Shown here: positions 1-64,000 of the stretch, piece after piece
How the letters are laid out: the number at the start of each line of letters is the position of its first letter
Position numbering within the stretch: the first letter of the stretch is position 1
From: Eucommia ulmoides
Taxonomy: Eukaryota; Streptophyta; Magnoliopsida; Garryales; Eucommiaceae
Assembly (NCBI GenBank): GCA_016647705.1
Contig: CM028333.1
Span: 9,436,616-9,500,615 of the forward strand
DNA: 64,000 nucleotides
Direction of reading: 5' to 3'
Made by a program: the position numbers and the translations under genes
Notes under the pieces: generated by a model
The model's database searches: none
What the model was told of the DNA's origin: nothing
Seen by the model: the letters and a program-made list of their open reading frames with translations, nothing else

Positions 1-639
1 CAAAAGGTGTCGAAAGGAACAAAGATCTTCCTTTGTCCGATAAAGTGTTAGTTTGGAGCAAGTCAAAGAAATTGAAACAACAATAAATCTTTCCGTGATA
101 TTTATTTGGTTTACATAATTTAGTTGAAAATTAAAATGGATTAAATTGAGAAAAATAAGGCAATACATGTGTGTGTTATTTGAGGTTTTTGGTATTGTTC
201 TAAGGAAAATTTGTTATTGTTAAATCTATCCTTCGGACAAAAAATAAACTAGTTCTAACTTGTATTTAATCCTTATAGTTTGACTAAAAAACCCTTCTTC
301 CTTCTAACTAAATTTAAATTTGAATGCATAGTCATTTAAGATAAAATTGAGCATATTGTTGAGCTTGTTTTAAATAAAATTTGAGACAATATCCCTTATT
401 TCTCTTTTAAAATGTGTTTCAGTCTTGTGTGCTTCTTTAAGAGTGTGCTTTAGTATTTTAAAGCTTGGGTTGGAGGAAAAACGCAAGACTAAAACTCAAA
501 TTATTTGAGTTCAAGAGCTTTTATTAATAAGAGGGGCATGCACCATTTAGTCTCAAAATACAAAAAAAATTACCAATTATTCCCATCACTTTTTTTTGCG
601 CCAATAAATCTTTTGATCTTTTTCTGACCAAAATATCTC

Positions 640-1000
640 TCACATGGATGTTGAATGTAACATCAAAATTATTATTTATTTATTTTTTATACTATTTTTT
701 TTTTACCAAAATACCCTTCATGTGGATGTTGAATGTAACACCAATTGTTTTTTTTTTTATAATGATATTTTTTTCTGACCAAAATGCCATGTGGATGTTG
801 AATGTAACATTTAACACCTATGAGTATTGAATGTAATATTAACTGTGTTTTTTTTTTTGTTTTTTTTTTTTAATATTTTTTTTTTTCTGACCAAAATGTC
901 TCTCATGTGGATGTTGAATGTAACATCAATTTTTTTATTTTATTTTATTTTTTTGACCAAAATACCCCTCATGTGAATGTTGAATGTAACATCCATTATT
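640..1000. repeat. Tandem repeat with GGATGTTGAATGTAACAT core
   Basis: At least five imperfect copies of a unit of about 65-120 bp are visible, at about 645, 723, 790, 908 and 975. Each joins a T-rich run, the words CTGACCAAAAT and the core ATGTTGAATGTAACAT. The unit length varies because the T runs vary. Related words (TGTTACATTCAACACC, GTTGAATATAACATC) continue to about 1,100 in mixed orientation. Short reading frames here are made only by the repeat and are not called as genes. Confidence 0.75.
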
Positions 1001-1204
1001 CTCTTATTTTTGTATGCAGAGCAAAATACATATGATATTACATTAAACATCTATGGATGTTACATTCAACACCTGTAAATGTTGAATATAACATCAATTG
1101 TTCTCTTATTTTACGTTACGTTTAGTAACGATTTTATCCTAAAATCAAGATTTTTTTTTTTTTTTTGGGAACATATAAAAGTGACAAAAAGTCATAAAGT
1201 TTGG

Positions 1205-1335
1205 GATAAAGCTGTAATTTATGGCGGCAACAGGCGGCCGACAGCGTCCGGCGTCCGGCGGCGACAGGGACCGGTGGCGACGGCGACCGGCGGCGATGGC
1301 AACCGGCAACCGGCAGCGGCGACGGCTGCAGACGG
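1205..1335. repeat. GC-rich CCGGCGGCGA-type minisatellite-like island
   Basis: About 130 bp of nearly pure G+C sequence built from variants of CCGGCGGCGA and GGCAACCGG, lying in DNA that is otherwise strongly AT-rich. It is open in several frames on both strands, which is a side effect of composition and not evidence of a gene. It could be a captured fragment of a GC-rich exon or an expanded minisatellite. Confidence 0.6.
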
Positions 1336-1417
1336 TGGTACACCAATTTGACGACCTTCTTTCTCGATATGAAACTCATGAGAGGACATTTCGGTAAACT
1401 CAATTCTCACCATTTTT

Positions 1418-1545
1418 TAAAATGGGACTAATTGATACAAAAAAATGTGTTGATGGGACTAATTGGTGCAAGAAAAACGTATTGACGAGACTATTCGGTG
1501 CAAAGAAAAATCGATGGGAATAGGTGGTAAATAATTTATTTTTTT
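1418..1545. repeat. Short tandem repeat, GGGACTAATTGGTGCAA unit
   Basis: Three to four imperfect copies of a unit of about 40 bp (GATGGGACTAATTGGTGCAA followed by an A-rich stretch) lie next to the right inverted repeat of the 531-1567 element. The reverse complement of this unit resembles the left edge near 575-610, so this block belongs to the inverted-repeat structure. Confidence 0.6.
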
Positions 1546-1781
1546 AGGATTAATAGGTAATTTTCCCTTAATTAAATGGATGGTATAAGAAAAATAAAAT
1601 CACTCTTAAAACTAACAAGCTTAAATTGAAATCATACCGGGAGCTTCGCTCCTCCTTTGGCTTCTTTATCAGGACTGGCAAAAAATCAACCGATATTCCT
1701 GTCTACTAAAATACAAGTACTACGTAACACACATTTCATTTCCCGAAAAAAAAAAAAGTACAAAAAATCTAATGCTAAACC

Positions 1782-4700
1782 CTAGACATCACCGCTTCGC
1801 GGAGTCTGGGTTCTTGATCCTACACCACCTTTGCTGCAATTACAACCCCCTTTCATTATCTTCAAGGATAGCTTGGCAAACACTTCCTCACTTTGGGGGC
1901 GGTTCGCATACAGCATCCACAGGGCAAGGCTGAGCATCACCCCCACTGATATCAGCACCAGCCCCGCATTCACCACCCGGAGGTAGTGCTCCAGCGGGGG
2001 GCAGTGATCGGATGTGATGTTCCTGAAGGTGTCCCTCACAAAATTACAGTTCTGGAGGCTGAGGAGCAGCGGGGCGTAGTGTTCGAGGGCAGTGCTTATG
2101 TTGACTGCCGCCACCATTTGGCTGTACATGTCTGGAGTCAGCCTCCCGATGGAGGTGCAGAACCCTAGCTCCGACACCGAGCATGTATAGTTCTGCCAGA
2201 CCTGAATAATTCACAAAAAAACAGGAGTTCAACAACTGGCTCTCTCATTACTTATTTGCCGTATGGAAACCATTATGTTCTGTCCTCAAAAAACATGTAA
2301 TAAAAATCTGAGAGTAGAACAGCAAAAAAAAAAATTGTTCGCATATTTCTGTTTCTAGTCTCAAGTTTCTGGGAATGGAAGCACTAAACAAACAGGGCCC
2401 CAGGTGCCATTTGAGAATATTATAATATCCAAATTTCTGTTTTTGTTCTCGAAAAACTAAGAACAACAAAGAAAAAAAAATTAAAGAAACATAAAACAAT
2501 TAATTTATGTTCTGTTCCCAATATTTTAAGAACAAGTGTCCAGGACAACCTAACTGTTCCCATAATTCGGTTTTGGTTCTAAGTTTCTGGGGAACAGGAA
2601 CACAATCTTGGAACAAAAGTACTAACTAAAGCCACCCTAGTGCTTCGGTTCTAAAACACATCTTATCTGTTCTCTTTCCATAAATTTGTTCCAAAAAGAT
2701 GGCAACAAAACAGAAACAAATTTTTTTGTTACCAAATATTTATTGCTGTTCAAGATTTCTAGTACTCTATACCCAAATTTCTGTCTCCATTCTCAAAAAA
2801 TTAAGACAAAGGAAAAAAAAATTATTTATGTTCAAATATTTTTAGAACAAGTTTCTGGTACATAACCTAATTGTTCCCGTAATTCAGTTTTATTCTAAGT
2901 TTTTGGGGAACAGGAACAGAACTATGGAACTAAAAAACCGAACCCATGCTTCTGTACTCATGTTACAGTTTCTGTTCTGTTCCTGTAAATTTGTTCTAAA
3001 AAATCCGGCAACAAAACAGAAACACTTTTTTTTTTACTCAAATATCTGTTGCTGTTTCAAGTTCTCTGAAAATAGAAACACAAATCTGAAAACAGAAATA
3101 CTAAACAAATAGCCACCTAAACCTCTACACGGCATTGCAAGCTTATAACAGAAATCTCAAGATCATGGACACACCATAAATATCTATGATTTTTTTTCAT
3201 CAAACTTTCCAAATCAAAAGACAGAATTTGTAGCAAAAATGATTTCGGAATCAAGCTTTAGGGTATAAAAAATGTGATTTAAGCACATACCAGAGAAGCA
3301 TTCACCATGGAAGTCTCTTGGTCGGTACAATTGCGATCTTGTAGCTGAGAATCATATGGATAACAGAGATGTAGCAATGGCGGACCCGATTGGTTGAAAT
3401 AATTAGGACCGGACTGAGGCGACGGATTCGTGTTGGCAAAATTGTCTATAAATCCATTGACAATATTTACAATGTCAACAATCACTACTTTGCTCTTAGT
3501 GAGTGTTTGATTTGTGGTTCTCTGATCCACGCATGGAAGGATGTTGCTAAGCGCGGTTTCGGCTTGCGGATTATCCACCCATTCTCCCATTGCCATACAT
3601 GTGTCTGAAATTGCACTGAAACACGAAAAAAAAAACCATCAATACAGAGCAATCTTCCTCTCTTATCAAGCACAAAACTTTCCACCTAAATATCTATAGA
3701 ACAAAATATAAATAGAATTTTATAAACATTAGGGCCTGTTTGTTTCGGTTTTTGAGAACTGTTTTCCATTTTCAAAATACGAATACAACAATCTCTCTTT
3801 TAACAATACAGTTCAAAAACAATTTTACAGAAAAAAAAATTGTAATACTTTTATTATTTTATTAATTTAAATTTTAACGTTTTTATCCGTATCTTTATTT
3901 TTTGTTTCCCTATAAATTTTTCTGTACCACACATTCACCCAACAAACACCATTATTATCTCTCTTTTTCAAGATTGTATTTCAATCAATCTCATAAATTT
4001 TACTTTTCAATGTTTTGGAAACTAAACCACAACAAACTTTCGAAAACTGATTTCAGAATTTCAAAAATACTTTTTTTAAAAACAAAACCAGACAGGCTCT
4101 TAATTAATATTTCTATCCATAGCGAGTCATGAAAAAAGAAAAATTAGGACTTGAATAACATTGTTCGGTATCTTACTTGTTGAGGATTACAAAAACTCCA
4201 CAAAGAATGAATGTAACTGCCACCAGTAACCATCCACTGATGACGAATCTGCACACATAGGATGAATAAATTTAGACAACATGAAAGCATAAACCAAAAA
4301 TAAGCATAAGTTTCATCGATTGCAGTTGAGGCACAAGAAGAAAAAATTGACAGAACCTACATGTGAATTGCATGCTGATGACCGAATAAAGAAAGAACTG
4401 CATCAAAAGATAGTAGATCCCATCATAAATCTTTGAAAGCAAGTCCAAAAAGATCAGACATTAGATAATGAAACAAGGCAAAAGACATACTAAGACCAAG
4501 AAGAGAAACGAGAAGCATCACTGCTGCAATAGTGATCAATGCCGACCTCCTGCAAAAACACAAATATTCAGCCATCAAAATTTAGTCAACGCCAATTAGA
4601 TGAATGTACCACAGATGTTAGGAGATCATACACAGCATCGAAGACTTTTCTTATTTTTGCAGAATTTTCGTTTGTTTTCTGCCCAAGTGTGTCTGCTGCT

Positions 4701-6975
4701 GTATTTAAATCTAAGTTCAGCTTGTCGATATCATCCTTAACATCAGAAGGAAGGAACACCTGGGCGACATTAACCGTCTTTGCAAGTGTTAAGTACCCAG
4801 TGACATTTCTCAGTGTCTGCACAGTGTAGTCTGATTGGTTTACAACATATTTCAAGGTACCCAATGCTTCGCCATGAAATTCATCCTGCCCGACAGAAAG
4901 AAGAATACATCCAATCCTGGTGGAAAAAGAGTCAACCGAATTGGTGTTAGACTGATGGTCTTGGGGAGAGAGTTATTCAGAAAACATTTATGGGAAGTAC
5001 ATTATCACAAAGCTAGTAGCTAAACAGAGAAAGTTGAGGACAAACAAGTCCTTAATCCTTACTTCCCTAGGTAGTGTTTGGTTGGTTTCAAGGAATTGGA
5101 ACCCCGGGATTGGCATTAGAAATGGATGCAATTAAAAAAAATAAAAAATTACATGCGCTCATTTCTCATTACAATTCCAAGGCTTGAATTATGTGCTACC
5201 AAACACTACCTTAATTGTCATCAACAATTCCAAATTCTAAAAAAATAAACTTCACCCCCTAGATAAGTGGAACTAGAAAACATCATGAGCATTCTCGGCG
5301 TCTTTCAAAGGACATCTTTCTATTTATGAGTTTATCTTCTACACTTGGTTTTGCGAGAGGACAATGGATAACACACTGCTTACCGATTTAATGAACAGAA
5401 ACAAATTTAAATACAATAACAATTGGTGAACCACAAGCATCGATAAAAATTTATGCTGAGTAAGTCACAAGGGCACCTGCCTAGTTTTAAAACATGCCGA
5501 TGACCATGGTTAGCATTGATGACTCAAAATTAGTTTTACCTGCTAATGATTGGAATTAATTTAAGAATATGCAGACAAACAAGAAATCAAACCCTAAATC
5601 ATCTATCCACTATTAATCGCTTCCAATTCCAAACCAACTTTCCTAACTCTTTCCCCCTGAAAGAAGAGATAATAAACTAAACATACATATGCCAAGGGGG
5701 AAAATACACATAAGATATCCGAGCTTATAAATCACTAGTTTACTACTAACCCATTAGATAAGATGTAAATATAGAGCAAAAAAAAAAAAAGACAATCGAA
5801 AATTTCTGTAAGTTGAGTTCAGATGATTACGCTGCAGCACATGTGAAGAAAATAAGTAGAATCAGCCATATTCTTAGTGAACGGCGTGAGTCTTTGCCTT
5901 TGATATCTACCCGCCATCCACAACAGTGATGTAGCACAAGGGCCGACCCAAAAGAAATAAACCATAATACAGCAAGAATGAATCCAGCAGCACCTGTAAA
6001 CCCAACAGACTGCATATACAACGGTCAAAAGTGCTGATAAATACAAATACTAATAAAGAGCAAATTTATGATCAATACAAAACAAAAAAAGGCCAATTTA
6101 AAGATTACTTGAAGTGTAATCTATCAACAAGATAAACATAATTTTCGATTACTGTCAGTATCAGAAAAGGCTTGCTAAATCAAGATCCGATTTCATATTC
6201 ATACAACAAACAAATCAAATTACTGAAAGAGTAAAATTAAGGAGAAGAGAACTCACAGCCCAGTAATGCTTATTGGAGATGTCCCATCCACCTCGATACC
6301 GTCGAAACTTGTGGAGAATGTCGGGCCTCTTTGTCCGGTTCTGTGCCAATACAAGGGTGCTCACCGGCTGATCATTTGCAGGTCCAGGTGCCTCTGCGGA
6401 GGCCACATCCAAAATTCCATTCTTCCAAGGCCCTAAATTCTCCTCCCCTGCACGACACAAAAATTAGATATCAATCCAAGTAATTGAATTGCATAACCAA
6501 ATCTTACACAGCGGAAGCTAGAAAAGCAATTTCACTACAACAATCTTCAAAAACGCACCAGTGCAAGATTCATTGACATAACACGACAATTAACGATCCA
6601 AAAGTCAATACAACTACAAATCAAATCTCTTTATCTAGCACATACTGGCATATACGTACGTAAGGACAAACTACTAGCCTGCAATGTCTCCAAATAAATA
6701 TCATGAAATCTCACCATTTCGGGAATCAACATCAGCAACACGCAATTAACATAACCACGCAGATTCGTAAAGCGTAAATAAAACAAATTACATCACAATT
6801 AAGATCGAGAGACAATTCGATTGCCTCCAAAACACAGAGAAATTCTCTACCGACCTAGAATAAAGTTGAAAGGGTCTCTGTCGTGCGAACCGAGCGCCGG
6901 AGTAAACCCGAGACAAATGGAGAGAGCGACGCCGACGAGAATACCCAGGCGAGAAATGAATAACTCCATCTCCAT
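1782..6975 (-). CDS. Five-pass transmembrane protein, plant At2g12400/At2g25270-like family (9 exons)
   Basis: The coding sequence joins, on the minus strand, 6975-6855, 6447-6257, 6009-5831, 4916-4632, 4549-4491, 4397-4361, 4248-4177, 3615-3291 and 2201-1782. All introns are GT-AG, all phases agree, and the sum is 1,689 nt (562 residues plus stop). The chosen start begins MEMELFISRLG and opens a hydrophobic signal segment (about 1-30). Membrane segments lie near residues 108-130, 151-172, 260-285, 292-314 and 499-521. The large loop between the fourth and fifth is Cys-containing and has many N-glycosylation sequons (NQT, NQS, NCT, NAS, NYT, NIS, NIT). The tail is short and cytosolic, with a CNCSKGG motif. 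From memory this matches a plant family of unknown function annotated only as transmembrane proteins, with a layout reminiscent of tweety or prominin proteins. Exon structure is strong; family naming is moderate; function is unknown. It is probably at the plasma membrane or in the secretory pathway. Confidence 0.88.
2337..3115. repeat. Repeated MITE-like cluster in intron 8
   Basis: Intron 8 of the membrane-protein gene (2202-3290) holds related segments with a period of about 305 bp. For example 2513-2800 (ATTTTAAGAACAAG ... TTCTAAGTTTCTGGGGAACAGG ... GGCAACAAAACAGAAAC) recurs at 2835-3090. Three similar ends occur near 2385, 2617 and 3100 (ACTAAACAAATAGCCACC at the last). The pattern suggests nested or tandemly duplicated short transposons. 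There is no coding capacity. Confidence 0.55.
3732..4099. mobile_element. Harbinger/Tourist-type MITE in intron 7
   Basis: The element starts GGGCCTGTTTGTTTC, and its right end in reverse complement starts GAGCCTGTCTGGTTTTG. It is flanked by TTA on both sides (3729-3731 and 4100-4102), the usual PIF/Harbinger target duplication. At 368 bp it has no reading frame of note. It lies in the intron between exons 7 and 8 of the membrane-protein gene. Confidence 0.72.
5070..5210. mobile_element. Small Tourist-like MITE in intron 3
   Basis: A 141-bp element with perfect 12-bp inverted ends, GGTAGTGTTTGG and CCAAACACTACC. The flanks are CTA on the left and TTA on the right, which fits a Harbinger-type TTA duplication with one change. 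It lies within the 914-bp intron between exons 3 and 4 of the membrane-protein gene. Confidence 0.72.
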
Positions 6976-7117
6976 CCGCGAAATCTCACCGCAGCTAACG
7001 ATAGGAGAGGAACTGCATCCTCCAATTTCCCCGTGATCCGCTCCGCTGCAATTTAGAGAGAAACCCGTGCGTATTCCGGAGAGAAACAAAATACTCCGGC
7101 CTCTTCACGATCATACA

Positions 7118-7127
7118 TTATTTATAT
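7118..7127 (-). promoter_or_regulatory. Putative TATA box of the membrane-protein gene
   Basis: On the minus strand this reads ATATAAATAA, about 145 nt upstream of the chosen ATG at 6975. That would give a 5' UTR of roughly 110 nt. A GA-rich run (about 7187-7212; CT-rich on the sense strand) lies further upstream and is common in plant promoters. Position and sequence fit, but no transcript evidence is available. Confidence 0.45.
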
Positions 7128-7239
7128 GAGAGTGAAGCTTATAAAGAAAGATGTACTGATATAGACATACACCTGTAGATATAGAGAGAGAAAGTAGAGA
7201 GAGAGAGAGCGCGGCACATGGGGGACGGAAAAGGCGGGT

Positions 7240-9455
7240 GTGAACAGAGGAAGTGAATGACCGAACGAAGCAAGCAAAAGTGAAGAGGAATAAGAAACCA
7301 GTTCGCCGTTTTTTTTTTTTTGGTCTTATTTTTACTTTAATTAATTGAAAAACTAATTAAATCAAAATGCATACTTTTTACATTTATTTACTCACATAAA
7401 GCACCGAATTTTGTAGAGGCTAATTAAATTGTCTCATTTCAACCCGAATTGGTAGCAAAATTAATTTGTTTGTAAGAAAACATCATGTCCAAATTTGGAA
7501 TATAGGGAGGGGCAAAACCATAATCTTAAATCGAAATAACACCTCAACGGAACAAAATTATTTCTAACGGGTTTAAAAGAAGAAAAAAAATGGGTTATCG
7601 AAAGCGTTCTATTTATAATCCAAAACATTCTAATTAAAAAAAAAAAAAAAAACTCTCAAAAGTTAGATTGAGAGAAATATATAAATCGATTGAAACTCAA
7701 AACCAATAGTAATTTAGAAGAAGAAAAACAAACAGATGATAAAACAAATGAAGATTTTAATAATTTACTGGAACATGGTCTAAAACAGTCATTACCGTGT
7801 CCGCATAAGTTGAAGTGGTGGAAGTCCCCTGAGTCAAAGAGAAAGTTTCTATGCCTCTCTCCAAGAGAGATGATTTGGTATCTAAATTGGCTAAAGCAAT
7901 TCTAGTAATTCATTTATTGTTGGTTTCTCTTAATAAGTAAGTAATTTTCTTGTTTGGGAGGGGAGTAAGTAATTTTCTTTTTTAATTTTCATTTCAAGAT
8001 TGACTCTTCTATACGTAGCAAGTGGGATTTATGTCAATCATGGAAAATTAATCCATTTGAGAGATTACAAACTGTACGGACCAACATGAGATCATATCAA
8101 AATATTAAGGGTAGAAAGTGTAAACACGCCTTATTTTACTTTCTAGATTTTGTTTTAGTTAGAGAAGTGCTGGAGCTTTCAGTTCCATATCAGTCAAAGG
8201 GAAGCCGCATAAGGGTTTTTTTATTTGGACTATAATACCCTCCATTCTGGAGGATATTACACTCAACCCACGTTTTAAGCCATCGAAATATCTGGTGATT
8301 TGTGTGCCCTTGATGGGGAAGATGAGTTCAAGTGAAAGGGAACAAATGGCAATGAACAAATTGCAAGTATCTCGGAGAAAAAGAAACTGTACGGCGTCGC
8401 ATTTAATTTAATTAATTAATTAATTACTTGTTTAGGTTAATTAAATTAAATTATTCTTCTGCGAAAAGAAAGGTCATTAAAGAAGGAGCAATCCAGTGTG
8501 GGATAGGTGCACCGTAACAATCATGTTGGTTTTTCGGTGTTGGCCCCACAAAGATCCTCATGATTTGCACTTTAGGACTTTGTTTGTCAAGGACGTCGGC
8601 CCTTCATTACCCAATTAATAATCACCGTAAATTGCACTTACGAGCGACACAATTTTAATTTGGGTGTTTTCAAGTCCATATTTTATTTTTAATTTAAAAA
8701 AAAAAATTCATACCCAAATGAACCTTCTGTTTTAATTCCGTACCTTAAAAAATAACGGAAAACCCAACACATATGTTACGTTTTTGCAGTTACATATATC
8801 TAACTTATATGTAAAATATTTGTTAGATACAATAAATATTACACAAGTACATATAATTATATTACATGTAATTTGTAACATACAACTAATATTACACAAG
8901 CGTGAGTATGTGCGGGATTAATACACAAACAAAAATTAATTTAAGAAATTAAATTAAAATTTATGATTTAAATAAGACTAATAATAAATTAAACCCGCTA
9001 TTTCATACTAATCACTAATTATCCCTTTTAATTTTTATTCAATTGAGTCCTTAAATTCTTTTACAATTACTTATTTTTCATTTTTCTATTTTTAGTTGTA
9101 TCAATCAACCTGCTCCACCATGGCATTTGTCTCATTTTGTTGTTCAACTTCTTCCTACTCTAACAATCATCATCAACTCTTTAAATATATTCACCTATTT
9201 AATTTTTTAATTATTAAAAAAAATATAATTATATTTATTTTTTATCTTTAAAATAATTTTTATAATTTTTTAAATATTCCCCCTAATTTTTTTTAATTTA
9301 ATATTTTTCTATTTATAATTATTTGTACATAATTTTAAAATTTTTATTATTTAGTATTATAAAATAGCATAAACTATTAAATAAATTCCAAACTAATGTA
9401 ATTAAATTTTTAGTCCTCCAACCAACAATAGTCTTCAATTTATATTAATTAATTA
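7240..9455. other. Intergenic, AT-rich, no gene seen
   Basis: No open frame here has convincing composition or homology. There are simple AT repeats, including an ATTTAATTTAATTAATTAAT-like inverted run near 8400-8450, and scattered homopolymers. The reading frame near 7690-7905 has low-complexity content and no recognised domain, so I do not call it. Confidence 0.6.
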
Positions 9456-9459
9456 ATCA

Positions 9460-9562
9460 TGTTTATCCCAAGACTTTAGCTTAATGGATATGTCCTAACT
9501 TCCTTTATAGAAGGTCTAGAATTCAACTTCATTCCCCAACATGTGTAACAAAAAAAAAAATT
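9460..9562 (+). repeat. Degenerate tRNA-derived SINE-like fragment
   Basis: The segment has a tRNA-like order: AGCTTAATGGATATGTCC resembles a tRNA D-arm with box A, GGTCTAGAATTCAA resembles box B, and it ends in ATGTGTAAC followed by an A run. This is what an old plant SINE looks like. Divergence is high and the target duplication is not clear. Confidence 0.3.
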
Positions 9563-12500
9563 ATGTTTGATCTTTAATTTATAAATTATGTCATTTTACA
9601 AATGAAAAATCCATTAAATCAAGCTGTGTTTAAAGAAATTAATATTTTGAATGCTCCCAATGTCAAGATAATTAAAAAAAAATTAATGTAAAACTCACTC
9701 TCTTCATTTTGATATATATATACTTTTTTAAAAAATACATATTTTTTTTTATATTCACACCACAATAGTGTGAATAAACATATATGAACAACAACAGTGC
9801 CAGATTGTGTTATTAAATATACATAATATAAATGTTGTGGGACAAAAATTTAACTGTTGTTGTTGTATTTAATATTAAACGTTAATTTGTGTTATCAAAT
9901 AAATGGAAAAACATATCAATAGTGAATTTTAAAAATGTAAAGACAATTTTCCACCCATGATTTTACTAATAATCAAGAGGCAATTGTGACATTTACCCTA
10001 TAACCGCGTTGATTTGTGTGTGGAATAAACATGTGCATTGGAAAATGAAAAAGAAAAAAAATAAAATTAGTTTTTAAAAATAAGTTTGAGACGTGTTAGC
10101 GACAAAATGGGCCCACATGGGGCACAATCACGCTGGACTTGGTCCAGACTCCAGAGTGGTGGGGGCCAACTTTTCGTTACCCGATGGCAAAAGTAGTGTT
10201 GTGCGTAACGCGGTAACTTTGATTTCGCTAGAGCCAAAGCCACCGCATATTGGTATGGGACTATTCTAACTTAATTAAAAAATTTAATTCAAAATTTGAG
10301 AACACAACTGTGCAGTCCTTGTAATCTAACCCGACTCAATCTAAATTAATTGAAACCCAATATAATTAATTAAAATATCATTTTAATCTTTGCATTGTGT
10401 CACGGGCCGAGCCTTTTGAGACTAGAAAGTGGACCGTGCGGTACTAACTAGGAGATCGCCTAGTAGCAAGCCTGAAGATCAGAGAATCTTAAATAGCGGA
10501 AGCGGTTTCAATAGCAATGAGTTTTCCTATAACAACACATGCCGGCAATGTAGAGAAAAATATAATTACAATAATAACAACAATTATATTAATATCAAAG
10601 GTTACAAGGTGTGAAAGGCTTGAATGACTTTAAGAGCATGTCCTCCCATATAGTACTTTAAGTAAAAAAATACAAGTGACTACAATAGATATCATTATGC
10701 TCGAGGAGTCATAATGGTGTCTTTCTACAAGAAATGAAAGAAATAACTAAACTAAGCTAATTTAAGTTAAACTAGTTTAGAAAACAAATGAAAAGGATTA
10801 CGGACAAGCGGCCATGTGCGAGAATAAGCACTGGACAAATTAAGACTGTGACACATTGCATGTGGACAACATGTAATGTTTTAAAAGAAAAATAATAATT
10901 AACCATGAATGAGATTTTTTTTGGGTACAAATAGTTGAGAATTTTTTTTTGAATCCTAGACCTCCTAGAGACACATTAGATTACAAATCTTGGGGTAATT
11001 ATAAATGAGACCTAATGGGTTGCCATTGTTAGTAAAATAATTTAAAATATGGTTAATTAATTAAATGAATTATAGAAAAAAGAATTAGAGAAATAAAATA
11101 GATCAGATTATTGGTTATAGAAACATTCTAAATTAACAGATTACAATTGAAAATTGCAAAATAGAAATTTGAATTATAATGAATTGATGAATGTAAAACA
11201 AGATAAATAAGAAAAAACTATTTGAGAAACTTATTGTATCATCGAATAGAAACTAAAACAAAATAGCAAAAAAAAAAAAAATCGAGAAAATCGTTTAATG
11301 ATTTATCTTTAAAACAGATTTTGCCACCGCAACGGTACTTATTGTTTTGACCAAGCGTCTGACTTCTAAGATATAACAATCAACAACCACTAGTACTAGC
11401 GCTGGAAATTAAAAACTCAACGGACAAAAAAATGTTTAACCTCTCTCACTCCTAAGAACAATGAGAAAAAGTGAATGCAAAGCTTAATATTTGATGCTCT
11501 TATGTTGAGTGGAACGTTTGCCCTTTGATAGGAAGTAGAATTAATAAAAATGAGTTATTTATGCAACTCCTACCAGTTATATACATAAACAACCTTCAGA
11601 TTTTGTAATTCCCTAGAGTTATGAAGTTGAATAGTTAGACTATGTTTGAGATTAATTTGAATTTCGAATGAATTTTTATCTAAAAGGATACCAAGGCTAA
11701 GCTAAGCATTCCTTGAGACCCTAGGTCCAAGCCCAAACCCAACTTGGCCGGGTAGGCGATTGGCAGCGCACGCATGGTTTTATTTAAGTTATAACCATTA
11801 GCATACTTTTTATCTATATCAGTTATACGACACATCAATCAGCAATTTCAAGTTAGTACTTTAAAGAACAATTTTAATACACCTTTAAATGATTTTTTTA
11901 CAAATAAATATAGTACATTCATTTTTTTCACCAAAAAGAATATATAGGTACATTCTCATGTCCCAATTTAAGATCGGATTCCACAAATAATTAGGTTAAA
12001 AAATACCTAAAATATCATTTTTATATACGACAAAAAATACAAAAATAATTATGTATCTAATTTGTTAACAAAACAAATTGAAAAATTACTATGTATGTAC
12101 TTTATGTATTGTTGTAATAATTAATTTTAAAATTTTCATATAATTCTCATTACTAATTTTGCTTATTAGACAAGTAAAGATAAAATCCAAGATGTGTTAG
12201 TTCGGTTAGTAAGGGCATGTACTTTTTTTTTTATTAATCAATGTTTAACTCTTTTGGAGAGGAATTAATTCTTAAATTTAATTCTAAATACACAAAATAT
12301 TTGGGATGCTCTCTTAAAATGGTTTGGTGAAGTTATTAAGGTAGGTTAAAAAAGGTACAATAACTTAGATGATAGGTGGTGGATTAAATTGAATTCTAGA
12401 ATGTAATTATGGATTTTCCAGTTCAAGAAAATACAAGTAGTAGGACAATAACGTCGTTATAAATGCAGTTGGGTGCGGTTGAGAGGTGTTTTGTTGTCCA

Positions 12501-13866
12501 AATCCATTCCTACGTTAGTTGTTGTTGTCGACTGCCGCTAAAATTTGATTATCCGTTTTCGTACGGAGTTTTTTGTAGTTTAAATATAGGCACCGAACTA
12601 ATTTAATTTTGGCTTTTTTCTCCAATGTCTACCTAAATATTTTCTTAGAAAACAATATATATTTCAAGTATATGTGAAAAAAAAAAACCTATCTCTTCGT
12701 ATTCTATTTAATTTTAATTTAGGTATTTATTGGTAATTTTTAAAGTTTACACTCAATATTAACCAACATATTAAAATGGGCACCACGGAACAAAGCTCAT
12801 ACTATCTTAAACCCACTGATTTATTTATTTTTTAATAAAACATATTTTAGCAAAACACATGCACGCTTCGCTCATGAAAAAAGACGTATCCTGTAAAGCC
12901 AAAATGGAAATAATAACACACCTTAACAAGACTGCCGATATGTGATATAAAAGTTTTTGCATAGTAATAATTATTTCAATGTGGTTTAATTTTGCAAATA
13001 TTGTCGTGCAACAAATATTTGGAAACTCGATAAAGACATTTTGCAACATGATTTAAAATATTGTTGTGCAACAAATATTAATGGAATATGAATTTTGGAC
13101 TAAATCAAAATGAATAGTGTAGATTTTATGAAATTAATATTTGGCTTTAGGTCGATTAAAGAAAAAAAAAACTTTTTTTAAAGTATGATTTAAAAAAGAA
13201 AATCATTAATTCAATGAAAAATGCTTTTATTCAAAATCTAAAACAGAAACATAAAGCGTGTTTGAAAATATAAAAATTATATTTTTAATATTATTTTTAT
13301 AAATAACCTCTTAATAAAAAAAGAAATAGTTGGTGAAATTTCTTAATAATCACACCAAATTAATAAAAAATCTCAGAATAAATAATTATTTTAATTTTAT
13401 TCCCATTTGTTATTAGAGTTTATTAAAACATTAATATTTCAATTATGATTGTATACTGCTGCCGGATTCCGTTCACTAATTGGCGAAATTATTTTTAGTT
13501 ACATTTAATTATTTTTTAGTAATTTTTTTAATATATATTCTAGTTATAATTTTTGGTCACATTAAACTAATTTTTTGATTGTCGATCACAGGAGAATTAT
13601 GTGAATGTAACTAAAAATATACTAAAATGTAACTAAAAATATACTTAAAAATGTAATTGAAAAATACACTAAAAGAATAGTTACATGTAACTGAAAAATA
13701 CACTAATTACATGTAACTAAAAGAAATTTCAATAGTCGGAGGCTGGACTTTGGCAACCAAAGTTCTGACGCTTGATGGCGGGTGGCGACAGAAGGTGGAA
13801 CCAACAACAAACGATGTAAACTTTAATTGAAAATATTTGATTGTAAATATATGGAAGCTTAATCAT
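9563..13866. other. Intergenic, AT-rich, no gene seen
   Basis: I see no supportable gene. A second tRNA-like fragment may lie at about 12185-12270 (GTTAGTTCGGTTAGTAAGG, box-A-like, then a T run). A short GC-richer stretch at 10395-10510 (CACGGGCCGAGCC) looks like a transposon scrap. At 13600-13720 the words ATGTAACTAAAAATATAC repeat imperfectly. Confidence 0.55.
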
Positions 13867-13871
13867 GGAAC

Positions 13872-15056
13872 TGTTAGACAAAAATAAATTTTAACTATTT
13901 TAAGTCTAATTATTTTTATGTGATTTAATTATTAATTGATATATTTTTATATATCAATACGTTATTCTTAGTGAGAAGATTAACATGAAATATTAATTTA
14001 TCAAAACTTATTAAGATGTGAATGAGAAATTGTCTTTCAAAGTAGTCTCATGAAATTAATTGAAGTATGTAAAATGAGTAATTCCACATTAGTTGATAAA
14101 AAACACTTAAACCACTTTTATAATCCATTTTGGATTGTAGATTCGGGTCGGGTCGTGGGTTTGAGTTTGGACTTGGGTTGATCCAAGTAGAGAGAACTCT
14201 TTCCAGAATTTTCTTTAAATTGATTCTAGCAATTTTCCTAACTAAACATGACTTGTCTTTTCATATTTGTAATTCATTTTTAATAAGGAGTTACATGTTA
14301 TTAATTCTTAGTGGCCTTAAAGTATTCTTAGTGGCCTTAAAGTGTTCTTAGTGACTTTAAAATGTGAGACTCTTGATCTGTTGAAGTTACTCATTTATTA
14401 CTCTATAAATAAAGAAATTTGCATTATCATTTAAGCATAAAAACTTAGGACATCTTGCACTACACATACACTTGAGTCTATGTTAATCTATTTTGATAGA
14501 GAGTTCAACACTTGTTTTGTTCACCGAATCCTTTGACTTCGAGTGCTAGTATTAGATGATTATGATTATTGTATCCTGAGAAGCAAACATTGGAGTAACC
14601 GTAAGCACCTAAGTGAAGACGAAATTTGTTTTAAGAAAATATCGTTAAACGATAGTCTCGATCAATATAAATTTCTGAGTTTGTCATCAGTAAAGAATTG
14701 TAAGTGTAATTTTATTTATTTATTGGATTAATGTATTTTAATATATATTTGAAGAATATAATTTTGTAATGTTTGTTAATATTTTATAATATTTGTCGTC
14801 ATAATCTGGAATATTTACTGTCGCATATATTCGATTTTTGAATATTTGTTGTGAAATATAAAAATTCTGTAATATATGATGTAAGTTACATTCAATAACA
14901 AATTTCACTAAAAGTTTATTTTATTGTTTGTGGTTATATTTCATTGTATATATATTTGTGACATGTTGAGAAATTTTTATTGAAAATAATATTAATTAAA
15001 TAATTAATATTTAATTATATTAATTAAAATTAATATTTTCACCATAATTTTTAATA
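13872..15056 (+). repeat. 5' LTR of the copia-type element
   Basis: 1,185 bp, beginning TGTTAGACAAAAAT and ending TTTTTAATA. It aligns along its length with 20701-21839. It contains CACTCTATAAATAAAG-like words near 14400 that could be the old TATA region. GGAAC precedes it directly. Confidence 0.82.
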
Positions 15057-16128
15057 GTCTTAAAGCAAAAAAAATTATGTGTTATTGCTAATTGGTACAT
15101 GTGTATGTGGTATATGTGGTTGTAGAGATTTTTTAATATATATTTCGGTGATACATGCCATGGTAAGTATTTCATGTTAAAATTTTATAATGAATAATTT
15201 ATAGTTATAAGATGCATTAAATTATTATTGTCCATAACATTATTATTGGTAAAATATATGGGTTTATAAATATATGAATTTGGATAACAAGTTTGTATGT
15301 GTTACATGTTTTTATGTGTTAGATGTGACAGCAAATGAGATACTTTCGTACTGGAAGCGACTAATCAATTTGTTTGCATTTTAGATCTCGTCTTTTGCCT
15401 TTTATGAGCATGCTCCATGCGAGTAGAGTATTATTAGATTTTGTGCTTTATATATTGCATGTTTTATCTTACCAAATCCAAATTTAATTTAGTTTATTTT
15501 TATTACTAAATCTTTCTCTATGCAAATTATAACTTCTTTACCACAAATAGGTCCCACAATTAAAATTTGATTTCAAAAAGTGGATTTGGTTTACTGTTAG
15601 TGATTGGAGTACTACTTGAAATAGTCATTCATTTTTTTCATGAGATGAAAAGAAAAATGTTCAATCGAACCTATCTTGAAAAATGACAAGAAAAATAATT
15701 TTTATAACAATACTGCATCTTGCTGAAATCCTATGTAAGGATACTTTATATAAATTGTCACTGTTGTAGAAACTTGAAAATGAGGAGTTTTTTTTAAGTG
15801 CAAGTGATATATAGTATCAAATTTTTTATTTTTGTTTTGTTGTGAAATAAATGTAGAACAAACATGAGGATAAAAACTATGTTGTTGAAAGTAGTCAAAA
15901 GCCAACAAAGTAGAATATTGGAAACAAAAATACGGATTTATGTGATTTACCCCCTAGTCTTGGACAAAAAGAAAATTTGAATAAAATATTATGTGATTTA
16001 ATAATAATATCAAAAATAATAAAATGAGTGTTTTATTTTATTATTGAGTCTTTGAATGTTTGGCATATGCTAAATTAAAATATATATTAATCAGTTAACT
16101 TGTACAAAAAAAAAAATTTGATTGTTTA

Positions 16129-18560
16129 TGTCACGACCCGACCCAGACATCCGTCATCGTGGGGCCGACGTGATGACAACATGACATCACCTAACCGACT
16201 AACCAACCATAATATATAATCTATATACAAACTATTCATCTGTACAACATATACAAAATTTAATATGATGGAAAATACACCGTCCTAAATAAGAACACCC
16301 AAACAAACCCCATAAACTTCTCTTAGATTCACCTCTGACACCCCGCCTCATTATATTTCCTCTCAATTGACTTCAATGCACGACCCGTATAACTCTATCT
16401 AGCGCCAGTAGGGGACAAACCAACTCCTACCTATTTCACCTGCGAGTGTACTATTTTCTTAGTAAACACATTTTATAATAATAGTAATTCATTCTGCAAC
16501 ATCTAAATGGATCAAGCGTAAGTATATAAACACCACATAATTCGTAAAATCTCTAGTATATAAGTAGTGAAAATAAAGCGATATAGATAAATTCCATTCA
16601 AATCCATCTAGTATAAAATCATACCCATTACCATAATAAATAATAAAGCACCTAATATATATAAAACACCATATCTCAACCACACATCTCAACCCCATAC
16701 CCACCGGCTAAGCCATAATGATCGTTTTAACCTCACGATCGGGAGTTACAACGGTACTGTAACCATCCGTAAGATATGCTTTCTAACGGACCTAACTGCA
16801 CAGATCATCGCCTACCGGACGTCTCCGGAGGCCATAATATAAATCACCACATAATATCGATCACCAAATATAAATCGCCACCTGCCGGACCCCCTTCCGG
16901 ACAGGACATAAGCTATGACATAGTCAACTCAATAATATCATCATCAAATCACAAAATAATATTCATCTGCCAGACCACCGTCCGAACAGACCATAATATA
17001 AAATCACCACCTTATCAATACCGTCAAAAACACCAACGTCCACCTCTTTTTTCTCAAAACCAACTTTTAAATCCGAAAATCATATTTTTCACCTTTGTTT
17101 GAAAACCGTTTAATTTTTACGAAACCATTTTACCCCTTTATGTTATTTCGAAAAACCAAATATTATCCACTCTCTTTTAAAGCCAACAAAACCAACGAAA
17201 ATAATTTTTCAACTTCCTTTTAACACTACTATAGTTTAACGAAAATCCATTTCCTCAACTCACCCAAAACCTGCTTGATCCATATCATTTATAAAATCAT
17301 ACAGTTCAAGTAAAACTATTTTACACACATATTTATTATATATAAAAAATAGTTTGGCAAGAAGACAATACATTCACCTCGATATCCGCTTTCGTAAACT
17401 TTAACCGACTATTCCCTATCCGAACTCCGGTGCCTGCGAACCTAACGGTGATAGGGCCTAAATTAATATTTTTGTATAAAACAAACTAATCACGCCATGA
17501 AATCCTAATCTCCTTAATTTCCTATTTCCCTTTATTACGAAATATAACTATTCAACTAGTATCGCTTCGTTACATTTTACTATATATAAACTTGTTCTTA
17601 TAAACGATCTCATTATTTGTTTCTCATCATTTCGACAACTTCGACGCTAGTAATTATTAACAAATCAGGAAATTTTAATGAGAAACGTTACCCACTCCGA
17701 ATCGATTGTCGATCTCCTCATGAATTCTTTAATTTTTTGCTTACTACTGCCCACCGCCTAAGCAGAACGGCCACCGCCTAGGCGAACTCACAAAATTTTA
17801 GTTCCTGATGTTCCACCGCCTAAGCGAAACCGTCACCACCTAGGCGGACGATCGTCTTCCTCTTTGCTCTGTTTTAAGTTTTTCAGCCGCCACACTCTCT
17901 CTCTTTCTCACCTTACCAACTCAACTCCGTCACTCACCACCACCAATGGCCCACCCACATACACAACACACCCTGTAACGAACACACACACACACAGCAG
18001 CAGCAGCGCCAATCACGCACACTACTCACCTGCCCAAACCGGGAACAGAGCACAACACACACACACTTGCACACAGTCGGCAGCGCAGAGCACACCCCCA
18101 TACAAGATCGGGCAACCACTCCCACACAGGAAACACGCACGCACACCAACACACACAACGACAGCCACACAACTGACATCTCTCTCTCTAACTTTCCACT
18201 ACCGGAAATGATCAAAACCCATACCGTCGGCACATACACACACTCGGTCTGTGATCACCCACACACACACACTGAGCACACATAATACACACCCACACGC
18301 ACACCGCCATCGGAACCCATGCACATACAGCCTCACCAAAACAGAAACAGGAAACATGGGAACACAAACAAGTAAGCACACACAACACACACATACACGC
18401 AGCACATACACACAACGAAACCCACAAGTCACCGCCGGCGAACCCCACACGATCAGCAACATAACCCACCGGCGGATCTCTCTTTCTCCGTCACTTTCTC
18501 TCTCTTCTCGATTTCTCTCGATCTATCTCCCCTTCTCTCTTCTGTATGTATGTATGTATG

Positions 18561-18617
<57 letters not shown>

Positions 18618-18810
18618 TTACACAATTCTTCCCTTTTTTTATTTAAAATTTTAATTATACCCATTCTCATTTTAAATGTTTTGAAAAATTACAATTTGAT
18701 CCCTAAAATTTTAATCCATATAATTAATTTACACCATCCACTGCAATACTTCCGAAACATTTTAAAATGCGACTTTAAATTATATGTATATCAAAGATCG
18801 GGGTCTTACA
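16129..18810 (+). mobile_element. Gypsy-type solo LTR inserted in the copia element
   Basis: The piece starts TGTCACGACCCGACCC and ends GGGGTCTTACA, the TG...CA form of an LTR. It is flanked by GTTTA on the left and GTTTC on the right (4 of 5 bases). It contains hairpin-forming tandem repeats near 16800-16990, four CCGCCTAGGCG-like words at 17753-17848, a CA-rich tract at 17940-18460 and an (AT)n tract. It shares this order of parts with the truncated LTR at 51107. No internal region is present, as expected after LTR-LTR recombination. Open frames in the CA-rich part are low-complexity. Confidence 0.7.
18541..18613. repeat. (ATGT)n and (AT)n microsatellite
   Basis: A few ATGT units are followed by about 46 bp of pure AT alternation, inside the solo LTR. 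Confidence 0.9.
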
Positions 18811-19751
18811 GTTTCGTCAAAAAGTAACTCAATAATATAATGTAATGTAAATAAAATTTTGAAGTCACAATTGTGAGACTTTTGTGAAGTTAAATATGAC
18901 TCAAAAATATTTTATTAATCGAGAAAAGGTACACAAAAATAATTTCAAGTCATATATGTAAGACTTAAGTGTGACGCAAATTGGTGAAAACTTCTTTTCA
19001 AAAGAAGTGTGAAGTTTCCAAATTGATTTGTGAAAATTAGAGGAGAAAAAAAATATTTTAATACTTCTACTGATAATTCAAGAACTTGTGGGGGAATGTG
19101 TATTCCATAAGAGATTGAACGAGACATTTTAAATATATTGTGGAAAGGTATGAGGCCTATTTATAAATACTTAAAAATGTGAGGGTGCTTTGATAAATAT
19201 TAAATGAGAATTAAGAATGTTTATATGAACACAATTATTATACATCATTCTTGTACATATATATTTTGCGTAAAACTGAAAGAGATATGTTCTTTTAAAT
19301 GAACAAGTTTACTGCAACTATTAGTATCCAAGACCGAGTGTCTTAGTAGTAAATTGAGCCAAGAATTTATTGACTTGTTTAATTTTTATGTGAATTATAA
19401 GAAGTATATTGTAATGACATGTGTAGTTTGACATTGTGATGTTGTCAAATAAATTCATATGTGATTTGTCAATTCGTTGTCAAATAAATTCAAGATCAAT
19501 GAGTTTGACTAGTATTTTATAAAATACTAAGTGAAGTTATACCATTTTATTCGTATGGTTGATATGTCATTACACGTGGAATAAATATAGCGTTATTGAG
19601 ATTCTCTAAGTAAACATGAATTTGGAGGTCCACAATAAAACTTGTGGAAACTTAAATAGTTTTCTTATTTATTTTTTTAATAAAAAATATATTGTTGTGC
19701 CAATAGTTTATCTACATCGTGATAGATAATAAATTATTGATAGAGCACAAA

Positions 19752-20197
19752 GTTGTCCTTTTAAACCTAAATTTTAGGATCTTCAGTCAATTAAGTTAGA
19801 TTGTCATTATGATGACTATTTCGTAATAAGCTTACCCTCATTCCCCTTGATGATCAGTTAACTCTCTCTCATGTTTGATCTTTGGTCAGCGGATCCGCAA
19901 CGTTATCTTTTGACTTTATCAGATGTATTTTAAATTCGAATTAGTCATTATTCAAGGAAATGATTAGTTATAAAAGACACAATGTCATTAGACAGATACT
20001 CTCGAAATGAAGTTGTCAAAATTGACTTTATAAAGTCAAAAGATAACGTTGCGGATCCGCTGACCAAAGGTCAAACATGAGAGAGAGTTAACTAATCATC
20101 AAGGGGAATAAGGGTAAGCTTATTACGAAATAGTCATCATAATGACAACGTAACTTAATTGACTGGAGATCCTAAGATCTAGGTTTAAAAGGACAAC
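19752..20197. repeat. Long inverted repeat (168-bp arms) over the copia RNase H end
   Basis: Arms 19752-19919 and 20030-20197 are inverted copies of equal length with eight mismatches counted by eye (about 95% identity), separated by about 110 bp. The right arm carries the sense end of the copia RNase H region and the left arm is its antisense copy. An RNA crossing both arms would fold into one long, nearly perfect hairpin. Confidence 0.88.
20009..20080 (+). pseudogene. Remnant of copia RNase H C-terminus
   Basis: In this frame the sequence reads a short peptide containing KSKDNVADPLTKG and then a stop. That wording matches the end of the RNase H domain of Ty1/copia polyproteins. Upstream the frame is broken: a one-base shift separates it from an in-frame RHNVIRQ motif just before. 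Nothing else of pol is recognisable in the element. Confidence 0.7.
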
Positions 20198-20700
20198 CGA
20201 ATTATTAAGGTGACTACGTGTATCACTACATAGAGTTAATATTTATGACCTATTCCTAAGATGAAATAGTGATAATTAAAATATGCTTGATGATTCATAG
20301 AACTTGATTTTATCAAGAAAAATATTAGAGAATATATTTTTTAAGAAGATCATGTATATGAATGCGAACTGGATCGGTTCTATGAGAATGAAAATGCTAA
20401 ATTCTATAGAGCACTCACCAATCAACCAGGGTGTTTAGGGACAAAATGAACACAACCATAGAACGAACAGTGTCTAGAGATAGCTGTGTGGTTCCTATTG
20501 TATTGGTTTATATCAAAGACCGAACAGTTCAAGATATCATGTTCACTGGTTGGCCGAGTAAATTCGATAGATTCACACTAGGAAAGGTTCAAAGCCAAAA
20601 GCTACCTAACCCGATGCAGTTGGTCTCTTGTTGAGCTCTCTCTCTTGTGTTTACATTAGATATGCATGTTTATCCAATCAATTTCATTCATATGGGGGAT

Positions 20701-21839
20701 TATTAGACAAAAATATTTTTTGATTATTTTAAGTCTAATTATTTTTATGTGATTTAATTATTGGTTGATATATTTTTATATATCAATACGTTATTCCTAG
20801 TGAGAAGATCAACGTGAAATATTAATTTGTCAAAAATCATTAAGATGTGAACGGAAAATTGTCTTTCGAAGTAATCCCATAAAGTTGATTGAAATATGTG
20901 AAATGAATAATTTCACATTGGTTGATGAAAAACACTTAAACCACTTTTATAATCCATTTTGGGTTGTAGATCTGGGTCGGGTCATGGGTTGTAGGTTTGG
21001 GTTTGGGTTTGAACTTGGATTGATCCAAGTAGAAAAAATTATTTCTAGAATTTTCTTTAAATTGATTCTAGCAATTTTTCTAACCAAACAAGATTTGTCT
21101 TTTCGTATTTGTAACTCATTTTTAATAAGAAGTCACATGTGATTAATTCTTAGTGGTCTTAAAGTGTTTTTAGTAGCTTTAAAGTGAGACTTTTGATGTG
21201 TTAAAGTTACTTATTTGTTATTCTATAAATAGAAAAGTTTGTATTATCATTTAGGCATAAAAACATAGGAAATCTTGCACTATACATACACTTGAGTCTA
21301 TGTTAATTTATTCTTGAGAGAGAGTTCAACACTTGTTTTGTTCGCCGGATCCTTTGATTTCGAGTACTAGTATCGGAGGATTGTGATCGTTGTATATTGG
21401 GAAGCAAATGCCGAAGTAACCTTAAACACCTAAGTAGAGGCGAAATTTATTTTAAGGAAATATCGTTAAACGACAGCATTGATCGGTATAAATTTCTGAG
21501 TTTGTCATTGGTAAAGAACTGTAAGTGTAATTTTATTTATTTATTAGATTCATGTATTTTAATATATGTTTGGAGAATATAATTTTGTAATGTTTGTTAA
21601 TGTTTTAGAATATTTGTTGTCATAATCTGAAATATTTACTGTCGCATATATTTGGATTCTAAATATTTGCTGTGAAATATAAAAATTTTGTAATATTTAA
21701 TGTAAGTTACATTCAACAATAAATTCACTCAGAGTTTATTCAATGTTTATGAATATATTATTGCGTATATATTTGTGACATGTTGAGAAATCTTTATTGA
21801 AAATAATAGTAATTAGTATTTTCACCATAATTTCCAATA
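20701..21839 (+). repeat. 3' LTR of the copia-type element
   Basis: 1,139 bp, beginning TATTAGACAAAAAT (the TG end mutated to TA) and ending TTTCCAATA. GGAAC follows directly. The many substitutions and small indels relative to the 5' LTR mark an old insertion. Confidence 0.82.
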
Positions 21840-21844
21840 GGAAC

Positions 21845-23568
21845 TAAAACATAAGTCACAACATAATTAAACGGTTTATACTCAAATTAAAAAATAAATT
21901 AAGTTACGAATTGCACTATCTATTTGGAACTATTGACCAATTATCCCTAAAATCATAAATAATTAAAAAAAAAAAAAAAAGTGTGCGGATACATAGTAAT
22001 TTATATATCTTCATCGATTTCTTATGAAATAAAAATAGAAAAAACATAAAAACAAATATCTTTTACTTTTAAAAGTAATAATTAAATTCGGGTTTTTATT
22101 TTTATTAGTTGAAATATTTTCTTAATTGTGAAATAAATATTATTTAAAAAAAGCTTTAGCCCATTCCTCCTTTTTAACATTTTAACTTTAGTTTCGTTAA
22201 TGCGTCATTCTCAGTAATTTTGATTTTCAGTGTTGGGCAAATAAGACAAATAGGCTGATTCACTTTGATCGTCAGACCATATTTTTAAAGAGAGAATAAT
22301 GAGATTAGGTGAACACAAGTATTCCACTTGTTTCTTTTTGTCCCTTTAATTCAAGAAACTGAATTGGCACGGAACGCTAATCTCATTGCTTTCGTCTTCA
22401 AAAAGTAAAACATACATACGTGTTGATTGCTTCCTTTAGTTGCTTACAGCGATCTCTCCGTCTTTCATTTTGGGCTCTCTTTAAATTGCTTTTTATCACC
22501 CTCTATTTTATTTATTATCATTTTATTTTTTTATTTTAAAATGTTACACTTCACTTATTTTTACTTTCGAACGGAATGGTTTTTATTTATTTTTAATTTA
22601 AATTAACAAAATATGATTAAAAATAGATTAAAATTTAAATTTAAATCAATTTTTTAGATGAAAAAAACCAAATCACCCCTTTATTTTAATTCTGATTTAA
22701 TTATTTTTATCATAAATATTTTTGCAAAATTAAAATAAATGGATAATTTTGTCTAATCTATCTAAAAACTAGATGAAAAATTTAATTATGCCATTTTTAA
22801 ACATATTCGATTAATTTAAACGAGAAAAAAATTAATTTCTTATTTTGTTAACAAATAAAAGTAGGTAAGTGTAATTTTTTAAATTAAAGGGAAATAAAGC
22901 AATAATTAGGCAATTTACTCTTTTTTTCCTCTCTCTTCGTCTGTAAGAAAAGAATAAATTATTTTGTACGTTCCTCTATTTTATTTAATTATTATTTTAT
23001 CCTCTTTTCATTTGAAAAAGTTATACTTTATCTACTTTTACTTTTGAACAAAATGAAAAATATATATATTTTTTTCATTTTAATTTGACAAAATATGTTT
23101 GAAAATTGATGAAATCAAATTTTTTTAGAATGAAATAGACAAATATGGTGGTAGATGGCGGCGACGGCCAACAATAGAGGTCCGTCATTGTTGTGGCTGC
23201 AACGGTGGTATAATGCTCGATGTAATTTATTTTTTTGAGAATCAACTAAAATTTCTAAAAAAATACTACAAATTAGTCCAAAAATTCTTGAAACATATAT
23301 TAAAAATCTAGTGGAAAATTTGACATGAAATTAATTTAACCTTCATTCAACTATTTGACATTATTTAGCTCAATGAGAAGACTTTTGTTGAATGTGAGTT
23401 TGATTAAAAATTTTGGTTAGAAATTGAGTTTAATGTACGCCGTTGAAGTTGAACGGTGGTTATTGCTTATAGAAAGAAAAAATTGCAATGATTAAGATAG
23501 CCACCTAATTTTTCTATTAGTGGTCCAAAATCCAAATACCTATTTACAAGACAATTATTTTGGGCAAG
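21845..23568. other. Intergenic, AT-rich, with partial MITE copies
   Basis: No gene is seen. Stretches at about 22500-22921 and 22940-23150 resemble the MITE at 23578-24075. Shared words include AGGCAATTTACTC, TTTTATTTAATTATTATTTTATCC and ACAAAATATG. They are probably older or truncated family members. Confidence 0.5.
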
Positions 23569-23577
23569 TATTATTTT

Positions 23578-24075
23578 GGTAAATTGCCTTTCACTCTTTA
23601 TTTTACCTAATTATAATTTTGCACCCTCTACGTAATAATAATAAAAAAAAAAAAAAAAAAAAACAAAACTACACTTTATATACTTCTATTTTTTAACAAA
23701 GTGAGAAACTAATTTTGTTTTTCGATTTAAATTAATAGATTATACTTAAAAATAGATGAGATTAAATTTTACATCAAAATTCTGGATGAAATAGATGAAA
23801 TTTCTATTTTATTCTAATTTTAATTTAATTTTTATTATAAATACTTTAAAAAATTAAATTAAAATTAAAAGAAAGAGACAATTTCATATATTTTAGCAAA
23901 AAATTAGATGAAAAAATTAATTACATCTATTTTTAAGCATGTTCCGTTAATTTAGACAAAAAAAATTTAGTTTCTCACTTAGTTAAAAAATAGAAGTAGG
24001 TAAAGTTTAGTTTTTTAAGTGAAGAGGGTAAAATGATAATTAGACAAAATAGATGGAGTAAAAAGACAATTTACC
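23578..24075. mobile_element. AT-rich MITE, Mutator-like
   Basis: The left end GGTAAATTGCCTTTCACTC and the reverse complement of the right end (GGTAAATTGTCTTTTTACTC) are inverted repeats that continue further inward. Flanking 9-mers are TATTATTTT and TATTATTAT (8 of 9), which fits a Mutator-type duplication, though the right flank is a simple repeat. 498 bp, non-coding. Confidence 0.6.

Positions 24076-24117
<42 letters not shown>
24076..24117. repeat. (ATT)n microsatellite
   Basis: About 13 copies of TTA/ATT directly beside the right end of the MITE. Confidence 0.9.
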
Positions 24118-25579
24118 GGGTAAAGTAGCAAAGTACTTAAATACTAAACAAAATGATGGGCAAATCCAGCACTTAGTGTTATGGGCATAATTACTACTAA
24201 ATAGTTTAGAAAAAAGCCCATTCGGTGAACATGTTGGGCCAAGTACGGGTGACATTATTATTCCTATTAAGTACCTACTAATATGAAAGGTAAACTAATA
24301 TATATTTTACAATTTTATAACAATTTCAATAAAAGAAAAATAAAATAAAATCGAATTCCAAAGCCACAACTCTGTATGGACATAATTGTTAATTTGGTCC
24401 AGGTGTACCTTTTGACCAGGAGTATTGTCGGTGAAAATTAATTTAAAAGTGTTGGTGCAAGAATCAAGTCAGAATGCAAATTGATGTTTCGTTGTATTAT
24501 TTGAAATTCGTAGTTTATAAAATCTATGTAAATGTGAGTGTTTGAATAGTATGTCTAAAAGTGATTTTAAATTACGTCATTTATGCCTTTCTATGGATAT
24601 AATTTAAAATTCATGGAGTTAAATACATGGCATTTTTATTAAGATAATTAATGTTGTTATATTATAAAAATTTGAAGTTGAATTTAATTATTATTTTGTA
24701 ATAGTGATCAAGTATAATAATGATTCGGTATTTTTATAATAATATAACTTAATTTAAGAAAGGGTTAAAAGTGTGGAGGAAAAAATAAATGAAAAAACAA
24801 TTGGAGAAAAGTTTGTTTGCCAAAAGAATGTCCTATCACACTTTTTAGTGGTACAACTTATAACCGTATTTTGAGGATGTTTGGGGAAAAAACAAGGGCG
24901 AGATTTTTGAGAGGTCCCAAAATTTTAAATATAAATTTTTAAGGACCATCTCATGTATAAAAAAAAATAACTGTTACAAAACTTTATAAAATGATGTTTT
25001 TATGAAATGAAACTAGAGGGGAGGGGGCAAGGGAGCTCCTTTTGGAGTCAACCGCACTTTCAGACTAACCCTAAGAACGAAAATGTTTGTCCATCACTCC
25101 AAGATTTTAGGCAAAAGGAGAAACAAGTGGTTCGAGGCAGTAACGAGTTTGGATCTAAACATTTTAGTTAGTTTTTTTTTTTTTTTTAATGTGAGCAATT
25201 TGTGTCGTACTAAATTCAATGGGTGATAAACATAACGTGTTAAACAATGTATATATACTAGCGAATTAAGCCCAATACAAAATCAAGTAAAATGACATTG
25301 AAGTGGTAGTTACAATCCAAGAGAGAGAGAGAGGGAAGGGAGGATAAATTGGAGTTTTTCCCCTCGAGGGGAAAAACTATATTCCATAATTATGATACTT
25401 GAGAACTCATTTCTACAAATACAAGACTGGTAGAATTCACTATTACAAATAGTGTTCTCTCATGAAAGCGCTATTCTAGATAGAGTTTTTATATCAAACG
25501 TTATAACGTTTTCAGCGTCAAATAATTTGCAATAGCGTTAGTTACAAAAAATTATAATGTGAAATATGTAAAATCAATA

Positions 25580-25632
<53 letters not shown>

Positions 25633-26307
25633 CATTTGAAATTATAGTACACAAGAATTTTATTATGAAAAAAGATGCCAAAAATTTGAAGTCGAGTTTA
25701 ATTATTAATTAGTAATAGTGATCAAGTATAATATTGATTTGGTATTTATGGTAGGAAAATTTAATTACAGAATAAAGTGTTGGCTGTGAGACATTATTTG
25801 ATGTTTTGACAAAATAATTAATTTAAATGTTTTAAGGGACTAATAATTTTATTGAGTATTACTTTCAAAATTTAGTTCTAATATTTAATGAGAAGAAATG
25901 AGAAATCATATTTGAAGTTCAAGTAGATTGCAATGGAAACTGTTGAAATTTTTTTGAAAGAATATTTTTTGTATTATTAGATAAAACAACTTAATTGTTT
26001 CTAAACTCTTAATGCAACTAGTTTAGGATCACACAAGGCACATAAAATTATTTGATAAATTTATATGCATTTATGAATATGATCAGAAGTGATAAATATA
26101 ACTTAAAAAATTGGTTTTCTAAGTATATGATCATCCAAAGTTTTGAAAAAGTACAAAAATGTTGAGAAATGTTTGTTTCGTCCTCATCATCCGATGGGTG
26201 TTTCAGTTGACTGTTAAATACAGGTTCCTAGAAAATATGGGTTTTGAGCTATTTTGGTCGATTAATAGACTAAATGGTTGATACAGAGAGCAAATCGGTA
26301 TACTGAC
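24118..26307. other. Intergenic with palindrome, direct repeats and a TA tract
   Basis: No gene is seen. It holds a roughly 75-bp direct repeat pair (24668-24735 and 25685-25752), a perfect 26-bp palindrome (25353-25378) and a TA microsatellite (25583-25626). A CACTATTACAAATAGTG word at 25439 could be the end of a CACTA element, but I found no partner. Confidence 0.5.
25583..25626. repeat. (TA)n microsatellite
   Basis: About 22 uninterrupted AT dinucleotides. Confidence 0.9.
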
Positions 26308-28485
26308 TGTTGATCCAGTGATCTACTCAAGAGGGGGGTGAATTGGGTAGTTATAAAAATTAAAATAAATTGTTATCTTTCAACACTTAAATTTTCAAAT
26401 AATTAATTAGTATCTTTATATAGCAGCAGATAAATGTAATTAACTCTAGATGCACACCTAAACAACAATAAATAAATAAAGTAACAAAACAAAACACCAT
26501 GATATATCCTGGTTCACCAAACTACTTTTGGCTAATCCAGTTCTCCAAGCCCCACGAAAATTTGCATCAACTAAACCACTAGATTCCTTTAAACAAGTAG
26601 GAACCAAATATTTGTACAATGATTCTTTTACAGGCTCAGAATCAACCTTTACAATTTCTTTCTCGTAGGCTAAGGAAGAACCTCTATCTTTTTAATAAGC
26701 TAAAGATTAACCTAATACTTTTATATTTAGGCTAAGAATAAAACCTTACCAAAAATACTCCAAGTATCATTTTTACTGGTAAGAATGGAACCGTTACAAA
26801 TTACACACAATTAATTCTAATCAAGAAGAATCACGTCTATCTCTTTTCAAAAGAAAAGAATAACATAATATTTTTATATCTTAGATAAAAATTAAACCTC
26901 AATCTCTTTACCGGAAGAGATTGAAACCCAACTACCCCTGATTAGATACTTCCAACAGTATCTAATCCGCACAAAACTCACCAATTACAAAAATCGATAA
27001 GTTTCTTCCCACTTGAAACTTCTATCACTTCAAATCAATTTAAACTCAATTAATATCCCGATAATTACTAGTGATAGAATTAAGTGAAGAATTAAAAATC
27101 TAATTATAAAATAAGCGGGTAGCTAAAAAATAAGCACGTAATCAGATTATCATAAAAATCATTTTAAATTAATTTTTATGCACTTTAAAATTCGAGAACG
27201 ATTTCACACAAATCTTAAAACCTAGCAAACAATAATAATAACAACTCAAAATAAGAAACAGTAGCTTCAAAAGATCTTATCAGGATATCACCGAAAGAAT
27301 GAATATTGAATCGCAACAAACCTTAGATTAGTGACGCCAAAATATTTAGCATTTATTCTCAAGAATTTTTCTCAAGAATGATCTCACAATAATCTCTCGA
27401 TATAATCTCAGAATAATAACTTTTAGAAAGTTCACGAACTAAAAATTCTTGATAGAATGATATATTGATATGTGAAAAATGTAGGTCTATTTAAACTGAT
27501 TTGAAACAGGTCCTTTAACAGCTAGTTCCCGCAAGATATAACAAGTAAATGCACATATAGACCTCATATATTAATACTATTTAATCTTGGTCAATTTCAC
27601 TTAAATATGACTTTTGAATCATTCAATTAGTCCCCAAATTATTTCACATTCTCAAATCAAAATGATAGAAAATATTAAAAAGACTAAATTGAGAAACACT
27701 TAAAACAGCTCAGTTGGTTGATCGATCATTGGTCATCAGGCGACTGATCGTTTCATGTTTCTAGCTTAGCCATTCTAAAACAATGGTTGGTTGATGGATC
27801 CCCGTGGGTCGGTTAACCGATCGATCTAGGATGTTTCTATAGGCCAAATTTCGGCCCTGGTCGGTTAACCAATCATCGATGGTCGGTTGACCGATCAATT
27901 CAGAGAGTTCACTTATCGGCTATCGGTTGAACGATCTTTCTTGATCGGTTGACTAATCGATTCAGAGACTTTCCCTATTCCCAGCCTACGCCCATTGGTT
28001 GGCGGATCCTTCTTAGTCGGTTGACCGATCAAAGCAGGAACATTTTTTCCTTAATTCATTTCAACTCCAATCTTCAACGTTTTAGACCCTTTAATTGATT
28101 TCTTTTCTCGATTAACTTAATTGACACTATAAATCAATTTTAAACACTAATCTTTCTTAGGTTAATTTTTCTTTTTCAATTTCACATTGGAGCAAATATG
28201 TGAACTAATTAGAATCCTAATAAAAAACACACTAAAATATAAATAATTTAATTTGTGTTGTGTGTGATCTTAATCGGGATACATTAAGAGTAAAAATGAA
28301 TTTAAGTTATTTTCACCTAAATTCTTCAGAATCTTCAATCTCTTAATGTCCGTCTCTTTGCATTCTTAGCAATTACTTCATGATAATATCATCAATAGAA
28401 CTTTTAAACTGAAACACTCAATAAACTCGTTAGTTCCATAAAAAACATCAACACTTAATCGTCCATCAAAATCTTGAGATCAACA
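26308..28485 (-). mobile_element. 3' LTR of a minus-strand copia (SIRE-like) element
   Basis: The 2,178-bp segment has inverted ends TGTTGATC and GATCAACA. On the minus strand a polypurine tract reading AAAAAATAGGGAGAT lies directly before its TGTTGATC end. The words near the other end (CAAGAGGGGGGTGAATTGGG on plus) are familiar from long LTRs of the SIRE/Maximus copia lineage. The interior carries repeated TCGGTTGACCGATC words (27712-28035). The assignment rests on remembered family hallmarks. The 5' partner LTR is not in the window. Confidence 0.6.
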
Positions 28486-29570
28486 ATCTCCCTATTTTTT
28501 ATGATGACAATTAATTTTGATGTTTTCTTCAAAATAAGAATGTAACCACATTCTCCCAAAATGCGAGAAGAAGTTTTTTAACTCATTATAGCATAATCAT
28601 GAAGATAATTCAATAAAATCATCAGCTATTCAATGAAGCACAAAATATGATCAATATAATAGTTATAAATATTCAATAAAGTAACATGATCATATCAATA
28701 TTGTTCTTCCCCTATAACGGTGCAATACTTAAGCGAACAAAACCTAAACATTAACTAACTCATTTTAAGTACAACTATGGTTTTCCCCTTTTATATCTTC
28801 CCCTATAACATCAATTCAATTCATTTAGAATATTCAATAAACATCAATTATATTCTCCCCCTTTGTCATCTCTAAAAGTGGGGGAATGAGAACTAATTAC
28901 ACTACTTTAGGAAAACAATCTCCCTTTATATAAATTGACAAAATTTAATTCATGCTTGGAATAATGAACCTTAGTCAATCAAAATCTTTCAGCATAATAT
29001 CAATTTTCAATAACATATCACTTTTAAAACCATATGAAAAAACAAAAAAAAAATCTTCTATATTATCTCATAAATAATTTTGAAAAACATACCAACTCAA
29101 AACCTATTTAAAGAATTGCATCAAGTAAGAGAACAAAATCAATTTTGAAGAACTGAAAAACATTGTTAATAATAAACTACATGTGGATCATCATAAAGAA
29201 TAAATATCAAGCTAAAATAAGATCAAGTCTAGATAACCACCAAAAACCACAAACTTCACAGTCAAGTACTACAACTCCTAGATTTAACTATTATGCACCA
29301 AAATATTAAGGTGGGACATGTTCAGATACATAACCAAAATGAGAAAGATAGAAGATGAGCTAGTGAGTACCCTGTCTAGTAAACTGATAATATGGTCCTA
29401 TTGGGCTAGATACAGGCTGTTGCGAATATTGAACAACTGGATGGTTGTTCGAGCTTGAGGGCATTTGTTGATAATAAGGCATTGACGGATTTGCCCCTAA
29501 TGGTTCGGCTCCTGATGGCCCCGCTCTTGATGGTCCAGTTGCAGACGGTCCTCCAAAGGACTGTTGTGTA
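28486..29570 (-). pseudogene. Degenerate internal region of the copia element
   Basis: This lies upstream, on the minus strand, of the 3' LTR. It is T-rich with GGGGGAGA-type tracts on minus (for example around 28855-28885). Near 29380-29570 a minus-strand frame is rich in Pro, Ser, Gly and Gln (PYYQQMPSSSNNHPVVQYSQ). This could be the tail of an extra or envelope-like ORF. It breaks off near 29570, where unrelated AT-rich DNA starts. Confidence 0.4.
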
Positions 29571-30710
29571 TATTTTCAACATTTGAACATCATAAAATCA
29601 TATTTCATTAGCTAAAATTGGTTTTTTCAAAGATGTGATATACATTTTGAAGATATTATTTAATCCTTATTTTTTTTTATTATGTGATATCTTCGAATTT
29701 TTTTTTTTTTTTTTTTATTATGTGATATCTTTGAAAAAAAAATTATTTCAATCATTTTTAGGGCTTTGATCAAATTATTTTTAGGGGTAAATTAAACTTT
29801 TTGAAAGTTATATTTTCGGTCAAATATGACTGTTATAAATCAGATTTATAAAAGGGGACTATATGTGTTATTTTTAGATATATATCTTTTGAATATCTTT
29901 GAAAACACTATAAATATACCTACGTTTTTTTAGAAATTAATCATCAAGAATTAAAAAGAGATATCAAATTTTATAGAAAGAAAAGTTGTTGTTTTGAAAA
30001 TATTTTTGAGTGAAAATCTTTCTTGAAAATATTTTAAAAGACGCTCTTTGCAAAAGGCTAGTTTACTATGATCTTGCTCTAACAAATATCTTTCTTGAGG
30101 AAATATCGTTGAGACCTTTCTAATTATATTGTGTGCTCGAAATTGTTGTGTTTTAATTGGTACATACATTTCAATTTTTGAGCCTTCTATATTTGTGCTA
30201 AAAAAATCTCGTTTTTGCTAAAATCATTGAATATATTTCAAAATGATTTTTCTGAAATCTTATTTGAAACTGTTTTTGTGCTTATTCTGAAAATTCTAAA
30301 TTTATTAGTTTCTCACATATTGCATAAATATTTCTATCATTAGATTGGCTCATTAATTGAGTTTATTCTAATTAAGTTGTTGGAAGCTCTTTTGAGGATA
30401 AACAAGTAAATTTTTGTATTATGTGAGTTATAACTTAGACGTATAAGTAACTGGTTTAAAGGGATGATGAGAATATTCACATCAATATGGAGACATTTCA
30501 AATTGGGATAATGATGTTTCAAAAATAGTACATAGAGTATGTGAATGTTCATATACGTACAAGATACCCATTTACGTAAGAAAAAATAGACAATATCTCA
30601 AGACATAGAATAAATATTCACATTATCAAGAAATGTTAATGTTTCACATTAACAATTTGATTTTTATCCTTAAGGGAAGTCAAATATTTGAATATTCACA
30701 TAATAAGCAA
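29571..30710. other. Intergenic, AT-rich, no gene seen
   Basis: Homopolymer runs and short unsupported frames. A TATA-like ACACTATAAATATACC at about 29905 with a downstream A/T-rich leader may be part of an unidentified LTR. Confidence 0.4.
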
Positions 30711-31198
30711 TGATGAGTGTAAAATGGTCACTTCCACCCAACCAATGAAAAACTGTCACGTGTCCACAACTCTCCAACAATGTTTGTTCCTACCAAAGAT
30801 AGTGTGTAGATTTTGCTGGGCAGGGGAGCATCTTAGCCTGTGCCGACCACCCCAGGACCCTGCCAACGGTGTCCTCCAAGAAGGGCGGGTGAAGGCGTAG
30901 TCGGGATGGTGAACCTCTCCCCATCTCGAAATGATTCTCCATGCTGGCACCGCTCATCTCGGGAATCAACTCCCCAAGCTCCTCAACAAAACGCTCCCCT
31001 TCCTATCTCAATGGTGGCTTGTCGGCTCTTCTTGGAGTGTATTGAGACCTTTGAGATGGCTAACATGGATGGATATGTCCTTCTATTTGGTGTAATCTTC
31101 ACATTTAATCTTTGGCATGACTTGATCTTTGTAAGGAGTTGTGGACACGTGACGATCTTCAATTGGTTGCGTTGGGATAACTGTTTTTACACTCGTCA
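30711..31198. repeat. Inverted-repeat hybrid of Tat-like LTR ends
   Basis: From 30711 the sequence follows the LTR start on plus for about 300 bp. From about 31080 to 31198 it follows the same LTR start on minus, ending ACACTCGTCA. Both ends therefore read TGA(T/C)GAGTGTAAAA inward, with shared GTCACGTGTCCACAACTC further in. A single LTR cannot have this form, so it marks an inversion or template switch. The extra-ORF 3' region follows directly. Confidence 0.72.
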
Positions 31199-31399
31199 AA
31201 AACTAAAAAAAAAAAAAAGTCAAAGGAAATAATGCAAGTATTCAAAATACGCTGAGCAGGGATCAAAAGGGACTTTATTCATTTAATTGTCATTACAATT
31301 GAAGGGTCCCAAAGCACATTACAAAACGCCTTTGTAGGGCAAAGGGGCATGAACAAAAAAAATAAAAATAAAAAGTAGTACAAGTGCTAGAAATCTTCC

Positions 31400-33604
31400 G
31401 GAACTAAATTTTTTGGGTTGAAGTGGAACAGTCTACTGGGATTGGAGCCCATTCTTCTCACCAGACAGCTTGGTCACCTCCTCTCTAAAGCCACTCTCAC
31501 TTCTCATCAGCTTCTTGGATTGATCGTGAAATCTCTTCAGCTGAGCCATGTGCTACGCGTGCTCATCTTTAAGATATTTCTCTCTCTTTATGGTCGAATA
31601 GAAGAGCATAGACACAAAGGCAGCCTTAAAAAGTGTCTGCAAAGCAAATGTGAAAGACTTAGCCAAAAATAAAATGCGAAGAAGAGTTGAGAAGAATTTT
31701 AGTGCCATGAATAGTTTTACCGATATAACGTCCCTCTGCAGCTCAACAGTTATCTTCACGTTTAACTTGAAGTTAATGCTCTCATGGTCTAAGGGTGGTG
31801 TGATGAGGTGTATGAAACTTGGTAGCAGCTTAGAGGTGTCCAAGATCCTCTGATCAAGGGGAGGCTTGTGTCCGGCACCGAGAAAGTCACAGGAGCTTGG
31901 GTTGTGCTCGACTAGGGAGCGTCAGATATTGCCTCTCCTTCCACAGGGACCTCCGAAATAATCTTCTTTGCCCTGGCTTTCTTCGGGCCCCCACCTTGAC
32001 ATGTACAGCCTTTCACTTCCTCATGTCCTACACCTCCCCGGTGGCACTCTTCTCGGTTGAGAACGATGAGGCCAGCTCCGATTGAAGGGGTACATCCCTT
32101 CTCGACGTCGCCCTCGCCGATGTGGATACTTCTCTTCTCCACTGTTATCTCCATGTGTTCCTTTCTTCGGTGCAATATCTACCCATCCCGAAGCCTCGTA
32201 CGGGGAACTTTGCGCTGTAGTCGACTATCTGCCCTCAAAGATTCCCTCTTGGGGAGCCCCTTCCTAGGGTCGGGATGCTTATCCCTTCTCGGCAGCCTCC
32301 TTTATTGCCTTCTCCCTTAGCATCTTTTCCAGAACAACTTTGTCCATGTCTGCCAAAGAAAACACCAAGACAGTTAAGCAAGGAAAAAAAAGAATAATGC
32401 TAAAAAATCCAAGTGTTTAGAAAACTCCGAGAAGGGGAGAGAATTTATCGTTCTTGATTTTTGGGATAATATTTGGTATAGGCAGGCCTGGGGCAATATA
32501 AAAATGACGATTGTACAGGGTTGACTCCAACAGATGCTCGAAGTTGTTGAATTCCGTGTTGAGGATAATTTTCCTTTATTGGTAGATCAAGGGGCTTGGT
32601 TGTACTCTCCTACCACTTACTTTCTTGAGAACCTGCACGCAAGAAAACGTGAGAGAGAAATCAGGTTACAAAAAGATGACAAGACCAAAAATATCATTCG
32701 CAAACAAATTTATTCTCACCTACAATACCCCACTCCCTCAGGATAGGGTTGACTCTCTCTTCCATTGGGCCAAACTCCCAACTAGTGCCTCCATGAAAAA
32801 AGAATTGAGGCTTCCAATTTTTGACGAAAGATTCCAGAACCTTAAGGAACTGCTTCCTAGTAGCAACATAGCAGCAACCCTTCCTGGATAGTATTGACTT
32901 AGGAAAAAAGAGGGACGTAAAGAGATCTATAGATGATTCAATCCCATTTGCCCAGCAAATGACATACGTGGCCACGAAAGCCCTTATGCAGTTCGAAACA
33001 AGCAGCGATGAACACAACTGGTACTCTGCGCAGAGGGACCTTACCCATGGGTGGATCGGGAACCTCAGGCCACCATACATATACTCTATATACACGGTAA
33101 AGAAGCCCTGAGGAGGACTGCAGGACCTCTCCCCAGGAAGTGGAAGGCAAATATCCACCCCCTCCGTGAAGGTGAAGTTACTCCAGGCCAAAGCGAGCTC
33201 TTCAACCATCAGTCTTGACCTAACCCTCCAGATGAGACATCTGGAGGGATAGCACTACCACGAACCACCTAGGGCTAATGAGAGGCCTCCGTCAAATCTC
33301 TTTCGGACCCAACTCTATTAGCCAGACCCGAGCAAACCTTAACGGTGGGGGCATCAGAAGGCCCAACACCACCACCCTCATCAGGGCAGCCAAAAGTTCC
33401 ATTCGCTGGGATAGGATGTGATGGCTCCACGTCATTGGAAAAACTTTATTGTTCCTTTGGACATGATGGCAACGCTAGGGTAAGGTCAACCCGCTAGAGC
33501 GGGAAAACTGACAAGGCCCATCTAGAGGTAGCAAACCCTGAAGAGGACCTTGAAGAAGACCCCAACGAAAACCAAGAAGAAGAAGATAAAGAAGCGGAAG
33601 ACAT
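31400..33604 (-). pseudogene. Antisense extra ORF of Tat-like element 1 (Transposase_28-like)
   Basis: The minus-strand ATG at 33604 opens a Ser-rich N-terminus (MSSASLSSSSWFS). The open part at 33209-32694 contains FTVYIEYMYGGLRFPIHP, a hallmark of the plant 'putative gypsy type transposon' domain (Pfam Transposase_28). Downstream pieces near 31840-31560 keep LQRDVISVKL-like words that are also found at 49560 in element 2. Several stops and frameshifts break the frame, so it is a pseudogene. In this element class such ORFs lie between pol and the 3' LTR, opposite to gag-pol, and their role is unknown. Confidence 0.65.
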
Positions 33605-33688
33605 GGCGATAAAAGAATGAATAACTACCGGGAAGGGAAAAATGCTTCAGAAATCGCTTAAGTGTGAAAATGAGCTCAGGATGCCCCC

Positions 33689-33696
33689 TTTATATA
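33689..33696 (-). promoter_or_regulatory. TATA box for the antisense extra ORF, element 1
   Basis: Minus-strand TATATAAA, 85 nt upstream of the ATG at 33604. Element 2 has the same word at almost the same distance (84 nt), which supports a real antisense promoter. Confidence 0.5.
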
Positions 33697-33964
33697 GGGA
33701 GCTGTGTCCAATTGAACCTTCGTGAAGGTAGATGAATCAAATCTCCTGGAGCAGCGCACCAGTCAAAGCCGTACGGACGTGTGTCCTCCATCCGTCGGAT
33801 GGGCAGGCAACGTGTTAGGGGAATTGAAGTGGAGCAGACCTGATGGGATGCTCGTGTGACATTCACAAGCCTCTAGTAGGCCAAACCATTACCATTCTCA
33901 AGCCGACTATTCCCATCTCGGCACAACCTGTACGTCGAAGGATTTCTACTATCCTTCGCATACA

Positions 33965-35806
33965 TGACTACTCGCAAGTGTACGAGGTCAAAGTTTTAGT
34001 ATAGTGTGATCGTTAAGATTGGGTTATCGTATCCACAGGGATTGGTATCGTTACTATCGAATACCGCGTTTGTCGTGACCTTACTTTATCTAGGCAAAAA
34101 ATAAATGTATTTAATTAATTAAACTAATACTAATATAACCTAAATTAATTATACTAATATGCTAATATGTTTTAGGGTGAAGAATTATCTAGCGATTAAC
34201 GTGTTTATAAATACGTGTTCGATCTCGATTTACTCACGTTTACGGTGTTCGACCTATTTGACAATCTTGATATGTAAACTCCACTGCCACCTCTCCCGAG
34301 TGTAAGACGGGGGAATACATGACTTCAAGTCAACGAAGAAGTCCCCCTCAATGTCTTAACTACCCTAAGTCATGTGAGTCTCGCCCAACATCATTGATTG
34401 CACAAAATCCAATTCTCTCTCGGGTTATTGGATCGTCGCGTTATATTTACCCTATCGTCAATCTCCATTCTAAAATTCACTCGCCACCTCTCCCGAGTGT
34501 AAGACGAGGGATATAACGCAACTTCAAGCCAACGAAAAAGTCCCCCTCAACGTCTTAACGACCCTAGGTCGCGTGAGTCTTGCCCCAACATCATCGATTG
34601 TCCACGATTCAAACCCTGACCGGGCTATAGAATCGTGGCGTTTTTTTACCCTAATCCGAATTCGGGGTTTGTCAAAACCTCGTATCCTCTATTTATCAAT
34701 CCAAGCATAATAAACAAATAATACGATAAACACAATCAAACTACGAAGAACAAACATAAACGCAATACCGAAATCATCCAAACAAACATATTTATAAATA
34801 TACCGTTAATCCCTACTACAATCCATATTTAACTCGTGGTCATAACTGTATAAACATATAAATTGAGCTAAACATGCTCACATGATCCTAAGATAAAGAA
34901 ATAAGGAAAAACAATCGAAGAACTTAGCCTCGTCCGAAGATAAACCGCTAAGAACGCTCAACGATCGATTTGCCGTCTTCTCCACTTTAGGATGTGAGAT
35001 CCACCTCTAAAACACATAAATATACCCTTAGATATATTCTAAGGGGCTCCAAAAATCAAGAGAAACCGGAGAAGGGGTAGAAGAGGGGTATTTGTAGGCA
35101 AAAGATCTCAAAATATCTAATAAATATCAAGGCTGTACTGCCGGATTTTCTCTTAGGCGAAGAAAAATTCACCTAGGCGAAGTTAGGTCAGTTAACTTTC
35201 TGCTGGAACTTCGCCTCTGCGAAGTTACTACAGGTTTGCAATTTTGTTTTGACTGTAACTTCTTCATCCGAACTCCGATTGAGGTAATTCAAAAACATAT
35301 GAAAATCTAAGAAAAAAGATCTACAAATTTAATGTTTTGAGTGTTTCCAAAATAGGATTTCATAGTAGTCCAAAATAGCCTTGAAGTTACAGCACCTGAA
35401 CCGACTTTGCAGGTTTGGTGACCGCCTAGGCGAAGAAATAGACGGTGGACTTGGAAATGTTTCTACTAGGGTTTCCACCTAGGCGGAGGAATTTCGTGCC
35501 TAGGGGGTGGGCTGTTAGTAGCCTTTGTCATTCTCAGTATCTTCACTGCCTAGGCGGAGGTCTGGACGCCTAGACGGTGGGCTTCCTTCATATTTTTGCC
35601 TCCTTGCTTGTTTATATGCACCTTAACTTTAACTCGCCTTCGGTTCGATCTCATCGTTTTTGCTCCAGTTTCCTATCATTTTGTTCCACACACCTGATTT
35701 ATACGAAAGTATGAAAACTAATTAAAATATAATAAAATAGTATATAAACGCTCGAAAACTAACTTAATTCGGTTTGAAAATACGTAGATAGATCACACCT
35801 ATTGCA
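33965..35806 (-). mobile_element. Solo LTR, family S, copy 1
   Basis: On plus it starts TGACTACTCGCAAGTG and ends GATCACACCTATTGCA, so on minus it reads from TG..AGGTGTGATC to CTTGCGAGTAGTCA. The phrase ATCCCTGTGGATACGATA near the minus-strand end is common just before the primer site of gypsy elements. It includes a TATA-like ATTTATAGG-type word and CCTAGG palindromes. It is closely related to 36329-38000 and 47460-49026. The right boundary is uncertain by a few bases. Confidence 0.65.
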
Positions 35807-35978
35807 ACCCATTCTCCTTCTCGGAAAAAGGTATGTTCTTTGCACGACACGACTCTGACGTCCAAAAAAGAATGAGCATCTTCGAATACTTCATGGAAGT
35901 GTTATGATCTCGAAAAAGTGTAGGGCAGAGTCCCTAGTGCCTCGAGTTCCTTTTCAACACTAGGTCCTGGGGGGCAAC

Positions 35979-38474
35979 TGATGAGTGTAAAAATGGTCAC
36001 TCCCACGCAAACAATGAAAAACCGCCACGTGTCAACGACTTTCCAATAGTGTCTATTCATACCAAAGACAATGCGTAAAGATTGTGTCAAGATGGTGAAT
36101 CTCTCGCCATCTCAAAATGATTCTCTATGTTGGCACCGCTCATCTTGGAATTTAACTCCAAAAATTCCTCAACAAAAGGCCAGCCTTCCCGTCTCCGGCT
36201 ATCCAAGAAGGGTAGATGATGAAATTTCTCACATCATGGGCTGTACAAAGAGTCATTCTCAGGTTATAGGTTGGGCCATTTCTTCACCTACTGATAGGCC
36301 CACAGACTTAAGCTCTCCACTCGTCTTCTGATAGGTGTAAATTACCTACGTATTTCCAATCTGAATTTGTTAGTTTTCGAGTACGTTTATAGTTATTTTT
36401 ATATGTTTTAATATGTTTTTATACTTTTTGTATAAATCAGGTGTGTGGAGCAAAAAGATAGAAAACTGGAGTGAAAATGATGAGATCGAACCGAATGCGA
36501 GTCGAAGTTACGGTGGATAAACAAACAAGGAGGCAAAAATATGAAGGAAGCCCACCGCCTAGGCGTCCAGACCTCCACCTAGGCAGTGAAGATGCTGAGA
36601 ATGACAAAAGGCTACTGACAGCCCACAGCCTAGGCATAAAATTCCTCCGCCTAGGTAGAAACCCCAGTAGAAAACATTTCCAAGTCCACCTCCTACTTCT
36701 TCGCCTAGGCGGTTACCAAACCTGCAAAGTCGGTACAGGTGCTGTAATTTCAAGGCTATTTTGGACTATGATTCAATATGATTTTGGAAATACTCAAAAC
36801 ATGGAAGTTGTATAAATTTTTCTTAGCTTTTCATAGGTTTTTGAATCACCTTAATTGGAGTTCTGATGAAGAGGTTACAGCCAAAACAAAATTACAAACC
36901 TACAATAACTTCGCCTAGGCGAAGTTTTCTTAACCTAGGTGAAATTCCGACAGAAAGTTAACCGACTTAACTTTGCCTAGGCGAAAATCCTACAGCACAG
37001 CCTTGATATTTATTAGATATTTTGGCCAATTTTTTTCCTTTCTCTCTTCCCTCTCTTCAACCCTTAAGGCCTTAGGCCATATTTTAGGAGTAGGATTAGG
37101 GATTTTTGAGGGAGAGCTCTCAACCCGAGGTGGAGGATCAACGAGGAAGCGATCGATCAACGTTTTTAGCGGCAAATCTTCAGATATCGGCTAAGTCGCT
37201 CGTTTCCTATATTTGTTTTCTTCATTTTGGTAATTGTTGAGCATGTTCAGCTCGTTTTATATTGTATAAACAGTTAGGGCCATGAGTTAAACATGGATTG
37301 TAATAGGGATTAACGTATTATTTATGAAAATGTAATTTTGGTTAAATTTGTGTTTCGTTTATGGTTGTTCCTTATAATTTCGATTGTGTTACCATATTTT
37401 CTATGATTATATGCGAGTTTAGATATATTGAAAATACAAGATTTGACACTCGGGAGAGGTAACCCCGGATTCGGACTAGGGTTAACACAACACGACAATC
37501 TAACGACCCGGGAGGGCGTTAGAAAGTGTGCAATCGATGACGTTGGGGTGAGACTCACGTGACCTAGAGTTATTAAGACGTTGAGAGAGATTTCGGCGTT
37601 GACACGAAGTCACATATTCCCCAGTCTTACACTTGGAAGAGGTGGCGAGGGAGTTAACGAACCGAGATTGTCGAATATGCCGAACGTCGTTAATGTTAAC
37701 TAAAACGAAATCAAACTCATTTAAGTAAATAAAGTTAATCCCTAGGCAATCTACTCCCCTAAACAATCTCAAATTAGTATTTATAGTATAGTTAACTTAA
37801 TTAGTATTTTACTTTAGTATTAGTAATTAATTAAATTCTATTTTTAGCGCCTAGATAAAATTAGGTTATGACAATCACGATACTCGATAGTAATCTCAAC
37901 CAATCCCTGTGGATACAATACCCGACCGAAAGGTCTACTATACTAAAACTCAATCCGTACGCTTGCGGTGAAAGTGGCAGCGCATTATTTGCGACTACCA
38001 CCTTCACATTGGCCATGCACGGGGATAGAACGTTAATCCCTACTTAAACCCTTAATCCTCCAAAAACTATTCAATTCATTGCCAATATAAAGGAGAGCAT
38101 ACTAATGCCCAAAGGTACACCAAATTTGCTCAGCTTTCTCACTATAGCATATTTAAATCTTCTCCCTGAGTGCTGATTCTCACGTCAGAGGGGATATGCC
38201 GGGTCTATCCTGGAAAGTCCTTTATGTAGGTGACAGGTTGAAGCTCGTCCCATCTCGGACCCATCCCTTCTCGGATCAAAACTCTCCTCGGATCAGAAGA
38301 CTCTCAGGTTGCCTCACCACTCGGGATCCATCTCGGACTTCTCCAACTAATCCCCATCTCAGGCCAGATGGATTAATCCTGAACCTTTCTATATCTACTC
38401 CAGCAGAGAAGAAGACATTTAACCAACAGTGACCAGACCATACCGTTGGGGTCGGCTAAAATCCGACATCAACA
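35979..38474 (+). repeat. 3' LTR of Tat-like element 1, split by a solo LTR
   Basis: It starts TGATGAGTGTAAAAATGG directly after a G-rich polypurine tract and ends CGACATCAACA. Removing the inserted solo LTR (36329-38000) and one copy of its duplication leaves about 820 bp. It matches 57057-58112 in reverse complement. Confidence 0.72.
36329..38000 (+). mobile_element. Solo LTR, family S, copy 2
   Basis: 1,672 bp, from TGATAGGTGTAAATTACC to TTTGCGACTACCA. It is flanked by TCTTC (36324-36328) and CCTTC (38001-38005), 4 of 5 bases. It lies inside the 3' LTR of Tat-like element 1 and is inverted relative to copies 1 and 3. It carries the CCTAGG palindromes and the CAATCCCTGTGGATACAATA phrase near its end. 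Confidence 0.72.
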
Positions 38475-39614
38475 AGTACAATAATTTGATTTTCAGTGTG
38501 AATGTTCACAAAAAGCCCACAAATATGAATAATAAGATATAGTCAATTTCAATACCCAAAGCCAGTAATAAAGAAAACATTAACGTACATATTAAAAAAA
38601 CTAACAATACTTTACTTCAATTTCAGTATTCATGGTAAATTATTTAATGTAAATGAATGACAATTGTTGATGTCGAAATTTGGACAACCTCAACGGTATG
38701 GTCTGGTCACTTGTTGATGGAGAGTATGTGCTTCTTCGCTGAAATAGAGATGGAGAAGTTCGGGATCAGTTCGTTTAACCCAAGATGGACAGAGGTGGAG
38801 TGACCCAAAATGGTCCCTAGCAGTGAAGCTACCCATGAGTCTTCTAATTTGTAGAGAGTCTTCTAGTCGAGAAGGGATAAGTCTTAGCATAAATGACCTC
38901 AAATATCTTTTGGGCTAAGAAGAGGTGGTCTAGAGCTGGGATGAGGTGGTCCTGAGCTGGGATGAGACAGTACTTCGACACCTGCACAAAGGACTTGCCT
39001 GGATGGTCCCGGCGTGTCCCCTCCAACGTAAGAATCAGTACTTAAGGGGAAGATTTATAAATAATCTACCGAGAAGAGGGAGCAAATTTCATCTACCTTT
39101 GGGCATTGGTATACCCTCCTATATATAGGCATGAAGTGGATTATCTTAAGGGGTTAAGCATGGATTAGTGTCCCATCAATGTCACATTCGTGTCCTATCT
39201 CGGCGTGTGGCCAATGAGAAGGTGACAAAGAATTGTTTTATGTCGGTCATGGGCTTTTTGGCCCTGTTGCTGAGGCCCATAACAAAAGATATTTGTAGTT
39301 GGAGAAGTGATCCAGCCTATGATCCAAGAAGAACACCTTCTTGTTGTAGCCAAGATGAGGGATTTAATCTCTACCCTTCCCAAATAGTCGGAGACGAGAA
39401 ATGGGAGTCGTGTGAAGCTTTTTGCCCTACCCATCTCAGATAGCTAGAGACGGGAAGGGGGGATTTTGCTAAAGAGCTCGTGGGGGTCAATTTTCGAGAT
39501 GGGCAATGCCGCTACGAAGAGTGTTGAGATGGGAAAGGTTTTCCCATCCTGACGGTGGCTTGCCTGCTCTTTTTAGAGGGTGTTGCTGGTTGTCTTTGGA
39601 GTGGTTGGCGTGGG

Positions 39615-41037
39615 TGATCGCACCTCATTTTGTGCGATCTAATACCACTAAATTAAGTTTTGTTAATCTTTTAAATAAATTAAAATATTATAAATTAAGT
39701 TGTTTTATTTGTTTTTGTAGGATTTTGGAAATGGTACAAAACCATGTTAATTTGGAGCAAAATTCAGAGAAAATGATCAAACGGATAAAAGTCGCGATTT
39801 TCGGTACTAGAATCAAGACCACTGTCCATTGTTTTGGACATAACTAACTATACAGTTGGCATTCTGAGATGAAACAAGTTGCATATGAAAGTAGACTCTT
39901 TAAGCTTTCCAACGACTGGTTATAGAGCCAAATCGGAGTTCGTATGAAAAAGATACAACCGTTTGAAGATGGTCCTTCTGTGCAGCCACATAGTGCTGCG
40001 GGTCAAACCATTTTGACCCGAACCCGGCCCGACCCGCGCCCACTCCGGTGGACAAATTCCACAACAACCCCATTGGCCTCCATATTTGATTTTTTGCACC
40101 CCTAGCCTCCTCTTTTGACTCAAATTCACCCCAAAACTCACATTTTTGATTCTATAAATAGAAGGGAGGTTTGAGAGCAAAAAGAATCCATATTCCTACT
40201 TCATTCTTAGAATAGTTGTAGTATTTTCTTATTTGTTTTTCTTTTATTTCATTTTTATTTTTGGAAGGGAGAATAGTTTGGGGTACAAAGTGTAAATGGT
40301 GTTTGTGAGGATATTATCCGAGAAAATACCACTCAATGCAACAATGAAAAGCTAACTTCCTTCAACCAGGTTAGGATTGTGGTATTGTACTTTTGAATTT
40401 ATGTAATATTGTATTTTTCTTATTTAAATTTGGATTTCGTATAAACAATTGTGTGGAAGGAATTCCGTTCGTAAAAATGAATTTAATTATAATTGAATTT
40501 ATTGTCAAAATGTTCTTGTAGAGATTTTGATTTGAATTCAATTATTGCTAGAACATTAAATCTTGCACCTGTGGTCTTGATTTAATGGCCACACAATCGT
40601 ATTCTTGGGGATTGATTATTGGTCTGGATGGTTTATGCCTAGATTTTAATTCACCTTAGATTAGTTTAATGTAGGAATTAAATACCGAAGATAGATCATG
40701 CCGGAGAATAACAATCCATATATTTCTGAGTAGTTCCGGCTTGTAGTTAGGAACACTCGTTTATACAAATCCGATTTAAATAGAAAATACGAGAAAAACA
40801 TAATTCTCAAAATACTAACCCCACAATTCCTATCCTGGTTCTTTATTTTATTTTTATTTTAGATTTAATATTTTCTTTTCTTATTTTAAAAAAATCAAAA
40901 TTGTTTTCACTAAAGAAAGAAAAGTAATCAGAAATTGATAATTACAAGACCGATCCCTGTGGTTCGACACCCTACTTGAACACCGTACTACATCAGTATC
41001 GCGGTACCAATTTAAGGGTATTATTTTTGAGCGATCA
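39615..41037 (+). repeat. 5' LTR of the Athila-like element
   Basis: It starts TGATCGCACCTC and ends GAGCGATCA. A likely TATA box, TCTATAAATAG, is at about 40150. The first 25 bases can fold (GATCGCA paired with TGCGATC). Confidence 0.92.
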
Positions 41038-41042
41038 AATTT

Positions 41043-41060
41043 TGGCGCCGTTGCCGGGGA
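41043..41060 (+). other. Primer-binding site of the Athila-like element
   Basis: TGGCGCCGTTGCCGGGGA begins five bases after the LTR end. This wording is typical for Athila and related plant gypsy elements. Confidence 0.8.
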
Positions 41061-41320
41061 TTGGCATCGCTAATTATTAATTTTTGTTATTTTTTTTTTC
41101 TCCATCTGTATAAATTCATCAATTTTTTTTCTTGAGTTTTATTTTTTCCAGGTTAATCGAGATCCAATCTTTCATTCCAGATCTTCAAGCAAGGATTCAG
41201 TTTAATCTGTTTAAGTTTTCTTTAAAAAAAAAAAAAAATAACAACAAAAAAATTAAAAAAAAAAAATCAAAAATTCAAAAAATTATTATTAGAAAAATTA
41301 GTTTATTAAATTGTTGACAG

Positions 41321-41431
41321 GTAGGCTGGGCCTCCGTCATTCATCTTTATTCTGTTATCTGGTAGGCTGAGCCTCCTATTCGCATTTATTTATTTTAATT
41401 TTTTTTTTCTTAACTGGTAGGCTGAGCCTCC
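41321..41431 (+). repeat. Three GGTAGGCTGAGCCTCC repeats in the leader
   Basis: Copies at 41321-41335, 41361-41376 and 41416-41431, each able to form a small stem (AGGCT with AGCCT; GGCC variant in the first). They lie between the primer site and the ORF start, where packaging or dimerisation signals usually sit. The function is inferred from position only. Confidence 0.7.
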
Positions 41432-41510
41432 AGATCGCTTGTTGATATAATTGTTTTAATTTGTTAAAAAAATATAAAATATAAAAAAAAAAAAAATTGG
41501 ATTTGGGTAA

Positions 41511-42722
41511 ATGGAAAATTACTTTGAGAGATTTGCCATTTCGTTTGCAGATTCTCAACAATATTTTCTCTTAGGACCCCAACCTGACCTTTACTCATGT
41601 ACCGCAGACCAAAATCCACACCATCTCACCAATCAATTTACGTACAATTACCAAAATCCCACAGACCTCTATAATAATGTTTATCTCGATCCATATTATT
41701 CGCCGCCTGAGTCTAATCAATACTCGAATAATTATGGATGGGATCAACAATATTATAGTGAGCTTTCAGGGTCGTATTGTTACGATCAATCATTTTACCA
41801 ACCTCAATGTCAATCATCGTTTTCCCAAGAAGCTAGGAATTCTGAACCCACTGTAATGCAACAAATGCTAACAATCTTGAAAGAGCAAAACCAATCCCTA
41901 GTAGAGACTAACCAAGCCTTAGCAGAGGAACGCCAAACCTTAACGGAAAACCACCAATCCTTAGTAGAGCAAGGCCAAATCTCAGAAAGGCAAAACCAAA
42001 TCTTGGAAAGGCGAGCTCAATCCTTGAAAAAACAATTTGAAGAGATAGATTGGAAAGAAACCCTAGTTAGGCGAATCATTGAATTAGTAAAAGAGGAAAT
42101 TGCAAAAAATGGTCTAGAGACTGACATTCGGGTAGGTGATAAGAAAAGTGGTCTAGAGCACGAAAGTGAATTTAGAAAGTTGTCAAAAGGACCACAGCTA
42201 AGCAAAATTGGTGAGGAACCCAAACGATATGATCACGAGTTTGAGCCATTTTGGGCTCAACCATTACCAGTTTGTGAGGCAGAAAAAAAAGTAGGGAACA
42301 AAAGTGATGGTGAGCAGGTGAGCGAAAAAGTAAAAAATACGTACATGGAGGAGATCAAGGTAGAAAGTCATAAGGAAAATGAGATCCAATCATTCGAGAC
42401 ACATTTGGGTAATCTTCCTTTGATAGGGACATCCATTATACCCTTACCACCGCATCCAAAAATTAAGTCATATCTTTTTGATGCAGTGGACCAACCGTCA
42501 AACCAAACCACAAAAAAATCATGCCTTTTTGTTTGGATTGATGTAACTCAACTTCTATTTGGGGGCCTAATAAAAAGACCACCAAGTAAGTCCCAACGAA
42601 AAGAAATGGGATTTGATCCGGGAAAGAAGTTAAGAAATTTGAGTGTCGGCCGCTATCCATCACTAACCGACTGGAGAGTAACTCAACAGAAGGTAAGAAG
42701 TGGGTTACTTCACTACGGTTAG
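41511..42722 (+). CDS. 403-residue coiled-coil protein of the Athila-like element, unknown function
   Basis: One uninterrupted frame from ATG to TAG. Residues 1-115 are rich in Tyr, Asn, Gln and Pro (for example YYSPPESNQYSNNYGWDQQ) and look disordered. Residues about 115-200 form a Gln/Glu/Leu-rich heptad region with a decaying repeat (QSLVETNQALAEERQTLTEN and variants), so a coiled coil is likely. Residues 200-300 are charged, and the C-terminal 100 residues contain a hydrophobic patch (CLFVWIDVTQLLFGGL) and a basic end. I see no zinc knuckle, protease or polymerase motif. It sits where an Athila element would carry gag-pol or the envelope-like ORF. It may be a diverged gag or structural protein, or a remnant of the region downstream of pol. 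That it stays open in a young element suggests it has been kept, or has had no time to decay. Confidence 0.75.
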   Translation: MENYFERFAISFADSQQYFLLGPQPDLYSCTADQNPHHLTNQFTYNYQNPTDLYNNVYLDPYYSPPESNQYSNNYGWDQQYYSELSGSYCYDQSFYQPQCQSSFSQEARNSEPTVMQQMLTILKEQNQSLVETNQALAEERQTLTENHQSLVEQGQISERQNQILERRAQSLKKQFEEIDWKETLVRRIIELVKEEIAKNGLETDIRVGDKKSGLEHESEFRKLSKGPQLSKIGEEPKRYDHEFEPFWAQPLPVCEAEKKVGNKSDGEQVSEKVKNTYMEEIKVESHKENEIQSFETHLGNLPLIGTSIIPLPPHPKIKSYLFDAVDQPSNQTTKKSCLFVWIDVTQLLFGGLIKRPPSKSQRKEMGFDPGKKLRNLSVGRYPSLTDWRVTQQKVRSGLLHYG

Positions 42723-44124
42723 TGGGGTTAAGACACTCAACGTCCGGCTAAAGACGTTAAAATTAGCGCTGAGTGGGAGGCAACCCACTGTTGTGTTAGT
42801 TTTCTAATTTTAGTGTTTATATTTGATTTAATAAGATTTCTTTGAGTGTTCTATCTGACAGATTTACGAGCAGTCCACACCGACTCAGTACAAATAAGCA
42901 ATTCTGATACGTCAGGTTGTATCTCTCCTTGCAAATTTAATTTTATCATTTTCACATTGAGGACAATGCAAGATTCAGGTTTGGGGGGGGGTAAAAGCTT
43001 GTATTCTTTCTGATATTTTATTTCACACTTAATTTTGTCAATCTATCATTTGATAACACATCTATCGGGTACAAACTAGAATTTGCTAAATAATTATTGG
43101 AGCAGAGCACTGATTTTTAAAAATATTTCATTTTTCGACGCTTACATGCATGCTAACTTTATTTTATTTTAAATTTAGTACATGAGTTAGTTTACTGAAT
43201 TTTGGTAAGAAAATAACTTATCCCTAAAGTTAAAAAAAAAAAAAAAAACAAATAAATTATTTTTTTTTTAAAAAAATAAATAAATAAATTGTGATACTAA
43301 TAAAGATTTTCTGTCTTAGTAATGAACTTTCGCTGAGTAACCGGACCTCTTGCCTCAGTAAGCTTTGAGTGTTCGCGTAAAAAGGGGAAAGCAATTTATT
43401 AAGACGATAAGAGGCTTGTTAACTTCGAAGCCTAAGTTGTTCGAGTTATTAAGCCTGAAAGGTGCTTTAACACCTAGTGCCCCGAGCCAACTGGATTGGG
43501 ATCATTAGTCCAACACTCGCTACACGGACATCTTAGAAAGCCCAGTGGGGTTAACATTGCACATGTCACTTATTTAAAGAAAATTACTTATAAAACAAAA
43601 AAAAAAAAAAAATTTATTAAAAAAATATAATTAAAAAAAAAAGAAAAAAAAAAAAGAAGAAACAACACCGATATAAACAAATATTTTTTTTTTTTTTTTT
43701 ATTTTGGGAAAAGATTGTTTGAATTGTACAAAACCAGTTGACTAACTACATGTGTTAAATTCATTATAAACGAGAGTTGTATATATGTCGTGGGTACAAA
43801 AATGAATATTGTTAAAAATCACGTGCTATGAGATTAATGACTATTTCAATAACTCTTGTTTGCCTTTGATTTGATATGTTAGCATTGGATAAGATTGATA
43901 GAAAATTTGTGAGAGATAATATGCACGAAAAGAGATTTTGAGATGTTTGTGGGTAGCATCACTGTAACCCTCACGAGACTATACTCGTCCACTAGGGGTG
44001 ACCTAGGGGTTTAAAAGCTTATTGCATACGCTAAATGCAATCGTGTTCCCTACGAAAATGGCTTTTTATTTAATTATTATATTTAGTTTTGCTCGAGGAC
44101 TAGCAAAATTTAGGTTTGGGGGTG
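42723..44124 (+). other. Non-coding 3' interior of the Athila-like element
   Basis: It holds the conserved phrase around 42751-42790 and a first polypurine-like tract (CAGGTTTGGGGGGGGG, about 42975-42991) preceded by TTGAGGACAATGC, a second Athila hallmark. A GC-richer block follows at 43315-43560 (CACCTAGTGCCCCGAGCC), then A/T homopolymers, then the final polypurine tract ending at 44124. I see no gene. Confidence 0.6.
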
Positions 44125-45547
44125 TGATCGCCCCTCATTTTGTGCGATCTAATACCACTAAATTAAGTTTTGTTAATCTTTTAAATAAATTAAAATATTA
44201 TAAATTAAGTTGTTTTATTTGTTTTTGTAGGATTTTGGAAATGGTACAAAACCATGTTAATTTGGAGCAAAATTCAGAGAAAATGATCAAACGGATAAAA
44301 GTCGCGATTTTCGGTACTAGAATCAAGACCACTGTCCATTGTTTTGGACATAACTAATTATACAGTTGGCATTCTGAGATGAAACAAGTTGCATATGAAA
44401 GTAGACTCTTTAATCTTTCCAACGACTGGTTATAGAGCCAAATCGGAGTTCGTATGAAAAAGATACAACCGTTTGAAAATGGTCCTTCTGTGCAGCCACA
44501 TAGTGCTGCGGGTCAAACCATTTTGACCCGAACCCGGCCCGACCCGCGCCCACTCCGGTGGACAAATTCCACAACAACCCCATTGGCCTCCATATTTGAT
44601 TTTTTGCACCCCTAGCCTCCTCTTTTGACTCAAATTCACCCCAAAACTCACATTTTTGATTCTATAAATAGAAGGGAGGTTTGAGAGCAAAAAGAATCCA
44701 TATTCCTACTTCATTCTTAGAATAGTTGTAGTATTTTCTTATTTGTTTTTCTTTTATTTCATTTTTATTTTTGGAAGGGAGAATAGTTTGGGGTACAAAG
44801 TGTAAATGGTGTTTGTGAGGATATTATCCGAGAAAATACCACTCAATGCAACAATGAAAAGCTAACTTCCTTCAACCAGGTTAGGATTGTGGTATTGTAC
44901 TTTTGAATTTATGTAATATTGTATTTTTCTTATTTAAATTTGGATTTCGTATAAACAATTGTGTGGAAGGAATTCCGTTCGTAAAAATGAATTTAATTAT
45001 AATTGAATTTATTGTCAAAATGTTCTTGTAGAGATTTTGATTTGAATTCAATTATTGCTAGAACATTAAATCTTGCACCTGTGGTCTTGATTTAATGGCC
45101 ACACAATCGTATTCTTGGGGATTGATTATTGGTCTGGATGGTTTATGCCTAGATTTTAATTCACCTTAGATTAGTTTAATGTAGGAATTAAATACCGAAG
45201 ATAGATCATGCCGGAGAATAACAATCCATATATTTCTGAGTAGTTCCGGCTTGTAGTTAGGAACACTCGTTTATACAAATCCGATTTAAATAGAAAATAC
45301 GAGAAAAACATAATTCTCAAAATACTAACCCCACAATTCCTATCCTGGTTCTTTATTTTATTTTTATTTTAGATTTAATATTTTCTTTTCTTATTTTAAA
45401 AAAATCAAAATTGTTTTCACTAAAGAAAGAAAAGTAATCAGAAATTGATAATTACAAGACCGATCCCTGTGGTTCGACACCCTACTTGAACACCGTACTA
45501 CATCAGTATCGCGGTACCAATTTAAGGGTATTATTTTTGAGCGATCA
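44125..45547 (+). repeat. 3' LTR of the Athila-like element
   Basis: The same length as the 5' LTR. The differences seen are in positions corresponding to the opening GCACCTC/GCCCCTC, CTAACTATAC/CTAATTATAC, TTAAGCTT/TTAATCTT and GAAGATGG/GAAAATGG. Confidence 0.92.
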
Positions 45548-46142
45548 GTGGGCTAAGGTATACCCCTGCCAAGCACAATCTTCATACTTAATCCTTGGTA
45601 TGAATTGATCTTGATGGAGAGTTGTAGGCACATGGCGGCCTTCAATTGATTGCGTTGGAGTAACCATATTTACACTCATCAGTTGCCCCTAGGCCCTAGT
45701 GTTGAGAAGGGATTCAAAGCGCCGGGGACTTTATTGGGAGTCTTTTTCGAAGTTGTGTTGCTTCTATGGAGTCTTTTGGGATGTTCACGACCTTTTTTTA
45801 TCTTTGAAGGGCATTACTCGGGGGGTCAGGCCTCTTTCCAAGAAAGAGAACGGGCGGTTCCAAGATGGGAGCAGTTAGCCCGACAACGAAAATGGTAGGC
45901 TTGAAAGTAGAAACGGACGGCCCAAAAATGGTAATGGTTGGCCCGCCCTAAATTTGCGAAAAATTTTATGAACGTAATAATTGTGTCTCGTCGCGCCTGC
46001 CCTTTTCAATACATCCTAAGACGCCGCCTGCCTAACCGACGGAAGAGAAACATATGTCTGTACGTTTCCTAAGTGGCGCCTCATTCACAAGCGTATTTAA
46101 ACCGTCGTTAGACATGACGATTGGAATGAACAGATCCCTTCC

Positions 46143-46150
46143 TATATAAA
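46143..46150 (+). promoter_or_regulatory. TATA box for the antisense extra ORF, element 2
   Basis: TATATAAA, 84 nt before the ATG at 46234 and close behind the LTR. It is matched by the same arrangement in element 1. Confidence 0.5.
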
Positions 46151-46233
46151 GGAGGCCTCCCTGGCTCATTTTTGCGTTTTTACAAATTTTGGAGCACCCA
46201 TCTTTCTTGACAAGTAACTCCTCTTCTTCCACC

Positions 46234-49200
46234 ATGTCTTCTATTCCTTCCCCTTCTTCTTTTGAGTCTGTATCGGGGTCTGCCTCAGGGTGAGACACAA
46301 GTTCGGGGTTAGACACACCTGAATAGGACTTAAATGTCTCCCCACTTTGATGGGTTGATCTCATGTTGGCATTGCCCCCTGCCTAGAGGAACGGATAAGT
46401 TCTTCGGGCAACGCTAAGTCTTTCGGTCATCGCGATAATGGAAATGACTCTGGGCCTACTAGTGCCTCCCCTACGGTGGTGTTCTTAGGCCAGAAGACGA
46501 GGCTTGGGCCGAGGAGGTTACTATTCCAGGACATAGCCCCATCTAGGGGATTGCGTCAATAATGACGAAAAAGAAACTCAGTAGAGCCCGGAGCAAGTTC
46601 ACTTTCCCAGAGGGGGTGGAGACCCGTCTCCCTCTTCCTGATGAGAGGTCTTGTGCCTCTACGAGGGTTTTATCACGGTCTACATAGAGAATCTTCGCGG
46701 TGGTTTGAGGTTCCCGAAGTATAAGTTGTGTCCATCATAACTTGCTCCTAACAGTATACGGGCCTTTGTGGCCTCATACATCATTTGTAAGGCCGAGGGA
46801 AAAGAGCCATCCCTAGACTTGTTCAAATCCATTTTCTTTCCCAAGTCCATACCTTTCGGGAAGGGGTGGTGCTATGTTGCGTCCAGGAGATAATTCCTTT
46901 CGGGACTGGAGTCCTTAGTGAAGAACTAGAAGCCCCAATTCTTTTTCTTGGGAGGAATCGGCTGGGAATTTAGACCAAATGAGGAGGGAGTTAACCTCAT
47001 CCCAAGGGAGTGAGGTGTCGTAGGTGAAAACGAATTTATTTGTAAGCGATTCATCGATTATGTAATCTTTTTGGTATCTGGACTGTTTTTCTTTTTCTTC
47101 CCTTTTGTTTCCTTGTGCAGTCCCAGAGAAAGTAAGCGGTAAAGGGTATGACCAAGTGCACCAATTCAACGAAAAAGGAATACCATCTGGAACACTGAGT
47201 TCAAAAAAGTTGACCAGCTATTGGAGTCATCGCTATACAATTGTCATTTCTACATCGCCCCAAGTCTACCCGTGCTGGAGATTGATCCAAATATATAGAA
47301 TGGTAAAGTTTTCCTTTCTCGAAGTTGTTGATTACTCGAATTTTCCAGTGTTTTCTTGTTTTTTACTCATTCAGCTATTCTTGCTCCTTCACTAGTGATG
47401 GACAAAGCTACAGTGATGAGGATACTGTATGTCGTGGCATTTGTTATGCGCTTGAGTATTGACTACTCGCAAGTGTATGAGATCAAAGTTTTAGTATAAT
47501 GTGATTTGGAAAGATCGGGTATCGTATCCACAGGGATTAATGTCGTTATTATCGAGTACCGTAATTGTCATGACCTAACTTTATCTAGGCGACCAAAAAT
47601 GTAAATAATTAATTAAACTAAATTAATATAACCTAAATTATCTATACTAATATACTAATATGTTTTAGGAGAAAGAATTGTCTAGGGATTAACGTGGTTT
47701 ACAAATCGCATTCGATCTCGATTGACTTACGTTTACGGTTTTCGACCTATTTGACAATCTTGGTATCTAAAACTCCTTAGCCACCTTTCCCAAGTGTAAG
47801 ACGGGGGATATAACAATTTCGTGTCAACGAAGTCCCATTCAACATCTTAACGACCCTAGGTCGCGTGAGTCTTGCCCCAACGTCGTTGATTACACACAAT
47901 CTAACTCCTGATCGGATTATTGGATCGTGTGTTGTGTTTACCCTATCGACAATCTCAGTTCTAAAACTTCACCACCACCTCTCCCGAGTGTAAGACGGGG
48001 GAATACATGACTTCGAGTCAACGAAGAAGTCCCCCTCAACGTCTTAACGACCCTAGGTCACGTGAGTCTTGCCCCAATGTCATCGATTGTCCACAATCCA
48101 ACTCCCGATCAGGTTATTAGATCGTAGCGTTTGTTTACCCTAATCCGAATCTAGGGTTTGTCAAACCCCGTATTCTCTATGTATCTATCTAAGCATAATA
48201 AACAAACAATACTATAAACACAATCAAACTACGAAAAACAAACATAAACGCAACACTGAAATCATACGAATCACATATTTATAAATTATAGTGTTAATCC
48301 CTATACAATCTATGTTTAACTAGCGTCCATAATCGCATTTATAAATAAGGACAAGCTAAACATGACAACAATCCTAAGTTACAGAAATAAGGGAAAAAAA
48401 CCGAAGAACTTAGCCTCGTCCGAAGATTTGTCGCTAAGAACCATTCAACGATTGCTCCGCCGTCTTCCTCCACTTCGGGATGTGAGCTCTCCCTCTAAAA
48501 CTCCTAAATTCAACCCTAAGTATAGCCCAAGGGGCTCTAATTTTGGAGAGAGCAAGAGGAGAGGAGATGAGCGAATATTTATAGGCAAAATATCTCAAAA
48601 TATCTAATAAAAATATCTAAGCTATGTAGAGGCCACTGCCTAGGCGGTGGGTATGTCGGTTGGTTGATCGCCACGGCGGTAAGGACAACGGTGGATTTGA
48701 TGACATTTTGTAGTTTCACCACCTAGGCGGTGAGCGTTCAGAAAAAGTTGGTCATTCTCTGCATTTTCACCGCCGCGACAGAGGTCTGGACACCACGGCG
48801 TTGGGCTTCTTTCACAATATTGCCTCCAAGCTTGTTTTTCCACCGTTCTTCGACCGTTTTTAGTTCGATCTCATCATTTTCACTCCAGTTTCCTATCTTT
48901 TTGCTTCACACACCTGATTTATACAAAAAGAATAAAAATTAATTAAAACATAATAAAAACGCTATAAAAAATACTCTAAAACTAACAAAATTGATTTGAA
49001 AATATGTAGGTAGATCACACCTATCAGATACTAAAGTAGAAAACTACCAAAGTTGCTGTCGAGAAGAAACAGGCTACCCGACCTTAGGAGGAGGCTTCCT
49101 AAGAGAAAACCCTCGAGGGAAAATATGAGACCATCGTGAAGAGTTTCGCGAGTAAGTCCCCTGGCTGGATAGAGGTCGGATCGAGAAGGATTACAAGGAG

Positions 49201-50280
49201 AGAACAACAAAAGGGAGAGACTGAAGTTGTGGCGAGAAAGAGACGTCATCCCAATCGGAGCAAGTCCCCATGGTCTCGTCCGAGAAGAACAGTGTTGAGC
49301 TGATCCAGAAGAAAGAAAAAAGAAAGGTGAAAAGGGTAGAGGTTGAAGGATTAAAGAAGGCCAGAGCTGAGGAGATTCCTGTGGCTTCCCAGCCGAGCGA
49401 AGCTCCCACCCCTGCACCCTTCATGATCCCGGACACAGGCATTCTCTTCCGTCAAGGGCCCTAGATCATCAAGAGTTGTTACCTGTGTATGTTAACCACA
49501 TCATTCTCCCCACAGATCAGGAGCATGTGAACACCGAGCCAGACGTGCAGATCACCGCCATACTACAAAGGGATGTGATTTTGGTAAGGCCGATACCGAA
49601 ATTCATCTTGATCCCTTCCTGTAATTTGTTCTTGGACAATAACTTGACACACATTTTTTTTTATCTTACAAGCGTTGTCTAGGGTTTTCTCTTTGTCTAC
49701 ACGCTTCTACTCAGCTTTGGAGAGAAAGAAAAAACTCAACGAGGAACGCAGGCTACACTTGGCTCAGATGAGAAAATGGCATGATCAGACCAAGAAGTTG
49801 ATGATGAGTGAGTGCAACTTCAGAGCGGATGTGACAAGATTGACTGAAAAGATGGAGACCCTCGAATCTCGTTTCGGCAAGCATGAGACCGACCTCGCTG
49901 CTATATGGGAGAGGATAGAAGAAATGGAAAAAGAGCAAGCTGTTGTAATTGCCAAGACCAAAGAAGAAACCGTGAGCGAATGGATGCAGTCCCTGCCTTC
50001 GTCGGGATGAAAACGTTGTTGATTGTTGAAATGGTAAAGGATGGCCATAGGTACACAATTCGTAACCTGTGCCGCCAGTACCCAAAGTTTTCCGTTGACG
50101 AGATTAGCATGGATTATTCAGATACCGAATGAGATGCTGGTCCCGGGATGGGGGATGCCAGAGTTGGAAAAGGAGACGTTGGTACCGAGATGATGGAAGT
50201 CGATGTCGGTCAGGGCGAAATGGGTACCGTTCAGGGAAGCATTGAGGTTGAACAAAGCGAACTCCCCCAGCCCCTTTGCT
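46234..50280 (+). pseudogene. Antisense extra ORF of Tat-like element 2, split and frameshifted
   Basis: The ATG at 46234 opens MSSIPSPSSFESVSGSASG, similar in style to the element 1 copy. Around 46560-47060 the translation in shifting frames resembles the Transposase_28-like region (FTFPEGVETRLPLPDERSC). A solo LTR (47460-49026) splits the gene. The second half, 49270-50010, has open stretches: a Lys/Glu-rich part and, at 49675-50010, a long coiled coil (LTEKMETLESRFGKHETDLA). It runs opposite to gag-pol of the element. Several stops show it is not functional. Confidence 0.62.
47460..49026 (-). mobile_element. Solo LTR, family S, copy 3
   Basis: 1,567 bp, TGACTACTCGCAAGTG to GATCACACCTATCA on plus. 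It is very similar to copy 1, with CCTAGG palindromes near 48636-48730. The flanks AGTAT and GATAC do not make a convincing duplication. It interrupts the extra ORF of Tat-like element 2. Confidence 0.7.
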
Positions 50281-51106
50281 TTTAGAAAGGGCCTTTTTGC
50301 AATGGGCTTTGGAACCCTAAAATTGTAATGGATACTTAAATGAATGAAGGTTTCCTTTTAATCTCATCTCGGAAAATTCTGAACACTTGCGTAATTTTCT
50401 GCATGATTTATTTCATTATTTCTAAGTTTGTACATGTGTGCCTTTGAGTTTTTGTCTGTCTTTGGAGGGTTATCCTCTTTGGAGCAGAAACGGTTTCTTT
50501 TCCCGACAATGAAGCTTCGTTCCCATCCTGATCTCGGAAGTGTCGAGATGGGAAAGAATCTGAGCTCGGTAAGGTATCTGAGCATGGAGTTGAGTTCCTA
50601 CTTGGTGAACTGTGTGAACTCATCTCGAAAATGGACCTGAGCCCCTGCTCGGTCATTTCAAAGACTTAGACGTTTTTAGTTATGATGTCCCATTCTCGGC
50701 GTACTTTGCTTTGGACAGGCAATCCTTGACACTTGGTTGTTTCACTCATTTTCCCCTTTTAATTCAACTTCAATCTTTATGTTGATCGTTCCGTTAGGAG
50801 CATTCATTTGTGGCAACACCTTCCATAGCTCGGAAGTGTCTAGGCCGGGTCGGGATCTGATCTCGATACATTTGTTGGGAGATGTTTGCTTAGACCATGT
50901 CCCTTTCGATCCATTGAGCTAACTGTTTGCCATTTTGCTCGAAAAAATTCAAGTACTTTCCATTCAATCTATGCCTTTTCTCGGACAAGATGCAGAGAAG
51001 AAGTCATGCCTCCTTTCCCGTGGAAGACATCATTTCGTGTTGTTTCACTATATCCATAATCTTCCTACCCCCCCCTCCCAGCCTAGCATCTGAGCAGAGC
51101 TCGGGT
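50281..51106 (-). other. Tat-like element interior between the extra ORF and pol, non-coding
   Basis: No polymerase, RNase H or integrase motif was found in either strand. A segment at 50285-50345 matches the region 31265-31330 of element 1 in reverse complement. This identifies it as the spacer behind the extra ORF. Confidence 0.5.
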
Positions 51107-53756
51107 TGTCACACCCTACCCTGGGTGCCCGTCACCCAAGGCCGGATGTGACGTTGGCATAACACACCCAGTCCAACCAACCAGACACATCCATACATAT
51201 ATATATACACACACATACATATCCAGATATATGCGTACCACTATCAATATTTTTCTTTCCATAAATGAACAATACCTTATACCCATTTCTAAAAAAATAT
51301 GGGACACACCTGTCCCCAAATATATACAACAAAAATCACCAAAAAATGTTAAACCTCCCGCAGTTCGCCTCTGACCGGCCCACTCTCAAAATAACACTAC
51401 CTCCAAACTCCACCTAGTGCCAGTAGTGGACCCATTCTTATTGGCGGTATCTAAAACTAAATTTTTTTATCGGTGTACTGTCTTTATAATAAAAACATTT
51501 TGTATGGATCAAGTATAAGAATTTAAACACTACATTACAAAATATAATATTATATAATCGAATACCGTACGAAAATCTAGTTTTCCTATCACCACTGAAA
51601 TAACTCATATATTTAAAACACCCAATCCAAATATTCTAAGTCAACCAGTGCAACAAAATATTATACCGATGCCAATCTATTTTAAAAATAATATGTCTAA
51701 ACCAAATCAATCCAGGCAGTTCATCGTATAATAAAATACCCCACACCGCTTTCCTACTAGCCATAGGATCGTTTTTACCTCACGATCGAGAGTTGTAACG
51801 GTACCGTACCACTCGTAGGATTTGCACTCCTGACGGGTCAATCAACCACCTACAGGACTAACCCTCCTGACAAGTCATAATATCAACAATCATCTATTGG
51901 ACTAATCATCCGGACAGGTCATGATATCAATAACCACCTGTCGGACTAACCCTCCGGGTAGGTCATAATATCAATAACTACCTGCCGGACTAACCCTCCG
52001 GACAGGTCATAATATCAACAAGCACCGGACTAATCCTCCGGATAGGTTATAATATAATCAACCACCCTCTACATTTAGAAATCTACTTGACCCATATAAG
52101 TTGTAAAATTGTCCAATTTTTAATAAACACATTTTTTCATAATTTATACGAAAATAAAATTTGTATATTTACATAGAAGACAATATACTCATTTCGATTC
52201 CCGCACAGCAAAAATAGCACCGTCCAAAATCTATCGGGACGTTGGCGCCTATGAACCTAACAACGATAGGCCTAAATTAATATTTTATTTTAAAATAATC
52301 TAACGTGCAATGTAGGCCCTAAATCTCATATCTCCCATTTCCCAAGTTTTTATTATGAAAAATTATTATTTTGTCCATTTCGCTACATTAATATTTACCG
52401 TACCAATGTTTTTCAAGATTAACGATTATAACGATATTATTACGATTACAAAAATTACTATCACGTTTTCGAAACTTTTAATACTTAACATTTTAATTTA
52501 ATTGATAATAATTCTCGATTAAAATTTTATCTGTTCCGAATCGTTCGCAGGCTGAGAAATTGGATTTTGGATTTTATTATTATTTTTTTCCCCCTTTTCC
52601 TCTTTCTTTTCTTTTTCTTCTCTTCCTCTTCTCTTTTTTTTCTTCTGCCTGTTTCTTCTTCCTGTTCGCTGAGCCTCACCGCCTAGGCGAACGCCACCGC
52701 CGCGGTGATACTGCAGTGGCTCTATTACTACTTCGTTCCAAACTGACTGCTTCTATCTCTCTTCTCACCAGCTCCGATGATTCCCACACCACCGTCCAAA
52801 CGTCACATGCACATACAACACACACTATTGGACAATCCACACACACACTGAACACACAATCACATACCCACCGTCGACGATCACACCCATTGGACTGGCA
52901 ACCTCACCCACGGTAATCACTCCCACCGGATGAGCAGAACAATGCCGGCAACTGCAACGATCACAAAACACACCCATACATGCACAACCGAAACACACAC
53001 TTACACAATCATAGAATTACACACACATACCGCGATGATCACACACCCACATACACGCCGTACGATCTGTGACTAATCACACACCAACTCACGCAGTCGA
53101 AGACGAACAACACACACACACAAACGACGGAATGGAATATTATACACACGACTAACCACACACATGCACACGCCGATCACCTCTACACACCGCCGGACGA
53201 ACTTGGACAGAGCATACACACACACACGACGACGAAACGGAATAGAGCATACACATGCATACACGATGGAACACATACCAAACGGCGACGACACACCCAC
53301 ACACATGATCACTGGATGATCGACGATGAACACACACACACGCATGCCAGAGAAACCACTACGAACGGAATCCACCACCACCGGTGACCCACGACCAATT
53401 GAACCTTTTCTTCTCTCTCTCGGTTTTCAGATTTTTCTTTTTCCTTTTCAGTGTTGGAATTGAAATGCATGCATTTATATATATATGCATAAAAATAGTG
53501 GTATGATCTTGATTCCTTGCATTGCCACGTTGGTTCCCTTTTCTCTGTTTTTGATTTTGTTGATCTCAACAGCATATATATATATTAATTTTTTTCTCAA
53601 ATTACATTAATCTTCCCCTAATTTTCTTTAAGTTTTCATCTTAGCCCAATTCAAAGTTTAGTATTCCTTAAAATTATAAATTCACCCCTAAAACTTTATT
53701 TCAAATTGAAAATAATACATTCTATCCCATTATTTGCTAAACGTTCTGAAATGCAA
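51107..53756 (+). mobile_element. Gypsy-type LTR, truncated at its right end, inside element 2
   Basis: It starts TGTCACACCCTACCC and follows the same plan as the LTR at 16129-18810: CCTAGTGCCAGTAGTGGAC, CCTCACGATCGAGAGTTGTAACGG, hairpin-type tandem repeats (51845-52075), CACCGCCTAGGCGAAC at about 52677 and CA-rich DNA (52790-53370). The right end stops near GAAATGCAACT without the expected GGGGTCTTACA terminus and abuts reverse-transcriptase sequence. Loss of the LTR end together with pol DNA is likely. Confidence 0.65.
51845..52075. repeat. Tandem hairpin repeats, about 42-45 bp period
   Basis: About five copies of a unit built from CACCTGTCGGACTAACCCTC and CGGACAGGTCATAATATCAA. In each, CCTG(C/T)CGGA pairs with TCCGGACAGG around a short loop. 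Three looser copies occur in the other LTR at about 16800-16990. Confidence 0.78.
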
Positions 53757-54400
53757 CTAGTGAATGATGTGATCATCTGCCTCGACGCTCTTCATGAGCA
53801 TATCATCAATGTAAACTTCTATCGTCAAGCCAATCTCTTCCTTGAACATCTTGTTCACGAGCCTTTAATAGATGGCCTTGGCGTTGCGAAGGCCGAAGGG
53901 CATAACCTTATAACAGTAGGTGCCTCTGTCTGTGATGAACGAGGTCGTTCCCTTATCGGGAGAAAACATGGGGATTTAATTATATCCAGCATAGGCGTCG
54001 AGAAAACTCAAGAGTTCATGCCCCGCCGTGACATCTATAACCAAATCTATTCTTGGAAAGAGGAAGAAATCTTTGGGGCACGCCTTGTTAAGGTCTTTGA
54101 AATCCACGCAAAGGCACCATTTGTTCCCATCCTTGGGCACAAGAACAACATTAGAGAGCCAGTTAGGAAATTTTATTTCTTCCACCACGACAGATTTTAC
54201 TAACTTGTCCATTTCCTGCTCGATGAGCTTCTGGTGCTCCAGATGAAATTTTCTTTTTTTTGGCCTTACGGGGGGATGGTGAGGATCAGCGTGAAGACGA
54301 TGCATGGATACACTTGGATCGATCCCAGGACGTTCATTGTGAGACCAAGCAAACACATCGTAGTTTTTCCTGAGGAGATCCGTGAGCTCTTCCCACCGTG
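53757..54400 (-). pseudogene. Ty3/gypsy reverse transcriptase remnant (Tat-like)
   Basis: From 54356 down, the minus strand encodes an RT start with FAWSH..., PGIDPSV, LVKSVVVEEIKFPNWLSNVV, VDFKDLNKACPKD and SFLDAYAGYN. These are classic gypsy RT motifs, and the (H)..PGIDP wording suits the Tat lineage. In another frame further down, MPFGL and the catalytic VYIDDML (about 53798-53816) are still readable. The frame change between the two parts and the break at 53757 make it a pseudogene. Confidence 0.82.
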
Positions 54401-54760
54401 TCGCGCTGAGCTTGGAACCAATCCGAACAATTTGTCCCTTAATGGTGGGATGGATGGGTACTTCTAACTAATCCCCATGTAATCATGGACGAGGCTCCTT
54501 ATCCTGGGGGTCGTCGATCGGCACAGTTCCCTAATCAGACAGAACCATGAGCTCAGTTTCGTTGTTCCCGGTCCCAGCCATTGATTGCTATTTTTTCTTC
54601 TTGAGTGCCCTCCTGGCATATGATCTGGTTGTTCCTTGATCTCCATGCACTCTCCCTATCCCTTTCTCTGTAGGGAACTTCATTGATTGGTAATAGGAGA
54701 AGCCACAGCTTTTAGGGCAGCTAATATCGATTGTCCAATAATGGTATTATACGGAGATGG

Positions 54761-55105
54761 TTAGTCCACAATGAGGAATTTAGACCAAATCGTAGCTGAA
54801 AAGGGCACAGTACTGACCATGACGAGAAGAGAGATCCAACCAATGAAGTTCAAGACATCCCTGCCAAAATCGACAAGGGGAGAAGTAGTGGGTTTCCCGG
54901 AACCTGAACTCACGTTTATTTTGTCGAATGCCCATTTGAAGACGATATCTGCGGAGCTTCCTCCGTCAATCATAATTTGCCCCACCTTGTAGTAGTTGAT
55001 TAAGGCAGAAATCACCAAAGCATCGTCATGAGGGGTATGCACCCCTCGGAGATCAGTTTCACTAAAAGAGATGATGTTGTGCGTGGCAAAATCAATTGTC
55101 CTCAC
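54761..55105 (-). pseudogene. Retroviral-type aspartic protease remnant
   Basis: The open minus frame holds ISFSETDLRGVHTPHDDALV followed by IMIDGGSSADIVF (Asp codon near 54967). This matches the protease region of Tat-like polyproteins, where D(N/S)GSSADI is usual, and here the second residue is Gly. It lies between gag and RT as expected. Confidence 0.78.
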
Positions 55106-55299
55106 CTCATATACGTCCTCGTCGGCTTTCCTCTTTGCTTTACACTTATACCTCTTCTAGGAAGAGGTCATTTCCCCTCCGAGGCCAAGTTCACCATGGA
55201 TCACATTTATCTCACCATCTACCCGCATATTATCGCATTCTTCGCCTTTCCTTCTTGGTGGGGGTTGGCCACAGTTTTTCCTTCTCGGTTGGCCCCTGC

Positions 55300-56528
55300 G
55301 CTCATCTCAACGACTGCTTTCTCCGGAGCCAGCGTTGTCTTTGAAGACGTAATGACTAAGATACCCCCATTTTATGAGGGCCTCAATCTCTTCTCGGAGT
55401 TGATAGCATTTGTCTATCGTGTAACCACGGTCACGGTAAAACTCACAGTATTTGGTAACGAACTTTCCCATAGGTTTCCCTCTGGAGGAAGGAGCAGGGG
55501 TAAAGAATCTTCTCCCTGCATTTTCGGCATAGATCATCGCAATAGACATTGTTAGAGGAGTTAACCCTCGGTGGGTCCCTAGGGGTGGAAGAAGTCTTTG
55601 ATCCCCGAGAAAGGGTCCCAAGTATCCCTCTGCTTGCAACCTCTTAGAACCTTGAGCCTTGTTTGACATTTCTTCTGCTTGGCCCTTTTTTTTCTGACTC
55701 CCTTCTCAGCCACACTTTACGATGTCCCTGAGGTCTACCTCGTAAAAACTCGTGCCTCCAGCCAGGGTAGCAACCAGGTTAGGAGCGGGTTGCGAACATA
55801 GGTCGTAAGATAACCTTCGATATTTTAATCCGTCAATGAACGCATTCAAGGCCATGGCATCCAAAAAGCTTTTGCAATATAAGCTTTCCATGTAAAACCT
55901 TCTTACGAAGTCGCCTAAATTTTCTCCAATCTCTTGTTGACAGGAAAGGATGTGGGTGGCTGTTTTAGGCCTTCGATGGGAGCCGCTAAACCAGGTCGAA
56001 AAAATTGTTCAAGCTGGGAAAATGTTGAGATCGAGGCAGGGGTCAGGTCCCTAAACCAAGTGTTGGCCTTGCCGGAAAGGGTAAGAGGGAATGACTTACA
56101 CCTAATCGTAACATAAGTAGTATGCATATCCATGAAAGAAACAAAAATACTATTCCATCATATGGAATTATTTGGGGGCTAGAGAACATGTATGGAACCA
56201 CTTCAAGCATTATATCATCAACAAAAGGAGACCTTATACCTGAAGGAAGTCTAACAGCCCTCCCAAGGCCCCGCATCTGTACGAGCACTGCTTCTATCTC
56301 GGCTATGCGTCTTTCTAGAGTGATATCTCCCCTGGGCGGTACTGCAACCTGGCTTTGAGTTGCTCTGGATCCCTGTCTTCCGGCGGGAGGGAAATGAGAA
56401 TCTTTCTCCCTATCACGGCAAATCCTGCGCTTCGCACAGGTGACATTGTTGTAGGTTCTTCCAAGTCGGGACTCACGACGATCCTCTACTCGATGACCTT
56501 GAGAAGGTAGGGATGCGGAGTCCAACAC
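55300..56528 (-). pseudogene. gag remnant of Tat-like element 2
   Basis: Minus-strand frames 56528-56043, 56133-55915, 55891-55706 and 55669-55307 together keep the gag order. There is a region with RCKSFPLTLSGKANTWFRDL (retrotransposon gag domain) and then a Cys-rich end with YCEFYRDRGYTIDKCYQL. The split over several frames shows stops and shifts. Confidence 0.72.
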
Positions 56529-57033
56529 AATTAGAGGGGCAAGATCCCATTCTTGGACTGGTCGCTCATGACGACAAGGTTGGTCCCTTGAGACATTCCC
56601 TTCAGAATGGATTACTCGATCTAATTCCTAGTGCTGTTTCATTTCCCCTGCATCCCAGAGAATCGGTCCCCCTTGAGCCGGGGTCGGTGTTAGGCTAGAG
56701 AGGATGACATCGAGACAAGTTTGGAATTGACCCAACTGGTGTTCCAAATTATCAAAACGCATCGTATCCGCAGCTCTAGTGGTTGGTCTAACCTGAAATC
56801 TCAAAGGTGGAGCCGATGGACCTACCTGGTCGGCCAGGGGTACGTTTCTTTCCTCTTACGGGATGGGGATTGAAGTCCTTATATCTAGTATGTGGATTCT
56901 TGACATATATCTAGTTGGGCTGCTATCCACCTTGCTATTCGGGTCTCTCGGTTGTGTATTATAAACAAACCTCGTAATTATCAAGCTTCAAGCTGAGACT
57001 AGAGCTGATGGTTAGAGGAAGGCTTTTAGTAGC

Positions 57034-57053
57034 GCTTCCCACAGACGGTACCA
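57034..57053 (-). other. Primer-binding site of Tat-like element 2
   Basis: The minus strand reads TGGTACCGTCTGTGGGAAG a few bases after the 5' LTR end. It is close to TGGCGCCGTCTGTGGGAA, typical of Tat/Ogre-type gypsy elements. Confidence 0.65.
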
Positions 57054-57056
57054 TAC

Positions 57057-58112
57057 TGTTGATGTCGAATTTTGAACGACCTCAACGATATGGTCTAGTC
57101 ACTTGTTAATGGAGAGTATGTACTTCTTCGTTGGAATGAAGATGGAGAAGTTCGTGATCAGTCCATTTGACTCGAGATGGGCAGAGGTAGAGTGACCCGA
57201 AATGGGTCTCGAGTAGGGAAGCTACCCGAGAGTCTTCTAATTCGTAGAGAGTATTCCGGTCGAGAAGGGATGAGTCGGAGCTGAAATGAGCTCAAATATC
57301 TTTTGGGCCGAGAAGAGGTGGTCTCAGCTGGGACGAGGCAGCACTTCGACACCTGCACAAAGGACTTGCCGGGATGGTCCAGGCGCGTCCCCTCTGGCGT
57401 GAGAATCAGTGTTTAAGAGGAAGATTTATAAATAAGCTACCGAGACGAAAGAGCAAATTTCATCTACCTTTGGGCATTGGTATTCCCTCCTATATATAGA
57501 CATGGAGTGGATTAGCTTAAGGGCTTAAGTATAGATGAGTGTCCCCTCAATGTCATATCAGTGTCCTATCTCGGCGTGTGGCCAATGAGAGGGTGACAAA
57601 GAATAGTTTTATGTCAGTCATAGGATTTTTGGCACTGTTACTGAGGCCCATAGCAGAAGATATTTGTAGATGAAGAAGTGATCCATCCTATGATCCGAGA
57701 AGAACACCTTGGTGCTGTAGTCAAGATGAGGAATTTGATCCCTACCCTTCCCGGATAGCTGGAGATGAGAAGGGAGAGTTGTGTGGAGCTTCTTGCCCTG
57801 CCCTTCTCGGATAGCTAGAGACAGGAAAGGGCGCTTTTGCTGAAGAGCTCCTAGGGTCAATTTTCGAGACAGGTAATACTGCTGCGGAGAGTGCCCAGAT
57901 GGGGAAGGTTTCCCATCCCGACGGTGGTTTGCCTACTCTTCCTAGAGGGTGTTGCTGGCTGTTTTTGGAGTAGCTGGCATAGGCTAAGGTGTGCCCCTGC
58001 CCGGCACAATCTTCACACTTAATCCTCGATATAAATTGATCTTGATTGAGTGTTGTAGGCATGTGACAGTCTTTAATTGATTGCGTTGGAGTAACAATTT
58101 TTACACTCATCA
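57057..58112 (-). repeat. 5' LTR of Tat-like element 2
   Basis: 1,056 bp; on plus it runs TGTTGATGTCG to TTACACTCATCA. It matches the split LTR 38665-45681 and, inverted, the LTRs of element 1. A TATA-like TATATATAG on the minus strand lies near 57490-57500. Confidence 0.8.
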
Positions 58113-58688
58113 ACTATTTACTAAATTGTCTTAAAAGACCGAAAACTTAATTACACTAGATAGTTTTTTTTTAACAGTTTATGTTAGTTTAGAGGACTAA
58201 ATAATAAAAATTTCTAAAAAAAAAAAATGAAACAATTAGGGGAAAAGATGAAAAAAAAAAATCAAAAAATGTAGAAACGGATATGTTCTGATCATTTCTT
58301 TTTTGTTCCCACTACAAAAATAAACGTAATTAAAATGAAGAACAAATGCAAAGACAACACATAAAAATTGGAGAGGGAAGAGGTTGCGTGCGCGGTTCGT
58401 GGCTGTAGTGGTGGTTGTGTTCCTCACATAGGTGGGCGGTCACTAACGTGATGGTAGGATAAAGAGAGTCATGGAGGCCAGAGGGGTAATATGTTTTATA
58501 GTGGAGGCCGGAGGGGTGATAGATTTGGCCGTAGCGAAGGGGATGATGGTGACTGTGGTGGTTTATAGTGAAGAGAGATGAGCAGTGGGCGGTGGGTATA
58601 TGGTGTGCGTGTGTGTGTAAGAGAGAGAGAGACGAATGCAAGACTATGAGAGAATAAAAGCAATAAGGCAGCGGAAGCCCTAAGTCGT
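58113..58688. other. Intergenic, no gene seen
   Basis: AT-rich with a GC-richer part (58380-58620). It contains an imperfect tandem pair (TGGAGGCCAGAGGGGTAATA and TGGAGGCCGGAGGGGTGATA at about 58471 and 58503) and a GT/GA simple repeat near 58600-58635. The open frame on minus is low-complexity His/Ser/Tyr-rich and not supported. Confidence 0.5.
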
Positions 58689-58691
58689 TTA

Positions 58692-59435
58692 GGTTGTGTT
58701 TGGGCAAGGGAAATAGGGGAAAGATTTCAAAATCCATTTTTAACAAATACTTTGTTTGGATAGTTATGAAAAGGGATTTGACAAATCCTTTTCTCTCAAA
58801 AAAAAAATGGGGGAAAGAGGAATTTGGAAATGACTTTGGGAGATGTGTCATTTGACAAATCATTAGAAGAGAGGATTTTACAAATCTCATTTACACCTTT
58901 GCAATAACAAACCACCTTCGTGACGACAGCTCCTTTTCGCGACGACCATTGACGACCACGAGCCCTCTTTCGCGGCCATCGATGACAACCCCTGCTTCGC
59001 GACTACTGACGACAGCCATCTCCTTCCTGTCGTTCTGCTTTGCGACCACCGACGACAGATTCACGTCGTTCTGCGACCACCGACGACACCGACGTTCTGT
59101 GTTGTTTTTTTAATAAATTAGGGTTCCATTTTTTTTGGAATAAATTAGGGTTCGTTTTTGTGCATTTTGTGAATTTTTGTGTATACAAATTATAAATTTA
59201 TTATCTATATTGTACATTTTGTGGATTTCGGTAGTAGGGAGTATAAATTTCTTGGATATTTTGTGGTGATTTGAAAATTTCTGTTTACCTATCCAAATAA
59301 AGGAATTGTAAATTATACATTCAAATACTTCACCTTAAACAGTTATCCAAACAAGAGATTTATGAAATGAAAGGATTTCAGAATTCAAGATTTTGAAATC
59401 CCTTAATTTCACAAATCCCTTATCCAAACACAACC
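58692..59435. mobile_element. Harbinger-type MITE with GC-rich core
   Basis: Perfect 12-bp ends GGTTGTGTTTGG and CCAAACACAACC, flanked by TTA on both sides (58689-58691 and 59436-59438). The inner ends also mirror each other (GATTTCAAAATCC with GATTTTGAAATCC). The core at 58918-59098 repeats CGACGAC/CCACCGACGACAG words and is much richer in G+C than the ends. Confidence 0.8.
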
Positions 59436-59608
59436 TTAATTTTTTTATCTCCCCTTCATCCAACGGTTCAAATTATATCCCTGTTTATCGTTTGATTCAG
59501 CAGTTACTAAGAAATCCTTATATGAGGATAAAATTACCAAATACACCGTTTTGAAAAACATGTTACAAAATAGTCATTTTGTCTTTTTTTGACGATTTTA
59601 CCCCTCAC

Positions 59609-59735
59609 ATTAAATATAACACAGGATCGTGTTGAATATTATACGAGATCGTGTTATATTCAACATGATCTCGTGTTATATTCAATACGATCTCATGTTA
59701 AATATAACACGAGATCATGTTGTATTCTATTTGAC
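59609..59735. repeat. Alternating palindromic repeat, ACGAGATCGTGTTATATTCA
   Basis: About six copies of a 20-bp word occur in alternating orientation (GATCGTGTTGAATAT, ACGAGATCGTGTTATATTCA, ATGATCTCGTG, ACGATCTCATG, CACGAGATCATG). Neighbouring copies can pair with each other. A related word reappears at about 60137. Confidence 0.75.
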
Positions 59736-59739
59736 CGGC

Positions 59740-59960
59740 GATGATAGTCCTTTATTGGACAAGCAGACGGACAACCTTCTTCTCCTTCTTCTTTGATATA
59801 GCAACCACAACCAGTCACAGCACCTCCCATACCCATTTCTCTATTCTATACAACCCACCAATCTATTTCCATTTTCCCATAGAAACCCATTTCTTCAAAG
59901 ATGCCCATTTAGTAGCAGCTTACAGAAAACCAACCCCAATCCAATAAAGGACTATCACCG
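59740..59960. repeat. Inverted pair around about 180 bp, GATAGTCCTTTATTGG
   Basis: GATGATAGTCCTTTATTGG near 59740 and CCAATAAAGGACTATCACC near 59941 are inverted copies. This could be a small MITE. I saw no duplicated flank. The open frame between them is made of low-complexity T/C-rich sequence and is not called. Confidence 0.5.
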
Positions 59961-60064
59961 TCATTCAAATTCTACCAAGTCTTCATACTCATTTCGTCTC
60001 ACCAAAACAACCATACAATATACCCAACATAAACTTCACTCCACCAGGTATATAAATCAAGTTT

Positions 60065-60095
<31 letters not shown>

Positions 60096-60356
60096 TACAC
60101 ACATTTGTTTAGGGCGACGAGTTCGAGGCCGCCGCCATCGTGTTATATTCTAATTTTTTTATTCAAATTGATAATTATCTCTCTACATTCACATGATTTT
60201 TCTCAATACAAACTAAATCAATACAACCAAGAACCCCAAAATTTACACACACACACACACACATATCAAATTCACAATTCAATCCAACTAAATCAACCAA
60301 ATCAATCCAAACTCGGAATAAGAGATTCCTTCGCACCGGTCATATGCTTCGAGACT

Positions 60357-60853
60357 ATGAACCCTAACCTCTCCAAATCGGCGCATCCTGACGAGTTCCA
60401 TGTCGTTCTAAAGTCCTTAATAGACGCCATGAAGATCGCCGTTGACGTCGCTGGAATTGACCCTAGCCGTATGGTAATTAATCCACCTAAAACGTCATGA
60501 ACCGTTCAGTTCTTCGATTTTATCTTCCAATTCGTTCAGTCTCTTATCATTATCCACTTCTCTATCAACCTCGAACGAACTGATCGATGCTTTATTCTGT
60601 AATTTCCTCCTTTTTTGAATCCAGTTGCTTCTTCATTTGAGAGATCTTGGTCGTAGCTTTTGCGGTATTTTTCTTTTGCTCTTCGATGAAATTCAAGAGG
60701 TTTCCGAGGACGGAGCATTGACCGACGCATGCATTAAGAAGCGATTCATTTCCTATGTCGACCCCAATAACTCGTCAATTGTTGGGAGCCATTTTGGAGA
60801 AGAACTCTCTTTCATCGATTGGTTGGTCTGGGACGACAAGGAAAGAAGGAAGG
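60357..60853 (+). CDS. Unrecognised gene piece, two predicted exons
   Basis: Exon 1 (60357-60473) starts MNPNLSKSAHPDEFHVVLKS and ends at a phase-0 donor (ATG|GTAATT). Exon 2 (from 60700, after an AG) continues in frame VSEDGALTDACIKKRF and later HFGEELSFIDWLVWDDKE. A possible donor is at 60853 (AGG|GTAAAA); otherwise the frame runs on to 60954. Codon use is protein-like and unlike the surrounding repeats. Upstream there is a CT/CA-rich leader (60060-60100), as in many plant 5' UTRs. I do not recognise the family and find no further exon, so it may be a truncated gene or captured fragment. The splice choice is inferred. Confidence 0.4.
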
Positions 60854-60954
60854 GTAAAATCGACAATTCAAAATATTTAAGACTATCATGTACAAACCAG
60901 CACTTTTTAAAGGACTATTTGGTGAAGAAAAAAAATAGTATGACCATCTTATAG

Positions 60955-61385
60955 ATTTAGCCTTTTAAATAAACTATTTGGTTATTTTTCCATAATTTCT
61001 ATAAACAGAAGAAAGTAAAAGTCACATAAGAATAAAATTCTATGTTTGACCAAATAAAATAAAAAATTACTTAAAAAAATGTTATCAGATTGGACTTTAC
61101 TTCCCCCACTTTTTCCCCCTTTTATTCATAATTATATCGTTGATTGTGTTTAACTATAACCGTTAAATGACCAGATAGAAAATGACATTAGCATCCACTA
61201 TTTACCATTAGTGGATGTAACATTCAGTTCTCCCAAAACCCTTCCACATTCACCGACTCTTTAAACTAATCCATCACAGAGAGAGGGAGAGCAATCTCCA
61301 TCAGTAGAGACAAGAGGCCTCTGAAGTCCAAAAGCTTTATACATGAATTTTCCAAGGTTCCACTAAATGGTTTGTCAGTTGATAC
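60955..61385. other. Intergenic, no gene seen
   Basis: AT-rich; contains GTGGATGTAACATTCAG at about 61212, similar to the repeat core near 640-1000. Confidence 0.5.
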
Positions 61386-61748
61386 TGCATGGTGATATTA
61401 AGGGTCTCTCAACTCTAAAAACGATATTAAGCGTCTCTCAACTCTAAAAACTAATTCAAGAGATGAATCTTCTTTTCACACTTATAACTTAATCACCAGT
61501 TCTTTCCACATCCGACGTGAAAAGAACTTAACAATCTCCTCCTTACACATCAGGCCTTTGATCGACTAACCTTGACCCTCTCTCCCTCTGTGGTTACTGG
61601 ACCAAAGTTGTATCCTAAGCTCTGAACCAGTGTAAGATAGTCTTGGGCCTCTCTCAACCCAAAAATTTAACTCATGAGGTGAGACTTTTCTCACACTTAT
61701 AACCTATTCACCAGTTCTTTCCACATCCGATGTGAGATAAACTCAACA
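61386..61748 (-). mobile_element. TRIM retrotransposon 1
   Basis: Two short LTRs (61386-61533 and 61631-61748) frame about 97 bp. On minus, the LTR end CTTACAC is followed by TGGTTCAGAGC, a near copy of the initiator-Met primer site TGGTATCAGAGC. The flanks GATAC and AATAC agree at 4 of 5 bases. The left LTR has an extra internal duplication of about 30 bp (GTCTCTCAACTCTAAAAAC twice). Confidence 0.72.
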
Positions 61749-62867
61749 AATACCACGTCTATAAAAATGTGTTTAGTTTGCCAAATGAGACCACATTTTT
61801 TATGGGACCTTGAAGTTGTTAATAATCATATGCAACCTCAGCAGTACTAGTAGTTCATCGTATAGTGCTAAGGCAGATATTACCCAGAGAGGATCCAGCA
61901 GTAGCAGGGTTCTTTCAGAATGCAAAAAAAGGGGGGGATTTAAACAAGAAGCTTCACCATATAAGCAGTTCCATGAGAATTGCTAACTCCATTAAAGTTA
62001 GATTAATGGGGTAAAGATTTCATGGATTATACCTGTAAAATCATCACATGCTTGATATAACTAATGAAATGGAAGTAACCTCAAGGATTTTGCCTGTTTT
62101 ATCAGCATTCATGGAAACCTAGCTTAGAAATTAGAATCTTAGGACGCATTTCAGAGAGGTATTTGACAAAGGCAATGCAAGAAGAACAAGCTTACCGTCT
62201 ACTGGCGTAGCCCCCAGCCAAAATGCTCGACTATGATTATGTCCATCACTCCAGGGTTTTAGCCCCGCGTGTTCAGGCAAAAGGAGAGCTTTTCGGTTTT
62301 GTGTTTGATGTTTGCGCTTGCTGAATTTTGTCGTCCATCCCCCGATCAATTTATGCAGGAGAGGCAAAATCTCTCTTCTTTAGTCAAGGCCATGATTAAT
62401 GACATAGTCTCCAAACTTAACTGGGTTACAATGCCTCAAATCTGAACGGACGCCTAGTGGTGTCAGTGCCCGCCTGCCTGGGAACCACATACAAGCGCTA
62501 CGATCTCCCAGCCAACATGTGTGTTCCTTCTAACCACTATGTCAATATGTGGTTTGTGACACTCTCCCCCACCCAATATCGCAAACATCCTAATGGCAAT
62601 GCGAACAACTCTCGATGTTGCGCCCCTGTTGTGCCTCTGCACTTAGCACGATAGAGAGAAAGGTGAGGTGCTCCAAATTGCACGATCCACGTAAATTGGA
62701 CGTGATGCTCATGATTCCCTTGTTGCCCATCCTCCGAAAGGAAGCAAATGCAAGGCTGCTTTTTCATCAATCAATGTATTAAACTGTGTGTTTGAGTGAG
62801 GTAAGGAATTTGATTTTGAAGAGGGATTTGCAAAATTTCACAAAGATTATTTAAAAGAAGTCTCATA
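61749..62867. other. Intergenic with unclassified GC-richer repeat scraps
   Basis: No supportable gene. A stretch at 62195-62275 (CGTAGCCCCCAGCC ... TGTCCATCACTCCAGGGTTTTAG) shares words with 25075-25125. At 62450-62760 a GC-richer stretch (GTGACACTCTCCCCCACCC) looks like transposon interior, but I cannot place it in a family. Confidence 0.45.
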
Positions 62868-63207
62868 TGTAGGGTGGTCTTAGATCTCTCTCAATCTCAA
62901 GAGCTAGTTCATGGGGTGAAATTTCCCTCGCATCTATAACCTGACAATCAATCCCTTCCATATTCGATATGATATAAACCCAACAATTTCTCCCTCACAC
63001 ATCAAACCTTTAGTCGCCTGATCCTCGACCAGTTTCTCTCTCTGTGATTATTGGGTCAGAGTTGTTGTAATTTAAACTCTGATACCAATGTAAGGGTGGT
63101 CTTGGGCCTCTCTCAACCCAAGAGGTAACTTATGAAGTGAGGTTTTCCCTCATATTTATAACCTGACTACCAACCACTTTCATATCAGATGTGGGATAAA
63201 CCCAACA
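62868..63207 (-). mobile_element. TRIM retrotransposon 2
   Basis: LTRs 62868-62985 and 63089-63207 (118 and 119 bp) frame 103 bp. On minus, the 5' LTR ends CTTACA and is followed by TTGGTATCAGAG, the Met-tRNA primer site. A purine tract (GAGGGAGAAAT) precedes the 3' LTR, which starts TGTTGGGTTTAT. An exact TCATA duplication flanks it (62863-62867 and 63208-63212). It has no coding capacity and lies about 390 bp beyond the stop codon of the isomerase gene. Confidence 0.88.
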
Positions 63208-63596
63208 TCATAAATCACTCCTTGAAATCAAAATTCCTTCTACAAATACCTTTACGCAAACGCACCCTAAACGATTGCCTGTTCCATGAGAACAGCCCAG
63301 CAACTTAGAATGATTCAACAAGACCTAAAAAGAAACACGCTTGTGCTGAATCAACCACCATAAAACTAAAACTTTACCACAAAGAATGAATGAGCAAGAA
63401 CAAGATTGTTGCCAAATTTTGAATCCACTCTCATTAATTTGAGGCAAAATTCCTCTAATCAATCTATCATTTTGATGCATAAGCTTTCATCAATAACCAA
63501 TTAAAATCATCCCCATTTCAATGGAAATACAAAAAAATCTAATAACCTACTGCTGCTAATATGTTAGCTAATCAAATTCTCAACCGGCGAATTAAC

Positions 63597-64000
63597 CTAC
63601 TTGCTCTTCACTGTAACCCCGAGCTCACCGGCGACAATCAGGGTCGTGGCCATGTCGAGAAACATTCCATGCTCAACAACACCAGCAAGCCTCAAAATTG
63701 CATCACTTGCAGCCTTTAAATTCCCCATATCCTTCTTGAAATACAAATCAATTATGTAATTTCCGTTATCAGTCACAAATGGCTCACCGGTTTCGCTGAA
63801 AGTTCTGAGTTTTGAAACGCAACCGGAGTCTACAAACAGCATTTCGAGCCTCTGGGCGGTGAATTTCCAGCAAAACGGCACAATCTCCACTGGCATGGCC
63901 AACCCACTGCCGCCCAAATGCTTCACCAGCTTGGATTCATCCACGATCACGATGAATTTCTTGCAGGCGCTCTCCACCATCTTCTCCCTCAGCAGAGATC
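63597..64000 (-). CDS. RPI: Ribose-5-phosphate isomerase A, C-terminal part (cut by window edge)
   Basis: The enzyme interconverts ribose-5-phosphate and ribulose-5-phosphate in the Calvin cycle and the pentose phosphate pathway. The open frame enters at 64000 as SLLREKMVESACKKFIVIVD, continues through DESKLVKHLGG and PVEIVPFC, then NGNYIIDLYF, and ends with VVEHGMFLDMATTLIVAGE and a short tail before TAG at 63597. The REK and DESK motifs and the PVEV-type and NGN motifs are characteristic of RpiA. About 133 residues are present, roughly half of the usual 230-280. The active-site loops further N-terminal lie outside the window. The ending with GELGV resembles, from memory, plastid RPI3, but a cytosolic form is not excluded. 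The N-terminus needed to decide on a transit peptide is missing. Confidence 0.93.
   Translation of the reverse strand, partial: SLLREKMVESACKKFIVIVDESKLVKHLGGSGLAMPVEIVPFCWKFTAQRLEMLFVDSGCVSKLRTFSETGEPFVTDNGNYIIDLYFKKDMGNLKAASDAILRLAGVVEHGMFLDMATTLIVAGELGVTVKSK

What the first reader, a model, noticed from the sequence alone, without database searches (positions are those of the whole stretch)
39615..45547. Young Athila-derived non-autonomous element with a single intact coiled-coil ORF
The element is complete: exact GTGGG duplications, equal 1,423-bp LTRs with only four differences seen, primer site and polypurine tract intact. Yet it has no gag-pol. Instead it keeps one unbroken 403-codon ORF with a Tyr/Asn/Gln-rich head and a heptad-rich middle. 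LTR divergence near 0.3% implies recent movement. A young element that depends on a partner but keeps its own ORF suggests that the protein, or its coding RNA, serves a purpose, for example as a diverged gag.
Basis: partly seen in the sequence, partly recalled or inferred. Interest (0 to 1): 0.7.

Follow-up and report, generated by a model that had tools for sequence, protein, structure and literature searches.

The report
Jumping DNA keeping half a Gag
This is a recently active, many-copy plant retrotransposon of the Athila type that lost its enzymes and its capsid but keeps, apparently under natural selection, a protein made from the back half of the virus-like Gag protein, which suggests that Gag does something useful beyond building the particle shell.

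Summary
In detail: 5,933-bp LTR element, GTGGG duplications, two 1,423-bp LTRs with 4 differences, primer site, PPT, one intact 403-codon ORF. The host genome holds at least 34 other full or nearly full interiors at 94-99%; 24 of 34 keep the ORF intact. Internal tree branches show omega 0.49 (p 1e-4) and few stops, terminal branches 0.97; but internal synonymous changes run threefold above the noncoding rate, so this rests on the synonymous yardstick. Collinear relatives at about 50-70% protein identity exist. Gag-pol Athila relatives share LTR end, primer site, leader and a 94% identical linker: likely partners. The protein is Gag-derived but no capsid: two collinear blocks match the post-capsid half of that Gag (HHalign 87% and 92%; capsid and integrase controls under 1%), Pfam finds no capsid domain and the zinc knuckle is eroded. 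So 'diverged gag' is partly right: a capsid-less Gag. Non-autonomous Athila keeping gag under selection are known; this half-Gag form did not appear in my ten paper searches. Its function is inferred.

The parts
39610..39614 (.). target-site duplication GTGGG, left
39615..41037 (+). 5' LTR, 1,423 bp; TATA-like TATAAAT at 40153 (another at 39689)
41043..41060 (+). primer binding site, 5 nt after the LTR, the offset described for Calypso/Diaspora (tRNA-Asp)
   Evidence: PMC1142308 passages
41061..41510 (+). leader without any ATG, about 81-83% identical to the leader of gag-pol relatives
41311..41431 (+). three copies of GGTAGGCTGRGCCTCC (within 41311-41335, 41352-41376, 41407-41431), able to fold as hairpins; also in the gag-bearing relative L104
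41511..42722 (+). ORF of 403 codons: capsid-less Gag derivative
41889..42035 (+). seven 21-nt units coding xQxLxEx heptads, core of the predicted helix (residues 106-199)
42739..43378 (+). linker, 93.75% identical to the linker of a gag-pol relative, where the match starts 9 nt past the pol stop codon
42977..42991 (+). internal (second) polypurine tract with upstream GAGGAC
44112..44122 (+). 3' polypurine tract AGGTTTGGGGG next to the 3' LTR
44125..45547 (+). 3' LTR, 1,423 bp
45548..45552 (.). target-site duplication GTGGG, right

Best explanation
A recently active non-autonomous family of the Athila lineage in a plant genome. Its interior corresponds to a gag-pol Athila element that lost the N-terminal and capsid part of gag and all of pol; LTR ends, primer site, leader hairpin repeats, linker and both PPTs were kept (shown by comparison). 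The single ORF codes for the post-capsid half of Gag: a degenerate zinc-knuckle/Tyr-Asn-Gln-rich head, a predicted coiled coil grown by 21-nt repeats, and a charged middle (homology shown for residues 25-120 and 199-257; origin of the rest unclear). Enzymes and capsid must come from elsewhere, most likely from the gag-pol Athila relatives that share the cis signals (inferred from anatomy). Most likely mechanism, inferred: the protein is translated from the element's own RNA, associates with itself and with the partner's Gag through the Gag-derived head and coil, and so brings its RNA into the partner's particles or condensates. Selection acts on it while lineages replicate and ends after insertion (indicated by internal against terminal branches).
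For: Copies: 34 other interiors at 94-99%, 33 over the whole query and one from base 53, 24 of 34 with intact ORF; 23 of 27 LTR pairs examined, the window's included, have identical 5-bp duplications, 21 of these 23 have K2P of at most 0.0078 and two pairs are identical. Selection: internal branches N/S 65/55 against 2.43 expected (omega 0.49, p 1.2e-4), terminal 124/54 (0.97); stops internally 1 against about 13 if scaled to synonymous changes (4.5 at the noncoding rate), terminally 11 against 17.6 (20.8); indels outside simple repeats, distinct events: ORF 2 in 1,098 bp, tail 9 in 1,060, leader 2 in 231. Translation: 813-nt ATG-free run ending at the ORF start. Partner: L104/L108/L109 has Retrotrans_gag 9e-22, RVT_1 8.6e-21, RNase H, integrase 5.6e-15, the same PBS, leader 83%, linker 93.75%, LTR 85% over the part fetched; of 34 sites examined 19 carry gag, 10 of them L104 and copies 94-97% alike in the gag piece, none carries both gag capsid and this ORF. 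Gag ancestry: HHalign of the ORF-family profile to Gag piece p2 86.6% (residues 25-120) and p3 92.3% (199-257), capsid 0.3%, integrase 0.2%; 80 shuffled decoys at most 2.3%; HMMER 12.5 bits each (E 0.003) against at most 4.6 among 300 decoys; Smith-Waterman against locally shuffled ORF: p2 2 of 1,000, p3 0 of 1,000, capsid piece 686 of 1,000; L106 gives the same registers weakly, in order.
Against: Internal-branch changes in the ORF exceed the noncoding rate: synonymous 55 against 18.4, nonsynonymous 65 against 44.7; the omega of 0.49 therefore rests on a high synonymous count, which I cannot explain (constrained linker and leader, or recombination among subfamilies, are guesses). The ORF is no less diverged from the window than the noncoding parts (0.0213 against 0.0186-0.0200). 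With the tree from noncoding parts terminal omega is 0.77, p 0.04. Between subfamilies dN/dS is 0.54-0.73, decay included. Some young copies carry broken ORFs: L026 has 2 stops and a frameshift at LTR K 0.0028, P about 0.002 if all arose after insertion (rough); a stop at codon 175 is carried by 4 copies. So broken copies may move, against a strict need in cis. The 21-nt units among themselves show no constraint (pN 0.404, pS 0.457). The Gag matches are remote (single pairs E 6e-4 and 0.025). The partner copy read in most detail is itself broken (a stop and a frame change in gag, a stop in pol) and its LTR is only 85% alike; I verified no intact partner. No expression or protein data.
Confidence: 0.45

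Rival explanations
1. The ORF is kept for RNA reasons only: an open frame that ribosomes can traverse protects the genomic RNA from decay or exposes packaging signals; the protein is a by-product.
For: Stops are the most depleted changes and indels are rare in the ORF; omega only about 0.5; overall ORF divergence equals noncoding divergence, and nonsynonymous changes on internal branches are above, not below, the noncoding rate.
Against: Relative to synonymous changes missense changes are halved on internal branches, and collinear protein identity is retained at about 50-70% between subfamilies, most in residues 301-403 (72-73%).
Confidence: 0.22
2. Trans-dominant control: like Ty1 p22, a C-terminal part of Gag that interferes with particle assembly of the partner, so limiting copy number.
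For: It is an N-terminally truncated Gag; [quoted passage not shown] Broken-ORF copies appear among young insertions, as for a trans-acting factor.
Against: As I recall, p22 contains capsid sequence, which was not found here (recalled, no call). An inhibitor of the family's own helper is hard to keep by selection within an amplifying family.
Confidence: 0.15
3. Relic: the selection signal was inherited from a time when the ORF mattered, or comes from recombination among copies, and the family now moves purely as a parasite.
For: Terminal branches are near neutral; a stop at codon 175 in four copies; ORF-less copies L103, L118, L121 exist; synonymous excess on internal branches fits recombination with diverged copies.
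Against: The two copies with identical LTRs carry intact ORFs (L016 and L020, whose LTR pairs are in L009 and L013); the three ORF-less copies whose junctions I read differ from each other, so no amplified ORF-less lineage was seen in this small set (the genome-wide count did not complete).
Confidence: 0.15

Closest known systems
Non-autonomous Athila families of Arabidopsis with LTRs plus a single gag ORF (Marco and Marin 2008, PMC2410132; abstract, outline and passages seen)
   Same: Athila lineage, pol lost, ORF in gag position, young copies, ORF under purifying selection, thought to be mobilised in trans
   Different: Those ORFs are reported as Gag; here no capsid domain is found and only the post-capsid half is recognisable
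RLG_Quinta/RLG_Cereba of wheat (PMC11302176; passages)
   Same: non-autonomous element and gag-pol partner that share cis signals; ORF with Gag ancestry kept
   Different: Quinta keeps a clear GAG domain plus DUF1 and belongs to the centromere-specific elements
TR-GAG elements (PMC9784723 and PMC11728184, passages)
   Same: two LTRs around one ORF
   Different: TR-GAG is defined by a GAG domain, not found here
Ty1 p22 restriction factor (PMC4599808, search listing only)
   Same: protein made of a C-terminal part of Gag
   Different: p22 comes from an alternative transcript of Ty1 itself; ours is the ORF of a separate non-autonomous family
Ty1 Gag prion-like domain (PMC10372613; abstract and passages)
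   Same: disordered N-terminal Gag region required for particle assembly; compare the Tyr/Asn/Gln-rich head here
   Different: fused to capsid in Ty1; prion-like behaviour of our head not tested

Membership tests
Athila lineage (OTA non-chromovirus Ty3/gypsy) | PBS complementary to tRNA-Asp, 5 nt beyond the LTR (as in Calypso/Diaspora) | tested here: met
   (exact 18-base site, 5 nt after the LTR); description in PMC1142308; that these 18 bases are the tRNA-Asp complement is recalled
Athila lineage (OTA non-chromovirus Ty3/gypsy) | extra PPT in the linker (Athila4, Calypso) | tested here: met
   PMC2829016 passage
Athila lineage (OTA non-chromovirus Ty3/gypsy) | RT phylogeny | not testable with these tools
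   No RT found in the element. A relative with the same signals has RVT_1, RNase H and integrase, but I made no RT tree.
Athila lineage (OTA non-chromovirus Ty3/gypsy) | env-like ORF with Athila ORF-1 domain (reported in 16% of Athila elements, PMC6317226 passage) | tested here: not met
   no PF03078 match in the ORF; optional, absent in most Athila elements by that figure
TR-GAG | GAG (capsid) domain between two LTRs | tested here: not met
   no PF03732 among matches up to E 10; controls L006 5.5e-21 and L104 9e-22
LARD | non-coding interior (definition recalled) | tested here: not met
   403-codon ORF, intact in 24 of 34 copies, selection signal
Non-autonomous Athila with gag ORF under selection | purifying selection on the ORF across copies | tested here: met
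   (omega 0.49 and 0.44 on internal branches), with the caveat of the high synonymous count
Non-autonomous Athila with gag ORF under selection | ORF is Gag | tested here: inconclusive
   homologous to the post-capsid half only; capsid part not found

The most novel reading that the evidence does not exclude
A satellite-like partnership: a capsid-less Gag, kept for long enough that subfamilies differ by dS of about 0.4-0.5, acts as an adaptor that carries the non-autonomous RNA into the particles of gag-pol Athila elements, so that the accessory half of Gag (zinc-knuckle-derived head, coiled coil) has become a packaging protein independent of the shell.
Probability: 0.28. Interest if true: 0.75.

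Novelty: new variant of a known kind. Interest (0 to 1): 0.5.

Why it matters
How non-autonomous LTR elements get into their helper's particles is poorly known, and the described cases that I found keep a GAG domain or no ORF. A family that amplified recently while keeping only the non-capsid half of Gag separates the two halves by natural experiment: it makes testable whether RNA recruitment and co-assembly can reside outside the capsid.

Tried and rejected
Tried without result: Pfam on the ORF (nothing above cutoff; weak PXA, GAS, KIP1 hits taken as coiled-coil chance); PDB by sequence (designed constructs only, best E 0.027); viral contigs by protein and by patterns (the four loci have 64-68% GC and match the element only in the pattern); plasmids and phages. 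AlphaFold2 on the single sequence: pLDDT 42.5, helices 106-153 and 159-199, blocks above 70 only at about residues 121-200, so no fold search was made; a second job for the C-terminal part was not accepted because the queue was full. Pfam on three forward linker pieces: no pol or env remnant. RNA folding of the two PPT cassettes: no excess stability (z about 0). Envelope idea: the best 19-residue hydrophobic stretch averages only 1.4 Kyte-Doolittle (residues 337-355), so not pursued. dN/dS among the 21-nt units: no constraint, uninformative. A host gene captured by the element was considered; the Gag matches explain the ORF better, though residues 258-403 have no HMM-supported source.

Rows set aside: the partial copies L049, L052, L053 were left out (and L050, L051 too); the 5 changes seen in 30 or more copies count as window-private.
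Full report
Observation. The ORF is far longer than chance (403 against at most 189 in 1,000 shuffles). The joined flanks align across the insertion point to a diverged repeat copy at 57057-58112, an empty site. LTR divergence corresponds to about 0.11 My (0.03-0.28) at 1.3e-8, a rate taken from general knowledge.

Signals around the ORF. From 40701 to 41510 there is no ATG; the 813-nt run ends at the ORF's ATG, is the longest in the window on either strand (next 502) and occurs in 0 of 5,000 shuffles; the leader alone gives 4 of 5,000. Eleven ATGs do lie further upstream, between a presumed start near 40185 (30 nt after the TATA-like site, my assumption) and 40698, so scanning from that start would meet short upstream ORFs. 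The heptads at 41889-42035 are seven 21-nt units (lag-21 identity 0.65; codon shuffles at most 0.45). A second PPT with the same upstream GAGGAC stands at 42977-42991; one extra PPT is described for the linkers of Athila4 and Calypso (PMC2829016, passage).

Copies. The host genome answered (946.7 Mb, 391 contigs, unnamed; a plant by its contents, my inference). Besides the window, 33 places match the whole interior query and one matches it from base 53, at 94-99%, plus fragments; 40 of 1,649 candidates were scored, so this is a lower bound. I fetched these 34 and 5 partial or rearranged ones: 24 of the 39 have an intact ORF, all among the 34. Of 27 LTR pairs examined (the window's included), 23 have identical 5-bp duplications; 21 of these 23 have K2P up to 0.0078, and two pairs are identical; LTRs of the remaining copies were not dated. 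The family is therefore recently active.

Selection. Outside simple repeats there are 2 distinct indels in 1,098 bp of ORF, 9 in 1,060 bp of tail and 2 in 231 bp of leader (counted per copy: 0.054, 1.415 and 0.382 per kb); substitution divergence is not lower in the ORF (0.0213 against 0.0186-0.0200). Pooled pN/pS among 25 intact ORFs (window included) is 0.476 (300 pairs, not independent; 258 with pN below pS). Mapped by parsimony on a tree of 37 sequences with a context-aware expectation from the noncoding parts, internal branches give N/S 65/55 against 2.43 expected (omega 0.49, p 1.2e-4) and terminal branches 124/54 (omega 0.97); internal versus terminal p = 0.007. One stop lies on internal branches where about 13 are expected if scaled to synonymous changes (4.5 at the noncoding rate). 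A tree from noncoding parts only gives 0.44 internally and 0.77 (p 0.04) terminally. The pattern is that of a protein needed while the lineage replicates and released after insertion.

Caveat. On internal branches the ORF changes faster than the noncoding parts: synonymous 55 against 18.4, nonsynonymous 65 against 44.7 expected at the noncoding rate (63 against 24.1 and 68 against 59.2 on the other tree). So missense change is low only against synonymous change. Constraint on leader and linker signals, or recombination with diverged copies, could cause this; I did not test either.

Against strict need in cis: L026, L030 and L031 are young (K 0.0014-0.0028) yet broken; L026 has two stops and a frameshift, P about 0.002 if all came after insertion (frameshift share assumed); a stop at codon 175 is carried by four copies. 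Shared descent, recombination or recurrent C-to-T change can explain the last.

Deeper relatives. tblastn in the genome gave 111 matches (103 of 1,215 candidates scored): the window's subfamily mostly at 94-100%, one group near 64-70% and one near 54-62%, most of these with stops but with nearly full-length collinear frames (grouping mine). For nine fetched copies of these two groups dS is 0.26-0.51 and dN/dS 0.54-0.73; residues 301-403 are most conserved (72-73%), residues 200-300 least. Partial matches at about 50% exist further out (L111, L128, L131).

Partner. The LTR end plus primer site (31 bases) occurs exactly 67 times, reversed control 0. By their places 33 sites lie at ORF matches (my comparison; gag was not sought there). 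The other 34 were examined for 1.3 to 2.6 kb downstream: 19 carry Athila-type gag, 7 this ORF or a remnant of it, 8 neither, none both. Ten of the gag sites are L104 and nine whose gag piece is 94-97% like it, with leaders 81-83% identical to the window's. L104/L108/L109, read in pieces, has Retrotrans_gag, a protease-like match below cutoff, RT, RNase H and integrase, the same leader repeats, a linker 93.75% identical to the window's that begins 9 nt past the pol stop, and an LTR 85% identical over the part fetched. This copy is itself broken, and I did not verify an intact partner. The window family thus equals such an element with gag-pol exchanged for the ORF.

Origin of the ORF. tblastn of the ORF on L104 gave two collinear hits in the gag frames: residues 21-122 on the zinc-knuckle region and its Asn/Tyr-rich sequel (E 0.025), residues 199-245 before the protease (E 6e-4). 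Locally shuffled ORFs reach these scores in 2 of 1,000 (p2) and 0 of 1,000 (p3), and the capsid piece's in 686 of 1,000. With a profile of 18 ORF-family members, HHalign gives 86.6% and 92.3% for these pieces, 0.3% for capsid and 0.2% for integrase; 80 shuffled decoys stay at or under 2.3%. HMMER gives 12.5 bits (E about 0.003) for each piece against at most 4.6 among 300 decoys; of 74 pieces from seven gag loci the two L104 pieces lead, and L106 pieces follow below significance in the same registers and order. In the alignment the knuckle C-C-H-C reads C-D-H-F (my reading). Pfam finds no capsid domain in the ORF, with positive controls. So the ORF is the post-capsid half of Gag, with repeat growth in the coil.

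Mechanism. Shown or well supported: recent activity, Gag ancestry, loss of capsid and pol, relatives with the enzymes and shared cis signals; selection during replication with the caveat above. Inferred: mobilisation by those relatives, and that the protein links the element's RNA to partner Gag. Rivals are RNA-level selection, p22-like interference, and a relic.

Comparison with print. Non-autonomous Athila with single gag ORFs under purifying selection are known from Arabidopsis (PMC2410132), and GAG-donor partners from wheat (PMC11302176). In the rows that I saw from ten searches (the lists were cut at 15 of 17, 12 of 75 in 46 and 6 of 25) no title or abstract start describes a capsid-less Gag kept in such a family; the library is open-access only, so this is weak evidence of novelty.

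Verdict. A real, recently active element and a new variant of a known kind; the surprise is the capsid-less Gag that seems to be under selection.

Noticed in passing
L103, L118, L121 (copies without the ORF): Three ORF-less copies have separate deletions whose right ends map to window 42961, 42989 and 42994, all at or just before the internal PPT; they may stem from plus strands begun at that PPT during reverse transcription.
   Followed up: partly
L066/L067 (LTRs of copy L036): Matching GTTGC duplications but LTRs 10% apart; the difference lies mainly in the second half of the 5' LTR, which looks like another subfamily: gene conversion or an unusual recombinant.
   Followed up: partly
G000 C2:10660574-10672677, C4:52801221-52808799, C1:25170185-25177791: Interiors spaced about 4.5 kb apart, which fits tandem arrays sharing LTRs.
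   Followed up: no
39615-39968: All four LTR differences fall in the first 354 of 1,423 LTR positions.
   Followed up: no
ORF copies, internal branches: Synonymous changes in the ORF are three times as many as the noncoding rate predicts on internal branches (55 against 18.4); unexplained.
   Followed up: no
L006: A contig filed under Candidatus Burkholderia humilis carries plant-like DNA (a Ty3-type gag, PF03732 5.5e-21, and a weak match to the window's linker around the motif searched): probably host-plant contamination or misassembly.
   Followed up: partly
32697-33254 (-) and 53979-54467 (-): Remnants of other gypsy elements in the window: weak Transposase_28 match (1.3e-4, below cutoff) and an RT-like frame judged by eye, in which Pfam found no RT.
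   Followed up: no
41300-41450: The leader repeats fold better than 199 of 200 shuffles (z -3.2) and recur in the gag-bearing relative L104; possible packaging or dimer signals.
   Followed up: partly
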